Shown here: in pieces, positions 1 through 64,000 of the stretch
Numbering within the stretch: the first letter of the stretch is position 1
How the letters are laid out: every line of letters begins with the position of its first letter
Assembly: GCA_036924835.1 (NCBI GenBank)
Contig: JBAGRR010000001.1
Span: 4,789,001 to 4,853,000 of the forward strand
Origin: Nitrobacteraceae bacterium AZCC 1564
GTDB taxonomy: Bacteria; Pseudomonadota; Alphaproteobacteria; Rhizobiales; Xanthobacteraceae
Length of the DNA stretch: 64,000 bases
Direction of reading: 5' to 3'
Translations under genes and position numbers: made by a program
The notes under the pieces: generated by a model
Told to the model about the DNA's origin: nothing
What the model saw: the letters and a program-made list of their open reading frames with translations, nothing else
Databases searched by the model: none

Positions 1-1
1 G

Positions 2-340
2 CGCTTCAGCGAAATTCAGGGCAATCTCGGGATCGCGAAAGGGATGCTTTCCGCGCGGCTGCGCGATCTGATCGAGCGCGGCGTGCTGGAAACCGCGCCT
101 GCCTCCGACGGCTCCGCCTATCAGGAATACGTCCTGACCAGGAAAGGCCGTGATCTGTTTCTCGTCCTTGTAGCTCTGCGCCAATGGGGCGAGGGGCATC
201 TGTTCGAGCGCGATGAACCGCATTCGGTTTTGGTGGATGTGGCCAATAATCGCCCTGTCGGCAAGCTCGATCTGAAATCGCGGGACGGACGCAGCCTGCG
301 CTGGAAAGACACTCGCGTACGCAAGGTCGATGCGGATTAA
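2..340 (+). CDS. HxlR family transcriptional regulator, 5' truncated by window edge
   Basis: The frame is open from base 2 and the first in-frame ATG (44) is internal, so the gene starts outside the window. The visible part begins RFSEIQGNLGIAKGMLSARL, the recognition-helix half of an HxlR winged helix, followed by the wing (TAPASDGSAYQEYVLTRKGR). HxlR proteins are small dimeric DNA-binding regulators that often respond to reactive carbonyls or redox stress; the ligand cannot be read here. The C-terminal 40 residues form a charged tail after the wing. Family assignment is firm, target unknown. Confidence 0.85.
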   Translation, partial: RFSEIQGNLGIAKGMLSARLRDLIERGVLETAPASDGSAYQEYVLTRKGRDLFLVLVALRQWGEGHLFERDEPHSVLVDVANNRPVGKLDLKSRDGRSLRWKDTRVRKVDAD

Positions 341-413
341 CCCATGATCAGCCACGCGAACGCACAGCGCATGCCGCGACGGTCGGATATCGTCGTTTCC
401 CGTTAGGCGTTCT

Positions 414-827
414 CTAAAACGCCGTAGCCGGCAGGCGCAATTGCTGGTGAAGCGTCTTATAGTGGTCGAGCCGTATGATGGCGCGGTCGAGTTCGTCGCC
501 GAGCGGCATCTCCTTCAAGCTGTCTTCCATCTCGTCGATCTGGGCGCGAAAGCCTGCGATATCGAACTCGTCGAGCAATTTGCAGATCTCCGCCAGCACC
601 GTGAGCTGATCGGGCATGACCTCCGCGAGGCCGCCCAACACAACGTATCTCTCGACACCATTGCTGGAGGATACAGTCACGAGACCAGGACGCAGAGACG
701 CGATGGTCGGGCGATGTCCCGCGAGCACGCCGAAGTCACCGTCGCGCCCTGGCAGATCGACCTGTTCGACCTCGCCGGAGAAGACGCGTTTCTCGGGAGA
801 GGTGAGGTCGAAGTGAAACGCGGCCAT
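414..827 (-). CDS. atpC: F1Fo ATP synthase epsilon subunit, isolated copy
   Basis: This 137-residue protein has the usual epsilon length. The N-terminal beta-sandwich carries the signature [19 protein letters not shown], and a C-terminal helical hairpin follows (residues about 90-135). Epsilon is part of the rotor stalk and can restrain ATP hydrolysis. It normally lies last in atpHAGDC, directly after atpD. Here there is no atpD: upstream is an unrelated secreted-protein gene and downstream a convergent HxlR regulator. It may be a detached or second copy. The protein looks intact, with no frameshift. Confidence 0.9.
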
Positions 828-899
828 GAGGCGCTCCTGTCAAAAGACGAAGACTGCGTCCTTCAGTTCATACGTTGTGCGGATGCATCTCACACGACC

Positions 900-1307
900 T
901 CACATCGATGTACATCGATAGTAGGTCAGCTCCATGCCGGGAATGTCGGGAAAAAAGCGGGTGAGGCTGTTGTTGTCCTTGAAGCGCAAGCTGAATTGCA
1001 CATTGGACAGCATGATGTCCGATGAACAGGAAGCGAGAATATGTAGTGCGTCCTGCGTCTCACGCCGCGACTTAACGGTGCAGCGCGCCGCCTTGCCGCG
1101 CAAGCTGTCGCTATCGACGATGAAGCCGCTGCCGTAGAGATCGGCCATATTCGTAAAGGAGATTTTCTTCCCGCTCTTCTTGAAGATTTTGTCGCACCGG
1201 TCCGCATCCGACGCCCACACGCCGTTGAGGTCGTAAGAGAGTGCTGGCGCGGCGAAGACAGTGGCGAAGAGGGCGCTTGCGAGAGACAGCTGGCAAAGCT
1301 TGGACAT
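900..1307 (-). CDS. Secreted protein of unknown function
   Basis: The 135-residue protein begins with a clear signal peptide (basic start, hydrophobic core, cleavage near APALS-YD). The mature part starts DLNGVWASDADRC and holds four or five cysteines (DRCDKIF, AARCTV, ASCSS, YYRCTSM), suggesting disulfides in the periplasm. I do not recognise a named family. It lies about 70 bp upstream of atpC on the same strand, but nothing links the functions. Confidence 0.7.
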   Translation of the reverse strand: MSKLCQLSLASALFATVFAAPALSYDLNGVWASDADRCDKIFKKSGKKISFTNMADLYGSGFIVDSDSLRGKAARCTVKSRRETQDALHILASCSSDIMLSNVQFSLRFKDNNSLTRFFPDIPGMELTYYRCTSM

Positions 1308-1573
1308 GATCCTGCTCCTAACCGGATACCCCTCGACGGAAGGTTCACCCGCTTCCCGTGTGAAAGATTAAAGTACGAGCCTGATAATTGTCCTAGCGAT
1401 TTCTAGTGCCGGTTTGCGCGCCATTAGGTCAGCGTCGTTGTCATTTCGTTCTCCCACGCACCGCGCAATTCATCCGCTTCCTTTGAACTGCTGATTTGGA
1501 TCAAGCCGGCGGCAGCGGAGTCGTGTCGAATAGAGAGTCAACGCCGAGCAATTGATCGCTTGGGAGGCCAACC

Positions 1574-2413
1574 ATGGAGCTCCAGATGCTTGACCAGACG
1601 ACCGGACGGGGACGTACGACAGGCAAAACCAGCGAAAAGATGAGGGGGAAGGAGTACACGAAGGAGTTACGCAAGCTGCAGGTGCGCCTGTGCAATCTGC
1701 AGGCTTGGGTGAAGCATAAGGGCCTGCGCGTGATCGTCGTGTTCGAAGGGCGCGACGCTGCCGGCAAGGGCGGCACCATCCGCGCGTTAACAGAAAGGGT
1801 GAGCCCCCGCGTATTTCGGGTGGTTGCGCTGCCAGCACCTTCGGATCGCGAAAAGAGTCAGATGTACATGCAGCGTTACATGAACCAGTTTCCGGCCGCG
1901 GGTGAGATCGTGATCTTCGATCGCAGCTGGTATAATCGCGCTGGCGTCGAGCGCGTGATGGGGTTTGTCGGTGATGAGGAGTATAAGCGTTTCCTGGAGC
2001 TGTGCCCTGAAATCGAGAAATACGTCGTGGAAACCGGAATCGTGCTCATTAAGCTGTGGCTCGAGGTCGGCATGGAGGAACAGGAACGGCGCTTTACGGC
2101 GCGCATCGAAGATCCATTGCGGCAGTGGAAGCTGAGTCCGATGGACATCGAGTCCTACCGCCGCTGGTACGACTACTCACATGCGCGTGACGACATGCTG
2201 CGCGCAACACATACGAAGATCGCACCGTGGACCATCGTGCGCTCCGACGACAAGCGGCGGGCGCGTCTGAATTGCATCGCCCACATCCTCGACTCCATTC
2301 CGTTCAAGAAAGCGCCGCATGAGCGTGTCAAATTGCCAAAGCGCTCGAAGGAGGGCGCGTATGACGACCAGGCGAGCTTGCGCAGGATGAAGTTCGTCGA
2401 GGAGCGGTACTAG
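1574..2413 (+). CDS. ppk2: Polyphosphate kinase 2 family protein
   Basis: The enzyme transfers phosphate between polyphosphate and nucleotides; which nucleotide is used cannot be read from sequence. The P-loop GRDAAGKGG is at residues 59-67 and the Walker B region IVIFDRSWYNRAGVERVMGF at 112-131, with the lid-type segment RRFTARIEDPLRQWKLSPMD further on. At 279 residues it is a single-domain PPK2. The first 25 residues are polar and probably disordered. It ends 8 bp before the SulP gene start, so the two are probably cotranscribed. Confidence 0.93.
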   Translation: MELQMLDQTTGRGRTTGKTSEKMRGKEYTKELRKLQVRLCNLQAWVKHKGLRVIVVFEGRDAAGKGGTIRALTERVSPRVFRVVALPAPSDREKSQMYMQRYMNQFPAAGEIVIFDRSWYNRAGVERVMGFVGDEEYKRFLELCPEIEKYVVETGIVLIKLWLEVGMEEQERRFTARIEDPLRQWKLSPMDIESYRRWYDYSHARDDMLRATHTKIAPWTIVRSDDKRRARLNCIAHILDSIPFKKAPHERVKLPKRSKEGAYDDQASLRRMKFVEERY

Positions 2414-2421
2414 AGATGTAA

Positions 2422-4143
2422 ATGCCGCGCGACAATATTCGCGCGAGAGGTTATGTCGTGTTCTTCCGGTTGCCGATTATAGATGGCCTCAAGGGCTACA
2501 AAATGGAGTGGCTTGGCCGGGACATGATGGCGGGCCTTGCCATCGCCGCCGTCGCTATTCCGAGCGCCATTGCTTACCCCGCCATTGCCGGACTTCCGCC
2601 GGAAGTCGGCGTCTATTCCAGCATTCTGCCGCTGGTCGGCTACGCGTTGTTCGGTCCGTCACGTCAACTGATGGTAGGCCCGGACGCCGCGAGCATGACG
2701 GTGTTGGCTGCCGCGCTGGCGAGCATGTCGCCCGCCAATCCCGTTGCCGCCGCGTCCGCGCTCGCGATTACCGTAGGCATCATGTGTCTTGTCGGCTCCA
2801 GGCTTCATCTCGGCGTGATTGCGGCATTCCTCTCCAAGCCGATCCTGATCGGCTTCATCAGCGGCATTTCGATCTCGATCATGGTCAGCCAGATCGGGCG
2901 TTTCACGGGATTGAAGATCGAGGCCGATGGGCTCGTTCCGCCCCTCTTTGAACTGATGAAGAAGGCGGGCGATATCCACTGGCCGTCGGTGGCGCTCGGC
3001 GTTGCGATGTTCGCGTTGCTGCAGATCGCCTCATGGAAGCGCTCGTTGATTCCGGGGCCGGTGCTGGTCGTAGTGGTGGCGACGGTCGCGTCCTGGCTGT
3101 TCGATTTCACCGGAATGGGGATCAAGGTTGTCGGCGCGTTGCCGAAAAGCCTGCCGTCGTTTTCATTGCCGAGCTTCACGGACCTTCCACTGAACGACCT
3201 GCTGCTGGGCGCGGGCGCGGTGTGGCTGGTGAGTTTCGGTTCGGGCATCGTCGCCGCCCGCAGCTTCGCCGCACGCGGAGGTTTCGAAGTGAACGCCGAT
3301 GATGAGCTCACCGGCTTCGGCGCCGCGAATGTTGCCTCCGGCGTGTTCAGCGGTTTTCCCGTTACCGTGTCGGACTCGCGCACGGCGGTGAATCTTTCTG
3401 TCGGCGGGCGCACACAAGTTGCCGGTCTCATGGCGGCGCTGGTGCTCACGGTGACGCTGCTTTATCTCGGCGAAGCACTCAAACTGCTGCCGGCGCCGGC
3501 GCTCGGGGCCATTCTGGTCGCCGCCGCCCTCCATTTGTTCGATCTGCAGGGCCTGCGCGAGATCTGGCGGGTCAATCGCACTGAGTTCGCTTTCGCGCTG
3601 ATCGGCATGTGGGGTGCGGTCAGCCTCGGCGTGCTGGCGGGCATCGTCATCGCCGTCGCGGCTACGCTGCTTTATGTGTTGCTGAAGGAGATGATGCCGC
3701 GCGACGCTATGTTGGGCCAGATCCCGGGACAGCACGGGTTCTACAAGTTGCACCGATCGAAAGACGCGCGGCCCATTCCCGGCCTTGCGATCTTTCTCAT
3801 TCAGGGCAGCCTGCTGTTCTTCAACGTTGATTATGTGAAGGGGCGCTTCAAGGCCATCGCAGATGAGCTTCCTGAAGGCACAGAATGGTTGGTGCTGGAT
3901 GCCAGCGCCATCGCGCAGGTGGATTCAACCGCCGCCGAAATGCTGGATGAGGTGCGCAAGATGTTCGCCGCGCGCGGCGTGGCGCTCGGCATCGCCGAAC
4001 TGAACAGCGAGCCGATGGAGATTCTGGAGCGCACAGGGCTATTGCAGCGGATCGGCAGCGCGATGGTGTTCGATGATCTCGAAAACGTTACCACCGCGTT
4101 CGAGAATCGGAAGCCTGCATTCCGTCCGCAACTTGTGACGTAG
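2422..4143 (+). CDS. SulP family anion permease with STAS domain
   Basis: This inner-membrane transporter has 573 residues. Its N-terminal half holds 10-12 hydrophobic segments with the SulP signatures AIPSAIAYPAIAGLPPEVGV and FGPSRQLMVGPDAAS. A cytoplasmic STAS domain occupies about residues 455-560, including VLDASAIAQVDSTAAEMLDE. SulP proteins move sulfate, bicarbonate or dicarboxylates; the substrate is not determined by sequence. The start 8 bp after ppk2 suggests translational linkage. A decayed second SulP gene lies at 55.7 kb. Confidence 0.92.
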   Translation: MPRDNIRARGYVVFFRLPIIDGLKGYKMEWLGRDMMAGLAIAAVAIPSAIAYPAIAGLPPEVGVYSSILPLVGYALFGPSRQLMVGPDAASMTVLAAALASMSPANPVAAASALAITVGIMCLVGSRLHLGVIAAFLSKPILIGFISGISISIMVSQIGRFTGLKIEADGLVPPLFELMKKAGDIHWPSVALGVAMFALLQIASWKRSLIPGPVLVVVVATVASWLFDFTGMGIKVVGALPKSLPSFSLPSFTDLPLNDLLLGAGAVWLVSFGSGIVAARSFAARGGFEVNADDELTGFGAANVASGVFSGFPVTVSDSRTAVNLSVGGRTQVAGLMAALVLTVTLLYLGEALKLLPAPALGAILVAAALHLFDLQGLREIWRVNRTEFAFALIGMWGAVSLGVLAGIVIAVAATLLYVLLKEMMPRDAMLGQIPGQHGFYKLHRSKDARPIPGLAIFLIQGSLLFFNVDYVKGRFKAIADELPEGTEWLVLDASAIAQVDSTAAEMLDEVRKMFAARGVALGIAELNSEPMEILERTGLLQRIGSAMVFDDLENVTTAFENRKPAFRPQLVT

Positions 4144-4194
4144 CAAGGCGAGGCGTCGTTAAAATTCCAGGAGGCGTCGCGTAAAGCAGTGGCC

Positions 4195-5214
4195 TTACCT
4201 GATTGCGAAGACGAAGCTGCGAAATGACTTGTCATTAGCTTTTTTGCAGGCTTTCTGGGGCTCGATCTCGCGGTCTCCATCATCACTCAGGATGTGGAGG
4301 ACCTTGCCGGATGTGTCGATAAACATCGCTTCCGGATGAAAATCATCAATGGCTGCGAATTCGGACGCCGCACCTTCCACGACGACGGGATACTCTTGTG
4401 CATTGCCGGGCCAACGATATAGCTCGAAGCTGCCTTTATCCTTGTTCGGGCCCGCAATGATGAAGTAGGCATTTTCCTCAGGTGAATATTCCATGCTTCG
4501 AATGCCTCGTCCTCCGAGATCGAGAGGCACCGGCTGACCGAGGATCGGCTTTTCTCCGCGCTCGGTGACGGCTTCGGGATTCTCCAGCGGGATAACAAAT
4601 GCTTTTTTCTCGGGGGATAGGGGATTACGCAGGGCGATGAACATCGATTTTCCGTCGGCGCGTACCGTCAGTCCTTCGATGTTCAAGCCGTTGTTCTCTG
4701 GTGCGAGGTCTGCGGACTTACGATCATCGATCTGTATGGCATCAGCAAAGACTTTGCCGAGAGCAGCGATTTCTCCAAGAAGGTCATGCGACGATGAACT
4801 TGCGGATAGTTTGAGCGTCTGTTCGTCGATGGCGACAGTCGTCGAGAGAAATTGCCATCGCTGCTTGCGGATTTCTCCCTCCGCGTTGCGGCTGTGGGAC
4901 GCTATCCAATAGATCTTGCCATTGAGCGTCGTCGCCCCCTCGAAATCTGCCTTTTTGTCCGGATCGAGGCCGAGGTGCCTACTGAGATCACCTTTGGCAA
5001 TGGGGCCGGCCGCCTTTTCTGCGGAATACACGCGCAGCTCGTTATCTTCGTCGTTCGCCACGACGAACAATTGTTCGGGAGACCTCTGTAGCAGGACAAC
5101 GGCCGCCGAGGCTTCACACATTCCCTGATGGGATAGCGTGGTAACTCTCTCGAATTTTGCGTGTGCGTACGTGGTGCTGAGCAGAACAAGCGCGATGCAA
5201 ATGGAATTTCTCAT
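4195..5214 (-). CDS. DUF3616 family protein, exported
   Basis: The protein has 339 residues with a signal peptide (MRNSICIALVLLSTTYAHA). The mature part looks like a beta-propeller, with blades such as LFVVANDEDNELRVYS, KADFEGATTLNGKIYWIASH, LNIEGLTVRADGKSMFIALR and GIRSMEYSPEENAYFIIAG. The pattern NxEG...D-G..L.+ALR is typical of DUF3616 and phytase-like propellers. Its role is unknown; it probably acts in the periplasm. It converges on the SulP gene with 51 bp between. Confidence 0.75.
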   Translation of the reverse strand: MRNSICIALVLLSTTYAHAKFERVTTLSHQGMCEASAAVVLLQRSPEQLFVVANDEDNELRVYSAEKAAGPIAKGDLSRHLGLDPDKKADFEGATTLNGKIYWIASHSRNAEGEIRKQRWQFLSTTVAIDEQTLKLSASSSSHDLLGEIAALGKVFADAIQIDDRKSADLAPENNGLNIEGLTVRADGKSMFIALRNPLSPEKKAFVIPLENPEAVTERGEKPILGQPVPLDLGGRGIRSMEYSPEENAYFIIAGPNKDKGSFELYRWPGNAQEYPVVVEGAASEFAAIDDFHPEAMFIDTSGKVLHILSDDGDREIEPQKACKKANDKSFRSFVFAIR

Positions 5215-5549
5215 GTCATGGCCCCACTCAAAAATGACAATTTGAAATGAATGTCACGCAAACTTTGACGCACAAATACCTGCGCCGGCATCACAAGCCG
5301 AAGCTCACGTCAGGCCGCAACAACCTTACCAGGAATAATCAGAAACTTTCGAAGACTATCATTCGTAGCGAATTTTCGACAATCAAGAATTGTATCTGGC
5401 CGCGCCTTTCACTTTTCTGTCGAGACAGAGCGCCGGCGTAGTTGTGAATGTATTCACCATGTCGCGATCTCGCCACAAGACGGTCCAATTTTCTGATGCA
5501 TCATCATCCGTCAATCTGGAATTCCTGCTGCGAGAGAAAGGCGAGCGAA
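5215..5549. other. Intergenic region, 335 bp
   Basis: This is more AT-rich than its surroundings. It must hold the promoter of the minus-strand DUF3616 gene and of the plus-strand gene at 5550. I see no convincing gene, repeat or structured RNA. Confidence 0.4.
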
Positions 5550-5756
5550 ATGAATGAGATTGTAGAGCGCTGCCTGAACACCTTGGGCATGATGCAGGGC
5601 GTGTCGCGCCAATATCTCGATGAACACCGTGACGAACTCACCAGCTATATCGAGGAGCTGGAGGCCAATGGAGAAGCCGATGCCGATCGCCTGGCGGTTA
5701 GCGGTCTCACGTTTCTGCGCAGGAATATGAAGCGCGAGACTTCGCGGGCTGCCTAA
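5550..5756 (+). CDS. Small hypothetical protein, 68 residues
   Basis: The start at 5550 is preferred over the longer frame from 5448 because a purine-rich site (GAGAAAGGCG) precedes it and the extra N-terminus looks non-coding (CCERKASE). The protein is acidic and helical: MNEIVERCLNTLGMMQGVSR, then a helix with YLDEHRDELTSYIEELEANG. No family recognised; cytoplasmic by composition. Confidence 0.6.
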   Translation: MNEIVERCLNTLGMMQGVSRQYLDEHRDELTSYIEELEANGEADADRLAVSGLTFLRRNMKRETSRAA

Positions 5757-5788
5757 GCACGTCCTGATGTCGGCGTATCCCGAGCAAG

Positions 5789-5811
5789 GGCCTGCGCCAT
5801 CGCAGGCCTTT
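5789..5811. terminator. Hairpin between convergent genes
   Basis: GGCCTGCG and CGCAGGCC form an 8-bp GC stem around a 4-nt loop (CCAT), followed by TTT. It lies between the stop of the 68-residue gene and the stop of the convergent aldo/keto reductase, so it may act for both strands. The short T run keeps confidence moderate. Confidence 0.5.
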
Positions 5812-5844
5812 GGCATTGGTGTATGCAGAGTGATCCGAGCACGT

Positions 5845-6987
5845 TCAAACCGCCGGCACTGCCGCGTCCTTCTCGATCAAGCCGCTCGACTTCAGCTCCT
5901 GCCAGAAATCCGCAGGGATCTTTACGTGCATTGAGTTGTAGTCCTCTAAAATCTGCCGATGCGTGCTGGCACCTACCACCATCGCAACCGCAACATCCGG
6001 GGCTGACGAGAACTGCAGCGCTGCGGTGCGCAGGTCCACGCCGTGGCGTGCGGCGGCGGCGCGAAGCTTGTCGCGCTTCTCGATATGAGCCGCTGAAATC
6101 TTATAGTTATTCGGACCGTAGTTGTAGCGCGGACTGCCGGAGATGAACCCGGCGTTCAGCGCCGAGCCGATCACCAGCGAGACGTTCTTCTTGCGCACGG
6201 CAGGGAAGACTTGATTCACCGCGTTGGCGTGATCGATCAGCGAATACTGCGAGGCGCAAAGACAGACATCCGGGTCCGCGACGTCGATGACGCGCAGGAT
6301 CGGCTCGGGTCGATTCACGCCGATGCCCCACGCCTTGATGATGCCTTCCTCGCGCATCTTGCTGAGCGCCGGAAATGCGCCGCGCTCGGCAATGGCGAAC
6401 TGTTCTTCCCATGAGGTCGGAAAGTACGCAAAGTCCGGCGAGATATCGTGAACGAAAGCAACATCGAGGCTGTCGACGCCAAGCCGCCGCAGGCTGTCTT
6501 CGATAGAGCGGCGCACGCCATCGGCGCTGTAATCGTAGACCACATCGTTCGGCGAATCCGACAGCGGGAAGATGTCGGCGTGCTTGTTGCTCTTTGATGC
6601 CTTGAACAGCTTGCCGACTTTCGACGACAGCAGATAGTCGTTGCGGTTCTTGTTGTGCAGGAAGTGGCCGAATCGGCGCTCGGCGAGGCCGAAGCCGTAC
6701 CACGGCGCCACGTCGAAATAACGCACGCCCGCGCTCCACGCAGCTTCCAGCGTCGCCTCGGCATCGCCGTCCGTCACCTTGTTGAACTCGTTGCCGATGG
6801 GCACGCCGCCCAGCCCGAAACGAAACTCCGGCTTGAAAATCTGCGTGGCTCGATTTGCGGACGCCATACCTGTTTCTCCTTTTGCTGTGCTGGTAGCTGC
6901 GGTTGCGAGCGATGGCATCGTGGCGGCGGCTGCAGCCGCCGTGGCTATGGTCAGAAATTCGCGACGATTATTGGTTGCTCCGGTCAT
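5845..6987 (-). CDS. Aldo/keto reductase with Tat signal
   Basis: The protein has 380 residues. The N-terminus carries a twin-arginine motif (NNRREFLTIATAA) and an Ala-rich hydrophobic segment, so export folded with its cofactor is likely. The TIM-barrel AKR core starts near residue 55. The catalytic tetrad is visible: Asp92 and Tyr97 (FDVAPWYGFG), Lys123 (SSKVGKL) and His178 (FVHDIS). It resembles D-threo-aldose dehydrogenase/fucose dehydrogenase-type AKRs; substrate unknown. It is divergent from a LysR gene 101 bp away, its probable regulator. Confidence 0.85.
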   Translation of the reverse strand: MTGATNNRREFLTIATAAAAAATMPSLATAATSTAKGETGMASANRATQIFKPEFRFGLGGVPIGNEFNKVTDGDAEATLEAAWSAGVRYFDVAPWYGFGLAERRFGHFLHNKNRNDYLLSSKVGKLFKASKSNKHADIFPLSDSPNDVVYDYSADGVRRSIEDSLRRLGVDSLDVAFVHDISPDFAYFPTSWEEQFAIAERGAFPALSKMREEGIIKAWGIGVNRPEPILRVIDVADPDVCLCASQYSLIDHANAVNQVFPAVRKKNVSLVIGSALNAGFISGSPRYNYGPNNYKISAAHIEKRDKLRAAAARHGVDLRTAALQFSSAPDVAVAMVVGASTHRQILEDYNSMHVKIPADFWQELKSSGLIEKDAAVPAV

Positions 6988-7088
6988 GATGGTTCCTCGC
7001 TGTGCTCGTTGAACCTAATTCACACGGCGCGGTTATCCAGGGCGGAATCGTTGAGCAGCACTCAATGAACCCTTGAGGGGAAGTCGTG

Positions 7089-8039
7089 ATGCAATTGTTT
7101 GATCGGGCGATCCTTTCAGACCTGAATGTGTTCCAGACCATCGCGCGGCGCGGGAGCATGGCGCAGGCAGCCATTGAACTGGGCGTCAGCACCTCCGCGC
7201 TTAGCCATCGCTTGCGCAAGCTGGAGACGCAGCTCGGTGTGAAGCTATTCAATCGCACCAGCCGCTCGATCCGCCCGACCGAAGCTGGGGCGTCACTCGC
7301 AGCCCAACTCAACTCCGGCTTCCAGACCATTAGCGATGCGCTGACGACGCTGGAGCGTCATCGGCACTCTCCAGTGGGGCGGTTGCGTCTCAATGTGCTT
7401 CGCGATGCGGCGCGTCTCGTACTCGGTCCGGTGCTGTCACGTTATCTCGGTAATTTTCCAGAGATGCATCTTGATGTCACGGTGGATGACCGCATCGTGG
7501 ACATCGTCGCCGATGGCTTCGATGCCGGTATGCGCTATGGCGACCGCGTGCCGCGTGACATGGTGGGCGTGGCGCTGACGCGGCCGCCGCAATGGGTGAT
7601 CGTCGCATCACCAGCGCTGATCACGCGCCATGGCCGTCCGAAGAAGCCAGATGATCTTCTCAACTTGCCGTGTGTGCAGATGCGCGTCGGGGATAATAGC
7701 AACTACCCTTGGGAGCTTGGCAACGGCAAGGCGATGATGCGGCTCAACGTGCGTGGGCCACTCACGGCCAACGAGACCGAACACGCGGTCGATGCCGCGT
7801 TGCGTGGTGTTGGTTTCGTTTATTGTCTTGAACGTCGCGTGACAGCGGAGCTTGCCTCCGGCGCGCTCGAAGTCGTGCTACCGGACTGGGCCTCAGAAGG
7901 TCCGCCGTTCATGATCTACTATCCCAGCCGACGTCAGGCGCCGCCGGGTTTGCGCCAGCTCATCGACATTATCCGCGAAACGGAAGGCCTGCCGCCGCTG
8001 GTCGAGATCGGCAAGGACGAGGCTGTGCGTGCCGGGTGA
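7089..8039 (+). CDS. LysR family transcriptional regulator
   Basis: The winged helix is at residues 5-65 (FQTIARRGSMAQAAIELGVS, then ALSHRLRKLETQLGVKLFNR). The effector-binding domain begins near residue 90 with LRLNVLRDAARLVLGPVLSR. The ATG at 7089 is preferred over GTG 7086 because AGGGGAAG lies at proper spacing. Divergent orientation to the aldo/keto reductase suggests control of that gene and of itself from the shared intergenic region. The inducer is unknown. Confidence 0.9.
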   Translation: MQLFDRAILSDLNVFQTIARRGSMAQAAIELGVSTSALSHRLRKLETQLGVKLFNRTSRSIRPTEAGASLAAQLNSGFQTISDALTTLERHRHSPVGRLRLNVLRDAARLVLGPVLSRYLGNFPEMHLDVTVDDRIVDIVADGFDAGMRYGDRVPRDMVGVALTRPPQWVIVASPALITRHGRPKKPDDLLNLPCVQMRVGDNSNYPWELGNGKAMMRLNVRGPLTANETEHAVDAALRGVGFVYCLERRVTAELASGALEVVLPDWASEGPPFMIYYPSRRQAPPGLRQLIDIIRETEGLPPLVEIGKDEAVRAG

Positions 8040-8060
8040 TGGCAAATGCGGAGCGCGTTG

Positions 8061-8348
8061 TTACGCGTAACGATCGACGTGCGATGTCGAAGGCGTCGCT
8101 GCCGATCCGTCCCAGGGCTGAGCAGCGCCGCGCGGATCGGCCAGCGTTCCACCCAAAATCACCGCCTGCGCGTCGAAGGTGACTTTCTTCTGTTCGAGAT
8201 CGGATCGCAACTCGGATGCGGGCTTGGCCGGGCCATCATGCGGATGCGCAGGATCAATGAACTTGCTGGCGTAGTCGACGTCAGTGCAGTTCATACAGTT
8301 GAAGCCGTTCACGATCACAGGTGATGAATAATCGCCGCTGATGGCCAC
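8061..8348 (-). CDS. Hypothetical protein with Cys pair (FNCMNC)
   Basis: A GTG start at 8348 is chosen because AGGGGGAA lies 8-10 nt upstream; an upstream ATG (8390) gives a basic, unlikely extension. The 95-residue product begins VAISGDYSSPVIVNGFNCMN and continues CTDVDYASKFIDPAHPHDGP. The C-terminal third is low-complexity. No transmembrane segment. The CxxC pair could bind metal or form a disulfide. Family not recognised. Confidence 0.55.
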   Translation of the reverse strand: MAISGDYSSPVIVNGFNCMNCTDVDYASKFIDPAHPHDGPAKPASELRSDLEQKKVTFDAQAVILGGTLADPRGAAQPWDGSAATPSTSHVDRYA

Positions 8349-8410
8349 AGGTATTTCCCCCTTCGATTGTCTTCGCATTCGACTTCGCAAGGGGCATGCT
8401 GCTTGTTACA

Positions 8411-8459
8411 GCGCGCGGCTTCGCCGCTGCGCGTATGGTTAAGCGAGCGTAAAGCTCGC
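8411..8459. other. Two adjacent hairpins
   Basis: GCGCGCGGC-TTC-GCCGCTGCGC (8411-8432, one bulge) is followed by GCGAGC-GTAAA-GCTCGC (8443-8459). They lie between the start of the gene at 8348 and the end of the hydrolase gene at 8518, on whose strand they could help end transcription, though no T run follows. Confidence 0.4.
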
Positions 8460-8517
8460 CGCAGTGCAGACGATGGCTAGCGTGATCCGCGCGGACCTGC
8501 ACCGGAAAACGCTCGTG

Positions 8518-9387
8518 TCAGCCGACGCTCTTCGATACCGACAGAATGATTTCCGCCAGCTTGTCGGGCGCGGAGAGGAACGGCGAGTGATCGCCATCCA
8601 GCGTGAACACCTGATCGCACGGCGTGTTCTTCAGCATGGCGTCCTGATAGAGGGGCGACACCGCGTTGTCCTTTAAGCCCTTCACATAGAAACGCTTGAC
8701 CTTGCCATAGCGCTCCGGTGTTAGTTGCAGCTTGTCGCCGTACACTTTCGTGCGTTGCGCGGTGAGTTGCGATTTGGCCCAGTCGGCATCGGCGGGCGTG
8801 CAGGTGTTGTAGAACACCTCGGCCGCCTTCTCGGGCGGGAAGGTCGCCGTCTGGCCATCGGCTGAGACCTTCATGTTCTTCAGCACGAGATCGTCAACAT
8901 TGAGCGCCTTGTTGGCGTCCAGGAAGCTGCCGAGGCTTTCGTCATTCCGCAGCAGCAGCCCGTTGATGTATATGGCGGCCGCCAGCCTGTTCGAACGCTG
9001 TTCTGAAACTTGAGACGTGACGATGCCGCCCATGCTGTGACCCACAAGGATGACCGGGCCTGCGATGCCGTCGATCACGCTGGCCACGCGCGTGGCGTAG
9101 CTCGCGAGGTCCGCATTCTCGATCGGGGCCGGGTCGCCGCCACTTGCCGGCAGGTTGGGCGCGAACACCTTATACCCTTCGCGCTCCAGCAGCGGGATCA
9201 ATCTATTCCAGCACCAGTTACCGTGAAATGAGCCGTGCACGAGAACAAACGTCGCCTTCATCTTATTATTATCCTTGTTGTCTGCCAGTGCAGGGCCGGG
9301 AATGGTGGAGGAGGCGAGCGCGGCGGTCGCAAGACATGCGGCGCTCGAGAGGAGGGTGCGGCGGCTGAGCGATGGAGTGAAGTTCAT
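8518..9387 (-). CDS. Alpha/beta hydrolase, exported (Tat-like signal)
   Basis: The start at 9387 is preferred over GTG 9429 because GGAG lies 9 nt upstream. The 289-residue protein opens with LSRRTLLSSAACLATAALAS, a short twin-arginine type signal. The hydrolase core has the oxyanion strand FVLVHGSFHGNWCW, the nucleophile elbow GHSMGG and a C-terminal His in DGDHSPFLS. The family includes esterases and salicylate-esterase-like proteins; substrate unknown. It stands alone. Confidence 0.85.
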   Translation of the reverse strand: MNFTPSLSRRTLLSSAACLATAALASSTIPGPALADNKDNNKMKATFVLVHGSFHGNWCWNRLIPLLEREGYKVFAPNLPASGGDPAPIENADLASYATRVASVIDGIAGPVILVGHSMGGIVTSQVSEQRSNRLAAAIYINGLLLRNDESLGSFLDANKALNVDDLVLKNMKVSADGQTATFPPEKAAEVFYNTCTPADADWAKSQLTAQRTKVYGDKLQLTPERYGKVKRFYVKGLKDNAVSPLYQDAMLKNTPCDQVFTLDGDHSPFLSAPDKLAEIILSVSKSVG

Positions 9388-9721
9388 CTGTGAATCTCCG
9401 ATCATCGTTCGCTCGAAGTGATCAGCCACGCATCGCGCGGAGGATCACGTCGTCGACGGCTGACGCAAATCTAGATTGGTCGTTCTATGATAGGCAAGAT
9501 AGGCAGTTGAGTTATCTGCCGCTTTATGCGGCGTGGCGTGAGGCATTTGCTCACGCAATCGGCTGCGTCTCATCTCGACAATATTATAGTGGCAGTCGGT
9601 GATTTCGCGCGTGCAGCATTCATTCGCCCGTGGACGTATCGCGATGCGACGTAACGGACAGGACGCCGCACGATTTCAGTCATGAACTCGGGCGCAATGC
9701 AACGCGGAGCCGCCGATGCGC
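9388..9721. other. Intergenic region, 334 bp
   Basis: This should hold the promoter of the hydrolase. No supported gene, repeat or structured element seen. Confidence 0.4.
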
Positions 9722-10387
9722 TTAGCCCTCGCGCTTCATGCGCTGGCGGCGTGCGAGTTCGGCGTCCGAAGGATCCTGCATCTGGAACGAGCCCGTCTGG
9801 ATGGCGCCCGCGCGGTGATAGACGCTCATGATCACACCGGTGGTCGAGACTGAGGTGGAGATGAGCCCCAGCGCCTCCGGTTTGGCGCCGTTGCCGAACA
9901 GCCGTTTGCCGGCGCCGAGCACCAGCGGGAACGTCAGCAGGTGGAATTCGTCGATCAGGTCGTGCTTGAGCAAGGTCTGCAACAGGCCGCTGCTGCCTTG
10001 AGTCAGCAGGGTTGGCCCATCCGCCTGCTTCAATTTCGCGATTTCGCTCGCCACATCGCCACGTAGCGCAACGGAGGTAGCCCAGGTGAGGGGCATATCC
10101 GACGAGGTCGCGACGTACTTCGTCGCTCTGTTGAAAGCGTTCGCAATCGGATCGTCGTCGCCCATGTATGGCCAGTGCGCTGCAAAAATCTCGTAGGTCT
10201 TGCGGCCGAGCAGCAGATCGAACGGCTCCGAGAACAGGCCGCCCATGAACGCGCCCATCGGCTCGTCCCAGTAGTTCACCGACCATCCGCCGAGCGTGAA
10301 GCCGCCGGTGGGATCTTCCTCCGGCCCGCCCGGCGCCTGCATCACACCATCGAGGCTGACAAAGGCCGCGGTGACAAGCTTTCTCAT
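9722..10387 (-). CDS. Dihydrofolate reductase family protein (RibD C-terminal type)
   Basis: The 221-residue protein matches the DHFR/RibD-C fold: start MRKLVTAAFVSLDGVMQAPG, motif LLLGRKTYEIFAAHWP, then LLTQGSSGLLQTLLKHDLID and LVLGAGKRLF. Such proteins bind NADPH; the substrate is usually unknown and is often not dihydrofolate. The C-terminal 20 residues are basic and probably disordered. No partner gene nearby. Confidence 0.85.
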   Translation of the reverse strand: MRKLVTAAFVSLDGVMQAPGGPEEDPTGGFTLGGWSVNYWDEPMGAFMGGLFSEPFDLLLGRKTYEIFAAHWPYMGDDDPIANAFNRATKYVATSSDMPLTWATSVALRGDVASEIAKLKQADGPTLLTQGSSGLLQTLLKHDLIDEFHLLTFPLVLGAGKRLFGNGAKPEALGLISTSVSTTGVIMSVYHRAGAIQTGSFQMQDPSDAELARRQRMKREG

Positions 10388-10502
10388 TCGAGAGGCTCCG
10401 TTGGGGCTACGTTAGAGTGCTCGCATCACGCATGGACGTTAACGAACAACAATCGTGCAGGTGCCGTCACCACTTGGCCGTCCAGAAAAGACGGCGCCGT
10501 CA

Positions 10503-11072
10503 TCATCCCTGTTGCCCGCGGCTCGCCGGCTTTCCCAGAGTGACTTCAGGCTTGCGGAAGCCCATCGCTATCCAGGCCGCAATCAACTTCAACACGAACT
10601 TGCCGGAGGGCCCGCTATAATTCGGCACGTCATTGGCCAGTTCGACGCCTGCGCGGCGCTCCTTTGTCATAAGACGCATTTCGGGTTTCGGCGCGTCCGA
10701 TGGAAACCGGTTCCGGTACATCGAAAGCCAGTGTCCTTTGGTGAAGTCGAGAAACATCGCTGAATTGCAGCATGTGGTCATGACGCGGCGGGTAGGGGAA
10801 TCCGGCTTCAGCCGATGCTCTTCAAGATATTCCTGTCCCGTCGCGCACTGTACGCGATCCTTTCGATACAGGATAAAGTCTGTCCCGCCATCGGGTTCGA
10901 GCACCGGCGGTGCAGAAGCCAACTGCTCGAACCGGCGTCCGGCTTCCTGGCAGCTATTGCAATAGCAGGTGCCCGCCAGGATCGGTGCCCCAATTCCTTC
11001 GATTTTGACCTTGCCGCATTGGCACATGGCGGAGAGATGTGTGTACTGAGTTCGGCTCACCGTCATTCCCAC
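10503..11072 (-). CDS. GFA-like zinc protein (DUF6151 type)
   Basis: The 189-residue protein has the cysteine pattern of the GFA/DUF6151 fold: CQCGKVKIEG, then TCYCNSCQEAGRRF and TTCCNSAMFLDF, which probably bind zinc. No reaction can be assigned. The start is uncertain: GTG 11072, ATG 11066 or ATG 11027 (MCQCG) are possible and none has a good ribosome binding site. The C-terminal helix region (FVLKLIAAWIAMGFRKPEVT) is conserved-looking. Confidence 0.7.
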   Translation of the reverse strand: MGMTVSRTQYTHLSAMCQCGKVKIEGIGAPILAGTCYCNSCQEAGRRFEQLASAPPVLEPDGGTDFILYRKDRVQCATGQEYLEEHRLKPDSPTRRVMTTCCNSAMFLDFTKGHWLSMYRNRFPSDAPKPEMRLMTKERRAGVELANDVPNYSGPSGKFVLKLIAAWIAMGFRKPEVTLGKPASRGQQG

Positions 11073-11198
11073 ATTTATGCTTCATCGAGGGGTTTATTCT
11101 GTCGGCAGTAAATTGGTCAATGTCTGGCGGGCCGGTTCAGCACCGCTTAGGCCGCGCTGATTATCACTCGAAGACGAGGCAGCTTTGCGACCCACCTC

Positions 11199-12041
11199 TC
11201 ACACCTGTGGCCCCATCAGCCGTTGCGCCCGCTCGGCGCAGAGCACGTGATGATGAAGGTTCGCAATCCACTGCCGACCGGAGGTCGTCATGTTCAGGTA
11301 CTTGATACCGTCGTCGAGGTGGATCGAGACGCTGTTCCAGAAGAACGATGGATACTTTTCGATGATGTCGGCGGGTGAGGAATAGCCGAGCTGCTTGTTC
11401 ATCCCGATCTCTTCAAACTCGTAGTAAAGAGCGTTCGCCCTCCGCAGATATAAAGGATCGCCGAGCTGCCCGATGAAATCGGCGGCCTGCACCAGTTTCG
11501 GTTCGAGGCCGCAATTGCGAGAGGCATCTTTCGGTACCGGGAAGCGCGTCATCTCGATGGCGTCCGCGATGCGCCGGGCGTCGACGGTCGGATTCTTCTC
11601 CAGCCGCTCGAAGGCGAATAGTTTTGAGCGGTCCACATGATACGGCGCCAGCGATGCGTCTGATGCGCCGCGCGGCAGCGTGATCTTGCGGCCGGTGGTG
11701 TCCGCGACGAATTCGGTTTCGGTGTCGCCGCTGAGGACGCCGCGCACATAGCCGATGTCGTGCAGCAGACAGGCGACGATCAAATGGCTGTAGTCGGACG
11801 GCTCGATGCGCCGCGACACCATCATGCCCTGCAGAATGTCGCGGCCCACCATGGTCACCTGCAACGTATGTTCGTAGGTGTGATAGAGCGCGTCGCTGCC
11901 TGCAAGGCACTCGATGGTGGCGCGTGCAGCGGAGCCGAGACGCTCTGCTTCGTCAGCGTGGGCCGAGCCGAACACCCGGCGAAAATCCTTGGTGAGAAAA
12001 TTGCCCAGCCTGTGAGCAGCAATGGCGGTGATCGATTTCAT
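11199..12041 (-). CDS. HD domain metal-dependent phosphohydrolase
   Basis: The protein has 280 residues. HD residues are visible: His in YHTYEHTLQVTMVGRD, the His-Asp pair in ACLLHDIGYVRGV, and a later Asp in VQAADFIGQLGDP. HD enzymes hydrolyse phosphate esters, including cyclic nucleotides. No signalling domain is attached. The 5' flank is an array of palindromic modules (12095-12425) beginning 54 bp upstream of its start, so its promoter must be close or inside the array. Confidence 0.8.
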   Translation of the reverse strand: MKSITAIAAHRLGNFLTKDFRRVFGSAHADEAERLGSAARATIECLAGSDALYHTYEHTLQVTMVGRDILQGMMVSRRIEPSDYSHLIVACLLHDIGYVRGVLSGDTETEFVADTTGRKITLPRGASDASLAPYHVDRSKLFAFERLEKNPTVDARRIADAIEMTRFPVPKDASRNCGLEPKLVQAADFIGQLGDPLYLRRANALYYEFEEIGMNKQLGYSSPADIIEKYPSFFWNSVSIHLDDGIKYLNMTTSGRQWIANLHHHVLCAERAQRLMGPQV

Positions 12042-12094
12042 TCACGCGCTCCGGACGACGGTGAATTTCCCGATAGCTTCAGCAACCTGCCGCT

Positions 12095-12170
12095 CTAGTG
12101 TCCTGAATCCGAAGTTCGCCTCATAATGCAGCGCATCCCGTAGCGAACTTCGGATTCGAAAGGACACTAG
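12095..12170. repeat. CTAG palindromic module, type 1
   Basis: Outer stem CTAGTGTCC/GGACACTAG, inner stem GAATCCGAAGTTCGC/GCGAACTTCGGATTC, loop of about 25 nt. Both stems are perfect. The last four bases are shared with the next module. Confidence 0.9.
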
Positions 12171-12245
12171 TGGAGTGGATTTGACATTCGCTACCCACCT
12201 TGCAGCGAGTTCGTCAAGCGAATGTCAAATCCAAAACTCCACTAG
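12167..12245. repeat. CTAG palindromic module, type 2
   Basis: Outer stem CTAGTGGAGT/ACTCCACTAG (AAA unpaired on the right side), inner stem GGATTTGACATTCGCT/AGCGAATGTCAAATCC, loop about 24 nt. Starts on the CTAG that ends the previous module. Confidence 0.9.
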
Positions 12246-12258
12246 AAACTTATATTTG

Positions 12259-12335
12259 CTAGTGGTCCTTTGATTCTAACATTCGCAGGAGGAGCCTGCC
12301 GAAACGGGATGCGAATGTTAGAATCGGACCACTAG
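12259..12335. repeat. CTAG palindromic module, type 3
   Basis: Outer stem CTAGTGGTCC/GGACCACTAG, inner stem GATTCTAACATTCGCA/TGCGAATGTTAGAATC, loop about 22 nt. Joined to the previous module by a 13-nt linker (AAACTTATATTTG). Confidence 0.9.
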
Positions 12336-12347
12336 TAACCTACAATT

Positions 12348-12425
12348 CTAGTGTGGTTCAGGTTCAGAAGTTCGCTTGAAGGAATCGCCGAGAAATTGAA
12401 GCGAACTTCTGAACCACCACACTAG
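12348..12425. repeat. CTAG palindromic module, type 4
   Basis: Outer stem CTAGTGTGGT/ACCACACTAG, inner stem GGTTCAGAAGTTCGCTT/AAGCGAACTTCTGAACC, loop about 21 nt. Preceded by a 12-nt linker (TAACCTACAATT). Confidence 0.9.
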
Positions 12426-12460
12426 AACGATACCTCTGTTTCAAGAGGTTTGAAAGTTAA

Positions 12461-12482
12461 TGTGGTGGTTCAGAAGTTCGCT
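12461..12482. repeat. Half module, type 4 left arm only
   Basis: The sequence TGTGGTGGTTCAGAAGTTCG matches the left arm of type 4, but no right arm follows before the next gene. It is a truncated copy at the end of the array. Confidence 0.75.
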
Positions 12483-12562
12483 CCATTTTCGCGCGCGCGT
12501 GATCGAACGCTGCGGCCCGGCGTAACGCTTTCGGTCAGCGCGTGGGGTAATCGCGGTGCCGG

Positions 12563-12838
12563 TTAGGCGCGCTCGCGTCTGAAGAAGCCGAAATAAAGAC
12601 AGATCAGAAACAGGATGAAGTGGATGACGGACCGTCCGCCGCTGATCTCGGGTGTCTCCATGAAGCTCGTGCCGAGAAGGGGCATGGAGACATCGGCGAG
12701 ATAGAGGTAGAACAAGGTGCCGGAGGATACAAAGAACGCGCCGGCGAGAAATTTGCGGACGTCGCGGTAGCGCACGCCGAAATAAATGGCGGCGACAGCC
12801 ATGGCGACCGCGGCGGCGGAATAGAGGGTGATCGCCAT
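12563..12838 (-). CDS. Small membrane protein, 91 residues
   Basis: Three hydrophobic segments are visible: LYSAAAVAMAVAAIYFGV, FLAGAFFVSSGTLFYLYLAD and VIHFILFLICLYFGFF, with a short basic end (RRERA). It is probably an inner-membrane protein; no family recognised. It follows the DUF-type gene at 12869-13381 by 30 bp on the same strand, so they likely form one unit. Confidence 0.65.
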   Translation of the reverse strand: MAITLYSAAAVAMAVAAIYFGVRYRDVRKFLAGAFFVSSGTLFYLYLADVSMPLLGTSFMETPEISGGRSVIHFILFLICLYFGFFRRERA

Positions 12839-12868
12839 TGTTGTTTTCCCTTCTTGAGTGCCGATTGA

Positions 12869-13381
12869 TCACCGCATGCAATGGTCGATCAGATCGGTCG
12901 CTGCGAATTTGGCTGCGCGCTCCCAGGCCTCCGGGTTGTCGCCGCGATAGGAGATCAGCCGGTCGCAGACCTTGCCGTTCGGGTCCAGATCCACGACGAC
13001 GACTTTGGCCCAGCCGACCAGGGTGCTCACCTTGTGCAGCCCGCCTGCGACGAGGTAGCGCGCATCGGCCTTCTTCGCCAAGTCCGCAAGCGCTTCCATC
13101 CCGGGATCGGCGAGTGAGCATTTGTCCGGCGCGCAGGGCAATGGCGTCACGTCGAACTTCAGCTTGTCGGACAGCGTCTTGCTCACCACCGATTGAAAGT
13201 CCTTCAGCATGGCGTCGTGCTGCACGTTGTCTTTCTTCGCCTCGCCGGACGTATCCTCGAAGTTGAAGCTTGCCACCGCAAGCCTCGCCGATTGCGGCGG
13301 TTCGCCGAATGCTGCGGATGCGGGGAAAACCACCAGCGCGGACATGGCGGCGATGGATCGTCGGCGCGGCCTGAAGAGCAT
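12869..13381 (-). CDS. Exported DUF2380/DUF3280-like protein
   Basis: The 170-residue protein has a signal-like N-terminus (basic start, then SALVVFPASAAFG). The mature part starts ARLAVASFNFEDTSGEAKKD and includes ADARYLVAGGLHKVSTLVGW and WAKVVVVDLDPNGKVCDRLI, the alternating strand-helix pattern of DUF2380/DUF3280 proteins. Four cysteines suggest a periplasmic location. Function unknown. Probably cotranscribed with the membrane protein at 12563. Confidence 0.65.
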   Translation of the reverse strand: MLFRPRRRSIAAMSALVVFPASAAFGEPPQSARLAVASFNFEDTSGEAKKDNVQHDAMLKDFQSVVSKTLSDKLKFDVTPLPCAPDKCSLADPGMEALADLAKKADARYLVAGGLHKVSTLVGWAKVVVVDLDPNGKVCDRLISYRGDNPEAWERAAKFAATDLIDHCMR

Positions 13382-13523
13382 GTCATTCTCCTGCAGTCAG
13401 GGAAGCTGGGAGCACAGCCGCACATTGCGGCCTCGGTGAGCATATCGCAGGCCGCGCACACGCGCGCCAAAGCAATCTCCGCTAAACCTGCGAAGATGCA
13501 AGCACCTACATTATACTTGCGGA

Positions 13524-13667
13524 TCAGCCAGGTGGCTCGCTCTCTTTGAGCAGCCGGGCAAGATCGGCCAGCGAGGAGCGGTCTTCGCTTTCGTCTGCTG
13601 GCATATTGTCTTCAGGCTTCGGCTTAAGCCATTGGCGAAAACGCGCGAAAAGTTGTTCCATTAGCAT
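13524..13667 (-). CDS. Small acidic hypothetical protein, 45-47 residues
   Basis: The frame starts at ATG 13667 (MLMEQLFARFRQWLKPKPED) or ATG 13661 and ends in a TGA at 13524. The sequence TGAGGA lies about 9 nt before the first ATG. The product is a basic amphipathic start followed by an acidic tail (MPADESEDRSSLADLARLLK). It is too short for family assignment; the site and protein-like composition support it. Confidence 0.4.
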   Translation of the reverse strand: MLMEQLFARFRQWLKPKPEDNMPADESEDRSSLADLARLLKESEPPG

Positions 13668-14030
13668 GTGCAATAATCCTCAGCTGCCATATCCAAGACG
13701 CTGAAGGGGCCCAATGGGTTTCGGGAACTTGAAAATATAAAATGCGGTCAATTCGATGGGCCGAAAGTCTTATACGGGGATGTACCATTTCCGGATTAGA
13801 CTGTTGGTCGAGCTTCACTTCCGGATGCAACGTGGAAGAAAGCAGGAGTGGCCCGCGGCGCCCCAAGAAAAGGCCCGCTGGAGCTTTCCTCAGGTGGTTA
13901 AAGTTCCCCTGAGGCAGGCGTTATGGACGCCGTTGCAGACGTCCAGACGCCGCGCGCATTAAGTCGCGTGCCGCGAGACAACCAATGCTGAACAGGGGAA
14001 GCGCTTCTTGACGTAAAAGAGGAGGCCAAC
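13668..14030. other. Intergenic region upstream of the MFS gene, 363 bp
   Basis: It holds the promoters of the small minus-strand gene and of the MFS gene. A GGACG/CGTCC hairpin lies near 13923-13943. No gene supported. Confidence 0.35.
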
Positions 14031-15359
14031 ATGGCTATTGAAGTCCCCAGGGATTTCCGCCGCGTGATTGTCGCCGCGTCGGTGGGAAACATCATCGAGT
14101 GGTATGACTTCTATATCTTCGGGAGCCTGGCCGCGGTGCTCTCGGTCAAGTTCTTCGAACAATCTCATCCGGTCGCAGCTCTACTGAGCACCATCGCGCT
14201 GTTCACGGCTGGATTTCTGATCCGTCCGCTGGGCGCGTTTCTCTTCGGATGGATGGGTGACCGGATCGGCCGCAAGTACACATTTCTCCTGACGCTTAGC
14301 GGAATGGGATTGGGCACAGGCGCGATCGGGTTGATCCCGACTTACGAGGCCATCGGCCTGACCGCCGCGTTCATTCTCTTCGGCTTGCGAATGATTCAGG
14401 GGCTGTGCCTCGGCGGCGAGTATGGCGGCGCCATTACCTATGTTGCCGAGCATGTGCCGGACGAGCGGCGCGGCTACTACACCGGATGGCTTCAAACCTC
14501 TCCGACGCTCGGCATCGTGGTGTCGCTGGCGGTGATCATCGCGACGCGCTCGTATTTCGGCACCGATGCGTTCAACGCGTGGGCATGGCGCATTCCGTTC
14601 CTGCTATCCTTCGTGCTGGTCGCGATTGCCATCTACATCCGCCTCCAACTGCAGGAGACGCCGATCTTCCAGGAGATCAAGGCGAGGGGGCAGATGACCA
14701 CAAACCCGTGGAAGGAAGCCTTCCTCAGCGCCAACATCAAATACGTGGGCATCGCCACCATCGTGCTGATCGGCCAGGGTGTGGTCTGGTACAGCGGCCA
14801 GTTCTGGGCGTTGTACTTCCTGCAGCAGGTCTCCAAGGTGGACGCGCTGAGCTCGGCTTATATCGTGGGCGCCGCGCTGCTCCTTGCAACACCGAGCCTG
14901 ATCTTCTTCGGCTGGCTGTCCGACATCATCGGCCGCAAGCCGGTGATCTTAGGTGGCATGCTGCTCGCCGCACTCACGTACTATCCGTTGTATATGTGGC
15001 TGGGATCAGTCACGCAGCCCGGCAACATCAACTATCCGGTTGCGATCTTCATCATCTTCATTCTCGTCTGCTATGTGGGGATGGTGTATGGCCCGGTCGG
15101 CGCGTTCCTGGCGGAATACTTTCCCGGCAGGATCCGCTACACGTCGGTCTCAGTGCCGTATCACATCGGTAACGGCTGGGGCGGCGGACTGGTGCCGTTT
15201 GTCACATCGGCGGCGTTCGCGGCCACGAATAGTGTCGGATATGCGCTGATTTATCCGATCGTCGTTCCCGCGATCTGTTTCGTGCTCGCGCTGTTCCTGA
15301 TGCCGGAGACACGCCGGATGAGCATCTGGCAGCCGATCGAGCCGCGTACTGCATCGTGA
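14031..15359 (+). CDS. MFS transporter, metabolite:H+ symporter (MHS) type
   Basis: The protein has 442 residues and 12 predicted membrane segments. The start GNIIEWYDFYIFGSLAAVLS and the loop 2-3 motif GWMGDRIGRKYTFL are typical of the MHS subfamily (proline/betaine, citrate, shikimate and alpha-ketoglutarate importers). The second half repeats the motif as GWLSDIIGRKPVILGG. Substrate not determined. AGAGGAGG precedes the ATG. A terminator follows 26 bp after the stop, so it is a single-gene unit. Confidence 0.9.
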   Translation: MAIEVPRDFRRVIVAASVGNIIEWYDFYIFGSLAAVLSVKFFEQSHPVAALLSTIALFTAGFLIRPLGAFLFGWMGDRIGRKYTFLLTLSGMGLGTGAIGLIPTYEAIGLTAAFILFGLRMIQGLCLGGEYGGAITYVAEHVPDERRGYYTGWLQTSPTLGIVVSLAVIIATRSYFGTDAFNAWAWRIPFLLSFVLVAIAIYIRLQLQETPIFQEIKARGQMTTNPWKEAFLSANIKYVGIATIVLIGQGVVWYSGQFWALYFLQQVSKVDALSSAYIVGAALLLATPSLIFFGWLSDIIGRKPVILGGMLLAALTYYPLYMWLGSVTQPGNINYPVAIFIIFILVCYVGMVYGPVGAFLAEYFPGRIRYTSVSVPYHIGNGWGGGLVPFVTSAAFAATNSVGYALIYPIVVPAICFVLALFLMPETRRMSIWQPIEPRTAS

Positions 15360-15384
15360 CATAACGTGTCGCGACATGACCTCA

Positions 15385-15418
15385 TGTGCGGGGCCGCCAA
15401 GGCCCTGCACATTTTCTT
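15385..15418 (+). terminator. Rho-independent terminator after the MFS gene
   Basis: TGTGCGGGGCC and GGCCCTGCACA form an 11-bp stem (one G-T pair) around GCCAA, followed by TTTTCTT. Confidence 0.8.
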
Positions 15419-15589
15419 GAGCGCGCAGCTTCTCAAGTTCAGCGAAGAGGCCGCCCCACACGCGCTGCGGGGCGCTTGATCGACGCGGCTTATGTCAGGC
15501 TTGCTGTCGCATCAATGCTACGTCTCCGCGGTGAAGACGCTTCGCTTGCAACCGCGCACAGAGTGTGGGGACAGGTTCGGGCTACTCTC

Positions 15590-15952
15590 TCAGCTCGCCG
15601 GGTGATGCCAGCGATCGTGCCACCACGTAGCGAACTCGCGATCAGTCATCAGCTCCCAGACTGCAAACAGGATCACCAGCAGGCCGGACACCACACTGTT
15701 GACCGTCGCCGCTCCCGCCTCGTAGCCGACCGCCCACGGTGCGGCCAGCAGCGCCAGGCCGAGGAGAATTTCTCCCCATTCCTCCAGATAGGACGGAACG
15801 ACGAAGCTCTCCACGGCAAACAGAACGACGCATAGTCCAAGCACGATAGTGATCCAGGTCTCCGCCCCGGCGAAGCCGAGAAAGTACGGCGACACCACCA
15901 GCCACACGCCCACCAACAGGCTGGCAATGTCTTGCCAATGTTGAATGCGCAT
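15590..15952 (-). CDS. SPW repeat membrane protein
   Basis: The 120-residue protein starts at ATG 15952, chosen because GGAGGGAGGTGAG precedes it. It has two SPW repeats: WLVVSPYFLGFAGAETW and ALLAAPWAVGYEAGAATVN. Four membrane segments are predicted. SPW proteins are common in rhizobia and actinobacteria; function unknown. The C-terminus (WWHDRWHHPAS) is His/Trp-rich. Confidence 0.85.
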   Translation of the reverse strand: MRIQHWQDIASLLVGVWLVVSPYFLGFAGAETWITIVLGLCVVLFAVESFVVPSYLEEWGEILLGLALLAAPWAVGYEAGAATVNSVVSGLLVILFAVWELMTDREFATWWHDRWHHPAS

Positions 15953-16176
15953 GATGCTCACCTCCCTCCTTGCCCTCATCATACATCGACGGAGGCATTT
16001 TCGAGCATGCGCCGATCGTCGCGAGAAGTTGTGTCGCATGGGTGGTGCGATTGACCTTTTGGAGGCGAGCTTCGCGAAAAGCGTTTGGCTTAAATCAAAG
16101 CGCTCCTACAATGGGCCGGCTACCCCCTGAAGGCTGTGACTAGCCTCGGTGTCCGTGAAACATGGGAGGAAAGCTT

Positions 16177-16431
16177 ATGATCAAATTGATTGCCATTGCC
16201 GCCTTCGCCTTGGGTATCACCTTGGGCATCCCAACATTCGCACAAGCCATGCCGGTTGCGCCGGTGCAGGCACCGGAAGGCGTCATCACGGACGTCGCCT
16301 TCGGCTGCGGGCCGGGCATGACACGCGTTCGTGGTGTCTGCGTCCCCAGGGCCAGGATCCGCCAGACGCGTCGAGCCGTCCGCAGGTGTGTGTTATGGCG
16401 CGGAGGCATTTGCCGCCGGTGGGTTTACTAG
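16177..16431 (+). CDS. Small secreted basic protein, GCGPGM type
   Basis: The start at 16177 follows GGGAGGAAAGCTT. The 84-residue product has a signal peptide cleaved near FAQA-MP, then FGCGPGMTRVRGVCVPRARI, a short cysteine-rich region of a kind repeated across Bradyrhizobium-type genomes, and a basic C-terminus (CRRWVY). The stop codon TAG (16429-16431) belongs to the CTAG that opens the palindromic module downstream, so the module defines the end of the protein. Function unknown. Confidence 0.65.
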   Translation: MIKLIAIAAFALGITLGIPTFAQAMPVAPVQAPEGVITDVAFGCGPGMTRVRGVCVPRARIRQTRRAVRRCVLWRGGICRRWVY

Positions 16432-16506
16432 TGCAGCGTATCTGACGTTCGTATCAATATTAGCCGCTCGTCCATCATACGAACGTCAGATACAAAGCCG
16501 CACTAG
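16428..16506. repeat. CTAG palindromic module, type 5
   Basis: Outer CTAGTGC(A)GC/GC(C)GCACTAG, inner GTATCTGACGTTCGTA/TACGAACGTCAGATAC, loop about 24 nt. Its first CTAG supplies the stop codon of the gene ending at 16431. Confidence 0.88.
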
Positions 16507-16519
16507 ATTCATATTTTTG

Positions 16520-16595
16520 CTAGTGTCCCTCAGGCTCTGACATTCGTAAACGAGGTAGCCGCAAATTGGTACGAATGTCAGAACCGGGACACTAG
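16520..16595. repeat. CTAG palindromic module, type 6
   Basis: Outer CTAGTGTCCC/GGGACACTAG, inner stem around CTCTGACATTCGTA/TACGAATGTCAGAAC (minor mismatch at the base), loop about 21 nt. A 13-nt linker (ATTCATATTTTTG) joins it to the type 5 module. Confidence 0.88.
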
Positions 16596-16796
16596 AACGC
16601 CCTTGAACGGCCGGCGAGGGACGTGGTCGCATTCAGCCGCTGCTTTTGATCGTCGCCGGCAAATTTTGAGGCCGGCAAATTTTGAGCGGAATTAGCGTGG
16701 CGCGGGACAATCCGGCCGCCCGACGCGCCAGTATGAACGTGTGCGCTGCATGATCGCAGCAGCAGTAATCCCGGGCGGCCGGTGGAGGGATGTCTC

Positions 16797-17090
16797 ATGT
16801 ATGCCGCCATTCGTCAGGGCAAGGCCAAGACAGGCATGGCCGAAGAGCTCGCCGTCCGGATCAAGGAAGGCGCCATCCCGATCATCAGCGATGTCGAAGG
16901 GTTCATGGCCTACTACGTGGTCTATGCGCCTGACGATACCGTCACGGCGATCAGCATCTTCAACAATTACGCGGGCGCGGAAGAGTCGAACAGGCGCGGG
17001 CTTGCATGGACCGAGCAGAACCTTGCGCCTTTGCTTACCGGACCGGTGACGGCGGTGGCCGGGCCTGTTATCGTTCACACGCTAGCGTAG
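16797..17090 (+). CDS. Antibiotic-biosynthesis-monooxygenase-like small protein
   Basis: The 97-residue product starts at ATG 16797, 8 nt after GGAGGG. The pattern MYAAIRQGKAKTGMAEELAV, then GFMAYYVVYAPDDTVTAISI and FNNYAGAEESNRRG, is that of a ferredoxin-like ABM dimer fold. Such proteins range from quinone monooxygenases to proteins without known activity; catalytic residues cannot be assigned. Confidence 0.7.
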   Translation: MYAAIRQGKAKTGMAEELAVRIKEGAIPIISDVEGFMAYYVVYAPDDTVTAISIFNNYAGAEESNRRGLAWTEQNLAPLLTGPVTAVAGPVIVHTLA

Positions 17091-17245
17091 TTGGCCTTAT
17101 CGAAGCTCGGCGTCAGGAATGTATTGCCGCGGGCTGAAATCAAAATTGATCAACTCAAGGTATTCGCCACCAACAGCCTGCTCACTCCGACAGCGTTTGA
17201 TATGGTAGATTTATTGAAGCCCATAACAGCTATCGGACGTGGACC

Positions 17246-17286
17246 AAGGTCTCGGCGGATGCTTCCAGCATCTGCCGAGAGACCTT
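17246..17286. other. Strong 41-nt hairpin in a gene-free stretch (17091-17455)
   Basis: AAGGTCTCGGCGGATGCT pairs with AGCATCTGCCGAGAGACCTT around a TCC loop, with a 2-nt bulge and one G-T pair. There is no T run. The surrounding 365 bp between two plus-strand genes holds no supported gene. The hairpin could be a small RNA part or a processing site. Confidence 0.5.
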
Positions 17287-17455
17287 CGCGCTCCAATCGA
17301 TTTCGCCGATGAAGCGCGAAGTCGCGGCAAGTTGCTGCCGCATCCGGAAATGCACTTCAGGAAATACCCCGGTAGCTGGAAGCGCGACGCCGCAAGCGTA
17401 TCACGCACGGGCAAGTCGTCAGCATAAGCCTGCAGCTTGATCCAGGGAGGAAACG

Positions 17456-18022
17456 ATGAAGTCCATCAACCTCAGCATGATCGCAGCACCTGCCGCAGCG
17501 ATGACACTCGTCAAAACTGCGATTTTCGCCGGCGCACTCACGGCCTTGACCCCCATGGCTGCCTTAGGACAGTCCGTTGAGAAGAAAGGCACCACGCCTT
17601 ACGTGACCCATTTCATTTTTCGCCCGTTGATGAGCATTGATATCGCCGATCTCGGTAAGGCCACCGCGCTGGAGGCGGTCGGGACGACCGAAAACATGAA
17701 GGGCGAGAAGATGCTCGACAAGATGTCGGCGCATTGCACGGCGCTGAATGTGGCATCCGGCGAGAAGAAATACATCGACGGCGCTTGCGTGTTGGCCGAC
17801 GCCGACGGCGACAAGATTTTTTCGACCTTTGATACGCGCGACCTCGATAAGTCGCAGCCGAAAATGGATTGTGGGACCCATATCATTACCGGCGGTACCG
17901 GGAAGTACAAAGGCATCACGGGAAGTGAGCCATTTGCTTGTATAAACATGCCTGCGCTGGCTGGCCCCGGCGGGTATTTTGCGATGGACATCCCGCATAA
18001 CACCACGTGGGAGATCAAGTGA
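17456..18022 (+). CDS. Secreted protein of unknown function, 188 residues
   Basis: GGGAGGAAACG precedes the ATG. The signal peptide is long (residues 1-39), with a hydrophobic core and cleavage near MAALGQS. The mature part has beta-rich stretches and turn motifs: THFIFRPLMSIDIADLGK, YIDGACVLADADGDKIFSTF, IITGGTGKYKGITGSEPFAC. This resembles small lipocalin- or allene-oxide-cyclase-like barrels, where a GGTGKY.G.TG motif is common. Three cysteines could form a disulfide. No enzyme activity inferred. Confidence 0.7.
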   Translation: MKSINLSMIAAPAAAMTLVKTAIFAGALTALTPMAALGQSVEKKGTTPYVTHFIFRPLMSIDIADLGKATALEAVGTTENMKGEKMLDKMSAHCTALNVASGEKKYIDGACVLADADGDKIFSTFDTRDLDKSQPKMDCGTHIITGGTGKYKGITGSEPFACINMPALAGPGGYFAMDIPHNTTWEIK

Positions 18023-18299
18023 GACGCGCGGAATATCCGTTGCGAAGGACTTAAGTACTGGGGTGTTGCCAAACACGCACAACGCTGACCGGCGATCTCA
18101 TGCCGCAACGCACCGTGCTTTCGCGCTCGCACATGTGATGCCGCCGGTCTTTCAACGCCGGAGCTTTCCTGCTCGCCTCCCAGCCGCAAAATGCTAACAT
18201 TTTCGGACGTCCTGAAGATCGAATGAAGCGGCGCACGCCGCGCTTCAACGCGCCCATTAGCAGAAATAGAGCGAATGCTCGTCAGGGAGGACTTCAGAA

Positions 18300-20114
18300 A
18301 TGCTCGACACCACGCTCGACAAAGCTCCGAACAAAACCGTGTCTGACTTGCTCGATACATTTGGCAAAGCGCTGTCCGCCGGCGACGTGGAGCGCGCCGT
18401 CGATCTGTTCCAGACCGATTGCTATTGGCGCGACCTCGTCACGTTCACATGGAACATCAAGACCATGGAGGGCAAGGATCAGGTTCGCGACATGCTGAAA
18501 GCGCGGCTCGCCGAGACCAAGCCGTCGAGCTGGAAAATCGCCGACGGCGAGGATGCCACCGATACCGATGGGTTGATCGAGAGCTGGATTCAGTTCGAGA
18601 CGGACGTCGCGCGCGGCTTCGGCCACATCCGCCTGAAGGACGGCAAGATCTGGACGCTGCTCACCACCATGGCCGAACTCAAAGGCCATGAGGAAGCGCA
18701 GGGTTTCGACCGGCCCATGGGGGTGAAGCATGGCGCCGATCCCAACCGCGTGACATGGAAAGAGGGGCGCGAAAAGGAAGCCGCCGAGCTCGGTGTTACA
18801 CGCCAGCCTTATTGCGTCATCGTCGGCGGCGGGCAGGGCGGCATCGCGCTCGGCGCGCGGCTGCGCCAGCTCAACGTGCCGACCATCATCATCGAGAAGA
18901 ACGAGCGGCCCGGCGATAGCTGGCGCAAGCGTTACAAGTCGCTCTGTCTGCACGATCCGGTCTGGTACGACCATCTGCCGTATCTGCCGTTCCCGAAGAA
19001 CTGGCCGGTGTTCTCTCCGAAGGACAAGATCGGCGATTGGCTTGAGATGTACACCAAGGTGATGGAGCTCAATTACTGGAGCTCGACCACCTGCAAGAAG
19101 GCGACCTACGACGAGAAAGCGAAAGAGTGGACCGTGGTCGTCGAGCGCGACGGCAAGGAGATCATTCTGAAACCCAAGCAGCTTGTGCTCGCTACCGGCA
19201 TGTCCGGCAAGCCCAACATGCCGACGTTCGAAGGCATGGATGCGTTCAAGGGCGACCAGCACCATTCGTCGCAGCATCCCGGCGCCGATCAATATCAAGG
19301 CAAGAAGGCCGTGGTGATCGGCTCGAACAATTCCGCGCACGATATTTGCGCGGCGCTGTGGGAAGCCGGTGCGGATGTCACCATGATACAGCGCTCGACC
19401 ACGCACATCGTGAAATCGGATTCTCTGATGGAGCTGGGCCTCGCCGCGCTCTACTCCGAGCAGGCGGTGGCGAATGGCATGACCACCGCGAAAGCAGATC
19501 TCACCTTCGCGTCGCTGCCGTACAAGATCCTGCACGAATTCCAGATCCCGGTTTACAACGCGATCCGAGAGCGCGATGCGGAGTTCTACAAGCGGCTCGA
19601 GAAGGCGGGCTTTATGCTCGATTATGGCGATGACGACTCCGGCCTGTTCATGAAATATCTGCGGCGAGGCTCGGGTTACTACATCGATGTCGGCGCGTCG
19701 GAGCTGATCGCCAATGGCAGCATCAAGTTGAAGAGCGGCGTCGATGTGGAGAAGCTCACGGAGAATTCCGTGATCCTGAGCGACGGCACTGAACTTCCCG
19801 CCGACCTCGTGGTCTACGCCACGGGCTACGGCTCGATGAACGGCTGGGCCGCCGATCTGATTTCAAAGGAAGTAGCAGACAAGGTCGGCAAGGTGTGGGG
19901 GCTTGGATCGAACACGACGAAGGACCCCGGCCCGTGGGAAGGCGAGCAGCGCAACATGTGGAAGCCGACGCAGCAGGAGGCGCTGTGGTTTCATGGCGGC
20001 AATCTGCATCAGTCGCGGCACTATTCTCAATTTCTCTCGCTGCAACTGAAAGCGCGGATGGAAGGAATTCCAACGCCAGTCTACGGCTTGCAGGAAGTTC
20101 ATCATCGCGGGTGA
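18300..20114 (+). CDS. Flavin-containing monooxygenase with N-terminal NTF2-like domain
   Basis: The protein has 604 residues. Residues 1-130 resemble a SnoaL/NTF2-like domain. The FAD site GGGQGG is at 176-181, the NADPH site VVIGSNNSAHD at 338-348, ATG at 298-300 and another ATGYGS near 520. Between the two nucleotide sites is FKGDQHHSSQHPG, a degenerate form of the FMO/Baeyer-Villiger fingerprint (FxGxxxHxxxW). Such enzymes insert oxygen at heteroatoms or ketones; substrate unknown. AGGGAGGA lies before the ATG. Likely a single-gene unit. Confidence 0.88.
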   Translation: MLDTTLDKAPNKTVSDLLDTFGKALSAGDVERAVDLFQTDCYWRDLVTFTWNIKTMEGKDQVRDMLKARLAETKPSSWKIADGEDATDTDGLIESWIQFETDVARGFGHIRLKDGKIWTLLTTMAELKGHEEAQGFDRPMGVKHGADPNRVTWKEGREKEAAELGVTRQPYCVIVGGGQGGIALGARLRQLNVPTIIIEKNERPGDSWRKRYKSLCLHDPVWYDHLPYLPFPKNWPVFSPKDKIGDWLEMYTKVMELNYWSSTTCKKATYDEKAKEWTVVVERDGKEIILKPKQLVLATGMSGKPNMPTFEGMDAFKGDQHHSSQHPGADQYQGKKAVVIGSNNSAHDICAALWEAGADVTMIQRSTTHIVKSDSLMELGLAALYSEQAVANGMTTAKADLTFASLPYKILHEFQIPVYNAIRERDAEFYKRLEKAGFMLDYGDDDSGLFMKYLRRGSGYYIDVGASELIANGSIKLKSGVDVEKLTENSVILSDGTELPADLVVYATGYGSMNGWAADLISKEVADKVGKVWGLGSNTTKDPGPWEGEQRNMWKPTQQEALWFHGGNLHQSRHYSQFLSLQLKARMEGIPTPVYGLQEVHHRG

Positions 20115-20136
20115 TGACTGGGAATGTGATGAGGAG

Positions 20137-20178
20137 AGCAGGGCGGTCTCGTAGAGGGCCGCTCTGTTTTGTGAGCGG
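20137..20178 (+). terminator. Possible terminator after the monooxygenase gene
   Basis: AGAGC and GCTCT with inner GGC/GCC and TCT/AGA pairs form an imperfect hairpin with a GG/GG internal loop, followed by GTTTT. Confidence 0.4.
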
Positions 20179-20356
20179 CTCTGCTCCGCGCGTGATACGC
20201 GTCCATTCGAGCGACCCAAATTATAACCCCGCCGGTTACTTTGATGTAATCGACGGGGCTAGTTACTGACATCTCTGTCGGATTTCTCCTTCATCAACGT
20301 CAGCCATGTAATCAACGCGGGCTGTTGCCGATCGTTCCTATCGAGATGATGATTAT

Positions 20357-20581
20357 TCAGCCGCGTCCTCGATTGGCGGCATGATCCTGTCGCTGCTCGG
20401 TCTCGATCCATTTATTATCCTGACCGCGAACACGTGAATGTTCCGCTTTGTCGCGATTGGAAAGCACGTTATTTTCACCAAGTACATCATCGCGAAGGTC
20501 TGTCATTCCTCCACCGCCAGCGCCCTTGCCGTTGTCGCGGGCGCTGCCGCCGAAATGCTTGCCTCCTTTATTCATCGCCAT
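20357..20581 (-). CDS. Small hydrophilic Gly/Asn-rich protein, 74 residues
   Basis: The sequence starts MAMNKGGKHFGGSARDNGKG and is almost wholly polar, with no hydrophobic core; it is probably disordered. Such short Gly/Lys/Asp-rich proteins often appear in stress or stationary-phase gene groups. The next gene upstream on the same strand (20615-21121) is of similar composition, so they may be coexpressed. Function unknown. Confidence 0.5.
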   Translation of the reverse strand: MAMNKGGKHFGGSARDNGKGAGGGGMTDLRDDVLGENNVLSNRDKAEHSRVRGQDNKWIETEQRQDHAANRGRG

Positions 20582-20614
20582 AGCTGGTTCCTCGCTGTTC
20601 CGATCTGGATGTTC

Positions 20615-21121
20615 TCACCGAACCTTCTGAGAAGCATTATGCTTGTTGTGCTTGCTCTCCTGATTGAGGCCACCGCGGCTCACCGGAAATTCTGATTGCC
20701 GCGCCTCACGATGTTTAGGAAGCCGGGTGGTAGGATTTTCCCGTAGGCCAGCCATCTCTTGCTCAACTTGTCGAGCGTCCGGAACATCCGGCTCACGGTT
20801 CAGCGTCCGCAATTGCTGCTCTCGTGTTTTCCGTCCTTGGATGACGCCGGCGCGCAGCGCGCTTTCCGGAGTGTTGGCAGGTGCATTCGCGGGTTTACGG
20901 CGACCTCGCCGCGAGGCTTGGCGTCGCGACGCTTCATTGATGCCGCCGAACCGGTTGGTGTCGTTCTCGACATCGCCCTCAATGGTGTTCTGGCCCTCGA
21001 GCGCTTCGAGATCCTCAGGTGCGGCTTGCGCCATTGTGACACCTTTTGAACCACCAATGAGCGGGTTGCGATCGAGGTCTCTGTCAAGAGGACGCTCGAG
21101 TTTCTGATGTTTCGCGGACAT
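20615..21121 (-). CDS. Hydrophilic, probably disordered protein, 168 residues
   Basis: The start at 21121 is chosen over 21250 because AGAGGA lies 6 nt upstream and the extra N-terminus looks non-coding. The sequence is charged and repeat-free: MSAKHQKLERPLDRDLDRNP, GQNTIEGDVENDTNRFGGIN, a basic Arg stretch (ASRRQASRRGRRK), and a His/Asn-rich tail. No domain recognised. Confidence 0.55.
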   Translation of the reverse strand: MSAKHQKLERPLDRDLDRNPLIGGSKGVTMAQAAPEDLEALEGQNTIEGDVENDTNRFGGINEASRRQASRRGRRKPANAPANTPESALRAGVIQGRKTREQQLRTLNREPDVPDARQVEQEMAGLRENPTTRLPKHREARQSEFPVSRGGLNQESKHNKHNASQKVR

Positions 21122-21230
21122 TGGAATCCTCTTCACTTGGTGTTGCTTTGTCATTGTCGCGAGGCGCGGGTATGACCCGGCTGGCCTGGCACGCGGGAAA
21201 CGCTGGTTATTGTGTCGATTGTCGGTTCGC

Positions 21231-21719
21231 TCAATGTGGGCGACGCTCATGGTTCGCTGCGCGAGTCGTTACCGGTGGCGCATCGTCGGCGTTGTTGACC
21301 GGCCAGAGGGCGCGAATGCTTTCCGGCAGCCCGTGCCGAATGTTCTCGATCTGGTTTGGATCGACATGGTGATTGAGCACGCGGAACACCGCCCGCGCTG
21401 CCTCGGCTGTATTGACCGGTTTCGTGGTTGTGAGCTGCGCGTCAATGTGCGCCAGAAATTCATCCGCCGTTCGCCAGTTTTGCGGCGTTTCGCTTGGCCG
21501 CCATTGATCGTAATACGTCCCACGAACAAGGAGAGGGAGCTGCGCGCCGAGGTGAGCGGCGAGATTGATGGGAACGCGATCGCGGATCGTTCGCAACACC
21601 GCTCCCAAGACATGCCACGCGAGCTGCTTGTCGCGCGGCAGCCTCTCCATGATTTCATCGATCCAGACATTGGTCGTCTGAACCGTTCTGTCGAATACCT
21701 CTAGGCCTGTTGCACTCAT
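21231..21719 (-). CDS. DUF2267 family protein
   Basis: The 162-residue protein matches DUF2267: start TGLEVFDRTVQTTNVWIDEI, then WHVLGAVLRTIRDRVPINLA, GAQLPLLVRGTYYDQWRPSE and AVFRVLNHHVDPNQIENIRH. The fold is helical and the role unknown; the family is frequent near stress genes in rhizobia. It lies upstream of the hydrophilic-protein genes, same strand, 109 bp gap. Confidence 0.9.
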   Translation of the reverse strand: MSATGLEVFDRTVQTTNVWIDEIMERLPRDKQLAWHVLGAVLRTIRDRVPINLAAHLGAQLPLLVRGTYYDQWRPSETPQNWRTADEFLAHIDAQLTTTKPVNTAEAARAVFRVLNHHVDPNQIENIRHGLPESIRALWPVNNADDAPPVTTRAANHERRPH

Positions 21720-21912
21720 GACATTGTTCTTTGGTCTCTGTGAGAGTGATTAACGGAGTTCTTCCCGAAGAGTTCTCGTTGGAAGGACGATTTAACGTTG
21801 AGGAATTCGATAGATGCTTGCCCAACAGAACGTGCAAATGGATTTATGTTTCTCTGCTGTTGTTTCCGACCCGGAACATTGCAGTGCTGGAATCAGCCTC
21901 AGCATCATTCAT

Positions 21913-22416
21913 TCAGCGTTCGATCGTGCCGGTTCGCCGGATTTTCTGTTGCAAGAGGAGGATGCCGTGCACCAGCGCTTCCGCTGTCGGTGGACACCCA
22001 GGAATGTAGATGTCGACCGGCACGATGCGGTCGCAACCGCGGACCACGGAGTACGAATAGTGATAGTACCCGCCACCGTTTGCGCATGATCCCATCGAGA
22101 TGACATAGCGAGGTTCCGGCATTTGATCGTAAACCTTGCGCAGCGCTGGAGCCATCTTGTTGCAGAGCGTACCAGAGACGATCATGACATCGGATTGGCG
22201 TGGGGAGGCGCGCGGCGCGGCTCCGAGCCGTTCGATATCCCACCGCGGCATTGAAGCCTGCATCTGCTCGATGGCACAGCACGCGAGGCCGAACGTCATC
22301 CACATTAAGGATCCCGAACGAGCCCACGTCACCAAGCTATCGAGCGGCGCAACAAAGTGTCCGCGATCGCTTAGCTCGTGTCCAAGACCATCGATGAAAG
22401 GAACTTCGGCGTTCAT
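21913..22416 (-). CDS. nuoB: NADH-quinone oxidoreductase subunit B-like protein, isolated
   Basis: The 167-residue protein keeps all ligands of the N2 [4Fe-4S] cluster: [10 protein letters not shown], a Cys in [20 protein letters not shown] and one in [11 protein letters not shown]. Other NuoB blocks ([34 protein letters not shown]) are intact. GGAGGA precedes the ATG at 22416. No nuoA, nuoC or other complex I gene lies within 20 kb, so this is a stray copy; the rest of complex I must be elsewhere. It may be an extra subunit or serve another [NiFe]-like module. The sequence shows no decay. Confidence 0.9.
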
Positions 22417-22623
22417 GCCATCCTCCGACGGAAAGAGACTGCTCGGCAGGCAGCCGCGGGGATGCATAAGAGACGCTCAAGACCTGATCATGTTCCAGAC
22501 AACATCATCCTAGTTTTGAAAATGAAATGTTACGGTTCAGGTTCAGCGGCAGGAACAGCCGGCTGAAGGGCACTTATCGTTCGCCGCGTTTTTCGAAATG
22601 CCCTTGTTAAGCGGGAAGCGGCG

Positions 22624-23313
22624 TTAAGGAAGTCGATCTTCCAACGGCAGCTTCAACTCCGGGCCATTGTTATTGACGTTCCCGACCTTCTTATCGACCG
22701 GCCAGACCTTTATCCATTCGTCGGGGCAGGGGCGGAGCATGTCGAGCAATTCCTGTTCGGTTGCTTGTTCTTCTCCAAGCCAAAGCGGCCAATCACCTTC
22801 ACCCAGAATGCACGGCATCCGGTCGTGAAGCTCGGCCATCACCTCATTGGGACCGCATGTGAGGATCGTGCAGCTCAACACCTCTTCGCCGTTGCCGGGA
22901 TTCGTCCACGACGACCAAAGACCCGCCATCACCATCGGGCCGTTGTCCGCCATTCCGACCGCGAAGGATTGTCTGTCGGACTTGCGCCACTCGTAGAATC
23001 CATTCGTCACCACGAGGCATCTCTGTCCCCGGCGCCATGCATCCTTGAACGCGGGCCTCCTGGTGAAATCCTCCGATCGTGCATTGAAGGTCGAATAGGA
23101 GAGCTTCTCTTCTTTCGCCCAACTCGGAAGCAGTCCCCAGCGCATCATCTTCGGAACGCGCTTGCCGTCGATGGAGCGATACGCCACGAGCATCGGACGC
23201 GTCGGCGGTATATTCCAGTCGCGTTCGAAGTTCGGCGCCGGAGCGTCCGGGTCGAATTTCAACCGGATCTTCAGTTCGGAATAGTCGTCCTCAAGACGTA
23301 CTCTGCCGCACAT
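22624..23313 (-). CDS. SOS response-associated peptidase (SRAP/YedK/HMCES)
   Basis: The start MCGRV at 23313 is certain in function: Met removal exposes Cys2, which crosslinks to abasic sites in single-stranded DNA. Other active-site residues are visible: Asn in TFNARSE, Glu in NGFYEWRK and His in ELHDRMP. The 229-residue length is normal. The protein shields abasic sites at replication forks. No lexA or imuB lies nearby. The longer frame from 23406 is not used. Confidence 0.93.
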   Translation of the reverse strand: MCGRVRLEDDYSELKIRLKFDPDAPAPNFERDWNIPPTRPMLVAYRSIDGKRVPKMMRWGLLPSWAKEEKLSYSTFNARSEDFTRRPAFKDAWRRGQRCLVVTNGFYEWRKSDRQSFAVGMADNGPMVMAGLWSSWTNPGNGEEVLSCTILTCGPNEVMAELHDRMPCILGEGDWPLWLGEEQATEQELLDMLRPCPDEWIKVWPVDKKVGNVNNNGPELKLPLEDRLP

Positions 23314-23505
23314 CGGCTTTGCTTTCAGTGGAGCAAGGAAGCCCGACCGATAAGATAGGAATGATGATGTCATTGGGTACCGTGGGGGATCGTCGCGCTT
23401 GGTCACTTTCGACAGGTGCTGACCGGTCCTTGGGCGGGAATTTTTCGGCCGCCGATCGGGAAAAAGTCCCGCCTCGAATTGGCATTCTCATTTGGGGAGA
23501 TTCGG

Positions 23506-23583
23506 CTAGTGTCGTGGTTCAGAAGTTCGCTCGATTTTTTCCGCGAGTCCTTCAAGCGAACTTCTGAACCTAAACCACACGAG
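23506..23583. repeat. CTAG palindromic module, type 4, right end worn
   Basis: Left end CTAGTGTCGTGGTTCAG, inner stem GGTTCAGAAGTTCGCT/AGCGAACTTCTGAACC perfect, loop about 23 nt, right end ACCACACGAG where CTAG has become CGAG. Confidence 0.85.
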
Positions 23584-23605
23584 AGGGTCATAAACCTATC
23601 GAATC

Positions 23606-23656
23606 CGCTACGGAGCGTGCTGCACCATGAGGCGAACCTTGGATTCGGGACACTAG
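23606..23656. repeat. Half module, type 1 right arm
   Basis: Reverse complement of the type 1 left half: GGCGAACCTTGGATTCGGGA then CACTAG. The other arm is missing. Confidence 0.7.
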
Positions 23657-23706
23657 TGTGGCTTGCCGCAGTTCCCTTGCGCATCAGGGGTACAGCTATC
23701 ACTTTC

Positions 23707-23745
23707 GGCCCGGTCGCATTTGCCCTGTGCGATCGGGCCTTTTTT
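23707..23745 (+). terminator. Strong rho-independent terminator without an upstream gene
   Basis: GGCCCGGTCGCA and TGCGATCGGGCC form a 12-bp stem (one G-T pair) followed by six T. The nearest plus-strand gene upstream is far away (nothing on this strand for over 3 kb), so it may end an untranslated RNA or be left from a lost gene. Confidence 0.8.
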
Positions 23746-23893
23746 ATGAACACGGCGATGATTGCCAGAACGTGCTCAGCCGCAGTGCTTTCTGACCTGC
23801 GGAGGTTAATCGCGCCCGATACGTGGTTGACATCAAGGTTAACTCATATGTCTCAGGCGCCAGACAAATGAGTTGCTGTGTTTCGTCGTAGTG

Positions 23894-24679
23894 TTACCGA
23901 GTGAGTTTGTGGCCCGCGTTCTCGAACGCGCGCAGCGGAAAGCCAAACGTCAGTCCGGCGCGGATCTCATTCACTGGACGGCCGTTGGTCAACGCGTGAC
24001 GGAACGCCACGTCGAATGACAGCTTATCGTTGACCTTCCAGATCAGCCCGACCAGTCCGGAGATCGTCTCTTCGCTCCCGAATTTCTTTTCGTAGAACAC
24101 TTCGGCAACCGGCCTGACAACCCATTTCGCCGGCCCCTCAATAATTGCGCCAACGAACACATCTGCATGGTGATCACGCGTCAGGAGCGCTTCCGTGTTC
24201 AGATGTATCGTCCCCCAGTCCCAGCGCTGGGAGACAATACCGGCCCAACTCAAGCCGATGCCGCTACGGCCGACGCTGTCCGGCAGCAACACACCAAATT
24301 CAGTTGCAACGCTGGGACCAGTCTTGTCCTGCAGGCTGCCGGGCACCACAACGTTCTTGAGGAAGGCTCCTGCGGCATTCAAGCTCGTGGGCCCAGAGGT
24401 ATTAAGGGGCGTCTCGACTTGCCCCTCAAAAACGGCTTCCCAGTTTTCGCTCAATCCAAAATTCAGGACTGTCTGTGGCGCAATCAGGGTGTTCGTCGAT
24501 CCCTGCCGCCGACCACCTGCAGGCTGAAGCTCGACCTCTAATTCGCCCGGCTCCGCGACAGCCGCATCCGTGCCGTCAAACGGACGATAGGCATACGCTG
24601 GCCCAACCGAAGCTACGACTGCGGCGGCCATGAGCGGCACGCGAAGAAGTCTCGCACCAACGAACGCGATTGCCGGCAT
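23894..24679 (-). CDS. Outer-membrane beta-barrel protein
   Basis: The 261-residue protein has a signal peptide ending near GPAYAYRP. The mature part consists of alternating amphipathic strands (WEAVFEGQVETPLNTSG, SGIGLSWAGIVSQRWDWGTI, WVVRPVAEVFYEKKFG) typical of barrels related to the phenol-pathway MetA/transporter-like group. It does not end in Phe but in KLTR. It starts 26 bp after the stop of the upstream propeller gene, so the two likely work in the same envelope process, which is unknown. Confidence 0.7.
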   Translation of the reverse strand: MPAIAFVGARLLRVPLMAAAVVASVGPAYAYRPFDGTDAAVAEPGELEVELQPAGGRRQGSTNTLIAPQTVLNFGLSENWEAVFEGQVETPLNTSGPTSLNAAGAFLKNVVVPGSLQDKTGPSVATEFGVLLPDSVGRSGIGLSWAGIVSQRWDWGTIHLNTEALLTRDHHADVFVGAIIEGPAKWVVRPVAEVFYEKKFGSEETISGLVGLIWKVNDKLSFDVAFRHALTNGRPVNEIRAGLTFGFPLRAFENAGHKLTR

Positions 24680-24705
24680 GTTCGCACCTCAGAGGTGTTG
24701 GGCGA

Positions 24706-25722
24706 TCAGGGCATCGGGCGATAGATCCAGATTGCTGCTGGCGTTTCGGCGCGCGCGGGAACTGCCACCAGCAGCCGATCCAGCTCTGGCACAAAAAGTG
24801 AAGTTCGCGCACCACTGGCGGTGGCGATGCGCGCAAGCCTCCGAAACGAGGGAGCGGCCAAATCCCGTATGTCGAGGAAGCCCTCGCCACAACTGACATA
24901 AAGGCGGTCGCGCTTGGGATCGACAAAGAGGTCGTCGATGTCACCGCAGGTGTCGATCGCGGCAAGCGGCTTGCCAACATCCATCGAGAGAACAGCGATT
25001 TGCGCGGGACGGCGAAATGCCACCAGAACGTGCTGGCGTGCGTGATCCAGCGTCATGGCGAAGTTGGCATTGCGCCCGCCGGTGGGCCAGGATGCGATTG
25101 CCTTGCCGGAGGTGCGGTCGAGCACGTCGATGGCGCGGGCGTTCGGCACGTTGACGAAGATGCGGTTTGTAGCCGTATCGATCTGGAAGCTCTCGGGATG
25201 CGCCTTCAACTTGATGTCGCCGAGATTCTTGCGTGTGGCCGCGTCGATGATGGCCAGCGCACCGTCGCCGTGGCCAATGAAAATGCGTCCGGCGCTGGAC
25301 TCGACGCGAACGTTATCGGCATCGCTGCCAAGATCGAGCCGGCCCTTTTGCGACAGATCTCCTCCGTTGAACAGCATCACTGAACCGTCACCGGCATTGG
25401 CGACGTAGATGGTGTCGGTGGCGGGATCATAGCCCACGCCCTGCGGCTCACGGAGGCGGGGGATGGTGCGCTCCAGGCGAAGGCCTTTCAGGTCGATCAC
25501 GCCAAGACTGTCGTTGCCGAGTTCAGCGACGAACACGCGATTGCGCGCTGGATCGGCCGCGAGGTGGTCGATGCGGCCGCGCACGTCGCCCAGCGGCACC
25601 TTGGCCTCAAGCTGCAGCGGTGGCGACTTGTTGGACTGGGCCGGCGCCGTTCCAATGCCCGCCCAGATCGCTCCGGCCATGACAACGAAGATGGCAAGAA
25701 GGCAGCGGCGAGCTCTCGCCAT
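24706..25722 (-). CDS. YncE-type beta-propeller protein, exported
   Basis: The start at 25722 (MARARRCLLAIFVVMAGAIW) gives a normal signal peptide; the frame is open to 26034 but the extra 104 residues look non-coding. The 338-residue product has repeated propeller blades: AADPARNRVFVAELGNDSLG, VGYDPATDTIYVANAGDGSV, DTATNRIFVNVPNARAIDVL, VDPKRDRLYVSCGEGFLDIR. Periplasmic YncE-like proteins are often found with metal or quinone pathways; no ligand assigned. Likely cotranscribed with the barrel protein. Confidence 0.78.
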   Translation of the reverse strand: MARARRCLLAIFVVMAGAIWAGIGTAPAQSNKSPPLQLEAKVPLGDVRGRIDHLAADPARNRVFVAELGNDSLGVIDLKGLRLERTIPRLREPQGVGYDPATDTIYVANAGDGSVMLFNGGDLSQKGRLDLGSDADNVRVESSAGRIFIGHGDGALAIIDAATRKNLGDIKLKAHPESFQIDTATNRIFVNVPNARAIDVLDRTSGKAIASWPTGGRNANFAMTLDHARQHVLVAFRRPAQIAVLSMDVGKPLAAIDTCGDIDDLFVDPKRDRLYVSCGEGFLDIRDLAAPSFRRLARIATASGARTSLFVPELDRLLVAVPARAETPAAIWIYRPMP

Positions 25723-25831
25723 TCCGATGAACCGAAACAATTTGTCGGATGAAATCGCGATGTATGAAATCGAGGTGGATAAAGACACGCTGCGCCCTTG
25801 GTGATGAGGACGCGATTCTTGGGCATGTCGC

Positions 25832-25859
25832 CTCGCGGGGAGATCGCAGATCCCCGTGA
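25832..25859. other. Hairpin upstream of the propeller gene
   Basis: CTCGCGGGGA and TCCCCGTGAG pair (one G-T) around GATCGCAGA. It lies about 110 bp upstream of the propeller gene start and may belong to its leader. Confidence 0.45.
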
Positions 25860-25990
25860 GTTGGATAAGAAACCCGGAAGACCGGGCTGTCAACCGGCAG
25901 GCGCATCGCTCTGTCGGGCGAACCAGTTCGGCCTGCGCTGCGCTCGATGTTGCTCGCGCGATTTGCGCCCTGCGGCGTCCACTCGAACGT

Positions 25991-26021
25991 AAAAAGGCCC
26001 AGCGCTGTGAAGCGCCGGGCC
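25991..26021 (-). terminator. Rho-independent terminator of the gene at 26065
   Basis: Read on the minus strand: GGCCCGGCGCT, loop TCAC, AGCGCTGGGCC, then TTTTT. It lies 44 bp after the stop of the minus-strand gene ending at 26065. Confidence 0.85.
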
Positions 26022-26064
26022 GTGCCACAAACATCGAGTGGGTTAAGCTTAAAGGCTTACGAAG

Positions 26065-26325
26065 TTAAGCCTTGCGGATGGCGAAGGAGCCGTCGCGTCT
26101 CTCTTCAAATGAACATCCGTGTTTTTTGGTCAGGGCCTCTATCGCAGCCCTCGCAACAGCGCGATCATTGAATCCTTGCAGTTGCTCGGGATGGACAATC
26201 AGCGTCGTCTCTCGGAATCCAATGATCTTTGTCGGGTCTTTGTCGCTCGCTTGCCAGGCTTCCAGTCGCGGCAATGCTTCAAGCGCATTGTCGTAAGACT
26301 GCAAAAGCTCTTCCAGTGCGTTCAT
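26065..26325 (-). CDS. Hypothetical protein, 86 residues
   Basis: The soluble alpha/beta protein begins MNALEELLQSYDNALEALPR and contains KIIGFRETTLIVHPEQLQGF and a C-terminal strand GCSFEERRDGSFAIRKA. A terminator follows directly. A GGAGAAGGATG stretch precedes the ATG, so start and gene are well supported. No family recognised. Confidence 0.7.
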   Translation of the reverse strand: MNALEELLQSYDNALEALPRLEAWQASDKDPTKIIGFRETTLIVHPEQLQGFNDRAVARAAIEALTKKHGCSFEERRDGSFAIRKA

Positions 26326-26860
26326 TCATCATCCTTCTCCCCCGCGAGATCGCTCTATAGCTCAAGCTCTGATTGCGTGCCAACAACTTATCAACTGCGA
26401 TGTGGCGCCCGCGTATCATTTGATTGGACGCTGAAATGTCAGATAAGCTTGGCAGGTTCTTGATCAAATTGAGCAAACTCATTTTCGGTGCCTGAGGCTT
26501 TTTAAATTGCACCGTGACGTTCCTGCGTGGATTCACATGTGATGGTGCTCATCACAAGTTGTTTCGCTTCCGACTCGCATCGGAAATATCTTGATCTGGA
26601 TCAAATCGCCGTACGATCAATGCATCTTCAAATTAGCGTTGGCGAGCGGCGGTCCTCCCGCGACGGCTCGCCGACTTTGTTCCGTATTTGTTTGAAAAGT
26701 CGCAATTTGATTCTGCTGCGCTCGCATCACCGAGCGTCCTACTTTCGATAGGCGACTGAGAAAGAGGCTACCAAAGACCGACAGTAAGGCTCTGGATTCG
26801 TTCGCTGCGCGCGGACGATCTGAGAACGGGAGCAACTGACCATCAATCGGAGAAATAGTC
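26326..26860. other. Intergenic region, 535 bp
   Basis: No supported gene. A TGTGATG/CATCACA dyad (26537-26555) may be a protein binding site. The right end should hold the sulfatase promoter. Confidence 0.35.
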
Positions 26861-28558
26861 ATGAGTATCCGAAGTACCCTTTTGACAGGTGCAGTCGCGT
26901 TGTCCGCCGCTTTGACGTTGTCAAGTATCCCCGCGGCACCACAGCAACAGCAGCAACAACGGCCGCCGAACATCCTCGTCATCATGGGCGACGATGTCGG
27001 ATGGTTTAACATTGGCGCCTATCATCGTGGCATTATGTCGGGAAAGACGCCAAACCTCGACAAGCTCGCCTCTCAAGGAATGCTATTCACTGACTACTAC
27101 GCCGAAGCAAGCTGCACGGCGGGACGCGCGAACTTCATTACCGGCCAGTTGCCGATCCGCACGGGGCTGACGACCGTAGGTCAGGCAGGAGCCGACGTTG
27201 GAATCCCGGCTGAGGCGGCGACGCTCGCCACCGCCTTGAAGGCACAGGGCTATGCCACCGGGCAGTTCGGCAAGAACCATCTCGGCGACCTGAATAAATA
27301 TCTCCCGACCCTGCACGGATTCGACGAGTTCTTCGGATATCTGTATCACCTCGATGCGATGTCCGATCCGTACTGGTACTCATTCCCCAGCAACCAGGAT
27401 TATTACAACAAGTTCGGGCCGCGCAGCCTGATCCACAGCTATGCCACCGACACCGAGGATCAGAGCGAGATGCCTCGCTGGGGCAAAGTCGGCAAGCAGA
27501 GGATCACCGATGAAGGTCCCTTGCCGCCGTTCCCGGACATGTCGAACGTGCAGAACATGCACGACTTGCCCTTTCTGAAAGCCAAGTACGACATGACGAC
27601 CTTTGACGAGGTGTTGGTCAAGGCATCCAGCGATTTCATGGACAAGGCCAAGCGCGAGGCAAAGCCGTTCTTCGTCTGGCACAACACCACGCGCATGCAC
27701 GTCTGGACGTTCCTTTCGAAGAAGTACAGCGCAATGCAAAACGCCGACACGAACTTCGGTCTTGAAGAGGCCGGCATGGCACAGCTCGACGACAGCGTCG
27801 GCGCTCTGCTCAAGCACCTCGACGACATCGGAGAAGCCAACAACACCATTGTCATCTTCACGACTGACAACGGTGCTGAGGTGTTCACTTGGCCGGACGG
27901 TGGCATGACGCCGTTCAAGAACACCAAGGGGACTGTGGGTGAGGGCGGCTTCCGCGTGCCGTGCATCATCCGCTGGCCGGGTCAGATCAAGCCGGGCGTC
28001 GTGGAAAACGGGACCATTTCCGGCCTCGACTGGTTCCCCACGCTGATGGCCGCGGCGGGCAACCGGAACATCACCGAACAACTGCTCAAGGGCGTGAAGC
28101 TCGGCGATCGGACCTACAAGAACCATCTGGATGGTTACAACCAGATGGATCTGCTCACCGGCAAAGGCCCCTCCAAGCGCCAAGAGATATTCTACTTCGG
28201 TGGCGCGCAGTTGGGTGCTGTTCGCATCGACAACTTCAAGTTCACGTTCTATGCGCAGCCTTACGGCTGGCCTGGCGAGAAGGTCACGACGGACATGCCG
28301 GTGATGGTGAACATTCGCCAGGATCCGTTCGAGCGTACGCCGAACATTCGCGGCGAGTCACCCAACACCGGCTCCTTCGGCTACGGCAACGACTTCTTCG
28401 CCCGTGAGTTCTGGCGTTTTGTCCTGGTTCAGCAGTTTGTCGGGAAGCTGGCAGAGACCGCAATTGAGTATCCGCCCATGCAGGATCCGGCTTCTTTCAA
28501 TCTTGAAGCGGTCAAGAGGAAGATCCAGGAGACGATCAAGAACCGTGAAGGTCAGTAG
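26861..28558 (+). CDS. Arylsulfatase, exported
   Basis: The protein has 565 residues with a signal peptide (residues 1-28) and a Gln-run linker. The sulfatase signature is CTAGR at residues 85-89, whose Cys is expected to become formylglycine; metal-binding Asp44/Asp45 lie in VIMGDDVGWF. Further blocks: GYATGQFGKNHLGD, HNTTRMHVW and FTTDNGAEV. It hydrolyses sulfate esters in the periplasm; substrate unknown. No formylglycine-generating enzyme gene is in the window. GGAG lies 8 nt before the ATG, and a terminator follows at 28664. Confidence 0.92.
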   Translation: MSIRSTLLTGAVALSAALTLSSIPAAPQQQQQQRPPNILVIMGDDVGWFNIGAYHRGIMSGKTPNLDKLASQGMLFTDYYAEASCTAGRANFITGQLPIRTGLTTVGQAGADVGIPAEAATLATALKAQGYATGQFGKNHLGDLNKYLPTLHGFDEFFGYLYHLDAMSDPYWYSFPSNQDYYNKFGPRSLIHSYATDTEDQSEMPRWGKVGKQRITDEGPLPPFPDMSNVQNMHDLPFLKAKYDMTTFDEVLVKASSDFMDKAKREAKPFFVWHNTTRMHVWTFLSKKYSAMQNADTNFGLEEAGMAQLDDSVGALLKHLDDIGEANNTIVIFTTDNGAEVFTWPDGGMTPFKNTKGTVGEGGFRVPCIIRWPGQIKPGVVENGTISGLDWFPTLMAAAGNRNITEQLLKGVKLGDRTYKNHLDGYNQMDLLTGKGPSKRQEIFYFGGAQLGAVRIDNFKFTFYAQPYGWPGEKVTTDMPVMVNIRQDPFERTPNIRGESPNTGSFGYGNDFFAREFWRFVLVQQFVGKLAETAIEYPPMQDPASFNLEAVKRKIQETIKNREGQ

Positions 28559-28588
28559 GCAATCTCAGACTGACCATTTCTCGGCTTG

Positions 28589-28643
28589 CTAAAGTGTTTT
28601 CGAGCGAAGTGGCTATTCGGTTCGTATGAAGAAAACGCGTTAG
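28589..28643 (+). repeat. Interspersed repeat R1, copy 1
   Basis: CTAAAGTGTTTTCGAGCGAA then GTGGCTATTCGGTTCGTATG and AAGAAAACGCGTTAG. Inverted copy at 29121-29170, related copy at 53359-53408. Similar sequences are widespread in Bradyrhizobium-group genomes (from memory). Confidence 0.75.
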
Positions 28644-28663
28644 TGGTCGACAGAACGGCAAAG

Positions 28664-28694
28664 GGAGCGCATGTGACACGTGCGCTCCTTTTAT
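28664..28694 (+). terminator. Rho-independent terminator after the sulfatase gene
   Basis: GGAGCGCA and TGCGCTCC form a stem around TGTGACACG, followed by TTTTATT. Confidence 0.75.
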
Positions 28695-28735
28695 TCGCAA
28701 TACCTATCGCGAAAAGAAGATCTCAGGCCGATCGG

Positions 28736-28924
28736 CTAAATGTCGAGGTAATCGTCCAGGTTCCCATTGTTGGTGGCCCATATCAGGACGCGGACAACGA
28801 TAACGGCCAACGCGCAGCCGCCAGCCAACCACCAGAACCAACCCTCAACGGCCTCCAAACCCGCCCCCTCGTTGTCACGGCGTCTATGCGGCGCAACGGT
28901 ACATATTAACGGCCGATGCTGCAA
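28736..28924 (-). CDS. Possible small membrane protein
   Basis: The 62-residue frame holds one hydrophobic segment (WFWWLAGGCALAVIVVRVLI) and an acidic tail (NNGNLDDYLDI). The N-terminal 20 residues look non-coding, so a TTG start inside (LEAVEGWFWW), preceded by GGGCGGG, may be used. Weak support. Confidence 0.25.
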   Translation of the reverse strand: MQHRPLICTVAPHRRRDNEGAGLEAVEGWFWWLAGGCALAVIVVRVLIWATNNGNLDDYLDI

Positions 28925-29078
28925 CCTAGGATTGATTTTAATATGAGAGTAATCGGATCAACGAGGTGTTTTCAATTTAAATTCAATGGGTTGCGTGGAA
29001 GGTCCGGTTTGCTTGACCCCTTTCTAGGGAACCAATCCGCCCACCATGGTTTGTCGCCGACACGCCGAGAGCAAATTC

Positions 29079-29099
29079 GGTTCTGATTGAGTCAGAACC
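29079..29099. other. Hairpin upstream of the CusF-like gene
   Basis: GGTTCTGA and TCAGAACC form a perfect 8-bp stem around TTGAG. A similar sequence follows the gene (29523-29553). Confidence 0.5.
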
Positions 29100-29120
29100 G
29101 AAGCTCTCAGTTCTTGTTTG

Positions 29121-29170
29121 ATGCGTTTTCTTCATGCGAACCGGGTGCCACTTCGCTCGAAAACGCTCTG
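29121..29170 (-). repeat. Interspersed repeat R1, inverted copy 2
   Basis: ATGCGTTTTCTTCATGCGAA then CCGGGTGCCACTTCGCTCGA and AAACGCT is the reverse complement of copy 1 with a few changes. It ends 14 bp before the CusF-like start codon. Confidence 0.75.
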
Positions 29171-29183
29171 GACGGAGACTGCC

Positions 29184-29516
29184 ATGACAACCACAAAGAC
29201 CATTTTGGCCGGCACTGCGGCGCTCGCCATCATCAGCTCGGCCGCTTTGGCCCAAGAGTCCAAGCAGGGAGCGCAGCAGCCTTCCCAGACGGGGATGCTG
29301 ATCAAGATCGACCGGATCAATGGCACCGTGACGATTCAACGTGAGGACAAGCAAGGCGGCACTGTCGGCGCGAATACCGGCAGCGCGACGGAAGAGTTGA
29401 AGGCGCAACGCGGCGTATCGCTGGAGGACGTGCACGCGGGCGATAAGGTCACCTATTCGGCGACGGAAGCAGGTGGCGTGAGGACAGTCACGAAACTCGA
29501 GAAACAAAAAGAGTAA
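29184..29516 (+). CDS. CusF-like periplasmic protein
   Basis: The start at 29184 follows GGACGGAGA. The 110-residue product has a signal peptide (cleavage near AALA-QE) and a small beta-barrel: TGMLIKIDRINGTVTIQRED, then HAGDKVTYSATEAGGVRTVT. This is the CusF/CusX pattern, but the metal-binding His, Trp and two Met of CusF are absent, so copper binding is doubtful. It lies 6 kb from the copper operon and is not part of it. Confidence 0.65.
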   Translation: MTTTKTILAGTAALAIISSAALAQESKQGAQQPSQTGMLIKIDRINGTVTIQREDKQGGTVGANTGSATEELKAQRGVSLEDVHAGDKVTYSATEAGGVRTVTKLEKQKE

Positions 29517-29522
29517 GTCTTA

Positions 29523-29553
29523 GAGCTTCTGGTTGAATCAGAAACCGAAGCTC
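29523..29553 (+). other. Hairpin after the CusF-like gene
   Basis: GAGCTTC and GAAGCTC pair around a 17-nt loop containing TGGTTGAATCAGAAACC. No T run, so a terminator role is uncertain. Confidence 0.4.
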
Positions 29554-29573
29554 AGGAGCCACGTGAAAACAGT

Positions 29574-30380
29574 TTAGGCGGCGGTGATCACATGTGCTCT
29601 GATGCGGCCTTCGATTGGTCCATTGCCAAAGCGGCGCGCGAGTGCTTGCGCGGCTGCCTCCGTCGCGTCTTCAAGACGCGACGCATCACGCGCCTCGATC
29701 TCGTTCCGGAGCGGCGTTCCTTGGCAGTAGGCAATGGCCGCATCGCGCGGCGATGCGGCTTTGCTGACATGATTGATGGTCTCGATTGACATGTTGGCGA
29801 AGCCTGCAGCGGTCAGGTCTTCGCGGATCTTCCAGCCATCGTGATAGCCGTGCGGGATGCGCGCCATGAACAATGGCGGGTCCTGCGGAAAGAGCGGAGC
29901 CAGTGCTTCGGTGATGACATCGGCGAATTCGTTGTCTGAGATCCGATCCCATACGTTGAACATGAAATATCCGCGCGGCCTCGCGACACGGCGTGCCTCG
30001 CTGAAGCCTTTCACTTTGTCGGATAAGAACATGACGCCGAACTGGCACGCGACGACATCGAATGTCTGGTCCTCAAATGGCAGAGCCAGCGCGTCAGCCT
30101 GTCGCCACGTGATGCGATCCTGCTGCGATCGCGGGGCGGCATAATCGAGCATCGGCTGATTGAGATCGGTGGCAACGATCCGCGTGTGTGGGGGAAGCAT
30201 TGCGTCGATTGCGCGAGTGAGAACGCCGGTGCCTGCCGCCGTCTCCAGCACATCGTTCGGTTCGGCGCGGGCGATGCGCCCGGCGAGATCGCGCGCATAG
30301 GGCTCGAAGATGAGCGGCACCAGGAAGCGGTCATAGATTTCAGGAATCGAGCCTGCGAAGCCTGTGTCTGTGGCAGCCAT
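29574..30380 (-). CDS. Class I SAM-dependent methyltransferase
   Basis: The start at 30380 is supported by GGAGAAGGACA upstream. The 268-residue protein has motif I VLETAAGTGVLTRAI, the acidic loop IVATDLNQPMLDYA, motif LPFEDQTFDVVACQFGVMFL and the post-motif ARRVARPRGYFMFNVWD. It is of the UbiE/Methyltransf_11 type acting on small molecules. Substrate unknown; no biosynthetic partner adjacent. Confidence 0.88.
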   Translation of the reverse strand: MAATDTGFAGSIPEIYDRFLVPLIFEPYARDLAGRIARAEPNDVLETAAGTGVLTRAIDAMLPPHTRIVATDLNQPMLDYAAPRSQQDRITWRQADALALPFEDQTFDVVACQFGVMFLSDKVKGFSEARRVARPRGYFMFNVWDRISDNEFADVITEALAPLFPQDPPLFMARIPHGYHDGWKIREDLTAAGFANMSIETINHVSKAASPRDAAIAYCQGTPLRNEIEARDASRLEDATEAAAQALARRFGNGPIEGRIRAHVITAA

Positions 30381-30461
30381 TGTCCTTCTCCGCAAAGAGA
30401 AACAGCCGTCCAGCGTGAACACTGCACCTAGTTAGTCATCAATCACGCACCCGAAAAGGCG

Positions 30462-30486
30462 CTAGTGTGGTGGTTCAGAAGTTCGC
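30462..30486. repeat. Left arm of a split type 4 module
   Basis: CTAGTGTGGTGGTTCAGAAG then TTCGC. Its perfect partner lies at 31911-31935, 1.4 kb away, across the catalase gene. Confidence 0.8.
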
Positions 30487-30645
30487 CTGATTTTTCCTAA
30501 GGTTCGCAATCTCGCGCAAAGGCGATCAGGTACACGACAAGGTGAAGGCGACGGGGAGCGAATTTTGTTTAGATTAGGGGGCGCGGGCGCGACCTTTCGA
30601 CAGCCTGAAATAACTTTGCACGCGCTCCGTGATGGGAGGATGATC

Positions 30646-31641
30646 GTGCGATCGTTTCAAAGCGTTGCGATAAGCATCGCATGTTCGATGCTGATGGCAG
30701 CAGGCGCGACCAGCGCCGGCGCCGAAGACAAGCCGCTCAGCGTTCGGTTGGTCGATCAGATGAACGCGCTTTACGGGGCGCATCCGGCCGTTCGCGCCAA
30801 CCATGCCAAGGGCGCCGTGTTCGAAGGCACGTTTACACCGGCCCAAGGCGCCGATGCGCTCAGCTCGGCAGTCTTTCTCAAAGGGGCGCCCACGCCGCTG
30901 GTTATTCGTTTTTCCAATGCAGGCGGCAAACCGGTTGCGCCTGACACCGATCCGTCGACCGGCGGTGTCCGCGGCATGGCGATCAAGTTCCGTCTCCCGG
31001 ATGGGAGCGAGACCGACATGGTTTGCATATCGGCAAACGGATTTCCGGTCGCGACCGGCGAAGACTTTCTGGCCATGCTGCAGGCGGTCGGCGCAAGCGG
31101 TCCCAACGTGCCCAAACCGACGCCGCTCGAAAAATTCTTGTCGGCCCATCCGGCCGCACACACGTTTGTCACGACGCCACGGCCTGTGGCGGTCAGCTAC
31201 GGCACGGAGCCCTACTTCGGCAACAATGCGTTCAAGTTCACCAATGCGCAAGGCGTGAGCAAGTTCGGCCGCTACCGCATCGTGCCTGAGAGCGGCGCCG
31301 CCTATGTGAGCGACGAAGAGGCTTTGAAGCGTCCTCCGAATGCGCTTGCCGATAATCTGCGGGCATCGCTCGAAAAGGGGCCGGTCAAGTTTCGCCTTCT
31401 GGTCCAGTTAGCTGCCGCCGATGATCCAACCACGGATGCCACGAAGGTCTGGCCGGACGACCGGCCGATGGCGGAGCTCGGTGAAATCTCGGTCACCAAG
31501 GCGTTGGACACGCAGAAGATCGAGAACGAGTTGCTGTTCTTGCCAACCAATTTGACCAGCGGCATTGAGCCCTCGGACGATCCGATCATCAACACGCGCA
31601 CCGAGGCCTACGCGGAATCGTTCGGCCGCCGTACCAAATAG
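30646..31641 (+). CDS. Catalase-family peroxidase, SrpA-like, exported
   Basis: GTG 30646 is preferred because GGGAGGA ends 5 nt before it; ATG 30640 is too close to that site. The product of about 331 residues has a signal peptide (cleavage near SAGA-ED). Catalase features are visible: the distal His in RANHAKGAVFEGTF, FSNAGGKPVAPD, GVRGMAIKF, and a C-terminal EAYAESFGRR carrying the heme-ligand Tyr. Short exported catalase-like proteins (SrpA, KatA-minimal) are usually peroxidases. The gene sits between two arms of one palindromic module, a sign of insertion. Confidence 0.85.
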   Translation: MRSFQSVAISIACSMLMAAGATSAGAEDKPLSVRLVDQMNALYGAHPAVRANHAKGAVFEGTFTPAQGADALSSAVFLKGAPTPLVIRFSNAGGKPVAPDTDPSTGGVRGMAIKFRLPDGSETDMVCISANGFPVATGEDFLAMLQAVGASGPNVPKPTPLEKFLSAHPAAHTFVTTPRPVAVSYGTEPYFGNNAFKFTNAQGVSKFGRYRIVPESGAAYVSDEEALKRPPNALADNLRASLEKGPVKFRLLVQLAAADDPTTDATKVWPDDRPMAELGEISVTKALDTQKIENELLFLPTNLTSGIEPSDDPIINTRTEAYAESFGRRTK

Positions 31642-31910
31642 ATCGTCCATCTGACGATTGCCAGTTTCCGCGGCCATCGAGCGGATGGGCCAGCGCGGGC
31701 CTCGTTAAGCAAGGCCGTCACAGCGATCCTTCAAAAATCGGGCAGCGCCACTTGGCGGTCTAGTCGAGGAGACCGAGTTCCGCTGCGACAGGCTTGCTTG
31801 GCAAGCCATCCGCACATCGAACGATCGCGCGGCATCGCCGCTCCTGCTGACTCAATGATTAGCGACTTATTAATCTCCTGTTGCTTAGTCGGACCTGTGG
31901 GAAAGATCGA
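31642..31910. other. Intergenic region after the catalase gene
   Basis: No supported gene. It ends at the right arm of the split module. Together with the catalase gene it forms the interior of that palindrome. Confidence 0.35.
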
Positions 31911-31935
31911 GCGAACTTCTGAACCGCCACACTGG
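31911..31935. repeat. Right arm of a split type 4 module
   Basis: GCGAACTTCTGAACCGCCAC then ACTGG. It pairs over 24-25 bases with 30462-30486 (CTAG worn to CTGG on this side). Confidence 0.8.
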
Positions 31936-31937
31936 GA

Positions 31938-32588
31938 ATGATGCGGCCGTCTGAACCGCTGCCGGCCTGCGACTTTGAGAGCTTGATGTTAAATAACGCC
32001 GCTTTTTCCCTGGTCCTCTTTAGCTGGCTGAGGCATCTCGGGGAGATCCTGCTTCTGATAGGGTTGAGCGGCGAAGTCGCTCTTCTGGTTCTCAAGATGT
32101 CGAAAGGCGCTTGGGAGCGAGGACTGGCGATCACATTTGCCATTCTCGTCCTGGTCGGCGTCGCTCTGGAATTTTGGGCCGATAGCCCGAGGACGATCGG
32201 CCCCGTATCCCAACAGCGGATAGCCGATACCCTCAAGGAATTTCGTGGCACGCCGTTCGATTTCTCGGTCAACCTTGATCCCGAAGCTGTCGTCTTGATG
32301 GAAAATATCGGTAAAGCGCTTGATGCTGCTGGCTGGAAGAGACAGGCGGTCGCAGGCGGCTCCGGATATATCCAGCCAGGAAAGCCTGCGGCCGGCATCG
32401 CTGTGTTCGCGGGGCTCGAAGTGCAGATTGCCGAGTCGCGCCAGTCGGATTGGGGAGCGGCGGGTCAACCAGCGGCCGTGCTTTTGCACGCCTTGCGGAA
32501 CGAAGGATTGACCGCCTTCGCGAAACAGGTCCCGGATAACCAGGAAAGCGCCGACGCGATCCATATCAAGATCGGCGCCAAGCCATAA
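31938..32588 (+). CDS. Membrane protein of unknown function
   Basis: The 216-residue frame starts 2 bp after the module arm; ATG 31986 (MLNNAAFSLVLFSWLRHLGE) is an alternative with GAGAG upstream. Two membrane segments follow (LGEILLLIGLSGEVALLVL, GLAITFAILVLVGVALEFW). The cytoplasmic or periplasmic C-terminal domain contains VLMENIGKALDAAGWKRQAV and PAAVLLHALRNEGLTAFAKQ, a pattern seen in small rhizobial membrane proteins without known function. Confidence 0.65.
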   Translation: MMRPSEPLPACDFESLMLNNAAFSLVLFSWLRHLGEILLLIGLSGEVALLVLKMSKGAWERGLAITFAILVLVGVALEFWADSPRTIGPVSQQRIADTLKEFRGTPFDFSVNLDPEAVVLMENIGKALDAAGWKRQAVAGGSGYIQPGKPAAGIAVFAGLEVQIAESRQSDWGAAGQPAAVLLHALRNEGLTAFAKQVPDNQESADAIHIKIGAKP

Positions 32589-32760
32589 CAGACGCTGGTG
32601 AAAAAAAGCGTCACCGCGTCGGAGCGCGACGCGCGGACGACCAGTCTGCTTTGGCACCATCCTAGGCTCTACGCGACTTCCTCATCACCGCCGGCCGCGG
32701 TTCCGCCTCCGCTGGAACCTCCAAGACACGCATCTGTTGTAGCCCTCAGGGGCCACATGC

Positions 32761-33888
32761 ATGGACGTGGTCATGCGCAATGTCAGGCCTGACGTGGCCT
32801 CAGTGCGACAAGTTTCTCCAGTGAGCTCCCACAATGAGTGGGATCCGCTGGAGGAAGTGATCGTCGGAAGGCTTGAGGGAGCGACCATACCGTCCATTCA
32901 TCCGGTGGTCACCAGCAACATTCCTCCGGGCATGGGTGCGCTGGCTCATTTTCTGGTCGCGGGCCGCCGCTATCCAAAGATCGTGACCGAACCAGCGCGG
33001 CGCGAGCTTGAGGGTTTTGTTGCGCTCTTGCAGTCGCTGGGCATCGTGGTAAGGCGGCCGGAACCGATCGATCACAAGAAGCCGTTCAGCACCCCGGAAT
33101 GGTCTTCGCACGGGTTCTGCAATGCCTGCCCGCGCGACATCATGCTTGTGATCGGGGACGAGATCATCGAAACGCCGACAGTCTGGCCGTGTCGTTACTT
33201 TGAGACGCACTCTTATCGTCCGATCCTGAAGGATTATTTCCGGCGCGGCGCGTGCTGGACCGCCGCTCCGAGGCCGCAACTGACAAAAGAGACATTCAAT
33301 GAAGAGTATCGCGTCCCCGAAGAAGACGAGCCGATCTCATATATCGTGACTGAATTCGAACCGGTCTTCGACGCCGCCGATTTTGTTCGCTGCGGGCGCG
33401 ATCTGTTCGTGATCCGCAGCAACGTCACCAATGTATCCGGTATTGAATGGCTCCGCCGCCATCTTGGAGATGGTTATCGCATTCATGAGATCGAGAGCCG
33501 CTGTCGCAATCCGAGCCACATCGACACCACCATATTGCCGCTCGCACCCGGCAAGCTTCTGATCAATCCCGAATACATCAACGTCGACCGCCTCCCGGCC
33601 ATCTTGAAAAAGTGGGACATCCTTGTGGCCCCGGAGCCAGAGCCGATCCTCGATCGTCTGCTCAAAATGACCTCGCTATGCGGGAAATGGCTCAACATGA
33701 ACGTGCTTTCAGTGGACGAGAAGCGCGTCATCGTTGATCCGCATCATACGGGGACATTGCGTGCGCTGGAAAAATGGGGCTTTGAGCCGATTCCATGCAA
33801 GTTCTTGCACTACGCCGCATTTGGCGGCGCCTTCCACTGCGCCGCGCTTGACGTCCGGCGGCGCGGCACGTTGGAGGACTATTTTTGA
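32761..33888 (+). CDS. Amidinotransferase (glycine amidinotransferase-like)
   Basis: The 375-residue protein matches the arginine:X amidinotransferase family. Blocks: NEWDPLEEVIVGRLEGATIP, FCNACPRDIMLVIGDEIIE, the Asp in EFEPVFDAADFVRCGRDL, the His in NPSHIDTTILPLAPGKLLIN and the catalytic Cys near the end in GGAFHCAALD. It moves the amidino group of arginine to an amine such as glycine, giving ornithine and a guanidino compound. Acceptor unknown. It stands alone; ATG 32773 is an alternative start. Cytoplasmic. Confidence 0.88.
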   Translation: MDVVMRNVRPDVASVRQVSPVSSHNEWDPLEEVIVGRLEGATIPSIHPVVTSNIPPGMGALAHFLVAGRRYPKIVTEPARRELEGFVALLQSLGIVVRRPEPIDHKKPFSTPEWSSHGFCNACPRDIMLVIGDEIIETPTVWPCRYFETHSYRPILKDYFRRGACWTAAPRPQLTKETFNEEYRVPEEDEPISYIVTEFEPVFDAADFVRCGRDLFVIRSNVTNVSGIEWLRRHLGDGYRIHEIESRCRNPSHIDTTILPLAPGKLLINPEYINVDRLPAILKKWDILVAPEPEPILDRLLKMTSLCGKWLNMNVLSVDEKRVIVDPHHTGTLRALEKWGFEPIPCKFLHYAAFGGAFHCAALDVRRRGTLEDYF

Positions 33889-33997
33889 ACGCTGACTTTG
33901 CCACAGGTATGAGGTGATCCGCTGTCGCGTGTCTCGCTCAATGTGCGCTCGGTAATTTGGCCACGCGACTTGCCGCACTTGGCGTGTTCGGCACGGG

Positions 33998-34408
33998 CTA
34001 CCGGGGATGATCGCGCGGTTCGGACAACGCCTCGATAATTCTGCATTCACAAACGCGGCCATGATCGCATTCCACGATCATTCGACGAAGCTCCTCGCGC
34101 AGCGTCGAAAGCTGCGCGATGCGTCGATCGACATCGAGCAAGTGCCGCCGTGCGATCACGTCCACTTCCTCACATGAGCGCTCGGGCTGGCTGGAGAACG
34201 TCAGCAATTCACGAATATCGTTGATCTCAAATCCGAGATCGCGGGCGTGCCGAACGAAGTTCAGCCGTGAGACATCTTCTGGCCCGTAACGCCGCTGCCT
34301 GCCTTCCGTTCGAGGAGGCGCCGCCAGCAACCCTACACTCTCATAATAGCGGATCGTCGGGACCTTGATGCCGGTTAGCCGGGAGACTTCACCTATTGCG
34401 TAATCCAT
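33998..34408 (-). CDS. MerR family metal-responsive regulator (CadR/ZntR-like)
   Basis: The 136-residue protein has the MerR helix-turn-helix (AIGEVSRLTGIKVPTIRYYE, then SVGLLAAPPRTEGRQRRYG), a dimerisation helix (residues 80-115) and the metal-site cysteines: one in ERSCEEVDV and a C-terminal loop VECDHGRVCECRIIEAL. This pattern suits divalent metals (Cd, Zn, Pb, Co). It faces the CDF exporter gene, with a MerR-type operator in the 66-bp gap. Confidence 0.92.
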   Translation of the reverse strand: MDYAIGEVSRLTGIKVPTIRYYESVGLLAAPPRTEGRQRRYGPEDVSRLNFVRHARDLGFEINDIRELLTFSSQPERSCEEVDVIARRHLLDVDRRIAQLSTLREELRRMIVECDHGRVCECRIIEALSEPRDHPR

Positions 34409-34415
34409 TTTTCCC

Positions 34416-34446
34416 TTGAACCTCTAGTCGCTAGAGGTTGTACGCT
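34416..34446 (+). promoter_or_regulatory. MerR-type promoter/operator of the CDF gene
   Basis: -35 TTGAAC (34416-34421), 19-bp spacer, -10-like TACGCT (34441-34446). The spacer holds the dyad AACCTCTAG-TCG-CTAGAGGTT (34419-34439). The overlong spacer with a centred dyad is the mark of MerR activation by DNA untwisting. Confidence 0.85.
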
Positions 34447-34474
34447 CTTTTCGGAATATCGAAAAGGAGTCGCC

Positions 34475-35230
34475 ATGGCAGACCAATGTTGTAGCTCGCA
34501 GGACAAATGCGGCGCGCCGAGCGCGATTCAGGTTCCGATCGAGCAACGCAAGATCCTGCTGGGAGCTTCTTGTGGTACATCCGGCGATGCCTGCTGTTCG
34601 GGCGGCGTGCCGGTCTTTGATGGAGTCGACCCTAGCTACAAGCGCGTCCTTTGGGCTGTGATCGCAATCAATGGCTTCATGTTTCTCGTCGAGACCGTCG
34701 CCGGCCACGTTGCGGGTTCGCAAGCGCTTAAGGCCGACGCTTTGGACTTTCTGGCGGACACGGTCACCTACGGCCTGAGTCTGTCGGTGATTGGGGCCAG
34801 TATCAAGGCGAGGTCTACCGCTGCGCTTTTCAAAGGTCTCTCCCTGAGTGTGATGGCCGCGTGGGTGTTCGGGTCCACTGTCTACCGCGCCTTTGTCCTT
34901 GGTCTGCCGAGCGCGGAAGTCATGGGCGGTATTGGCGCGATGGCGCTGGCCGCCAACGTGTCGTCGGTGCTGCTGCTGATGCGCTACAAGGATGGTGACG
35001 CGAACGTTCGCTCAGTCTGGCTTTGCTCACGCAACGACGCGATCGGGAACATCATTGTTATGCTCGCGGCCTTAGGCGTTTGGGGGTCATCGTCCGCATG
35101 GCCGGACATTGCCGTAGCGGCTCTGATGGCGGGAATATTCCTCACATCATCTGTGCAAATTTTCCGGCAAGCCTGGAGCGAATACCGTGCCGACGTTCTC
35201 CACCTTAAACCAGCCGAAGAACATAGATAA
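34475..35230 (+). CDS. Cation diffusion facilitator, Cys-rich N-terminus
   Basis: The 251-residue inner-membrane protein has about six hydrophobic segments and the CDF site SQALKADALDFLADTVTYG in TM2, with the second site in SRNDAIGNIIVMLAALGV. The first 45 residues carry cysteine pairs (ADQCCSSQDKCG, ASCGTSGDACCSGG), probably a metal-loading tail. It has no long C-terminal cytoplasmic domain. It exports divalent metals, controlled by the divergent MerR gene. AAAAGGAG precedes the ATG. Confidence 0.9.
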   Translation: MADQCCSSQDKCGAPSAIQVPIEQRKILLGASCGTSGDACCSGGVPVFDGVDPSYKRVLWAVIAINGFMFLVETVAGHVAGSQALKADALDFLADTVTYGLSLSVIGASIKARSTAALFKGLSLSVMAAWVFGSTVYRAFVLGLPSAEVMGGIGAMALAANVSSVLLLMRYKDGDANVRSVWLCSRNDAIGNIIVMLAALGVWGSSSAWPDIAVAALMAGIFLTSSVQIFRQAWSEYRADVLHLKPAEEHR

Positions 35231-35306
35231 GGTGCATCTACTCGCGGGGTGAAGGCGCCCTCTGGCTTTATTGTGAGCTGTGTCTCTGGCGAGTTGTCGC
35301 GCTTTT

Positions 35307-35362
35307 ACCAATCCGAAGATCGCTGGGATCACGATCAGCGTCAGCAGCGTTGACGAGATTAT
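35307..35362 (-). pseudogene. Fragment of a cusA-type RND gene (C-terminal end)
   Basis: These 55 bases match 36367-36421 of the cusA gene with 3 differences. On the minus strand they read ISSTLLTLIVIPAIFGLV, the last membrane segment of a CusA/CzcA pump, then diverge. It is a remnant of a second RND gene or a local duplication. Confidence 0.75.
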
Positions 35363-35410
35363 AGTTGGTCTGCTGCCGTGCTGTTCTAGATTGATGGGGC
35401 TCGGAGCCGA

Positions 35411-36121
35411 TCAACATTGCGGTGAAATGGCCCCGCTGATTTCTTCAGGTGTCGCGAAGATCACATCAGCCCTGTCTCCCATCATGCCCGCTGCCACGAT
35501 CGCCGGGGCGCCTTTCTCTGGTCCATCTTCACTCACATCGGTTTTAAATCTCAGATTTCGTTCCCAGAAATCGCGCGTTTTTCCATCTGCGGTCGTCACA
35601 TGGTAGGTATCTCGGCAATGCGTGATGTTCTGGACGCGTTCATCAGGTTCAAGCTTTTTGAGATTTGGGACAGCGCCGCCACCCATCATTCCCATCATCC
35701 CGCCCATTTGATTGCCACGTTGTGCAGTCGACGGCGGAGCACGACCGGGCTTGGTCGCTTCTTTGAGAAACGCGAGAAGATCACCGCGTCGTCCCGCGTC
35801 CTTCAAGCCGGGGAACGGCATTGTGTTGCCCGGAATGAGGTGCTGCGGATCTCGGAGCCATTCGTTGAGCGTGGTGTCGTCCCACGTAATTCCCGATGAT
35901 TTCAGCGCCTGTGAGTAGCGGCTAAAGCTCGGGAGCGTCCCTGCTTTTCGGTTCCACAGATCGGCGAGGCTTGGTCCCGTCATATTTCGATTGGATTCCA
36001 GCGAGTGGCATGGCGCGCAGAGCTGGAAATCTCGCTGGCCTCGGCCTGCGTCGCCTTGCTGGGCAAGCGCAGGGACTATGAAGATGATAGTCGCAAGCGC
36101 GGCCATGGCAAACCTGTTCAT
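35411..36121 (-). CDS. Exported cytochrome c with C-terminal extension
   Basis: The 236-residue protein has a signal peptide (MNRFAMAALATIIFIVPALA), one heme motif CAPCH with NMTGPSLADLWNRKAG following, and the distal Met in PGNTMPFPGL. Residues 115-236 are an extra domain: a Gly/Met stretch (GNQMGGMMGMMGGG), then VQNITHCRDTYHVTTADGKT and FWERNLRFKTDVSEDG. Its ATG overlaps the stop of the 43-residue gene (ATGA), so it is translated with the copper operon. It may take part in copper oxidation or sensing in the periplasm (inference). Confidence 0.85.
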   Translation of the reverse strand: MNRFAMAALATIIFIVPALAQQGDAGRGQRDFQLCAPCHSLESNRNMTGPSLADLWNRKAGTLPSFSRYSQALKSSGITWDDTTLNEWLRDPQHLIPGNTMPFPGLKDAGRRGDLLAFLKEATKPGRAPPSTAQRGNQMGGMMGMMGGGAVPNLKKLEPDERVQNITHCRDTYHVTTADGKTRDFWERNLRFKTDVSEDGPEKGAPAIVAAGMMGDRADVIFATPEEISGAISPQC

Positions 36122-36249
36122 TGCCGGCCTCCCTTGTTTCCGTAAAGCAGGTATTTGACGAGCGCCGCTGCCGATAAGATCAAAACAACGACGATCAACA
36201 ACCAGAGAAAGCTCATGCCCCACATCATTCCAGGCATCATGTCGTTCAT
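36118..36249 (-). CDS. 43-residue membrane peptide of the copper operon
   Basis: ATG 36249 lies 8 bp after the cusA stop, with GAGGTGG upstream. The product starts MNDMMPGMMWGMSFLWLLIV, continues as one membrane helix (VVLILSAAALVKYLLYG) and ends NKGGRQ. The TGA overlaps the cytochrome c ATG by 4 nt. The Met-rich N-terminus (six Met in 12 residues) would face the periplasm and could bind Cu(I) for the pump. Confidence 0.8.
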   Translation of the reverse strand: MNDMMPGMMWGMSFLWLLIVVVLILSAAALVKYLLYGNKGGRQ

Positions 36250-36257
36250 GGGCCACC

Positions 36258-39200
36258 TCACTCGGCTGGTTCTGAAACAAGTCGCGAGTCTTTCCTGGTC
36301 CGATAGACGGTCGGTGATAGGGGATGCCCGTTTCCATGATCATCGGTTGGCAAGCGGAAGCCCTCCACCAATCCGAAGATCGCCGGGATCACGATCAGCG
36401 TCAGCAGTGTTGACGAGATCATGCCGCCGATCATTGGGACTGCGATGCGCTGCATGATTTCGGAACCGGTGCCGGTGCTCCACATGATCGGCAAGAGACC
36501 CGCCATGATGGCGACCACCGTCATCATCTTCGGCCGCACCCGCTCGACCGCGCCTTCCATGATCGCATCGTAAAGATCACCTCGCGTAAATGCGCGGTTA
36601 TCGTTCGCGCATTGCGCCTGCCGTTCTGCGAGTGCTTGGTTGAGGTAGATCAGCATCACCACACCGGTTTCGGCGGCAACGCCCGCGAGCGCGATGAAGC
36701 CAACCGCGACTGCAACGGACAAATTGAAGCCGAGCCACCACATCAGCCACAGCCCGCCCACCAGCGCGAACGGCAGCGACAGCATCACGATCATCGTTTC
36801 CGTGATCGAGCGGAAGTTGAGGTAGAGCAGCAGGAAGATGATCAGCAGCGTCACCGGCACGACGATCTTGAGCCGTGCTGTGGCGCGTTCGAGATATTCG
36901 TATTGGCCGCTCCACATCACATAAGCGCCGGGCGGAAACTGGATGCTGGCTTGCACTGCGCGTTGCGCATCGGCGACATAGCTGCCGATGTCGCGGTCGC
37001 GGATGTCGACATAAATATATGTCGCAAGCTGTCCGTTCTCGGTGCGGATCGTGGTCGGTCCGCGCGCGGGTGCGACCTTCGCCACTTCGCCGAGCGGCAC
37101 CGCACCGCCTGCGGGCATCGGCACCAGCACATCGCTGGCGATGGCTTGCGGGCTGTCGCGCAGATCGCGCGGATAACGCATGTTGACGGTGAAGCGCTGG
37201 CGGCCTTCCACGGTCGTTGTCACCGTCTGGCCGCCGAGCGCGGTGGCGATGGTGTCCTGCACGTCCTGGACCATGATGCCGTAACGCGCCAGCGCCTCGC
37301 GGTTTGGCATTACATCGAGATAGTAGCCGCCGATGCCGCGCTCGGCGTAAGCCGACGATGTGCCCGGCACGGCTTTCAGCACCTGTTCGATCTGCTTGGC
37401 GAGCTTGTCGATCTCGACCAGATCGGTGCCGATGACCTTGACGCCGATCGGCGTTCGGATCCCGGTGGACAGCATGTCGATACGCGCCTTGATCGGCATG
37501 GTCCATGCGTTGGAGACGCCGGGAAACTGCAGCGCCTTGTCCATCTCGGCGGTCAGGCTGTCTAATGTCACGCCGGGTCGCCACTCTGCTTTTGGCTTCA
37601 GGTTGATGATGGTCTCGAACATCTCCGAGGGCGCGGGATCAGTGGCGGTGGCGGCGCGTCCCGCCTTGCCGTAGACCGACGCCACTTCCGGAAACGAGCG
37701 GATAATCCGGTCCTGTGTCTGCATCAGCTCAGCCGCCTTGGTCACGGAAATGCCGGGCAGCGTCGTCGGCATATAAAGCAGCGTGCCTTCGTTGAGGTTC
37801 GGCATGAACTCGGTGCCGAGCTGGCGCGCGGGCCATACCGTCACCGCCAGCACCGCAAGCGAGAGCGCGATCACCAGGGTCTTCGCCCGCAGAACGCCTT
37901 TGATCACCGGTCGGTAGATCCAGATCAGGAAACGGTTGATGGGATTTTTGTGTTCGGGAACGATCTTGCCGCGCACGAAGATCACCATCAGCGCGGGCAC
38001 CAGCGTCACCGAGAGCAGGGCAGCGGCCGCCATCGCAAATGTCTTGGTGAAGGCGAGCGGACTGAATAGCCGTCCTTCCTGCGACTCCAGCGTGAAGATC
38101 GGCATGAACGACACGGTGATGATCAGTAGGCTGAAGAACAGCGCTGGTCCCACTTCGGACGCGGCCTCAATGAGAATGCTTACGCGCGATTGATCAGGCT
38201 TCGCCCGTTCCAGATGTTTGTGAGCGTTCTCGATCATCACGATGGCCGCGTCGACCATGGCGCCGATGGCAATGGCGATGCCGCCGAGACTCATGATGTT
38301 GGAGCCGATGCCAAGCAGCTTCATGGCGCCGAACGCCATCAGTACGCCCACCGGCAGCATCAGGATCGCCACCAGCGCGCTGCGCACATGCAGCAGGAAC
38401 ACCACGCAGACCAGCGCGACCACGATGCTCTCCTCGACCAGCGTGTGCCTGAGCGTCGCGATGGCCGCGTGGATCAGGTTCGAGCGGTCGTAGACCGGAA
38501 CGATCTCGACGGATTTCGGCAGGCTGCTTGCGATATCGCGGAAGCGCTTTTTGACGTTGTCGATGACGTCGAGCGCATTGGAGCCGAAGCGCTGCAGGAT
38601 GATGCCGCTGGCGACTTCGCCTTCGCCGTTCAATTCGGTGATGCCGCGCCGCTCATCGGGGCCGAGCTCGACGCGGGCCACATCGCGCAGCAGCACGGGC
38701 GTACCGTTATTCGTCTTCAGCACAATGTTGCCGAGGTCGTTGATGTCCTTGAGGTAACCCTTGCCGCGAATGACATATTCGAATTCCGAGAGTTCAACCG
38801 TGCGTCCGCCGACATCGGCATTACTGGCGCGGATGGCGTCGCGCATCTTCTGCATGGTGATGCCGAGGTCACGCATGCGCTGCGGATCGAGGATCACGTT
38901 GTATTGCTTGACGAAACCGCCGACGCTGGCGACTTCCGCTACACCCTCGGCTTTGGCAAGCGCGAATTTCAGATTCCAGTCCTGAATGGTGCGCGTGTCG
39001 GCGAGGTTCAATTCCTTCGACATCACCGCATATTGGTAGACCCAACCGACGCCGGTGGCGTCCGGCCCGATGGTCGGTGCCACGCCCGCGGGCAAGCGCG
39101 ATGTGGCGCTGTTCAAAAACTCCAGCACGCGTGAACGCGCCCAGTAGATATCCGTGCCGTCCTCGAAGATCACGTACACGAACGAGACACCGAAGAAGGA

Positions 39201-39455
39201 GAAGCCACGCACGACCTTCGATTTCGGCACTGTCAGCATCGCGGTGGTCAGGGGATAGGTCACCTGATCCTCGACGACCTGCGGTGCCTGTCCGGGATAT
39301 TCCGTGTAGACGATCACTTGCGTGTCGGAGAGATCGGGGATCGCATCGAGCGGCAGATGGATCAACGCATAGATCCCCGCCGCGGCGGCGAAGCCAGTGC
39401 CGAACAGCACCAGCAGCAGGTTGCGTGCCGACCAGGCGATGATGCGGGCGATCAT
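36258..39455 (-). CDS. cusA: Copper/silver efflux RND permease
   Basis: The 1065-residue inner-membrane pump has the full RND layout (two sets of six membrane segments and two large periplasmic loops). The TM4 signature near residue 390-415, GGIAIAIGAMVDAAIVMIEN then AHKHLE, is the Cu/Ag (HME4) form rather than the Zn/Co form. The periplasmic funnel has methionines in MPIKARIDMLSTGIRTPIGV. It overlaps cusB by 4 nt. No cusC-type outer-membrane channel gene is present in the cluster, so one must be supplied from elsewhere. Confidence 0.95.
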   Translation of the reverse strand: MIARIIAWSARNLLLVLFGTGFAAAAGIYALIHLPLDAIPDLSDTQVIVYTEYPGQAPQVVEDQVTYPLTTAMLTVPKSKVVRGFSFFGVSFVYVIFEDGTDIYWARSRVLEFLNSATSRLPAGVAPTIGPDATGVGWVYQYAVMSKELNLADTRTIQDWNLKFALAKAEGVAEVASVGGFVKQYNVILDPQRMRDLGITMQKMRDAIRASNADVGGRTVELSEFEYVIRGKGYLKDINDLGNIVLKTNNGTPVLLRDVARVELGPDERRGITELNGEGEVASGIILQRFGSNALDVIDNVKKRFRDIASSLPKSVEIVPVYDRSNLIHAAIATLRHTLVEESIVVALVCVVFLLHVRSALVAILMLPVGVLMAFGAMKLLGIGSNIMSLGGIAIAIGAMVDAAIVMIENAHKHLERAKPDQSRVSILIEAASEVGPALFFSLLIITVSFMPIFTLESQEGRLFSPLAFTKTFAMAAAALLSVTLVPALMVIFVRGKIVPEHKNPINRFLIWIYRPVIKGVLRAKTLVIALSLAVLAVTVWPARQLGTEFMPNLNEGTLLYMPTTLPGISVTKAAELMQTQDRIIRSFPEVASVYGKAGRAATATDPAPSEMFETIINLKPKAEWRPGVTLDSLTAEMDKALQFPGVSNAWTMPIKARIDMLSTGIRTPIGVKVIGTDLVEIDKLAKQIEQVLKAVPGTSSAYAERGIGGYYLDVMPNREALARYGIMVQDVQDTIATALGGQTVTTTVEGRQRFTVNMRYPRDLRDSPQAIASDVLVPMPAGGAVPLGEVAKVAPARGPTTIRTENGQLATYIYVDIRDRDIGSYVADAQRAVQASIQFPPGAYVMWSGQYEYLERATARLKIVVPVTLLIIFLLLYLNFRSITETMIVMLSLPFALVGGLWLMWWLGFNLSVAVAVGFIALAGVAAETGVVMLIYLNQALAERQAQCANDNRAFTRGDLYDAIMEGAVERVRPKMMTVVAIMAGLLPIMWSTGTGSEIMQRIAVPMIGGMISSTLLTLIVIPAIFGLVEGFRLPTDDHGNGHPLSPTVYRTRKDSRLVSEPAE

Positions 39456-40867
39456 GGCTGGCCTCCTGCACCCGAGAAGCCTTTCAGCGCCGCCTTCAGA
39501 TTGCTCTCCGCGTCGATGAGGAAGTTGGCCGAGACCACGACAGGTTCGTTATCCTTGAGGCCGTCGCGGACCTCGACATAGCCGCCGCCGCGCCGCCCGA
39601 GTTTCACGTCGCGCGGCTCGAAGCGGCCTTCGCTCTTCTCCACAAGCACTGCCTGTCGATTGCCAGTGTCGAGCACTGCGCTCTCCGGGACTGCGAGCAC
39701 GGGGGAGGGATCGCCGGTCTCAATCGTTGCGTCGACATACATGTCCGGCAGCAAGGTGAGATCGGTGTTGGACAATTCGATGCGAACGCGCGCCGTGCGG
39801 GTCTCGCGATTGACCTGCGGATAGATTGTCGTGATTTTGCCGGTGAATTCGCGGCCTGGAAAACTCCGCGCTCTGACCGCGACCTGCTGGCCGATGGCAA
39901 TGGCGCCGAGGTCTCGCTCGGCGACATCGACCAGCGCCCAGACCACAGATGTATCGGCAACGCGGAACAGCACATCGCCAGGCTGTGCACGCATCCCTTC
40001 GGTGGCGTTGCGCTCTAGCACGATGCCGTCTCGCGGCGCTGTCCAGGCGATGGTGAGCGGAACGGTGTGGCTTTTCTCCATCGCGGCGAGTGCGGTTTCC
40101 GGCACGTCGAGATTCATCACCCGTTGGCGCGATCCGCGTCCGTACTGGTAGTCGCCCGCCGTCACTTTCGAGGTAATGGTCGAAATGTATTCAGCGGCGG
40201 CAGATGAAATCGCCGGGCTGTAGATCTCCATCAGCGGCTGGCCTTTTTTGACCGGTGTGCCGGTGGTGACGTCCGCGACCTTCTGTACCCAGCTCTCGGC
40301 GCGCATGGAAATGACGGAGACGCGCCGCTCATCGAGCTGGATCGTGCCTGGTGCACGCACGGTGGTGCGGATGACGCGCCGCGCGACAGGTTCAGACTTC
40401 GCGCCGGTGCGCTGGATCTTGCCGGGCGTCAGCTTCACCGAGCCATCGTCGGTGTCGTCGCCTTCGAACACCGGGATGTAATCCATCCCCATGGAATCTT
40501 TCTTCGGCGTCGGCGAAGTGTCCGGCAGTCCCATGGGATTGCGGTAGTACTTGATCTTGCGATCGGCATGCGCTGTCGCGCCTTGTTTCGATTCTTGCTT
40601 TGTCTCTGGCTTGCTGTCGGCTGAAGGCTCCGCGTCCGGCAGCACGGGCACGTAGTCGCGCCCGTCAGGCGTTTTCTTCGGCGTCGGTGAGTACAACGGT
40701 TTGCCGTCAGGGTCCTGATAGTAAACAGGTGCAGCGTCGCCCGCCGTTGCGGGCGCGACGATGGCAGCGGTGAACGTCGCAGGCCGCTTCGCGCCGGCTG
40801 CGACGAACGCGCCACCCGCCGCCGCGATCAACGCGACGGCGGAGGCAGCGGCAAGTGCGCGGTTCAT
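39452..40867 (-). CDS. cusB: RND periplasmic adaptor with two heavy-metal-binding repeats
   Basis: The 471-residue protein has an N-terminal membrane anchor or signal (1-25). Two HMBD-like repeats follow: residues 49-77 (YYQDPDGKPLYSPTPKK, TPDGRDYVPV) and 107-135 (YYRNPMGLPDTSPTPKK, DSMGMDYIPV). The first lacks the Met ligands (NPM, MGM) of the second. The barrel-sandwich and adaptor domains start near residue 165 (TTVRAPGTIQLDERRVSVIS). It joins CusA to the outer membrane and hands over metal. 4-nt overlaps on both sides. Confidence 0.95.
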   Translation of the reverse strand: MNRALAAASAVALIAAAGGAFVAAGAKRPATFTAAIVAPATAGDAAPVYYQDPDGKPLYSPTPKKTPDGRDYVPVLPDAEPSADSKPETKQESKQGATAHADRKIKYYRNPMGLPDTSPTPKKDSMGMDYIPVFEGDDTDDGSVKLTPGKIQRTGAKSEPVARRVIRTTVRAPGTIQLDERRVSVISMRAESWVQKVADVTTGTPVKKGQPLMEIYSPAISSAAAEYISTITSKVTAGDYQYGRGSRQRVMNLDVPETALAAMEKSHTVPLTIAWTAPRDGIVLERNATEGMRAQPGDVLFRVADTSVVWALVDVAERDLGAIAIGQQVAVRARSFPGREFTGKITTIYPQVNRETRTARVRIELSNTDLTLLPDMYVDATIETGDPSPVLAVPESAVLDTGNRQAVLVEKSEGRFEPRDVKLGRRGGGYVEVRDGLKDNEPVVVSANFLIDAESNLKAALKGFSGAGGQP

Positions 40868-41271
40868 TTTCGCGCCGTGATGACGAGCTTGCTGTTCAGC
40901 GTGCCGGTTTCGCCTTGCACCTTCGCGCCGAGCGCAAGTTGCCAGCGTCCCTCCATGCCGAAGGTCGCCTTGAACTTGTAGGTGCCGGGCTCCGCCCCCG
41001 GCATCGCCGTGACCTTGGTCGCCATCTCGCCCATGCCGTCCGGCGACATGTCGAGGCGGCTGGCGATGATGATGGCATCTGGCACGACCTTGCCGGTGCG
41101 GGTGTCGAGCAAGCGGACCGTGACCACCCGGTCGGCCCCTTCCTGCACCGTTGGGTCGACGAGTTCGAACTTGTAGTCCTTGATGTCGGCGAGGGCAGCC
41201 GAACTCGCGCCGCCGATGACGGCAGCGATCAGCGCGGCCTTCATGGCGCGCGCGCGTTTAAACGTAATCAT
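40864..41271 (-). CDS. FixH/YtkA-like exported protein
   Basis: The start at 41271 is supported by AGAGGA 8 nt upstream. The 135-residue product has a signal peptide (MKAALIAAVIGGASSAALA) and an immunoglobulin-like domain: YKFELVDPTVQEGADRVVTV, GEMATKVTAMPGAEPGTYKF, FGMEGRWQLALGAKVQGETG. FixH/YtkA-like proteins often accompany copper proteins. It overlaps cusB by 4 nt, so it belongs to the efflux unit. Function inferred only from context. Confidence 0.8.
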   Translation of the reverse strand: MITFKRARAMKAALIAAVIGGASSAALADIKDYKFELVDPTVQEGADRVVTVRLLDTRTGKVVPDAIIIASRLDMSPDGMGEMATKVTAMPGAEPGTYKFKATFGMEGRWQLALGAKVQGETGTLNSKLVITARK

Positions 41272-41355
41272 AATGTCAAATCCTCTGATGTCCTGAACCT
41301 GCATGCGCCATGCGCGCGTGAAGGCGCGCTGGCAGCGGACGGCGCGAAGCGCCGC

Positions 41356-41865
41356 TCAGATCAGGTGACGAGGAGGATGATCGGGAGGGGGATGATCGAG
41401 CCCAGACAGGAGCGCATCGTCATGAGCGGACTGGATGGTGCGAATCGGTGTCCGCAGCAGCAGCGCGCCGTCCATCGATGGATGAGCCTGTGCGGTCTTG
41501 AGCGCGCAGACCGCCATCAACGGGCAATCGGGGCAGGTATCGTTCTTCTTGTCGCTCGGACAGCACGGCATGTCCGCCGCCATCGGCTCCATGCCTGACA
41601 TCGTGTTCATGTCATGCATCGCGCCCATAGCGTTCATGGCATCCATGTCGCTCATGGCATCCATGTCATGCATGGAAGCCATGTCTAGCATTGCCGCTTG
41701 ATCCAGCGCCGCAGCGCCGTGCGGCATCGCGTGCATGCCACCCATCAAGCCACCAGCCATCATACCAAGCGCCCTCGCGCTCGCCGGGGTTGCCAGCGGG
41801 GCAAAGGCCAGCCCTGCGATGATAAGCATCGCCAGCGGCAAGGTGATGAGACGGCGCAGTGTCAT
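41356..41865 (-). CDS. Methionine-rich exported protein, first gene of the copper operon
   Basis: The 169-residue protein has a signal peptide ending near TPASA-RA. Residues 35-99 hold 19 Met, and from residue 59 to 95 every third residue is Met (xxM repeated), with His and Asp between. A Cys cluster follows (PCCPSDKKNDTCPDCPL), then a polar C-terminus rich in His and Pro (DHPPPDHPPRHLI). Met-His-Cys composition and place ahead of cusBA point to a periplasmic Cu(I)/Ag(I) buffer. No named family recognised. 84 bp separate it from the FixH-like gene. Confidence 0.8.
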   Translation of the reverse strand: MTLRRLITLPLAMLIIAGLAFAPLATPASARALGMMAGGLMGGMHAMPHGAAALDQAAMLDMASMHDMDAMSDMDAMNAMGAMHDMNTMSGMEPMAADMPCCPSDKKNDTCPDCPLMAVCALKTAQAHPSMDGALLLRTPIRTIQSAHDDALLSGLDHPPPDHPPRHLI

Positions 41866-41970
41866 GCCTTATATAATGTCATGAGGAACGGAGGAGTGAA
41901 AGAGGGACTGTTTCACAACTCCGCCAGCCGAGAGTCAGCACGGAATCGAGATGCGAGCGTTCTTTCAGCC

Positions 41971-42573
41971 ATGACACTTCCCGGCTTTTTTGAAGGCACC
42001 GACATGCCCGATGCAGGGTGGTGGGAGGCGCTGTGGCCCGATCCCGCGAAGGTGCTGACGGACACGGGCATCGCGCCCGGCATGAGCGTTGTGGACCTGT
42101 GTGCGGGCGACGGCTGGTTCACATGGGCGATGTGCGGCATCGCGCGCAGCGTGCTCGCCATCGATATCGACGCGCAGATGCTGGAGCGCGCCAAGGTCCG
42201 CTTTGCTGAGCGCGGCGGCGGGGACAATTGCACGTTCATCACCGCCGACGCCTACGACATCGATAAAGTGGTGCCGGGGCCGGTCGATCATGTGTTCATG
42301 GCGAATGCGTTTCATGGCGTGCCGGACAAGCCGCGCCTGGCGCGCGCCGTGCATGATGCGCTCACGCCCGGCGGATTGTTCGCCATCGTCAACTGGCATG
42401 CGATTGCGCGCGAACAGACGCCTGTACTCGGCGAGCCGCGCGGCCCCGCCACGGTGTTGCGGATGACGCCCCAACAGACGATTGACAGTGTCGCGCCGAG
42501 CGGCCTTCGCTTCTACCGCCAGGTTGAATTCTCGCCTTATCATTATGCTGCGGTATTTGAGCGTGTGCGTTGA
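41971..42573 (+). CDS. Class I SAM-dependent methyltransferase
   Basis: The 200-residue product starts MTLPGFFEGTDMPDAGWWEA, a natural N-terminus for this group, though no clear ribosome binding site precedes it; an earlier ATG at 41881 is possible. Motif I is VVDLCAGDGWFTWAM, then VLAIDIDAQMLERAK and the Asn-Ala-Phe block VFMANAFHGVPDKPRL. It is divergent from the copper operon. Substrate unknown. Confidence 0.8.
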   Translation: MTLPGFFEGTDMPDAGWWEALWPDPAKVLTDTGIAPGMSVVDLCAGDGWFTWAMCGIARSVLAIDIDAQMLERAKVRFAERGGGDNCTFITADAYDIDKVVPGPVDHVFMANAFHGVPDKPRLARAVHDALTPGGLFAIVNWHAIAREQTPVLGEPRGPATVLRMTPQQTIDSVAPSGLRFYRQVEFSPYHYAAVFERVR

Positions 42574-42737
42574 TGCCCCCGCTCCTTGAGAACAGGAATT
42601 CTTCATCCGTCGCTCTCGCACCAGTTCCAGCGGAGTAGCTAACAACCAAAAGCGGAAACCGGGTGGCTGGGGCAGGTCGCCGGCCCGATATTGGTCGCAT
42701 GCAAAACAAGAAGCGACACAAAGCAAGGAGCGACACT

Positions 42738-43196
42738 ATGGACTTTCGCATCGTCGGATTACCCGCCGCAGACTTTACTCATCTGTTCACACTGTCCGAC
42801 AGCGATCTCGCAGCCGCAGGCGGCGTGCGCCGCAAGGCCGATTATCCTTATCCCTGCCGGGTGAGCCTGACGGATGCCGAGCCGGGCGAAGAGCTTGTGC
42901 TGGTCAATTACGAACATCATCCGGTCGACTCGCCTTACCGGATGCGGTTTGCGATCTTCGTGCGCCAGGGTGATGAGACCTACGACAGGGTGAATGAGGT
43001 GCCCGAGCAGCTCCGCACGCGGGTGCTGGCGGTGCGGTCATTCGATGACAACGGTATGATGGTCGCGAACCGGCTGGTTGACGGACAGGAAGTTGAGCCC
43101 GTGATTGAAGAGCTGCTCACGCCCGCGCAGGTGGCTTATCTACATATCCATTTTGCGTCAGCGGGCTGTTACGCCGCAAAAGTTGAGCGGGCATAA
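42738..43196 (+). CDS. DUF1203 family protein
   Basis: AAGGAG lies 8 nt before ATG 42738. The 152-residue protein has the DUF1203 blocks MDFRIVGLPAADFTHLFTLS, YPCRVSLTDAEPGEELVLVN, YEHHPVDSPYRMRFAIFVR and the C-terminal HIHFASAGCYAAKVERA. Function unknown; the conserved Cys and His residues are compatible with metal binding. Confidence 0.9.
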   Translation: MDFRIVGLPAADFTHLFTLSDSDLAAAGGVRRKADYPYPCRVSLTDAEPGEELVLVNYEHHPVDSPYRMRFAIFVRQGDETYDRVNEVPEQLRTRVLAVRSFDDNGMMVANRLVDGQEVEPVIEELLTPAQVAYLHIHFASAGCYAAKVERA

Positions 43197-43297
43197 GGAC
43201 TGCCGCCTAACATTTCGCGCCGCTTCCCATTATATGTCGTCTCCCGCGCCGATCACGGGCGCATCATGACCCATGTGAATCTCCCCGGGAGACGACG

Positions 43298-44320
43298 TTG
43301 ATTCCATTTTCCGTTCTCGACCTTTCGCCCATCGGGGAGGGCAGCAGCGCAGCGCAGGCCTTCCGTCATACGCTCGATCTCGCGCAGCACGCCGAGCGGT
43401 GGAATTACAAGCGCTTCTGGCTTGCCGAGCATCACAACATGACGGGGATCGCGAGCGCCGCGACCTCGGTGGTGATCGGTCATGTGGCGAGCGGCACCAA
43501 GAGCATCCGCGTCGGCTCCGGCGGCATCATGCTGCCGAACCATTCGCCGCTGGTGATCGCCGAGCAGTTCGGCACACTGGAGGCGCTTTATCCCGGGCGC
43601 ATCGATCTCGGGCTTGGCCGCGCGCCGGGCACGGACCAGCGCACGGCGCGCGCCTTGCGCCGCGATATCGCGCAGAGCGCAGAAAACTTCCCGCAGGATG
43701 TTCTGGAATTGCAGGCGCTGCTCGGCCCGGTGCAGCCCGGGCAGGTGATCCGTGCGGTGCCGGGCGCGGGATCGAATGTGCCGCTCTGGCTGCTCGGCTC
43801 CAGTACCTTCGGCGCACAGCTCGCTGCCATGCTCGGCTTGCCGTTCGCCTTCGCTTCGCACTTCGCGCCGCAGTCGCTGATGGAAGCGCTGGAGATTTAC
43901 CGCGCGCGCTTCGAGCCGTCGGCGCAGCTCGACAAGCCTTATGCGATGGTAGGCGTCAATGTGTTCGCAGCGGATACGGATGCGCAGGCAAGGCGGTTGA
44001 TGACGTCGCTGCAGCAGCAGTTCGTCAACCTGCGGCGCGGCACGCCGGGGCAGCTCAAGCCGCCGGTGGACAGCATGGACGATCTATGGTCACCCGCCGA
44101 GCGTATCGGTGTCGAGCAGTCGCTGGCCTATTCGGTGGTCGGCACGCGCGACGCGATCGAGCGGGGCCTGCGCGCCATCATCACCGAGACCGGTGCGGAT
44201 GAATTGATGCTCACTGCGCAGATCTTTGATCACGCCGCGCGGCTGCGTTCGTTCGAGATCGCGGCCGAAGTGCGCGATGTGCTTGCGGCCAAGCGCGCGG
44301 CAGCAAGTGCCGCGATGTGA
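43298..44320 (+). CDS. LLM class flavin-dependent oxidoreductase
   Basis: The start is TTG at 43298 after GGGAGACGACG. The 340-residue protein is a single-component luciferase-like monooxygenase: [80 protein letters not shown]. These bind FMN (from F420/FMN-type luciferase folds); substrate unknown. It belongs to the group of small rhizobial alkanal-monooxygenase-like proteins. Single-gene unit. Confidence 0.9.
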
Positions 44321-44428
44321 TTGACTGCTGTTTAAGAGACTTCGGCCAATGCGCCACCGATGCGCGCGTTCCTGCAGAGTAGTGATCGGTCGGCAGTTGC
44401 TCGCTTCACGGAGAATCTTTGTTTGCAG

Positions 44429-44465
44429 GGCCGGTTGGCGGGAGTGATCGACGCCCCAACCGGCC
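44429..44465. other. GC-rich hairpin downstream of the luciferase-like gene
   Basis: GGCCGGTTGG and CCAACCGGCC form a perfect 10-bp stem, extended by inner CG/CG; the loop holds GGAGTGATCGA. Little T follows (TTGCTT). Confidence 0.6.
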
Positions 44466-44517
44466 TTGCTTCCCACGCCGCGACGTCAGGCGGCTGCGGC
44501 GAAACTTTCAAAAGCGA

Positions 44518-44546
44518 CCCGGCAGGCTCATGTCAGACCTGCCGGG
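44518..44546. other. Second GC-rich hairpin
   Basis: CCCGGCAGG and CCTGCCGGG form a perfect 9-bp stem around CTCATGTCAGA, 42 bp before a 21-codon frame. Confidence 0.6.
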
Positions 44547-44587
44547 CCAGGTCTCGCCGTCTGGAATCTAGGAGGGGAGCGACGGCG

Positions 44588-44653
44588 ATGACCACGCGCA
44601 CCTTGTTAAACAACAAGGGCGCGAAACGTTCCGGCGTTCCACGCACACGCTGA
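44588..44653 (+). CDS. Possible 21-residue peptide
   Basis: AGGAGGGG lies upstream of ATG 44588. The frame reads MTTRTLLNNKGAKRSGVPRT then R and a stop. The good ribosome binding site and two hairpins just upstream hint at a translated small peptide or leader, but the length prevents any test from sequence alone. Confidence 0.25.
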   Translation: MTTRTLLNNKGAKRSGVPRTR

Positions 44654-44827
44654 TTGATCACCTGGAATCCGGAACATCTTGTCGGGCCTGAAGAAGCCGC
44701 GCCGTGACGATCTGCTTTGATCGGACCACTCGCGAATGCACCGCATCCTATAGAGCTGCGCGCCGGTTCCGCGCCGCGAATCCTAGTGGCATTGCAGACG
44801 CCCCGGACTCCGGCAATACGTTGGTCC

Positions 44828-45247
44828 ATGGGTGGCAAGAGCAGAAACAGGATATTCGGCGATCGGGTGAGAGGCGCACGTGTTCGTGCTGAGTTCGCGC
44901 GCAAGAGCTTTATCGTCGCACGCCGCGAACGTGATGCCGCCGAGTGCCAGTTGTGGTCGGAGCAGATAGAAGGTTTTGGCGGACCGGCGCAGCCGTCGCC
45001 AACCATCGCGCAGTGCCTGAACGGCGGCTATCCCTGGCTGCAGGTCAAATGCGCCCGCTGCTCATCCATGGCCAGCATTCCATTGGAACATGTGCGACGG
45101 AAACCGGAGACGCCAATCTGGACGCTTGAAAGCGCATTCCGCTGCCGCCGCTGTTCGCGGCCGGGTTATCGGCCGCCGGTCTACCTCGTGAAGCTGACGC
45201 AGGAACGGGAGATCCCAGCCTGCTGGTATCACCCGTCGGAGCTTTGA
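44828..45247 (+). CDS. Small zinc-ribbon-like hypothetical protein
   Basis: The 139-residue product from ATG 44828 (MGGKSRNRIFGDRVRGARVR) has a basic N-terminus and a C-terminal pair of cysteine knuckles: VKCARCSSMASIPL and AFRCRRCSRPGY, spaced like a zinc ribbon. Between them is VRRKPETPIWTLES. Similar proteins recur in Bradyrhizobium-group genomes; function unknown. The start is uncertain because the frame is open to 44717 and no clear ribosome binding site is seen. Confidence 0.6.
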   Translation: MGGKSRNRIFGDRVRGARVRAEFARKSFIVARRERDAAECQLWSEQIEGFGGPAQPSPTIAQCLNGGYPWLQVKCARCSSMASIPLEHVRRKPETPIWTLESAFRCRRCSRPGYRPPVYLVKLTQEREIPACWYHPSEL

Positions 45248-45250
45248 CGC

Positions 45251-45403
45251 TCAGCTCATGAACGTCATGGTGTAGGCAAGGATCGCGATCAGCGCGACGC
45301 CGCCAAACATAGCAATCCCGAGGCAGACGCGCTGGGGTGTAGAGATCGTGTCGAGCACGTCTCTGTTGTCGATCCGTTGGCGAAGGGTAGGTTGGTCGTC
45401 CAT
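45251..45403 (-). CDS. Small membrane peptide, paralog A (50 residues)
   Basis: The frame runs from ATG 45403 (AAAGGGG about 9 nt upstream) to TGA. The N-terminal half is polar (MDDQPTLRQRIDNRDVLDTI), then STPQRVCLGIAMFGGVALIA and a membrane helix ending YTMTFMS. A paralog lies at 45968-46117 with the same RxxI...RD....PQRxCLG..xFGG.ALIA pattern. Function unknown. Confidence 0.7.
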   Translation of the reverse strand: MDDQPTLRQRIDNRDVLDTISTPQRVCLGIAMFGGVALIAILAYTMTFMS

Positions 45404-45447
45404 CGCTTAAACCCCTTTCCGAAGGCGGGAGCGCGACGGTCTCTCAG

Positions 45448-45705
45448 TCACCGATGGTGGCCATGGGTCTTGCGGTGATAGAACGAGTGTGGACCTCCCA
45501 GCCCGGAAGGCCAGTCCATTATTTCGCGAAATCCATGGAACGATCGGGCCGCCATGGGATCGCCGAATTGCTGCAGGCGCGCATGCAATGCTTGTGGCAA
45601 GAATGAAATGTGGAACTGGTTGGTGCCAACGAAAGGAGGCCCGGCCCGCTTGCCCCACAGGGACAAACAGACCGGGCTCTCAATCACGTTCTCCGGTTTC
45701 CGCAT
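45448..45705 (-). CDS. Doubtful hypothetical protein between the two peptide genes
   Basis: The 85-residue frame from ATG 45705 reads MRKPENVIESPVCLSLWGKR and ends GGPHSFYHRKTHGHHR. It has no hydrophobic segment and no clear ribosome binding site. It may be a real but unrecognised gene or chance. Confidence 0.3.
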   Translation of the reverse strand: MRKPENVIESPVCLSLWGKRAGPPFVGTNQFHISFLPQALHARLQQFGDPMAARSFHGFREIMDWPSGLGGPHSFYHRKTHGHHR

Positions 45706-45967
45706 GACTATAACGCATCTTGCGTGAAATCGTTTCCACCACACTTGCGTGCGCTGCTCTGGTTTCCACACGCAATGGGTGGTGAATCTCTCTCTCAACC
45801 AAGGTCGAGAAGTTCATGCCGAAAAGTTAACTGCGGCGGCGCGTGCATCACGTGCATCCATCATCGCGCGGCCACCCGCCCGGCTGTACCGGGCGGGTGC
45901 CCAAGCCTCTCGGGGCCCGATTGCGGTACGCAATACTCTAGCTCTCCGCAATCGCGAGAGGAGCAAG

Positions 45968-46117
45968 TCACGTCATGATGGCTGTGCAGTAGATAATGAG
46001 AGCAATCAGCGCGAATCCGCCAAACGCAGCGACGCCCAAGCAAATACGCTGCGGTAACGCGATTGTCTCAAAGTCCCTGCACTCAATCTGTTCTCGAATG
46101 GTGCGTTGGTTACTCAT
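45968..46117 (-). CDS. Small membrane peptide, paralog B (49 residues)
   Basis: The product starts MSNQRTIREQIECRDFETIA, continues LPQRICLGVAAFGGFALIAL and ends IIYCTAIMT. GGGGGCG precedes the ATG at 46117. It aligns over its length with the 50-residue paralog 565 bp away, including a Cys at the membrane edge (RICLG/RVCLG). Same strand, so a tandem duplication with about 560 bp between. Confidence 0.7.
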   Translation of the reverse strand: MSNQRTIREQIECRDFETIALPQRICLGVAAFGGFALIALIIYCTAIMT

Positions 46118-46444
46118 CACGCACGCCCCCAGGTCACAAGCATCCTTTGCGGGAAACAGGGTTTCCCACGTGTGAATGGCTGACACGTTGTAAGGTAAAG
46201 TTACCCACACAGATTGGGCCTGCCGTGTGGAAAAAGCGAGTCCTTTTTTCAAAAAACTCTTGATCTTGCCATTTTACCGCTGCGATCGCGCGGCGCCTGC
46301 CTTTATCCAGTATACCAGCGCGTTACGTGAGCAGCATTGACCTAATAAAATTTGAGTCGATCGCAGCGTTGCCGCGCGCTTTTGATCACGCGTGTTTACG
46401 ATGCGCGTTTGAAGCGCTTCGGACGATCAAAAATAATCGTCCGG

Positions 46445-46509
46445 CTAGTGTCCCGAATCTAAAGTTCGCCTCATCGTGCAGCATGCTCAGTAGCGAACCG
46501 CCACACGAG
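46445..46509. repeat. CTAG module, type 1, worn
   Basis: CTAGTGTCCCGAATCTAAAG then TTCGCCTCATCGTGCAGCAT; the right arm is reduced to TAGCGAACCGCCACACGAG, which looks like a type 1/type 4 hybrid. Confidence 0.65.
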
Positions 46510-46628
46510 TGCTGCTGCTGTCAGTCGCGCATCATCGCGATAAGCCTCCGTTCGAGATCGATGCAGACATCGCTCGCGACGTTGTACACGACCTTGATGA
46601 TGCGTCCGCGCAAGTTGTCTGTGGCGCT

Positions 46629-46775
46629 CAAAAACCATCTCGAAATCTTTCGGCTTCCAGCTTCTGCCAAATGCAGGCTTCGCGCGCAGCGCTGCCTTCT
46701 TTCGCGGCGTCTGAATCTGCGAGCGCGTTCGGCTTGAACGGCTTGCCTATCTCGATGTCGAGCGCGGCGAGCTAG
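46629..46775 (-). pseudogene. Remnant of a DUF1254/DUF1214-type gene
   Basis: The minus strand reads LAALDIEIGKPFKPNALADS then DAAKEGSAARE and runs to a stop. The block IEIGKPFKP.A..... AAKEGSA resembles DUF1254 proteins (from memory of the family). Upstream, in another frame, EPHKIINAEFSYAAYRDD may be more of it. No start or full domain remains. Confidence 0.4.
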
Positions 46776-47145
46776 TCGTCACGATAGGCAGCGTAAGAGA
46801 ATTCCGCGTTGATGATCTTGTGCGGCTCGTCCCGGAAGTCTTCCGACTCAGCGGCGTGGTGTCCTGCACCTTGCCCGCGACACCCAGCCAGGCCGGCGTG
46901 CTCCGGCCGTTGGCGCGTTGAGCGGAGAGATCTTGATGACAGAGAGGCGTGTCTTCCACGGCTGGCAGATCGATTTACTTGTGATGTTCCATGCACTGGA
47001 GGCCGAACGCGCACGGTGAAGTTGCACAGCTCCGTGCAAAGCATTATGTAAATTCCCACATTTTCATTCGACGTATTTCCGGAATCAACGCTCAATTCAA
47101 TTTACCAGATGAATCCTCCACTCGTACCCGTGGTTGAACGCTAAT

Positions 47146-47562
47146 ATGGCGAAGTCCTCGAAGCTTGTTGCAGCGAAGCGAGGCCGCGTGCTCCTGGTGC
47201 GGCGGCGTCGTGATGGCTTGTGGATGTTTCCCGGCGGCCGGCGGCGTGGTGGGGAGAGCGAGAAGCGCTGCCTGCGCCGAGAAATCAAGGAGGAGCTGCC
47301 GAAGCTGCGGGTGGGGCGGCTCAAGCTCTGGAAGGATGTTCACACCGAGAACAAGTACTCGGGCCGCAGGATGAGCGACGCGATCTTCCTCGCCGACAAG
47401 ATCTCCGGCGAATTGGCCATTGGCGACAAGCGCGAACTCGACCGCGCCGGCTGGTACAAGCCGCGCGGGCGGCGGCTGACGCCGACCTCGCGCTATATCC
47501 GCGACAAGCTGTTTCCCCGGCGCGCGAAAGGCAAGGCGAAGGCGCGGCGCAAGCTCCGCTGA
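47146..47562 (+). CDS. NUDIX hydrolase
   Basis: The 138-residue protein has the Nudix box in GGRRRGGESEKRCLRREIKE followed by EL, fitting Gx5Ex7REUxEE; the metal-binding Glu residues are present. The start VAAKRGRVLLVRRRRDGLWM and end (RRAKGKAKARRKLR) are basic. It hydrolyses a nucleoside-diphosphate-linked compound, unknown which. TTG 47134 is an alternative start. Confidence 0.88.
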   Translation: MAKSSKLVAAKRGRVLLVRRRRDGLWMFPGGRRRGGESEKRCLRREIKEELPKLRVGRLKLWKDVHTENKYSGRRMSDAIFLADKISGELAIGDKRELDRAGWYKPRGRRLTPTSRYIRDKLFPRRAKGKAKARRKLR

Positions 47563-47571
47563 GCGGATCAG

Positions 47572-47629
47572 CTATTGTCCCGAATCCAAAGGTCGCCTCA
47601 TCGTCCAGCGCGTTCCGTAGCGAACTTTG
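47572..47629. repeat. CTAG module, type 1, worn; enters the ClC gene
   Basis: CTATTGTCCCGAATCCAAAG then GTCGCCTCATCGTCCAGCGC and TAGCGAACTTTG. Its right part (47598-47629) codes for the last 10 residues of the ClC protein. Confidence 0.65.
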
Positions 47630-48929
47630 TTTGCGGCGTCTCGGGGAGAAACCGCTTTGACAGCGCGTGATAAACGCTTTCCGGACAGATCATTTTGGAT
47701 GCGCTGTTTGCGATCAGCACTGTCAGCATGATCGGAATGATCAACGCGTGATTTTCCGTCATCTCCGAAACGATGACGAAGGACGTGATCGGAGCCTGAA
47801 CGACACCGGTCAGGTATGCCGCCATACACAACACGCCGAGCACGGCGATGGGAACGTTCGGTAAGATCATCGCGAGGTCGCGTCCAATGCCGGCACCGAC
47901 TGAAAGAGAGGGCGAGAACAAGCCTCCCGGAATGCCGCTCACCATCGTCAACGCTGTGGTGATCAGCTTCAACGGTGCAAAGGCTGCCGAGGTCTGCTCG
48001 CCCCTCAACACGGCTCGTGCCTCTTCATAGCCGGTGCCGTAAATGTCGACATGGCCGGCCATGGCGCAAAGGACGATGAGCAAACCGCAGAGGATCGCGA
48101 AGGCGATCGGATATGTCTTGATCAGGGCGCCGATGCGGCCGGGCAGTCCGCGCGAGACTTCAATCACGATCCGGCTGAAGACTCCGCCGGCCAGACCGCA
48201 GACGACGCCGGCAAGCGGTACGGCGATCCAGTCCCGCCCGATCGGAAGCGTCGCCAGCGTTGAGCCGAAATAGGCATAGTCGCCAACCAGCGCGAGCGAG
48301 GTGAGGCCGGCCGCGATCACCGTGCCGAGGATGAGGCCGCTGGTGCGTGTCTCGAAGGAGCGGCTCATCTCCTCGATGCCGAAGATGATGCCTGCCAGCG
48401 GTGCGTTGAAAGCAGCCGCAACGCCGGCCGCGGAGCCCGCGAGCAGAAGACCCGGCTGGCGGTGCGGCTCGAGACGGCCGAGCGCGAACATGGTCGCGGC
48501 GCCCACCTGAATGGTCGGTCCTTCACGTCCAGCCGACGCGCCGCACAGCAGTCCGAACATCAAGAGCACGATCTTGAAGATTGCCGTCGGAATGGAGACT
48601 AGCGATTGCCGGATGGACTGGGTGTCGATCTGATGCGCCGCGATCACTTGCGGGATGCCGCTGCCGGCCGCGTTCGGTGCGTATCGCCGCGTGACCCATG
48701 CCGAAAAACCAAGGCCCAGAGGCGTGACGATCAGCGGTGACCACCAATAGGCCGCATGCATTGTCCGGAACATTGCTTGCGCCAGGTCCGCGAAATAAGC
48801 GATCCCGACAGCAACACCGCCGACGGCGAGGCCACCGGCCACGAAGAAGGCCCGCCGTTGCCAGCGCGGCATCCACTTGAAACGAAATGTCTTACGAAGA
48901 AAGCGAAGGAGAAGGGAAGCTTTAGGCAT
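47598..48929 (-). CDS. ClC family chloride channel/antiporter
   Basis: The 443-residue protein has the ClC selectivity motifs GSGIPQVIAA, GREGPTIQVGAA (gating Glu) and a later GGLFSPSLSVGAGIG (GxFxP). It has about ten membrane helices and no CBS domain, as in bacterial ClC-ec1-like proteins. The C-terminus FLPETPQTKFATERAGR is read through a worn palindromic module, so the natural end may have been changed. Chloride/proton exchange is likely but ion choice is not proven. Confidence 0.9.
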   Translation of the reverse strand: MPKASLLLRFLRKTFRFKWMPRWQRRAFFVAGGLAVGGVAVGIAYFADLAQAMFRTMHAAYWWSPLIVTPLGLGFSAWVTRRYAPNAAGSGIPQVIAAHQIDTQSIRQSLVSIPTAIFKIVLLMFGLLCGASAGREGPTIQVGAATMFALGRLEPHRQPGLLLAGSAAGVAAAFNAPLAGIIFGIEEMSRSFETRTSGLILGTVIAAGLTSLALVGDYAYFGSTLATLPIGRDWIAVPLAGVVCGLAGGVFSRIVIEVSRGLPGRIGALIKTYPIAFAILCGLLIVLCAMAGHVDIYGTGYEEARAVLRGEQTSAAFAPLKLITTALTMVSGIPGGLFSPSLSVGAGIGRDLAMILPNVPIAVLGVLCMAAYLTGVVQAPITSFVIVSEMTENHALIIPIMLTVLIANSASKMICPESVYHALSKRFLPETPQTKFATERAGR

Positions 48930-49171
48930 CGAGTTGAATTAGCGGCAATCAAATGCGGGCGCTACCTTCAAACCCGCGCGGTGCTCATGCATCCGCTTTC
49001 GGCTGTTCGCTCGTTAAGTGCGCCGGGCTCCATCGACGAGCGAGCCCGGACGATGGATGGGAAATCCGTAATCAGCCGACCGGGCCCGCTGCTTTCGACA
49101 GCATGCAGGTATTACCAAGGAGAGGTTAACATTTCGACGGCGTTGTTCGTCGCATTTGCATGCAATTTCGC

Positions 49172-49223
49172 GCTAGCGCCGCGGTTTGAAGTTCTTCCGC
49201 GTGAAGCCGCAAGCCTGTGCGAA
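49172..49223. repeat. Left arm of a long split palindrome (type 7)
   Basis: CTAGCGCCGCGGTTTGAAGT then TCTTCCGCGTGAAGCCGCAA and GCCTGTGCGAAC. It pairs with 49552-49604 over about 52 bases with one 1-nt gap and a few differences. The 328 nt between hold a two-hairpin repeat and unique DNA. Confidence 0.85.
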
Positions 49224-49237
49224 CATCGGAATCGACA

Positions 49238-49342
49238 CTAAAGCGCGATGAGATCAGGATGAATCATCATCGTGCTTTAGGTTATTGTTTGAGCATGATC
49301 TTTTCGGAAAACCGCTGCACACTTTTCCGGATCATGCTCTAG
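49238..49342. repeat. Two-hairpin interspersed repeat R2, copy 1
   Basis: Hairpin one: CTAAAGCGCGATGAGATCAG/ ATGATGATGAATC..., closing with CGTGCTTTAG; hairpin two: AGCATGATCTTTTCGGAAAA/ CCGGATCATGCT around the loop CCGCTGCACACT. An inverted copy lies at 58161-58265. Related repeats are known from memory in Bradyrhizobium-group genomes. Confidence 0.85.
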
Positions 49343-49551
49343 CGGCAGCATGGAACTTTGGTCGAGTTTTCGGTTCTCAGCCGGATCTGAAACGGTTTTG
49401 AAGCTGAGGCGTTATATTGAATGCCATCGCCCGCCGTTGACCAGACGGCGCCTGTCGCGGATAGCCAAAGGCTGCGAGGCCCGCCGTTTCCATACAAGCG
49501 CACGCGCGGATAGCCAAAGGCGATGGCACCCGACGCCAGGGCAGTCGCGAA

Positions 49552-49604
49552 GTTCGCACAGGCTTGCGGCTTCACGCGGAAGAACTTCAAATCCGCGGCA
49601 CTAG
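49552..49604. repeat. Right arm of the long split palindrome (type 7)
   Basis: GTTCGCACAGGCTTGCGGCT then TCACGCGGAAGAACTTCAAA and TCCGCGGCACTAG. Its terminal CTAG gives the stop codon of the hlyD-type gene on the minus strand. Confidence 0.85.
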
Positions 49605-50515
49605 AACCTGGCAGCCTCTCGAAACAGCTTCGCGTAGCTCGTTCCGTCCTGCGACAGAACCTCCACCGTCGCGGTGCGGCCGGCAACAAGCTTGGTGGTG
49701 TCGGGGACATTGTCGAGCGTAATTCGTACCGGCACGCGCTGGGCGAGGCGCACCCAACTGAAGGTCGGCGTGACGTTGGCGAGCAGGTTGCCGCCGAGTG
49801 TGCGGTCGCGGTCCTCAATGCCGGCTGCGATGCTCTCGACATGGCCATGGAGCAGTTGGGAGTCGCCCATTAGACGGATCGTCACCCTGTCACCCACCTT
49901 TATCCGCGGCAGTTTCGTCTCTTCGAAATAACCGTCGACATGCAGGCTGTCGGTATCGACCAGCGCCATGATGCCCTTGCCGGCAGCGACATAGGTGCCC
50001 GGCCGCAGGTCCATGTTGGAGATGACGCCGTTGACGGATGCACGAACTTCGCTGCGGTCCAGGTTGAGCTGGGCCACCGCGCGGTCCGCGACCGCTTGAT
50101 CATAGGCGGCCTTGGCTTGCTGTTGCGTGGCCAGAACCTGCTCCTGCTTCTGCTGCGAGACCTCGTCATGGGTGAGGCCGCGATAACGCTTCAGGTCCAG
50201 GTCCGCTTGATCGAGCATGGCGCGGCGGCCGGCGACGACCGCGTCGGCCTGTTGCAGGGCCAGCTTAAAACGCTCGCGGTCGATGCGGAACAGCACATCA
50301 CCGCGCTTCACCTGCTGATTGTCTTTCACCAGAATTTCCGTGACGAGGCCCGAGACATCCGGAGCCACACTGACGACGTCGGCCCGGACGCGGCCGTCGC
50401 GGGTCCACGGAGCCTCCATGTAGTAGTCCCACAGAGACACACCGACCACGAGCGCAGCGGCGACGGCCAGCGCAGTGACCGCAAAACGGCGAATGAATGC
50501 GAAAGCTTTGGTCAT
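49601..50515 (-). CDS. HlyD-family efflux periplasmic adaptor (AaeA/EmrA-like)
   Basis: The start at 50515 overlaps the DUF1656 gene by 4 nt. The 304-residue protein has an N-terminal membrane helix (FAVTALAVAAALVVGVSLW), a lipoyl half (WTRDGRVRADVVSVAPDVSG), a helical hairpin (RYRGLTHDEVSQQKQEQVLA), the second lipoyl half (NGVISNMDLRPGTYVAAGKG) and a barrel. It joins the FUSC permease to the envelope for export of aromatic acids or similar compounds. The TAG stop lies in the CTAG of a palindrome arm. Confidence 0.9.
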   Translation of the reverse strand: MTKAFAFIRRFAVTALAVAAALVVGVSLWDYYMEAPWTRDGRVRADVVSVAPDVSGLVTEILVKDNQQVKRGDVLFRIDRERFKLALQQADAVVAGRRAMLDQADLDLKRYRGLTHDEVSQQKQEQVLATQQQAKAAYDQAVADRAVAQLNLDRSEVRASVNGVISNMDLRPGTYVAAGKGIMALVDTDSLHVDGYFEETKLPRIKVGDRVTIRLMGDSQLLHGHVESIAAGIEDRDRTLGGNLLANVTPTFSWVRLAQRVPVRITLDNVPDTTKLVAGRTATVEVLSQDGTSYAKLFREAARF

Positions 50516-50721
50516 GACAGCAACCCGGAAGACAGATAAACGACGCCGCCGAGCAGGCAGACGTACAGGGCAAGATCGAATAACGCGCGATGCCACACGA
50601 AGCGGTAGATCCCAGCGCGTTCAGCCAGCCGCCGCAGCACTATGCCGAGCGCATAGGTAACGAGGAGCCACAGCAGCAGCGCCGGTATTTGAACTCCCAT
50701 CAGATCAATGTCGTATCTCAT
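50512..50721 (-). CDS. DUF1656 small membrane protein (AaeX-like)
   Basis: The 69-residue protein has two membrane segments (IPALLLWLLVTYALGIVL, ALFDLALYVCLLGGVVYLSS) joined by a basic loop. It lies between the FUSC and HlyD genes with 4-nt overlaps on both sides, the position of aaeX in aaeXAB operons. Its role in the pump is unknown. Confidence 0.92.
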   Translation of the reverse strand: MRYDIDLMGVQIPALLLWLLVTYALGIVLRRLAERAGIYRFVWHRALFDLALYVCLLGGVVYLSSGLLS

Positions 50722-52793
50722 GCGGCAACACTCCGCGCTGCTTGGTCCGGTGCGCCCGGCTGATAGGGCAAGGCCGCTGGAAACAGGCCGCGGCGAATGC
50801 CGACGAGGCCCATCAGCGCATCGTCGCGCACGTCGTCACGTGCATCGGCCATTACCTCGGCAAGCGCACGGTCGATCCGCGCCAGCAACTCGGGCGGCAT
50901 GTCGCCGCCGTCATACTTTCGGAAGTCTCGCGCCAGTTCGTCGAGCATCGCATCCATCGCGTGCAACGCCTGTGGCGGCAGACCGTGGCGGGCGCGGCGC
51001 AGGTCCACGATGTTGAGGCCGACGCGCAGTTCGCGCAATCCATCGTCGGTGTACATCCCGCTGTCAGGCAACGCTGCAAGCCGTGGCGCCAACAACCCCA
51101 TGCGGTTGATCATCAGCCCGGCAAAGGCGGCGCGGTCGCGGTTGCCGCGCTGTTCGGCGGCGAGCGCCACCGCTGTCCAGCTCTGGCGCATCAATCGGCG
51201 GATGCTCCATTCCGCGCCGACTGAACGCGCCAGCAGGATGGTGACGGTCGCGATGGAAGTTCCGACGAGGAAGGCGATGCTTGAATTTGCAAAGCTCGCG
51301 AAATCGGCGTCATAGGTCGATTGCAGCGCCATCACGCTTGCGGTGTTCACGGCTAGCAGCATCCCGATCAAGAGTGTCGGCGGGCGTGCAGCCAGAACGC
51401 CGAACAGCAGGAACGGCGGCGCGAGCGCCAGGATCAGCATCTCGACCTTGGTAATACCGGGCAGGATGGCGAACAGATAAATCGCGGCAACGACGATGGC
51501 GACCGCCGACCATTTGGCAAAACCACGGATGCCGACGGCGGGGTCATCTTGTGTGGCGAAGAACGAACATGCCACCGCCGCCATCATCGGTGCGGAGGCA
51601 CCGTCGACCCAGCCGCTCGCGATCCAGAACGCGCAGCATATGGAAATGGCCAGCACGGCGCCTGCGGCTGACCACAGCGCCATGCCGTGGTCGATGTGTC
51701 TTACCGCGGCAGCGCCGCCTTCGGGACGAAACGCCAGCTCCTCATTGGGAGCGCGGCCATTCGCGATCGCCTGATTGAGAACTCTGCAATCGTGGGAAAT
51801 GTCTACCAGCTCACGCAATCTGAGGAGCAGGTTCGCAATGATGATTTCGTCCCACGATGAGTTGGTATTCAGCGCCGGTTGCTGAGCGGCAATGGCAGCG
51901 TGCAGTTGGTCGGGCGGCTCGCGGTCGCTGGCGCCGAGCCAGCGGGCGAGATCATCCATAAGGGTCATCAATTGCGGGTGGGTCGTTCGAACGTCAGTGC
52001 CGAGTGCCTCAATGCGGTCGCCGATCGAGGCGAGCAGCGGCAGCAGCATGAGCATGCGCAGCCGCAGCGCGCGCATGCAGCGCACGACGGCGGAATCGAC
52101 GGTCGGGTCGTAGGCAAGCTGATCCGACAGCGTGTCGATCTCGACGGCGTCGGCGGCAAGTTGCAGCCGCTGTTCGCGTGTTGTCCGCTCGGCGTCTTTC
52201 TCGGAGTCTTGGCCGGCGAGCACGCTCTGGCTGAGTTGTTGAGCTTTCCTGAGCCAGCTGTCGACCCGGGATGAGAGGGCTGCGCCGACGCTGTTCGGCA
52301 GCACGATGGTGGAGACGAGGCTGGCGCAAACGATGCCGAGAATGATCTCCTCGCTGCGCGCCACCGCGACATCGAAAATCGAGCCCGGGTCCGACACTGA
52401 AGGAAAGCCGATCAGTGCGGCGGTGTAGCCCGCCAGCATGAAGACGTAGCTGCGCGGTGTGCGATCGAGCAGCGAAAGATAGAGGCAAAGCCCGACCCAC
52501 AGCGCAATGGCAAGGCTCAGCAATTCCGGCGCGTTGACGAAATTGGGCACCAGCACCACGGTAGCAGCCGCGCCGATCAACGTGCCCATGCAACGGAAAA
52601 GTGCCTTCGAGCGCGTCGCGCCGGCCAGCGGCTGCGAAGCGATATATACGGTTGCAAACGCCCAATAAGGCTTCGGCAGATCCGCCCACAGCGCGATCAG
52701 CAGCGCCATGACGGCAGCCGCGAAGGTCTTCAGCGAGAAGATGATGTCAGCGTGACGAACCAGAAATGGTGGACGAACGGACATCATGATCAC
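50718..52793 (-). CDS. FUSC family permease (AaeB-like)
   Basis: The 691-residue protein has two blocks of six membrane segments, near residues 15-170 (FLVRHADIIFSLKTFAAAVM, YWAFATVYIASQPLAGATRS) and 370-530, separated and followed by cytoplasmic helical domains. This is the fusaric-acid-resistance/AaeB layout. It exports aromatic or toxic organic acids; substrate unknown. It overlaps marR and DUF1656 by 4 nt. Confidence 0.92.
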   Translation of the reverse strand: MIMMSVRPPFLVRHADIIFSLKTFAAAVMALLIALWADLPKPYWAFATVYIASQPLAGATRSKALFRCMGTLIGAAATVVLVPNFVNAPELLSLAIALWVGLCLYLSLLDRTPRSYVFMLAGYTAALIGFPSVSDPGSIFDVAVARSEEIILGIVCASLVSTIVLPNSVGAALSSRVDSWLRKAQQLSQSVLAGQDSEKDAERTTREQRLQLAADAVEIDTLSDQLAYDPTVDSAVVRCMRALRLRMLMLLPLLASIGDRIEALGTDVRTTHPQLMTLMDDLARWLGASDREPPDQLHAAIAAQQPALNTNSSWDEIIIANLLLRLRELVDISHDCRVLNQAIANGRAPNEELAFRPEGGAAAVRHIDHGMALWSAAGAVLAISICCAFWIASGWVDGASAPMMAAVACSFFATQDDPAVGIRGFAKWSAVAIVVAAIYLFAILPGITKVEMLILALAPPFLLFGVLAARPPTLLIGMLLAVNTASVMALQSTYDADFASFANSSIAFLVGTSIATVTILLARSVGAEWSIRRLMRQSWTAVALAAEQRGNRDRAAFAGLMINRMGLLAPRLAALPDSGMYTDDGLRELRVGLNIVDLRRARHGLPPQALHAMDAMLDELARDFRKYDGGDMPPELLARIDRALAEVMADARDDVRDDALMGLVGIRRGLFPAALPYQPGAPDQAARSVAA

Positions 52794-53260
52794 ACATCCA
52801 TGGCCTCGGCCATCTCCAGCGAACGGAGTGCGGTATCTTCGATCCTGCGCAGCACGTCGAAAGTGATTGCCAGTTCGTCGACGGAGATGCCTCTGTAAAG
52901 TTCCGTGCGAACCTTGCGCAGCACTTTCTGGATTTCGTCGACCTTGGCTTCGCCGCGCGGCGTGATCTGAAGCATCTTGGCGCGACGATCCGAGGGATCT
53001 TCCTGACGCTCCACCAGTCCTTCGGCGGCGAGCAGGTCGATTATGCGGACGAGAGAGGGTCCTTCAATGCCAATTTCTTCGGCCAGCTCGCCCTGGCGGA
53101 CCCGCTTACCGATGCGCGACAGGATACGGAGCGGATGCGCGGTCGCTTCCGACATGCCGTGTTCTGCCAGCGCCTGGTCGGCCTTGCGGCGCCAGATACG
53201 CGCCAGCCGCAGGACCAGGAGGCCGAGTTCCGACTGGACATTGGATTGTGGGGGAGCCAT
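52790..53260 (-). CDS. MarR family regulator of the efflux operon
   Basis: The 156-residue protein has the winged helix ILSRIGKRVRQGELAEEIGI, GPSLVRIIDLLAAEGLVERQ and the wing EDPSDRRAKMLQITPRGEAK. It is first in a four-gene operon with 4-nt overlaps throughout. An 18-bp dyad (53267-53284) lies 6 bp before its start codon, so the protein very likely represses its own operon until an aromatic ligand binds. Confidence 0.93.
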   Translation of the reverse strand: MAPPQSNVQSELGLLVLRLARIWRRKADQALAEHGMSEATAHPLRILSRIGKRVRQGELAEEIGIEGPSLVRIIDLLAAEGLVERQEDPSDRRAKMLQITPRGEAKVDEIQKVLRKVRTELYRGISVDELAITFDVLRRIEDTALRSLEMAEAMDV

Positions 53261-53266
53261 GCCAAT

Positions 53267-53284
53267 TAGATAGTGTCCTATCTA
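53267..53284 (-). promoter_or_regulatory. Dyad operator before marR
   Basis: TAGATAG-TGTC-CTATCTA is a perfect 7+7 bp palindrome with a 4-nt centre, at the distance of a repressor site that blocks transcription and ribosome entry. Confidence 0.75.
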
Positions 53285-53358
53285 TTAGGCTGCAAATTAT
53301 TTTGGCCAAAACCATTCACGTTGCAGTGAAGGGCGCGGTTGTCGGGAACGTGCGTTTA

Positions 53359-53408
53359 GAGGGTCTCGACCGGAGTGGCCTATCGGTCCGCGTGAAGAAA
53401 GCGCGTCA
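53359..53408 (+). repeat. Interspersed repeat R1, copy 3
   Basis: GAGGGTCTCGACCGGAGTGG then CCTATCGGTCCGCGTGAAGA and AAGCGCGTC aligns with the copies at 28589 and 29121. Confidence 0.65.
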
Positions 53409-53477
53409 AGGGGGACTAGCTAAAGCTTGGACAACTTCAGCTTCCCCGACGAGGACCGGATGAACAACCTCTCAGAA

Positions 53478-53858
53478 CTAGAATGCGCGGACGATGTGCA
53501 GGGCTGCAACCAACGCGCCGACCGAGAGCACCACGGAGGCGATCATGTAGGCCACTGCGGAGAAGCTTTCGCCGCGCTCCACCAGATACCAGGCATCGAG
53601 CGAGAAGGTGGAGAACGTGGTGTAGCCGCCGCAGACGCCGATAAGGAGGAAGATGCGCGCCGCCTGTGGCAGATCCCATTTGGTGGCGAACAGGCCGACC
53701 AAAGTGCCGATAAGGAACGAGCCCGTGACGTTGATGATCAGCGTGCCCCAGGGGAAATCGCTGCCGAACAGTTTACCGGACCCGATGCTGACCAGATAGC
53801 GCAGCACCGAACCGGTCGCGCCGCCAGCGGCCACGGCCAGAATGAAGAGGGGGTTCAT
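53478..53858 (-). CDS. crcB: Fluoride channel CrcB/Fluc
   Basis: The 126-residue protein has four membrane segments and the Fluc signatures GGATGSVLRYLVS, FPWGTLIINVTGSFLIGTLV and GVCGGYTTFSTFSLD (with the polar track residues). It lets fluoride leave the cell as a dual-topology dimer. A fluoride riboswitch lies in its leader. AGGAG lies 9 nt before the ATG. Confidence 0.95.
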   Translation of the reverse strand: MNPLFILAVAAGGATGSVLRYLVSIGSGKLFGSDFPWGTLIINVTGSFLIGTLVGLFATKWDLPQAARIFLLIGVCGGYTTFSTFSLDAWYLVERGESFSAVAYMIASVVLSVGALVAALHIVRAF

Positions 53859-53867
53859 ATGCTCATG

Positions 53868-53900
53868 CTCCTACGCGCGCTCTCACGCGTGTTGTAGGAG
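53868..53900 (-). promoter_or_regulatory. Switch hairpin covering the crcB ribosome binding site
   Basis: The aptamer 3' strand CUCCUAC (53894-53900) is complementary to GUAGGAG (53868-53874), which contains the ribosome binding site; inner ACGCG/CGCGT extends the stem. The same CUCC pairs with GGGG inside the aptamer when fluoride is bound. Confidence 0.75.
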
Positions 53901-53945
53901 TCATCAGCCACCATGGCGGTTCTCGGGGGGACCCCATCCCCATCG
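53890..53945 (-). ncRNA. Fluoride riboswitch (crcB motif)
   Basis: On the minus strand the leader reads GGGGATGGGGTCCCCCCGAG, AACCGCCATGGTGGC and TGATGACTCCTAC. It contains the conserved GAUG, the ACCGCC...GGC helix, the UGAUG joiner and the terminal CUCCUAC, as in known fluoride aptamers. It lies 32 nt before the crcB start codon. Confidence 0.93.
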
Positions 53946-54195
53946 CGATATAATGTATCTCATGTCTATACCCGCCGCCGGGTTGCGGTTCAAGGCCGGC
54001 ATGCCCTGCCCAGATGGCTGAACCGCCCCATCAGGTTCCATCCTGAATGCATGCTTGTTGAGAGGCATTCTCGCTCCGGTTCCCGACGCACTGGAAAGTT
54101 CCATCGTGTTCCGATGCCGCACCCACCGCGCTACCTCTCGACAGAAGGGAACTTGCGCGACATCCTGAGCGAATTGCGGATCAGGATTATTTGAA

Positions 54196-54423
54196 ATGTT
54201 TGGACCTTTCAGATTGCACTCCGAACTCGGGGGAGCGGTGATTGTGAATCCGAGCGAGGCCGCGATGTTCATTCAGCGGCTGAACCCGGTCGACAAAGGC
54301 AAGCCGCATTGGCGGCTCGCCATGAGCATGATCGAGACGGCGGCGTGTTCAGAGGAGCAGGAGCAGAGGGCCGCAAGCGCCTTCGCGAAAGCACTCAGAA
54401 CCGAGATGTGGCTCGAGGATTGA
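54196..54423 (+). CDS. Small hypothetical protein, 75 residues
   Basis: The product is MFGPFRLHSELGGAVIVNPS followed by EAAMFIQRLNPVDKGKPHWR and a helical C-terminus (AASAFAKALRTEMWLED). It resembles small DUF982-type rhizobial proteins in length and layout, but the match is not firm. AGGA lies about 10 nt upstream of the ATG. Confidence 0.5.
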   Translation: MFGPFRLHSELGGAVIVNPSEAAMFIQRLNPVDKGKPHWRLAMSMIETAACSEEQEQRAASAFAKALRTEMWLED

Positions 54424-54425
54424 TC

Positions 54426-54863
54426 TCACCAGCTGCCGAAGAAGTTGGGGAAGAACGACGGTTGCGCCCACGCCGTCTGGCGCTGCGCGTACCGTTGCCG
54501 CGGATATTCGTGGCGCGCGATCTTGCGCGGCTTTGGCTTAGACTTTGAGGCGGCGGGCTTCGGCGATGTGTCAATCTGAGCCATCGCCTCGACGCGTGCA
54601 TCCTTCGTGGCGCTCGCATCAGTCCTCTCAACCGGCTTGGTCTCGGCGAGTTGAGTTGGCGGCGGCACGATGGTGGGCTGGCTGGTGTCGTAAATGATCG
54701 GGTCTTCCGCGACCCGGTTCGACGTGATGCGGATGGTGGTGTGATCGAATCCCGGTGCGTTCGCCTGCATTGGGGCTTCTGGTTTCGGAGCATAGGCATC
54801 GATCACGAAGAACATCGCGATCAGCGCCGCTCCGACGTAAAGAAAGTAACGGAAGACAGGCAT
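54426..54863 (-). CDS. Membrane-anchored Pro/Lys-rich protein
   Basis: The start at 54863 gives MPVFRYFLYVGAALIAMFFV, a membrane anchor, then a low-complexity segment (PKPEAPMQANAPGF, PTQLAETKPVERTDASATKD) and a basic C-terminus (KSKPKPRKIARHEYPRQRYA). The layout is that of small rhizobial envelope proteins without known function. 145 residues. It converges on the gene ending at 54423 with only 2 bp between. Confidence 0.6.
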   Translation of the reverse strand: MPVFRYFLYVGAALIAMFFVIDAYAPKPEAPMQANAPGFDHTTIRITSNRVAEDPIIYDTSQPTIVPPPTQLAETKPVERTDASATKDARVEAMAQIDTSPKPAASKSKPKPRKIARHEYPRQRYAQRQTAWAQPSFFPNFFGSW

Positions 54864-55264
54864 TTCACACCGGACAAACGCAAAAAACGCTAGCAACACT
54901 GATGAAGCGGAGAAGTTTCGGACATACGAACACGCCGCAGGTATTCAAGCTCTCTCACAAAGTTTTGTTCCTCTTGGTTAAGCGGCGCACCGTTCACTGC
55001 CGCGTGAAGGCGAGCGTGCACGACGGCTCTTAATACTTTAGACGCGCGACGCGCAGGCGAGGTTCAATTGTGGCGACGAAAACGCGTGCGTGACGTGGAG
55101 GAGCGTGCGCTCGCTCACGCTTCGTTACAGCGATGCGACAAAAACTGCCTGTGTTTGAGGCGTCGCCACATGCATGGTCAAACGATGGGCAGGTCAGGAA
55201 GTCGTCACAACCATTAAATCGAGAGATTTTCGGAACGTCGAAAACAGGCGCGCGTTCGCGCCTC
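54864..55264. other. Intergenic region, 401 bp
   Basis: Nothing certain seen. It holds the promoter of the minus-strand gene at 54863 and of the plus-strand gene at 55265. Confidence 0.35.
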
Positions 55265-55609
55265 ATGGACCGATCAATCAACACCCTACTCAGCTCCGAA
55301 GTATGGGCCGCATTAGCCGGACATCCTTACTATGCGCCTCTGGTTGAACTCGCCCGCCGCCTAAGACGTGGGGGAGAGCCGACAGACATAGAAAAAGTCG
55401 CTCTCGCACTCGCAGGCACACAGGGAAATGCGACAATGTACCTACAGCCAAACGGGCCAACCGCAGAAGACACTCTGCAAGAGATACTGCGCATTCTCGA
55501 TCATCAGGTCGTAGTGCAAGCGGAATTCTTGCTGCTGCATCGCTTGCTGCGCCAGCGGCTCGTCGGTGACGATTCATCTCGGGGGAAGATCACCCCCTAT
55601 GGGGTGTGA
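55265..55609 (+). CDS. Hypothetical protein, 114 residues
   Basis: Start ATG 55265 (MDRSINTLLSSEVWAALAGH) is preferred over 55133, whose extension looks non-coding. The protein is helical: PYYAPLVELARRLRRGGEPT, DTLQEILRILDHQVVVQAEF, LLLHRLLRQRLVGDD. No domain recognised. A perfect hairpin overlaps its stop codon (55603-55631). Confidence 0.5.
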   Translation: MDRSINTLLSSEVWAALAGHPYYAPLVELARRLRRGGEPTDIEKVALALAGTQGNATMYLQPNGPTAEDTLQEILRILDHQVVVQAEFLLLHRLLRQRLVGDDSSRGKITPYGV

Positions 55610-55631
55610 TGCCGATGACCGGCATCACACC
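55603..55631. terminator. Hairpin overlapping the stop of the 114-residue gene
   Basis: GGTGTGATGCC and GGCATCACACC form a perfect 11-bp stem around GATGACC. No T run follows; it could still slow or protect the transcript end. Confidence 0.5.
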
Positions 55632-55666
55632 ATATCTCAATGATCACTTCCCGATGAAGCGCCTTC

Positions 55667-55917
55667 TTAATGCACAGGTTTGGGCCGTGCATCAGCCCGG
55701 TCGTGCGTGCCGAACCGTTCGACCATCGTCGCGCTGGCCTGATTGAGACCAATCACTTCGACATGGGCGTCGTGAGGCCAACCTTCGGATCAACACCTGC
55801 GACGATGGCAAAGCCGATGGCTTCCGGAATGAGCGCCAGGGCGACAAGAATGCCTGAGAGGATTTCGGTGGGAACGTTCGTCAGCCACTCCCGGCGGACG
55901 GTTTGCAGGACTTTCAT
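55667..55917 (-). pseudogene. SulP transporter gene with internal deletion
   Basis: From ATG 55917 the frame reads [40 protein letters not shown] and [10 protein letters not shown], the start of a SulP transporter, then stops after about 53 codons. In the next frame it continues [20 protein letters not shown] and HDRADARPKPVH, the end of the STAS domain. About 400 codons in between are missing, so the gene is dead. Confidence 0.85.
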
Positions 55918-56374
55918 CTGTTAGAGACCAAACATGATCAGCGCAGCGCCGGGCAGGTGCCCGGTCGGCGGAAATGTCGACAGATTTTCTTGCGATACGC
56001 TGAGGGTTTCCGGGGGATAGGCGCCCGGCCGAGCCACCCGAAAAATCGGGTCCGACGAAGGGCCCTTCATAGCATGCTGCGTCGCGGCATCAAGACTTTA
56101 GCAGCGGCTCATGTGAGCAATCCCGATTTTTGATCGCTGTGCCACGCCGCTTCATTTGCGCACACAACGTCTTCGTTCATTTGTCATCATCGCTTCACAA
56201 GGAGCGGCCCGCGTGTTTGGCGCGCTTTGTAAGCATTCCATTCATTCGATGTTTGCGAACGCATCAACACGCGTGAGCGTGAGCCTGCCCCGCCGTTGCG
56301 CGGGTTGCGCATCGGGAGAGGCGCGGTAACATCATTATCTCTCGTGGACTGCTGCAGCCTCCCTGGAGGGTCAT
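55918..56374. other. Intergenic region, 457 bp
   Basis: No intact gene. A 10-bp inverted repeat AAAAATCGGG (56041-56050)/CCCGATTTTT (56122-56131) encloses 71 bp. A frame on the minus strand ending TTTGGTCTCTAA three bases before the pseudogene start may be the end of another lost gene. The right part should hold the amidohydrolase promoter. Confidence 0.4.
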
Positions 56375-57772
56375 ATGGTGTCCATGCTTCCCCGCCGGCC
56401 CGGTTCGGCGGGCATTACTGCTGCGCTGATTTTTTTCGCACTCGTTGTTGCAGTGCGTGTGGCGCAAGCCCAGCAAGCTTCTCCGCAAATTCAGCAGGCT
56501 GGCGCGGCAGTTACGCTGTTCAACAATGTCAGGGTGTTCGACGGCACGGGCACGGCATTATCCGAACCAACCAACGTGCTGGTGCGCGGCAACCTGATCG
56601 AGAAAATTTCAAATTCGCCGATCCCGACGGAGCGCAGCGCGACCACGACGATCATCGACGGCGGCGGGCGCACGCTGATGCCGGGGCTGATCGACGCGCA
56701 CTGGCACGCGATGTTGATCAGGCTCAATCCGGCGCAGGCAATCGTTGGCGATGTCGGATTCAGCAATCTGGCGGCGGGCGCGGAAGCCACCGACACCTTG
56801 ATGCGTGGTTTCACCACCGTGCGTGATGTGGGCGGGCCGGTGTTCGGTCTCAAGCAAGCCATCGATGCGGGCGTCATCAAAGGCCCGCGCATCTATCCGT
56901 CCGGCGCGATGATCACCGTCACCAGCGGCCACGGCGATTTCCGCCAGATGTCCGATCTGCCGCGCAAACTCGGCACGCTGACCCGCATGGAGCAGATCGG
57001 CGGCAGCATGGTTGCGGACAGCCCGGATGAAGTGCGCGTGCGCGTGCGCGAACAACTCATGCAAGGCGCCTCGCAGATCAAGCTGACGGCAGGAGGCGGT
57101 GTGTCATCACCGCACAGTCCGCTCGACGTCACCACTTTCACCGAGGCTGAACTGCGCGCCGCGGTGGAAGCCGCCAGTAACTGGGGGACTTACGTCACAA
57201 CACACGCGTTTACGCCGGAGGCGATCCGGCGGTCGGTGGCCGCGGGCGTGAAGTGCATCGAGCACGGCTTTCTGATGGATGAGGCAAGTGCGAAGCTTCT
57301 CGCGGAGAAAGACATCTGGCTCAGCCTGCAGCCGATCGCCGAGGAAATGGTGAACAACTTCCCTGAGGGCTCGGTTCAGCGCGTCAAGGCGGGCGTAGTG
57401 TTCCAAGGTATCGACAGGACGTATCAATTCGCGAAGAAGTACAAGCTGAAGACCGCGTTCGGCACCGACATCCTGTTTTCACCGGCGCTGGCGCAGCGGC
57501 AGGGCGAACTGCTCGCCATGCTGGTGAAATGGTACACGCCAGCCGAGGTGCTCGCCATGGCCACCGGCGCCAACGCGCAATTGCTGGCGATGTCGGGCGA
57601 GCGCAATCCCTATCCCGGCAAGCTCGGCGTGGTGCAGGAGGGGGCGCTGGCGGACCTGTTGCTGGTGGACGGCAATCCGCTGGAGAACATCAAGCTGATT
57701 GCCGACCCCGCCAAGGCCTTCAAGGTCATCATGAAGGACGGCACGATCTACAAGAACACGCTGACGCAGTGA
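56375..57772 (+). CDS. Exported metal-dependent amidohydrolase
   Basis: GGAGGG lies 5 nt before ATG 56375. The 465-residue protein has a signal peptide (cleavage near VAQA-QQ). The amidohydrolase fold is shown by LMPGLIDAHWHAML (metal HxH), KLTAGGGVSSPHSP (metal Lys region), TTHAFTPEAI and IEHGFLMDE (metal His), FGTDILFSP (Asp) and the C-terminal GALADLLLVDGNPLENI. The group includes imidazolonepropionase-like and prolidase-like enzymes; substrate unknown. It acts in the periplasm. Confidence 0.9.
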   Translation: MVSMLPRRPGSAGITAALIFFALVVAVRVAQAQQASPQIQQAGAAVTLFNNVRVFDGTGTALSEPTNVLVRGNLIEKISNSPIPTERSATTTIIDGGGRTLMPGLIDAHWHAMLIRLNPAQAIVGDVGFSNLAAGAEATDTLMRGFTTVRDVGGPVFGLKQAIDAGVIKGPRIYPSGAMITVTSGHGDFRQMSDLPRKLGTLTRMEQIGGSMVADSPDEVRVRVREQLMQGASQIKLTAGGGVSSPHSPLDVTTFTEAELRAAVEAASNWGTYVTTHAFTPEAIRRSVAAGVKCIEHGFLMDEASAKLLAEKDIWLSLQPIAEEMVNNFPEGSVQRVKAGVVFQGIDRTYQFAKKYKLKTAFGTDILFSPALAQRQGELLAMLVKWYTPAEVLAMATGANAQLLAMSGERNPYPGKLGVVQEGALADLLLVDGNPLENIKLIADPAKAFKVIMKDGTIYKNTLTQ

Positions 57773-57989
57773 GGGCGGCACCCTGAAGACAGCGGCGGCA
57801 CGATCGGGGCCTGCCGGGAAGCTGCGCCGCCAGGCGAACGGCCGTCCAATTGTCCCAACAAATTGATGCAATTCGCCCCGCTGCCTCGAACTTGATGTTG
57901 AAACCCTGCGACCAATGGGACGTGCGGGTACGAAGGGACTTGCGCTTTGTCACGGAATGCGATGGATGTCCCGCTGGGGAATTGGGAAA

Positions 57990-58109
57990 ATGAGTTGTTC
58001 AGTTCGAATGGAGGCCCGCAACCGGGGCTTCGTTCGTAAATCGTTGATGGTGCTCCTTTGGATTATCTGCGCGTTCGCGCTGTTTTGGATTTTGCAGGCC
58101 GCTGACTAG
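57990..58109 (+). CDS. Small membrane peptide ended by a palindromic module
   Basis: The 39-residue product from ATG 57990 (GGGGAATTGGGAAA upstream) reads MSCSVRMEARNRGFVRKSLM, then one membrane helix VLLWIICAFALFWILQAAD. The stop TAG (58107-58109) is part of the CTAG that opens the module at 58106. Function unknown. Confidence 0.4.
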   Translation: MSCSVRMEARNRGFVRKSLMVLLWIICAFALFWILQAAD

Positions 58110-58147
58110 TGTGGTGGTTCAGAAGTTCTGAACCTGAATCACAGTAG
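58106..58147. repeat. CTAG module, type 4, shortened
   Basis: CTAGTGTGGTGGTTCAGAAG then TTCTGAACCTGAATCACAGTAG. The TTCGC part and the loop are lost, leaving a short hairpin. Its CTAG gives the stop codon of the gene ending at 58109. Confidence 0.8.
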
Positions 58148-58160
58148 AATCATAGGCTTG

Positions 58161-58265
58161 CTAAAGCATGATCCGGAAAAGTGTGCAGCGGTTTTCCGAA
58201 AAGATCATGCTCAAACAATAACCTAAAGCGCGATGATGATTCATCCTGATCTCATCGCGCTTTAG
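58161..58265. repeat. Two-hairpin interspersed repeat R2, copy 2
   Basis: Inverted relative to 49238-49342. Hairpin AGCATGATCCGGAAAA / TTTTCCGAAAAGATCATGCT and hairpin CTAAAGCGCGATGATGATTC / GATCTCATCGCGCTTTAG. A 13-nt linker (AATCATAGGCTTG) separates it from the shortened module, as between CTAG modules. Confidence 0.85.
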
Positions 58266-58289
58266 TGTCCCTTTGATTCCGAAGTTCGC
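58263..58289. repeat. Half module, type 1 left arm
   Basis: TAGTGTCCCTTTGATTCCGA then AGTTCGC follows R2 directly, with no right arm. Confidence 0.7.
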
Positions 58290-58403
58290 GTCCGAGCAAG
58301 TCGCAAGCCTGTGCGAATTCTACCGCCAGGCCGCCGCGCGACATCGTTTGCCGTGCGTGAGCCGCGCCAAGGTTCATTTCTGTTTTTGATGAAGGCATTG
58401 CCG

Positions 58404-58832
58404 ATGACCGTTCAGCCTCTCGTGCCGTGGGTGAGATGGACACGGACGGGCGTTATCGGGATCGGCCTCGGCTGGGTGCCTTGCCTCTTCCTCTGGCATC
58501 GGTTCATTGAGCATAGCGAAGTCATACGGGCGGGACTCATCGTTGCGCTTTTTGCCTGGTCGATGATTTTCCCGTGGCTTTTGCTTCTCAGCCTGCTGTT
58601 GCCCACGCATAAGTTGCGCATCGTCGGCATGCCAGTGGTTTTTCTAGTGTGGTATTTGACTGCGACGTCGCCGCAGCCTTTCGGCAACCTGACGCCGGAG
58701 TCTGCGCCGTGGCTTGCGTTGTGGTTGACCACCTGCGTTGCCGTCACGCTTCTCGTTCCACAATTCACGACGATCGCTGCATTTGTCATCTTTGTCGCGA
58801 AGGACCTGAGAAAGAGATGGATGCGACGGTGA
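58404..58832 (+). CDS. Membrane protein of unknown function, 142 residues
   Basis: ATG 58404 has AAGG upstream; the frame is open to 58311. Four membrane segments are seen: GVIGIGLGWVPCLFLWHRF, AGLIVALFAWSMIFPWLLLL, IVGMPVVFLVWYLTATS and LALWLTTCVAVTLLVPQFTT. The end is basic (LRKRWMRR). The stop TGA (58830-58832) lies one base before a palindromic module. No family recognised. Confidence 0.55.
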   Translation: MTVQPLVPWVRWTRTGVIGIGLGWVPCLFLWHRFIEHSEVIRAGLIVALFAWSMIFPWLLLLSLLLPTHKLRIVGMPVVFLVWYLTATSPQPFGNLTPESAPWLALWLTTCVAVTLLVPQFTTIAAFVIFVAKDLRKRWMRR

Positions 58833-58833
58833 G

Positions 58834-58913
58834 TAGTGGAGCGGATTTGATGTTCGCTACGCTGCTTGCCGCGAATTCGTGATGCGAACGTCAAATCCCA
58901 GAGCTCCACTAGT
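58834..58913. repeat. CTAG module, type 2
   Basis: Left end TAGTGGAGCGG (CTAG worn to GTAG), inner GGATTTGATGTTCGC/GCGAACGTCAAATCC (one T-G pair), right end AGCTCCACTAG shared with the next module. Compared with the type 2 copy at 12167, an A-T pair has become G-C. Confidence 0.85.
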
Positions 58914-58987
58914 GTGGTGGTTCAGAAGTTCGCTTCATTCTCTCGGCGAGTCCTGTAAGCGAACTTCTGAACCAAAACCACACTAGA
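58910..58987. repeat. CTAG module, type 4
   Basis: CTAGTGTGGTGGTTCAGAAG, inner stem GGTTCAGAAGTTCGCTT/AAGCGAACTTCTGAACC, end ACCACACTAG. It shares its first CTAG with the type 2 module. Confidence 0.9.
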
Positions 58988-58999
58988 TCAATAACTTGC

Positions 59000-59073
59000 T
59001 AGTGTCCTTCGATTCCGAAGTTCGCAAACGAAGGTGCAGCGGAATAATGCGAACTTCGGAATCGGGACACTAG
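59000..59073. repeat. CTAG module, type 1
   Basis: Outer CTAGTGTCC/GGACACTAG, inner GATTCCGAAGTTCGCA/TGCGAACTTCGGAATC, perfect; second base pair from the end differs from the 12095 copy on both arms. Linker ATCAATAACTTG precedes it. Confidence 0.9.
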
Positions 59074-59085
59074 AATCTATATTTG

Positions 59086-59160
59086 CTAGTGGTCCTTCAA
59101 TTCTAACGTTCGCAAGAGTGCCCGCCGAGACGGATGCGAACGTGAGAATTGGACCACTAG
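59086..59160. repeat. CTAG module, type 3
   Basis: Outer CTAGTGGTCC/GGACCACTAG, inner AATTCTAACGTTCGCA/TGCGAACGTGAGAATT (one mismatch). Linker AATCTATATTTG precedes it. Two base pairs differ from the 12259 copy on both arms. Confidence 0.9.
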
Positions 59161-59308
59161 GCCGTGCAAATTAGTCACACCCGCGAAATTTGTGGGGAAA
59201 TTCATGAGTTTGCCCATCATCTGCCGCATCATGGCGGCATCAATGTCCGCACGACTTCATTAGGGCGTTGGGGAGAGCGTTGTGCTCCGCTCATGAAGGA
59301 GAGCCGCT

Positions 59309-59497
59309 ATGCCAGCATACAGTCAGCATTACCAGCATCACGCAAGCCATGCGCCGATGATGGTGTGTCCAAGCTGCAACCGCCTGCCGATGCAGATCAG
59401 GAACGTCGAGCCACACTGGAACGTCGCGAAGCTCGACGTGATCTTCGAGTGCCCGGAGTGTTGTACCGAAGTGCGCGAGACTGTGACAAAACAATAA
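59309..59497 (+). CDS. Small zinc-ribbon protein, 62 residues
   Basis: AAGGAGAG lies 6 nt before the ATG. The sequence has CPSC (MVCPSCNRLPMQIRNVEP) and CPEC (FECPECCTEVRETV), the two knuckles of a zinc ribbon, with a His-rich start (HYQHHASHAP). It is a known type of small rhizobial protein of unknown role. Confidence 0.7.
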   Translation: MPAYSQHYQHHASHAPMMVCPSCNRLPMQIRNVEPHWNVAKLDVIFECPECCTEVRETVTKQ

Positions 59498-59506
59498 CAG
59501 GCGGAC

Positions 59507-59878
59507 TTACGCTTCGCCGGGGGCGATGCCGACGCCATAATAATCGGCGCGGCCGGCCGACCTGAATTTTCGCGTCAGTTCACCGGCGCGCTGGAACGCT
59601 TTCGTCGTATCGCTGGCGTTGAGCGCCACGGTGGTGGTGATGTCCGTGAGGCTTCCACCGGCGGACGCCGCGAGCACTGCGGAAATCATCGACGGTTCGT
59701 CCGGCGCTTCGGCGATGATCAACCAGTCGTAATGCCCCAGAGTGAGATACCAGCCGATCAGCCGGCCACCGGCGGCGGCGAATAATTCCGCGACCGCTTC
59801 CGAGCGGTCTTCAGGCTTCGCGGACATGCCGCGGATGGCGGCGGACGTGTAACGGCCTTGCGAGATATAGATCGTCAT
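59507..59878 (-). CDS. GYD domain protein
   Basis: The 123-residue protein has the GYD fold signature MTIYISQGRYTSAAIRGMSA, AAGGRLIGWYLTLGHYDWLI and a long C-terminal part (TTTVALNASDTTKAFQRAGE). The family is of unknown function and common in rhizobia. It converges on the zinc-ribbon gene with 9 bp between. Confidence 0.9.
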   Translation of the reverse strand: MTIYISQGRYTSAAIRGMSAKPEDRSEAVAELFAAAGGRLIGWYLTLGHYDWLIIAEAPDEPSMISAVLAASAGGSLTDITTTVALNASDTTKAFQRAGELTRKFRSAGRADYYGVGIAPGEA

Positions 59879-60030
59879 GCGGATCTCCTCTGTGTTCGCG
59901 TGGTCCCTTACGTTTGGCCATTGGCCTCTTCACTTCCAACATGGCGTGTCGCGCTTTAAGCTCAAGGCGTGTTTAAGAGCGCTCGCGTGAGTTCACTGAT
60001 TGCTGATCCCGCCATGGGTGGAGTTCAACC

Positions 60031-61269
60031 ATGTGGACTGTCTTTCGGCATCGGTCGATTCAATTCGCTGTCACACTTCTTGTTGCGGGCTGCGTGATTG
60101 CGTCATCCGCCGCGTCGCAAGAGAGGATATCGCGCGACATGCGGGCGGCGATCACGGTCCGCGCGCCCGATGCGTTCTACGATCCGCCAATGGAACGCCC
60201 CGGCAAGCCGGGTGAACTGCTGCGCAGCGAGCCGCTGAAAGACGTGACCTTGCCGCAGGCCTTGCGCGGCTGGCGCATTCTCTACACGACGACGATTGAC
60301 GACCAGACGCCCGCAACCGCTGTGGCGACCGTGTTCGCGCCGATGAATATGCCGGCTGGTCTGCGTCCTGTGATCATGTGGGAGCACGGCACGACGGGCT
60401 TGCTGCAAAAGTGCATGCCGTCGCTGATGTCAGCGCCAGCGATGGGCATTCCCGCGCTCGATCATGCCGCGCGCGCCGGATGGGTGATCGTCGCGACCGA
60501 CTATGCATTCGCGGAAAAGGGCGGTCCGCATCCTTACATGATCGGTGAAGGCGAAGCGCGTTCGGGGCTCGACTCCGTTCGCGCGGCGCGGCAGATGCAA
60601 GAACTTAACTTAGATGCGCGCACGGTGGTGTGGGGCCACTCGCAAGGCGGGCATGCGGCGCTGTGGACCGGCATTGTCGGCCCGCGTTACGCGCCCGATG
60701 TGGAGATCGCAGGCATTGCTGCCATCGCGCCACCGGGCAACATGATCGAGCTGTTGAGGATGAACCTGCCGGTCGACAAGCGGCTCGGGCCTTATCTGGC
60801 GGCGGCCTACAGCCGCTTCTATCCGGACATCATGTTTGATGACGCGATACTCCCCGACGCGCGTGCGGCGGCGCGGGAGATGGCCGGCCTTTGCGGCGTC
60901 CTGCCGCTGGATGACCCGCAGCGGATCGCGGCGCTTGCCGGAACATTCGACGGTCGCGCGCTGGCCATCAGGATCAATGCGGCGCTGGACGCACGGCTGG
61001 CGCAGAATACCGCAAAAGATCCGATCGCCGCGCCGCTCGTGATCGCGCAAGGCCTGTCGGATGTGGTGGTGCTGCCGGATGCGACGAAGACTTATGTCGA
61101 TCAGCGCTGCATGGCCGGACAGCGGCTCGACTACTGGACGTTCATGGGCATGGATCACGGCACGATCGTCGAGCCCGGCTCGCCGCTGGAAGCGCCGCTG
61201 ATTGCATGGACCATTGCGCGCTTTGCCGACGATACGCAGCTTCCGGGTTGCGAGCGCAAGGCGTTTTAA
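60031..61269 (+). CDS. Exported lipase-like alpha/beta hydrolase
   Basis: GGTGGAG lies 8 nt before the ATG. The 412-residue protein has a signal peptide (FAVTLLVAGCVIASSAASQ). It matches the secretory-lipase (LIP) layout: VIMWEHGTTGLLQKCMPSL, WVIVATDYAFAEKGGPHPYM, nucleophile elbow VWGHSQGGHAALW, an Asp in VIAQGLSDVVVLPDATK and the final His in GMDHGTIVEP. It cleaves esters in the periplasm or outside. Confidence 0.85.
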   Translation: MWTVFRHRSIQFAVTLLVAGCVIASSAASQERISRDMRAAITVRAPDAFYDPPMERPGKPGELLRSEPLKDVTLPQALRGWRILYTTTIDDQTPATAVATVFAPMNMPAGLRPVIMWEHGTTGLLQKCMPSLMSAPAMGIPALDHAARAGWVIVATDYAFAEKGGPHPYMIGEGEARSGLDSVRAARQMQELNLDARTVVWGHSQGGHAALWTGIVGPRYAPDVEIAGIAAIAPPGNMIELLRMNLPVDKRLGPYLAAAYSRFYPDIMFDDAILPDARAAAREMAGLCGVLPLDDPQRIAALAGTFDGRALAIRINAALDARLAQNTAKDPIAAPLVIAQGLSDVVVLPDATKTYVDQRCMAGQRLDYWTFMGMDHGTIVEPGSPLEAPLIAWTIARFADDTQLPGCERKAF

Positions 61270-61290
61270 CTAGCGGCTTTCTGTCCGCGC

Positions 61291-62694
61291 TCATGCGGGC
61301 GCGATGTTATGGTTCACACGGAATAGATTGAGTGGATCGTACCGTTTCTTGATTGCCATGAGCCGGTCGTAGCGCTCCGCACCGTAGATCGCGCGCAGCT
61401 CTTGCGGCGTGGCGCCTTGCTGTTCGCCGAGCAGGTTCGGCATCGCCTCTTGCTGTGCCCATAGTGCCACCGCGTTGGTCAGAGCAATGAGTTGCTTTTC
61501 GAAGACCGGAGCGGAATCAGGATGGCCGCCACCGACGCCGTACAGTGACCAGCGCGCGCATCGCGCGGGGACGGCGTCCGGCACAGCGGGTGCACGTTCC
61601 AGCGCGCCGCCGAGGAGCCGTAGTTCGACGAAGCGAAGGTCGGTGCGTGCGTCGGGACCGAGCACAGCGAGCAGGGCATCGGCGGCCTGACGCGGAAAGG
61701 AGCGCAGCATCGCCGAACGCCCGACCCACGGCACAGGCGTAGGTGGCTCCATGAATATCGAGCCCATGTCGCGGTATGGCATCTCTGCGATGGTGTCGCG
61801 CAACGCCGGTGCGATTGCGCGCATCGGAGCGAGAACGCCGTCCGCTTCCTCGCGCGAACGCAGCGAGGAAAAACGCACGTGCATGACGAACCGTGCTCTC
61901 AACAACTCCGGCATCTCGGGACGCGGCGGCAGGCGCAGAAAGGCGATGGACGAACTCATCTCCGTCGGCAGGTTGACCACCCATTCCCGCCAGCAGTGCA
62001 GCACTTGTCCCGCGTGTTCGCCGGCAAAGAACAGACCGCCGCCGTAGAAGCGCCTGATCGGAAACAGCGTGAACTCGAGCGCGGTGACCACGCCGAAATT
62101 GCTCTTGCCGCCGCGCAGCGCCCAGAACAGATCCGGCTCCGAGGACGCCGTGACTTGGCGCAACTCGCCGTCGGCAGTCACGATCTCGATCGCCTGGATG
62201 TGATCGGAGGCATAACCATGGGTGCGGCCAAGAATGGGGCTTGCTCCGCCGCCGAGGTGATAGCCGATCACGCCCACGGTCGGCGAGGTGCCACTGACCG
62301 GCGCGAGCCCGTATTTGTCAGCTTCGTTGAGAACTTGGCTCCAGCGGACGCCGCCTTTGACGCGCGCAAGGTTTCGTGTGGGATCGATCTGCACCGCGTT
62401 CATCCGCGACATGTTGATCAGCACCGCACCTTTGGCGGCGCACACCATCTGATGTCCCGTCGCGAGCACTGCGATCGGCAACTCACGTCCGGCCGCGAAG
62501 CGCACCGCGGCCTGCACGTCCGCCGGGTTGATCGCGCCGACGGCAACGGCCGGATGTAAGGGAGTCATCAAATTGAAGGTGGCGCATTCGGTTTGGAAGT
62601 CGGCGTCGTCGGGCATCAGGACCGGACCGGCGACACGTTTCATGAGAGCGGCAGTTTCGGCGTGACTCAGCACAGCCGCATCGAACACGTTCAT
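61291..62694 (-). CDS. FAD-binding oxidoreductase (BBE/VAO type)
   Basis: The 467-residue protein has a PCMH FAD domain: PAVAVGAINPADVQAAVRFA, LPIAVLATGHQMVCAAKGA, GVRWSQVLNEADKYGLAPVS, GVIGYHLGGGASPILGRTHG and WALRGGKSNFGVVTALEFTL. It ends in the BBE motif YDPLNLFRVNHNI. The His of the usual covalent FAD site (GGHN/GGHS) is replaced by ATGHQ, so attachment is uncertain. Substrate unknown. It converges on the lipase gene. Confidence 0.9.
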   Translation of the reverse strand: MNVFDAAVLSHAETAALMKRVAGPVLMPDDADFQTECATFNLMTPLHPAVAVGAINPADVQAAVRFAAGRELPIAVLATGHQMVCAAKGAVLINMSRMNAVQIDPTRNLARVKGGVRWSQVLNEADKYGLAPVSGTSPTVGVIGYHLGGGASPILGRTHGYASDHIQAIEIVTADGELRQVTASSEPDLFWALRGGKSNFGVVTALEFTLFPIRRFYGGGLFFAGEHAGQVLHCWREWVVNLPTEMSSSIAFLRLPPRPEMPELLRARFVMHVRFSSLRSREEADGVLAPMRAIAPALRDTIAEMPYRDMGSIFMEPPTPVPWVGRSAMLRSFPRQAADALLAVLGPDARTDLRFVELRLLGGALERAPAVPDAVPARCARWSLYGVGGGHPDSAPVFEKQLIALTNAVALWAQQEAMPNLLGEQQGATPQELRAIYGAERYDRLMAIKKRYDPLNLFRVNHNIAPA

Positions 62695-63137
62695 TCAATT
62701 TAACCCTGCAAAATGGGGATGGTCGGGATGCGCGCTGACTTTCGACGCGCCAGATCACATCGTTTCAGAGAGCTTGCTTGCAGGATGCCCGGCGTCGCGA
62801 ACAACTGTCACGACAGTCCCCATTGCGCACGCTCTGATTAGCTCTTGTAAGAGAAATAGATGCGCACGGTCCAATCAAACGGGTGTGAATCTCATGTCAT
62901 CGCAAGTGATGATCATTTCGCAAGGCGTGATGAGACGCGCGTCCCGCTTTCGTGCGCAAGACATTAGTGTGTAAGCATTGATGTGTAAGACAGATGAAAA
63001 GCCGGACGTATGCGTAAGTTCGAGAGCTTCCATCAATGGCGTTGTAGGCGCATTCAATCCTTGGCGCTGTCGGCTTTTGATCGCTTAAGCGCGGATGCAA
63101 GGCGGCTTAATGCGCGGCAGGTATCTTGAGCGAACGG
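62695..63137. other. Intergenic region, 443 bp
   Basis: No supported gene. It must hold the promoter of the oxidoreductase at 62694; direct repeats GTGTAAG at 62970-62991 are short. Confidence 0.35.
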
Positions 63138-63623
63138 CTACTTCGGGGCCTGCGGCATTGCCGAAGAATGATGATCGACAATGAGCCACTTGTCCCCGCT
63201 CTTGACGTAAGTGAAGCTGTAGCGCGCGGGGAGCTGCTTCGTCTCTCCGTCCTTCTGATACGAAAACGTGTAATAGCCGGTGTTGACCGCCGTATCGCCA
63301 TACACGCGGATCAACTGCTCGCCGAAGGCAACCTTAAGGCCGGGGAGAGCTTTGAAAGCCGTCACGAAATAATCCTGCATGGCCGCCCGGTCGGCGCGTA
63401 GTTTCGGCGACAGCGTTCCCCAGAGCACGGCGTCGTCGGCATAGAGCGCCAACACCTTGTCGGGGTTGTCTTCGCCAAGCGCCGCCGCCCAGCTCGAGGT
63501 CGCCGCCGCCACATCCTCCTTCGGTCCGGCGAGCGCATTGGTGACGAGCGAGACGAGAGCGATACCCAGCACAATTCCTGCACGCATCGCTTTCAAAGAC
63601 GACTTTGTTTTCAAAGACAACAT
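63138..63623 (-). CDS. Exported SnoaL/DUF4440-like protein
   Basis: GAGGAGGACG precedes ATG 63623. The 161-residue protein has a signal peptide (RAGIVLGIALVSLVTNALAG) and an NTF2-like fold: PDKVLALYADDAVLWGTLSP, AAMQDYFVTAFKALPGLKVA, TAVNTGYYTFSYQKDGETKQ, YSFTYVKSGDKWLIVDHHSS. Of the SgcJ/EcaC group; no catalytic role assigned. Confidence 0.85.
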   Translation of the reverse strand: MLSLKTKSSLKAMRAGIVLGIALVSLVTNALAGPKEDVAAATSSWAAALGEDNPDKVLALYADDAVLWGTLSPKLRADRAAMQDYFVTAFKALPGLKVAFGEQLIRVYGDTAVNTGYYTFSYQKDGETKQLPARYSFTYVKSGDKWLIVDHHSSAMPQAPK

Positions 63624-63840
63624 GTTGCGTCCTCCTCTGCGAGCAGATGATCCATGGTGTTGGCTGCAGTGCGCACGCTTTATCCAGGTGCCGCGTCGGC
63701 GTGGCCTGACAAGTGTGATGGAAAAATCGCGTCATATGCGCGATCAAATCTAGCACCTTGCAGCAAGCTGGAAGATTCAGCCCTTTGCGGTAGGGCCTGA
63801 TGCAGGTCGACTTCCTAGATTTAAGGCTGCGCTTCGCGCG

Positions 63841-63981
63841 TCAGTTCTGGCGGATCTTTTGGAGCAGAAGCCATCGTCTGAAAGGAAAGGACAGCAGGAC
63901 ACCGAAAGCCGCACCCAGAACAGTGAGGCCATAAAAGACCACAGGTGCAATAAGTGTTTCCAACTCGTATCTCCCCAACAT
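63841..63981 (-). CDS. Small membrane protein, 40-46 residues
   Basis: The frame from ATG 63981 reads MLGRYELETLIAPVVFYGLT, then VLGAAFGVLLSFPFRRWLLL and QKIRQN. GGGGAGA inside the first codons favours a TTG start at 63963 (six codons later). One membrane helix and a basic end. Function unknown. Confidence 0.5.
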   Translation of the reverse strand: MLGRYELETLIAPVVFYGLTVLGAAFGVLLSFPFRRWLLLQKIRQN

Positions 63982-64000
63982 GTAAACGTCGCGGAACACA

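Follow-up and report, generated by a model that had tools for sequence, protein, structure and literature searches.

IS630 and ISY100 are reported to move by cut-and-paste into TA dinucleotides with target duplication (PMC2170065), and the reference list of that source cites a paper whose title states a preference of IS630 for the TA in CTAG. These elements are full length and encode their own transposase; the dimers analyzed here lack such a frame and have hairpin ends. RUP of pneumococcus, a proposed MITE of IS630-Spn1, resembles these dimers in its high copy number, intergenic location, IS630-like ends and TA target. However, RUP is described as a simple element of 107 bp (PMC2229807, PMC3049150), whereas the present dimers carry a hairpin at both of their ends, target CTAG, nest within one another, and insert at stop codons. 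MITEPsy1 is likewise a short bacterial MITE that inserts into CTAG or YTAA, but it is listed as 'IS5?', has other ends, measures 100 nt, and occurs in 6 copies in strain 1448A (PMC3189936). Br-REP1 and Br-REP2, the REP/BIME elements of Bradyrhizobium, are also dispersed intergenic palindromes and sometimes inverted dimers, but they are reported to be shorter, with other sequences (Br-REP1, CCGGAATCTCGAGATTCCGG) and a GTAG or CGTC tag (PMC3733652, PMC5082802). PMC2680597 was also consulted. In the titles and abstract starts of the open-access literature searched, we found no description of the present repeat or of IS630-MITE insertion into stop codons.

In the present study, we analyzed an array of palindromes at positions 12095-12425 of the window, which is the whole 64,000-nt stretch of DNA examined. 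An earlier note on this DNA had described four CTAG-bounded hairpins, and these were borne out at 12095-12170, 12167-12245, 12259-12335, and 12348-12425. Their outer stems measure about 9 bp, their inner stems are at least 15 bp long and end in TTCGC, and their loops span 23-26 nt. Folding of the array as single-stranded DNA yielded -106.2 kcal/mol, compared with -36.65 ± 3.74 for 100 shuffles (z -18.6). The modules had also been described as lying head to tail, which was incorrect. Each module is asymmetric, the inner stem lying 10 nt from CTAG on the short-arm side and, in most cases, 13 nt from it on the long-arm side, and the polarity of the array is > > < <, that is, one inverted hairpin dimer nested in another, T1>[T2>..T3<]..T4<. 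Modules 1 and 2 have one CTAG in common, and the other gaps are 13 and 12 nt. The array is a (T2,T3) dimer lying in the CTAG at the T1 inner end of an older (T1,T4) dimer. The last CTAG of T1 (12167-12170) was the target of the inner dimer, whose profile match extended over 12162-12339 (model positions 6-183 of 189). The description of the array as a repeat by architecture and not by sequence was right, as four arm types follow one common plan. The arm types form two fixed pairs, (T4,T1) and (T2,T3), and the best explanation is that each pair represents the two ends of an IS630-type transposon. Types T1-T4 or their subtypes were found again elsewhere in the window, as claimed, and the half copy behind the array is real. 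The features are as follows:

11199..12041, minus strand: left neighbor gene, with a weak HD-domain match of 23.4 bits (cut-off 22); the array is located upstream of the gene start
12095..12170, plus strand: T1 hairpin, which makes up one half of the outer (T1,T4) dimer; arms at 12095-12119 (short) and 12143-12170 (long), loop at 12120-12142
12167..12335, plus strand: complete inserted (T2,T3) dimer (T2 12167-12245, spacer 12246-12258, T3 12259-12335)
12336..12425, plus strand: remainder of the outer dimer (spacer 12336-12347, T4 hairpin 12348-12425)
12455..12497, plus strand: truncated T4 copy, the short arm and part of the loop (profile E 1.7e-6)
12563..12838, minus strand: right neighbor reading frame, without a Pfam match; the array follows its 3' end
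16423..16600, plus strand: (T2,T3) dimer (profile E 3.1e-23)
23501..23660, plus strand: (T4,T1) dimer (profile E 3.5e-41)
30455..30498, plus strand: (T4,T1) dimer fragment from the profile search
31860..31939, minus strand: (T4,T1) dimer fragment from the profile search
46442..46498, minus strand: (T4,T1) dimer fragment from the profile search
47568..47629, minus strand: (T4,T1) dimer fragment from the profile search
58101..58164, plus strand: (T4,T1) dimer fragment from the profile search
58263..58318, plus strand: (T4,T1) dimer fragment from the profile search
58831..59164, plus strand: mirror nest, a (T4,T1b) dimer within a (T2,T3) dimer, at the CTAG of the T2 inner end

The window also contains a fluoride riboswitch (53888-53950), a sul1 RNA (56004-56056), and a chrB-a RNA (25786-25860), all on the minus strand and above the Rfam gathering score. 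The density of CTAG had been considered striking for a motif that is generally rare in bacterial DNA. In the window, CTAG was only mildly depleted, with 59 occurrences against 78 expected from shuffles. Of the CTAG occurrences, 22 of 59 in the window and 457 of 1,093 in a 1.264-Mb sample of the genome lie within the elements.

The genome sample consisted of 60 stretches of 20 kb together with the window and covered 21% of the 5,994,409-bp genome. It contained 235 candidate hairpins, with loops of 18-28 nt in 215. The hairpins were mostly arranged as inverted pairs with the long arms inward and 12-13 nt apart; solitary and degraded modules were also present. T4 was paired with T1 or its subtypes T1b and T1c, and T2 was paired with T3. 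Dimers with spacers of 8-18 nt were extracted (44 of (T4,T1) and 15 of (T2,T3)), and the profiles built from them gave 213 non-overlapping matches in the 1.264-Mb sample, including 126 near full-length dimers of about 165 bp (96 T4/T1 and 30 T2/T3). The 159 element sites in the sample occupied 28,418 bp (2.25%), and extrapolation from the 21% sampled gave about 754 sites per genome. These results demonstrated that the sequence is repeated as an inverted dimer, which is about 165 bp long and has hairpins at both ends. The dimers are short, occur in high copy number, and carry no transposase gene or transposase-type reading frame, as is characteristic of MITEs. The interpretation in the earlier note was to be refuted if the modules proved to be only fixed and unique in sequence, or to be a named repeat with a settled function; instead, hundreds of dispersed copies were found, and the literature examined has no name for them. 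Chimeric single hairpins, which consist of a T1 short arm and a T4 short arm, were observed at L076 1449-1529 (= L145) and L097 1451-1542 and look like products of deletion between the repeated inner arms. The idea that orientation follows the replichore, first suspected only from the row order among the matches listed, was dropped, as both dimer orientations occur along the whole genome.

The junctions between elements were informative about the target site. Among 44 element-element junctions with an outer end on one side, the partner lay at a CTAG (within 7 positions) in 43, the sole exception being L062. In 31 of the 44, the partner was an internal CTAG of another dimer; by our arithmetic, 31 of the 32 non-end junction partners fall within the internal-CTAG windows, which account for about 30% of the model positions other than ends. 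These results demonstrated that the dimers nest at CTAG. The only clean empty site was L152, which reads GGTCTGAT-CTAA-GCTCTG, whereas the filled site L108 reads GGTCTGAT-CTAG...CTAG-GCTCTG; the flanks were 94.6% and 94.0% identical with no other loss, and the other empty-site alignments were diverged or partly misaligned. The CTAA of L152 can be read as closing a frame (ATC TAA), and the reading after insertion is ATC TAG. The target duplication is presumed to be 2 bp (TA), although the sequence fits a 4-bp CTAG duplication equally. A further pair of sites with the same flanks in two genomes (L132 1048-1248 and L213 3118-3316) carries a (T2,T3) dimer in opposite orientations; either the dimer was inverted where it lay, or the same CTAG received two insertions independently.

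Taken together, the modules are very probably the ends of non-autonomous MITEs of the IS630 / Tc1-mariner family, moved in trans by an IS630 transposase. According to the proposed mechanism, the outer short arms would serve as the terminal inverted repeats to which the transposase, provided in trans, binds. The unit would then enter a CTAG target at its TA, so that it is bordered by CTAG on either side. Since each dimer carries four CTAG sites, dimers would in turn insert into dimers. The element starts with TAG, so a gene whose stop codon is C-TAA or C-TAG would not be harmed by an insertion there. From their pairing, T4 and T1 presumably derive from opposite ends, left and right, of a single parent, and the hairpin form may have some role in transposition.

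The arms match the ends of IS630 elements. The two transposases used as queries were assigned to IS630 by NCBIfam (E 2.5e-82 and 1.1e-72) and carry DDE_3 and helix-turn-helix domains. A DDE_3 match was present in 8 of 29 genomes of the genus, and some of these elements are CTAG-bounded (L221, L223, L224); an initial scan for terminal repeats at the DDE_3 loci of the genus gave CTAG-bounded ends, none matching the modules. One same-genus IS630 element (L224 633-2104, L229) is 1.47 kb long and has a 385-aa transposase and the ends CTAGTGGTTCATCACAGTGAT. A search with the L224 transposase gave matches in 62 of 296 family genomes and led to 1.2-kb elements with ends resembling the module arms (L282, L287, L288, L290), and a search with the L287 transposase gave matches in 89 of the 296. 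The full-length elements from other genera of the family are 1.2 kb long with a 372-aa transposase. Both ends matched the T1 arm at 20-22 of 25 positions in 10 of the 30 IS630 loci fetched with the L287 search, some of the 10 being the same elements as the earlier set. The ends of L317, L318, and L321 (about 50% protein identity) matched T2/T3 at 17-19 of 25, and more distant IS630 ends (L221, L223, L224, L225 and others) matched T1 at 9-16. Terminal repeats were called in 26 of the 30 loci, and some calls were clearly spurious (e.g., L323, L326). None of the full-length IS630 elements found had ends identical to T4/T1 or T2/T3, the matches being 17-22 of 25. The full-length 1.2-kb elements show no hairpin ends, so the hairpin-end form belongs to the miniature elements. 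In the genome of origin, neither transposase query matched (6 of 10 and 6 of 9 first-look candidates scored), and the only DDE_3 (PF13358) match was a fragment of 100 open codons (L009, G000:C1:4096292-4096456). Because no intact cognate transposase was found there, the MITE family is probably immobile in this genome now.

The distribution of the repeat was assessed using the T4 arm with at most 3 mismatches, which was found at 326 places in the genome of origin, at 0-14 places in 28 same-genus genomes (none in 5), at 8 and 26 places in two of 8 other genera of the family, and at none in 24 genomes from other families of the order. At the BLAST level, the whole dimer was matched in 125 of 296 family genomes and 31 of 47 genera; two candidates per genome were scored in this search, so these values represent presence and not copy number. 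The genome of origin had the most first-look dimer candidates, 544, which are unscored and are not copies. Three genomes from other genera of the family (G104, G095, and G193) had 413, 356, and 204, which hints at separate expansions. The same dimers occur in records labeled Afipia and Nitrobacter, and L076, from a same-genus genome, is identical over both 350-bp flanks to L145 of Afipia sp. 1NLS2. A diverged dimer in a metagenome bin labeled Acetobacteraceae (L159 5528-5696) is due to either transfer or a binning error. The T4 arm had no exact match in viral contigs. In addition, we found a CTAG-ended MITE in Pseudomonas sp. EpS/L25 (L161, genome G061; 95 arm matches) whose end, CTAGTGTGGTGTTTCAGAAGTTCGC, is one base from the T4 short arm; unlike the dimers, it is a simple inverted-repeat element of about 170-200 bp with a different interior. 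In L240 and L263, its TAG looks like the stop codon of a gene, and the search for plasmid relatives gave two matches that covered only 12-13% of the query.

The relationship between the elements and gene ends was then examined in the genome sample. Among gene stops within 12 bp of an element edge, 35 of 76 were C-TAG compared with 36 of 1,022 elsewhere, and an exact-position test gave 34 of 276 element boundaries; genes were called by our own script rather than a standard caller, to the first in-frame stop, and a gene shortened by an insertion would also end at the element TAG. These results showed an excess of C-TAG stops at element edges. An orthologue of more than 80% identity was present for 2 of the 35 C-TAG genes in the relatives compared, and both orthologues end at the same codon. 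The 159 sites comprised 75 between co-directional genes, 40 between divergent genes, 39 between convergent genes, and 5 at stretch ends, with none wholly inside a called gene; by our arithmetic, this corresponds to about 0.73, 0.52, and 1.0 sites per kb of element-free intergenic DNA in the co-directional, divergent, and convergent contexts, respectively. The median distance from an element edge to the nearest gene 3' end was 18 bp (at most 20 bp in 79 of 153), and the corresponding values for gene starts were 121 bp and 14 of 155. That many copies lie exactly at gene ends would follow from the harmlessness of stop-codon insertion by an element with its own TAG.

One observation counts against an IS630 MITE: a dead MITE should decay evenly, yet the stems are still paired at fixed sites. 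In the commonest-length modules (119 of 165), divergence from the type consensus was 1.4-4.3% in inner arms and 10-24% in loops. In a separate count, 115 of 198 inner stems were perfect. At five orthologous sites, 2.1% of stem positions had changed compared with 17.6% (59/335) of unpaired positions. The 241 stem pairs at these sites contained 4 one-sided changes and 3 pair-keeping double changes, against 0.10 double changes expected if the arms changed independently (P ~2e-4). The flanks of the five pairs were 65-99% identical, and L124/L197, with flanks of 97-99%, had no stem change. Excluded from the count were L132/L213 (dimer inverted), L015/L113 (nested), and L102/L183 (poor alignment), the last of which had 4 one-sided changes, 2 pair-keeping double changes, and 1 other change. 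Stem pairing at fixed sites is beyond what transposition alone explains, and some force appears to keep the stems paired after insertion, as judged from small numbers.

One candidate for this force is arm-to-arm correction, in which template switching or gene conversion within the palindrome keeps the stems paired with no function involved. We regard it as a tentative explanation that agrees with the 3 double changes where 0.10 were expected and with the lack of a strand-specific wobble signal, and template switching has been reported to create and maintain hairpins (PMC8794818). However, inversion of the spacer is another reported outcome of template switching (PMC8604942), and under strict polarity 143 of 160 loops were forward, 16 were ambiguous, and the 1 called inverted was a divergent loop subtype. 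Loop inversion as a mark of template switching, seen in 12 of 198 loops in a loose test, was dropped, as 1 of 160 remained with strict polarity. Intramolecular template switching may still act on the arms. It is somewhat more doubtful that hairpins of IS630-MITE origin are now under host selection, for instance as bidirectional 3'-end signals (terminators or mRNA stabilizers). The closeness to gene 3' ends relative to gene starts, the low divergence of inner arms relative to loops, and the compensated changes at orthologous sites would agree with such selection. Nevertheless, G-U mismatches on the transcribed strand between co-directional genes were not in excess over A-C (21 vs 23), the 40 sites between divergent genes have no transcript end there, and a stop-codon target combined with tolerance would also place elements close to gene ends. 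It is unlikely, though worth stating, that an IS630 MITE with hairpins at both ends became part of host 3' gene ends in this lineage, supplying its own TAG and a strong hairpin behind the gene, with pairing kept at fixed sites by compensated changes through either host selection or arm-to-arm correction.

Other origins were considered for the modules themselves. REP sequences are short palindromes that a RAYT, a Y1 tyrosine transposase, disperses from single-stranded DNA, and two inverted REPs constitute a BIME. The present dimers share with them inverted pairs of unlike hairpins, high copy number, and intergenic location, and GTAG- and CGTC-tagged REPs are reported from Bradyrhizobium and Rhodopseudomonas (PMC3733652). 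However, the Y1 transposase domain (PF01797) was absent from the genome of origin in a search that matched 5 of 14 control genomes, and a REP/RAYT origin was rejected on this basis. The type consensus also has CTAG at both feet and not a one-sided GTAG, the arms resemble IS630 ends, and insertions nest at CTAG, all of which make a REP/BIME origin highly improbable. Equally remote is an IS5-type MITE that duplicates 4 bp (CTAG/YTAA). The model for it is MITEPsy1 of Pseudomonas syringae, which is reported to enter CTAG or YTAA with a 4-nt duplication; although the flanks here are compatible with 2 or 4 bp, the matching ends are carried by IS630 elements, and the printed MITEPsy1 ends (GGAAGGTCTGAAAAAGCC), the only IS5-side comparison made, are unlike the module arms (PMC3189936). 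The structured RNA hinted at in the earlier note was rejected, as no Rfam family reached threshold at the array and G-U mismatches did not exceed A-C mismatches on the short-arm-first strand (41 vs 46) or on the transcribed strand, an outcome that argues against selection at the RNA level as the principal force.

Collectively, the IS630-MITE reading gives a concrete origin and a target rule for the interspersed palindromes that number in the hundreds in the Afipia/Nitrobacter lineage. It illustrates how nested arrays arise from a site-specific MITE that brings its target along, and it offers a simple reason for the clustering at gene ends, namely that the TAG of the element replaces the stop codon. 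The compensated stem changes at orthologous sites make it testable whether bacterial palindromic repeats are kept paired by selection or by template switching.
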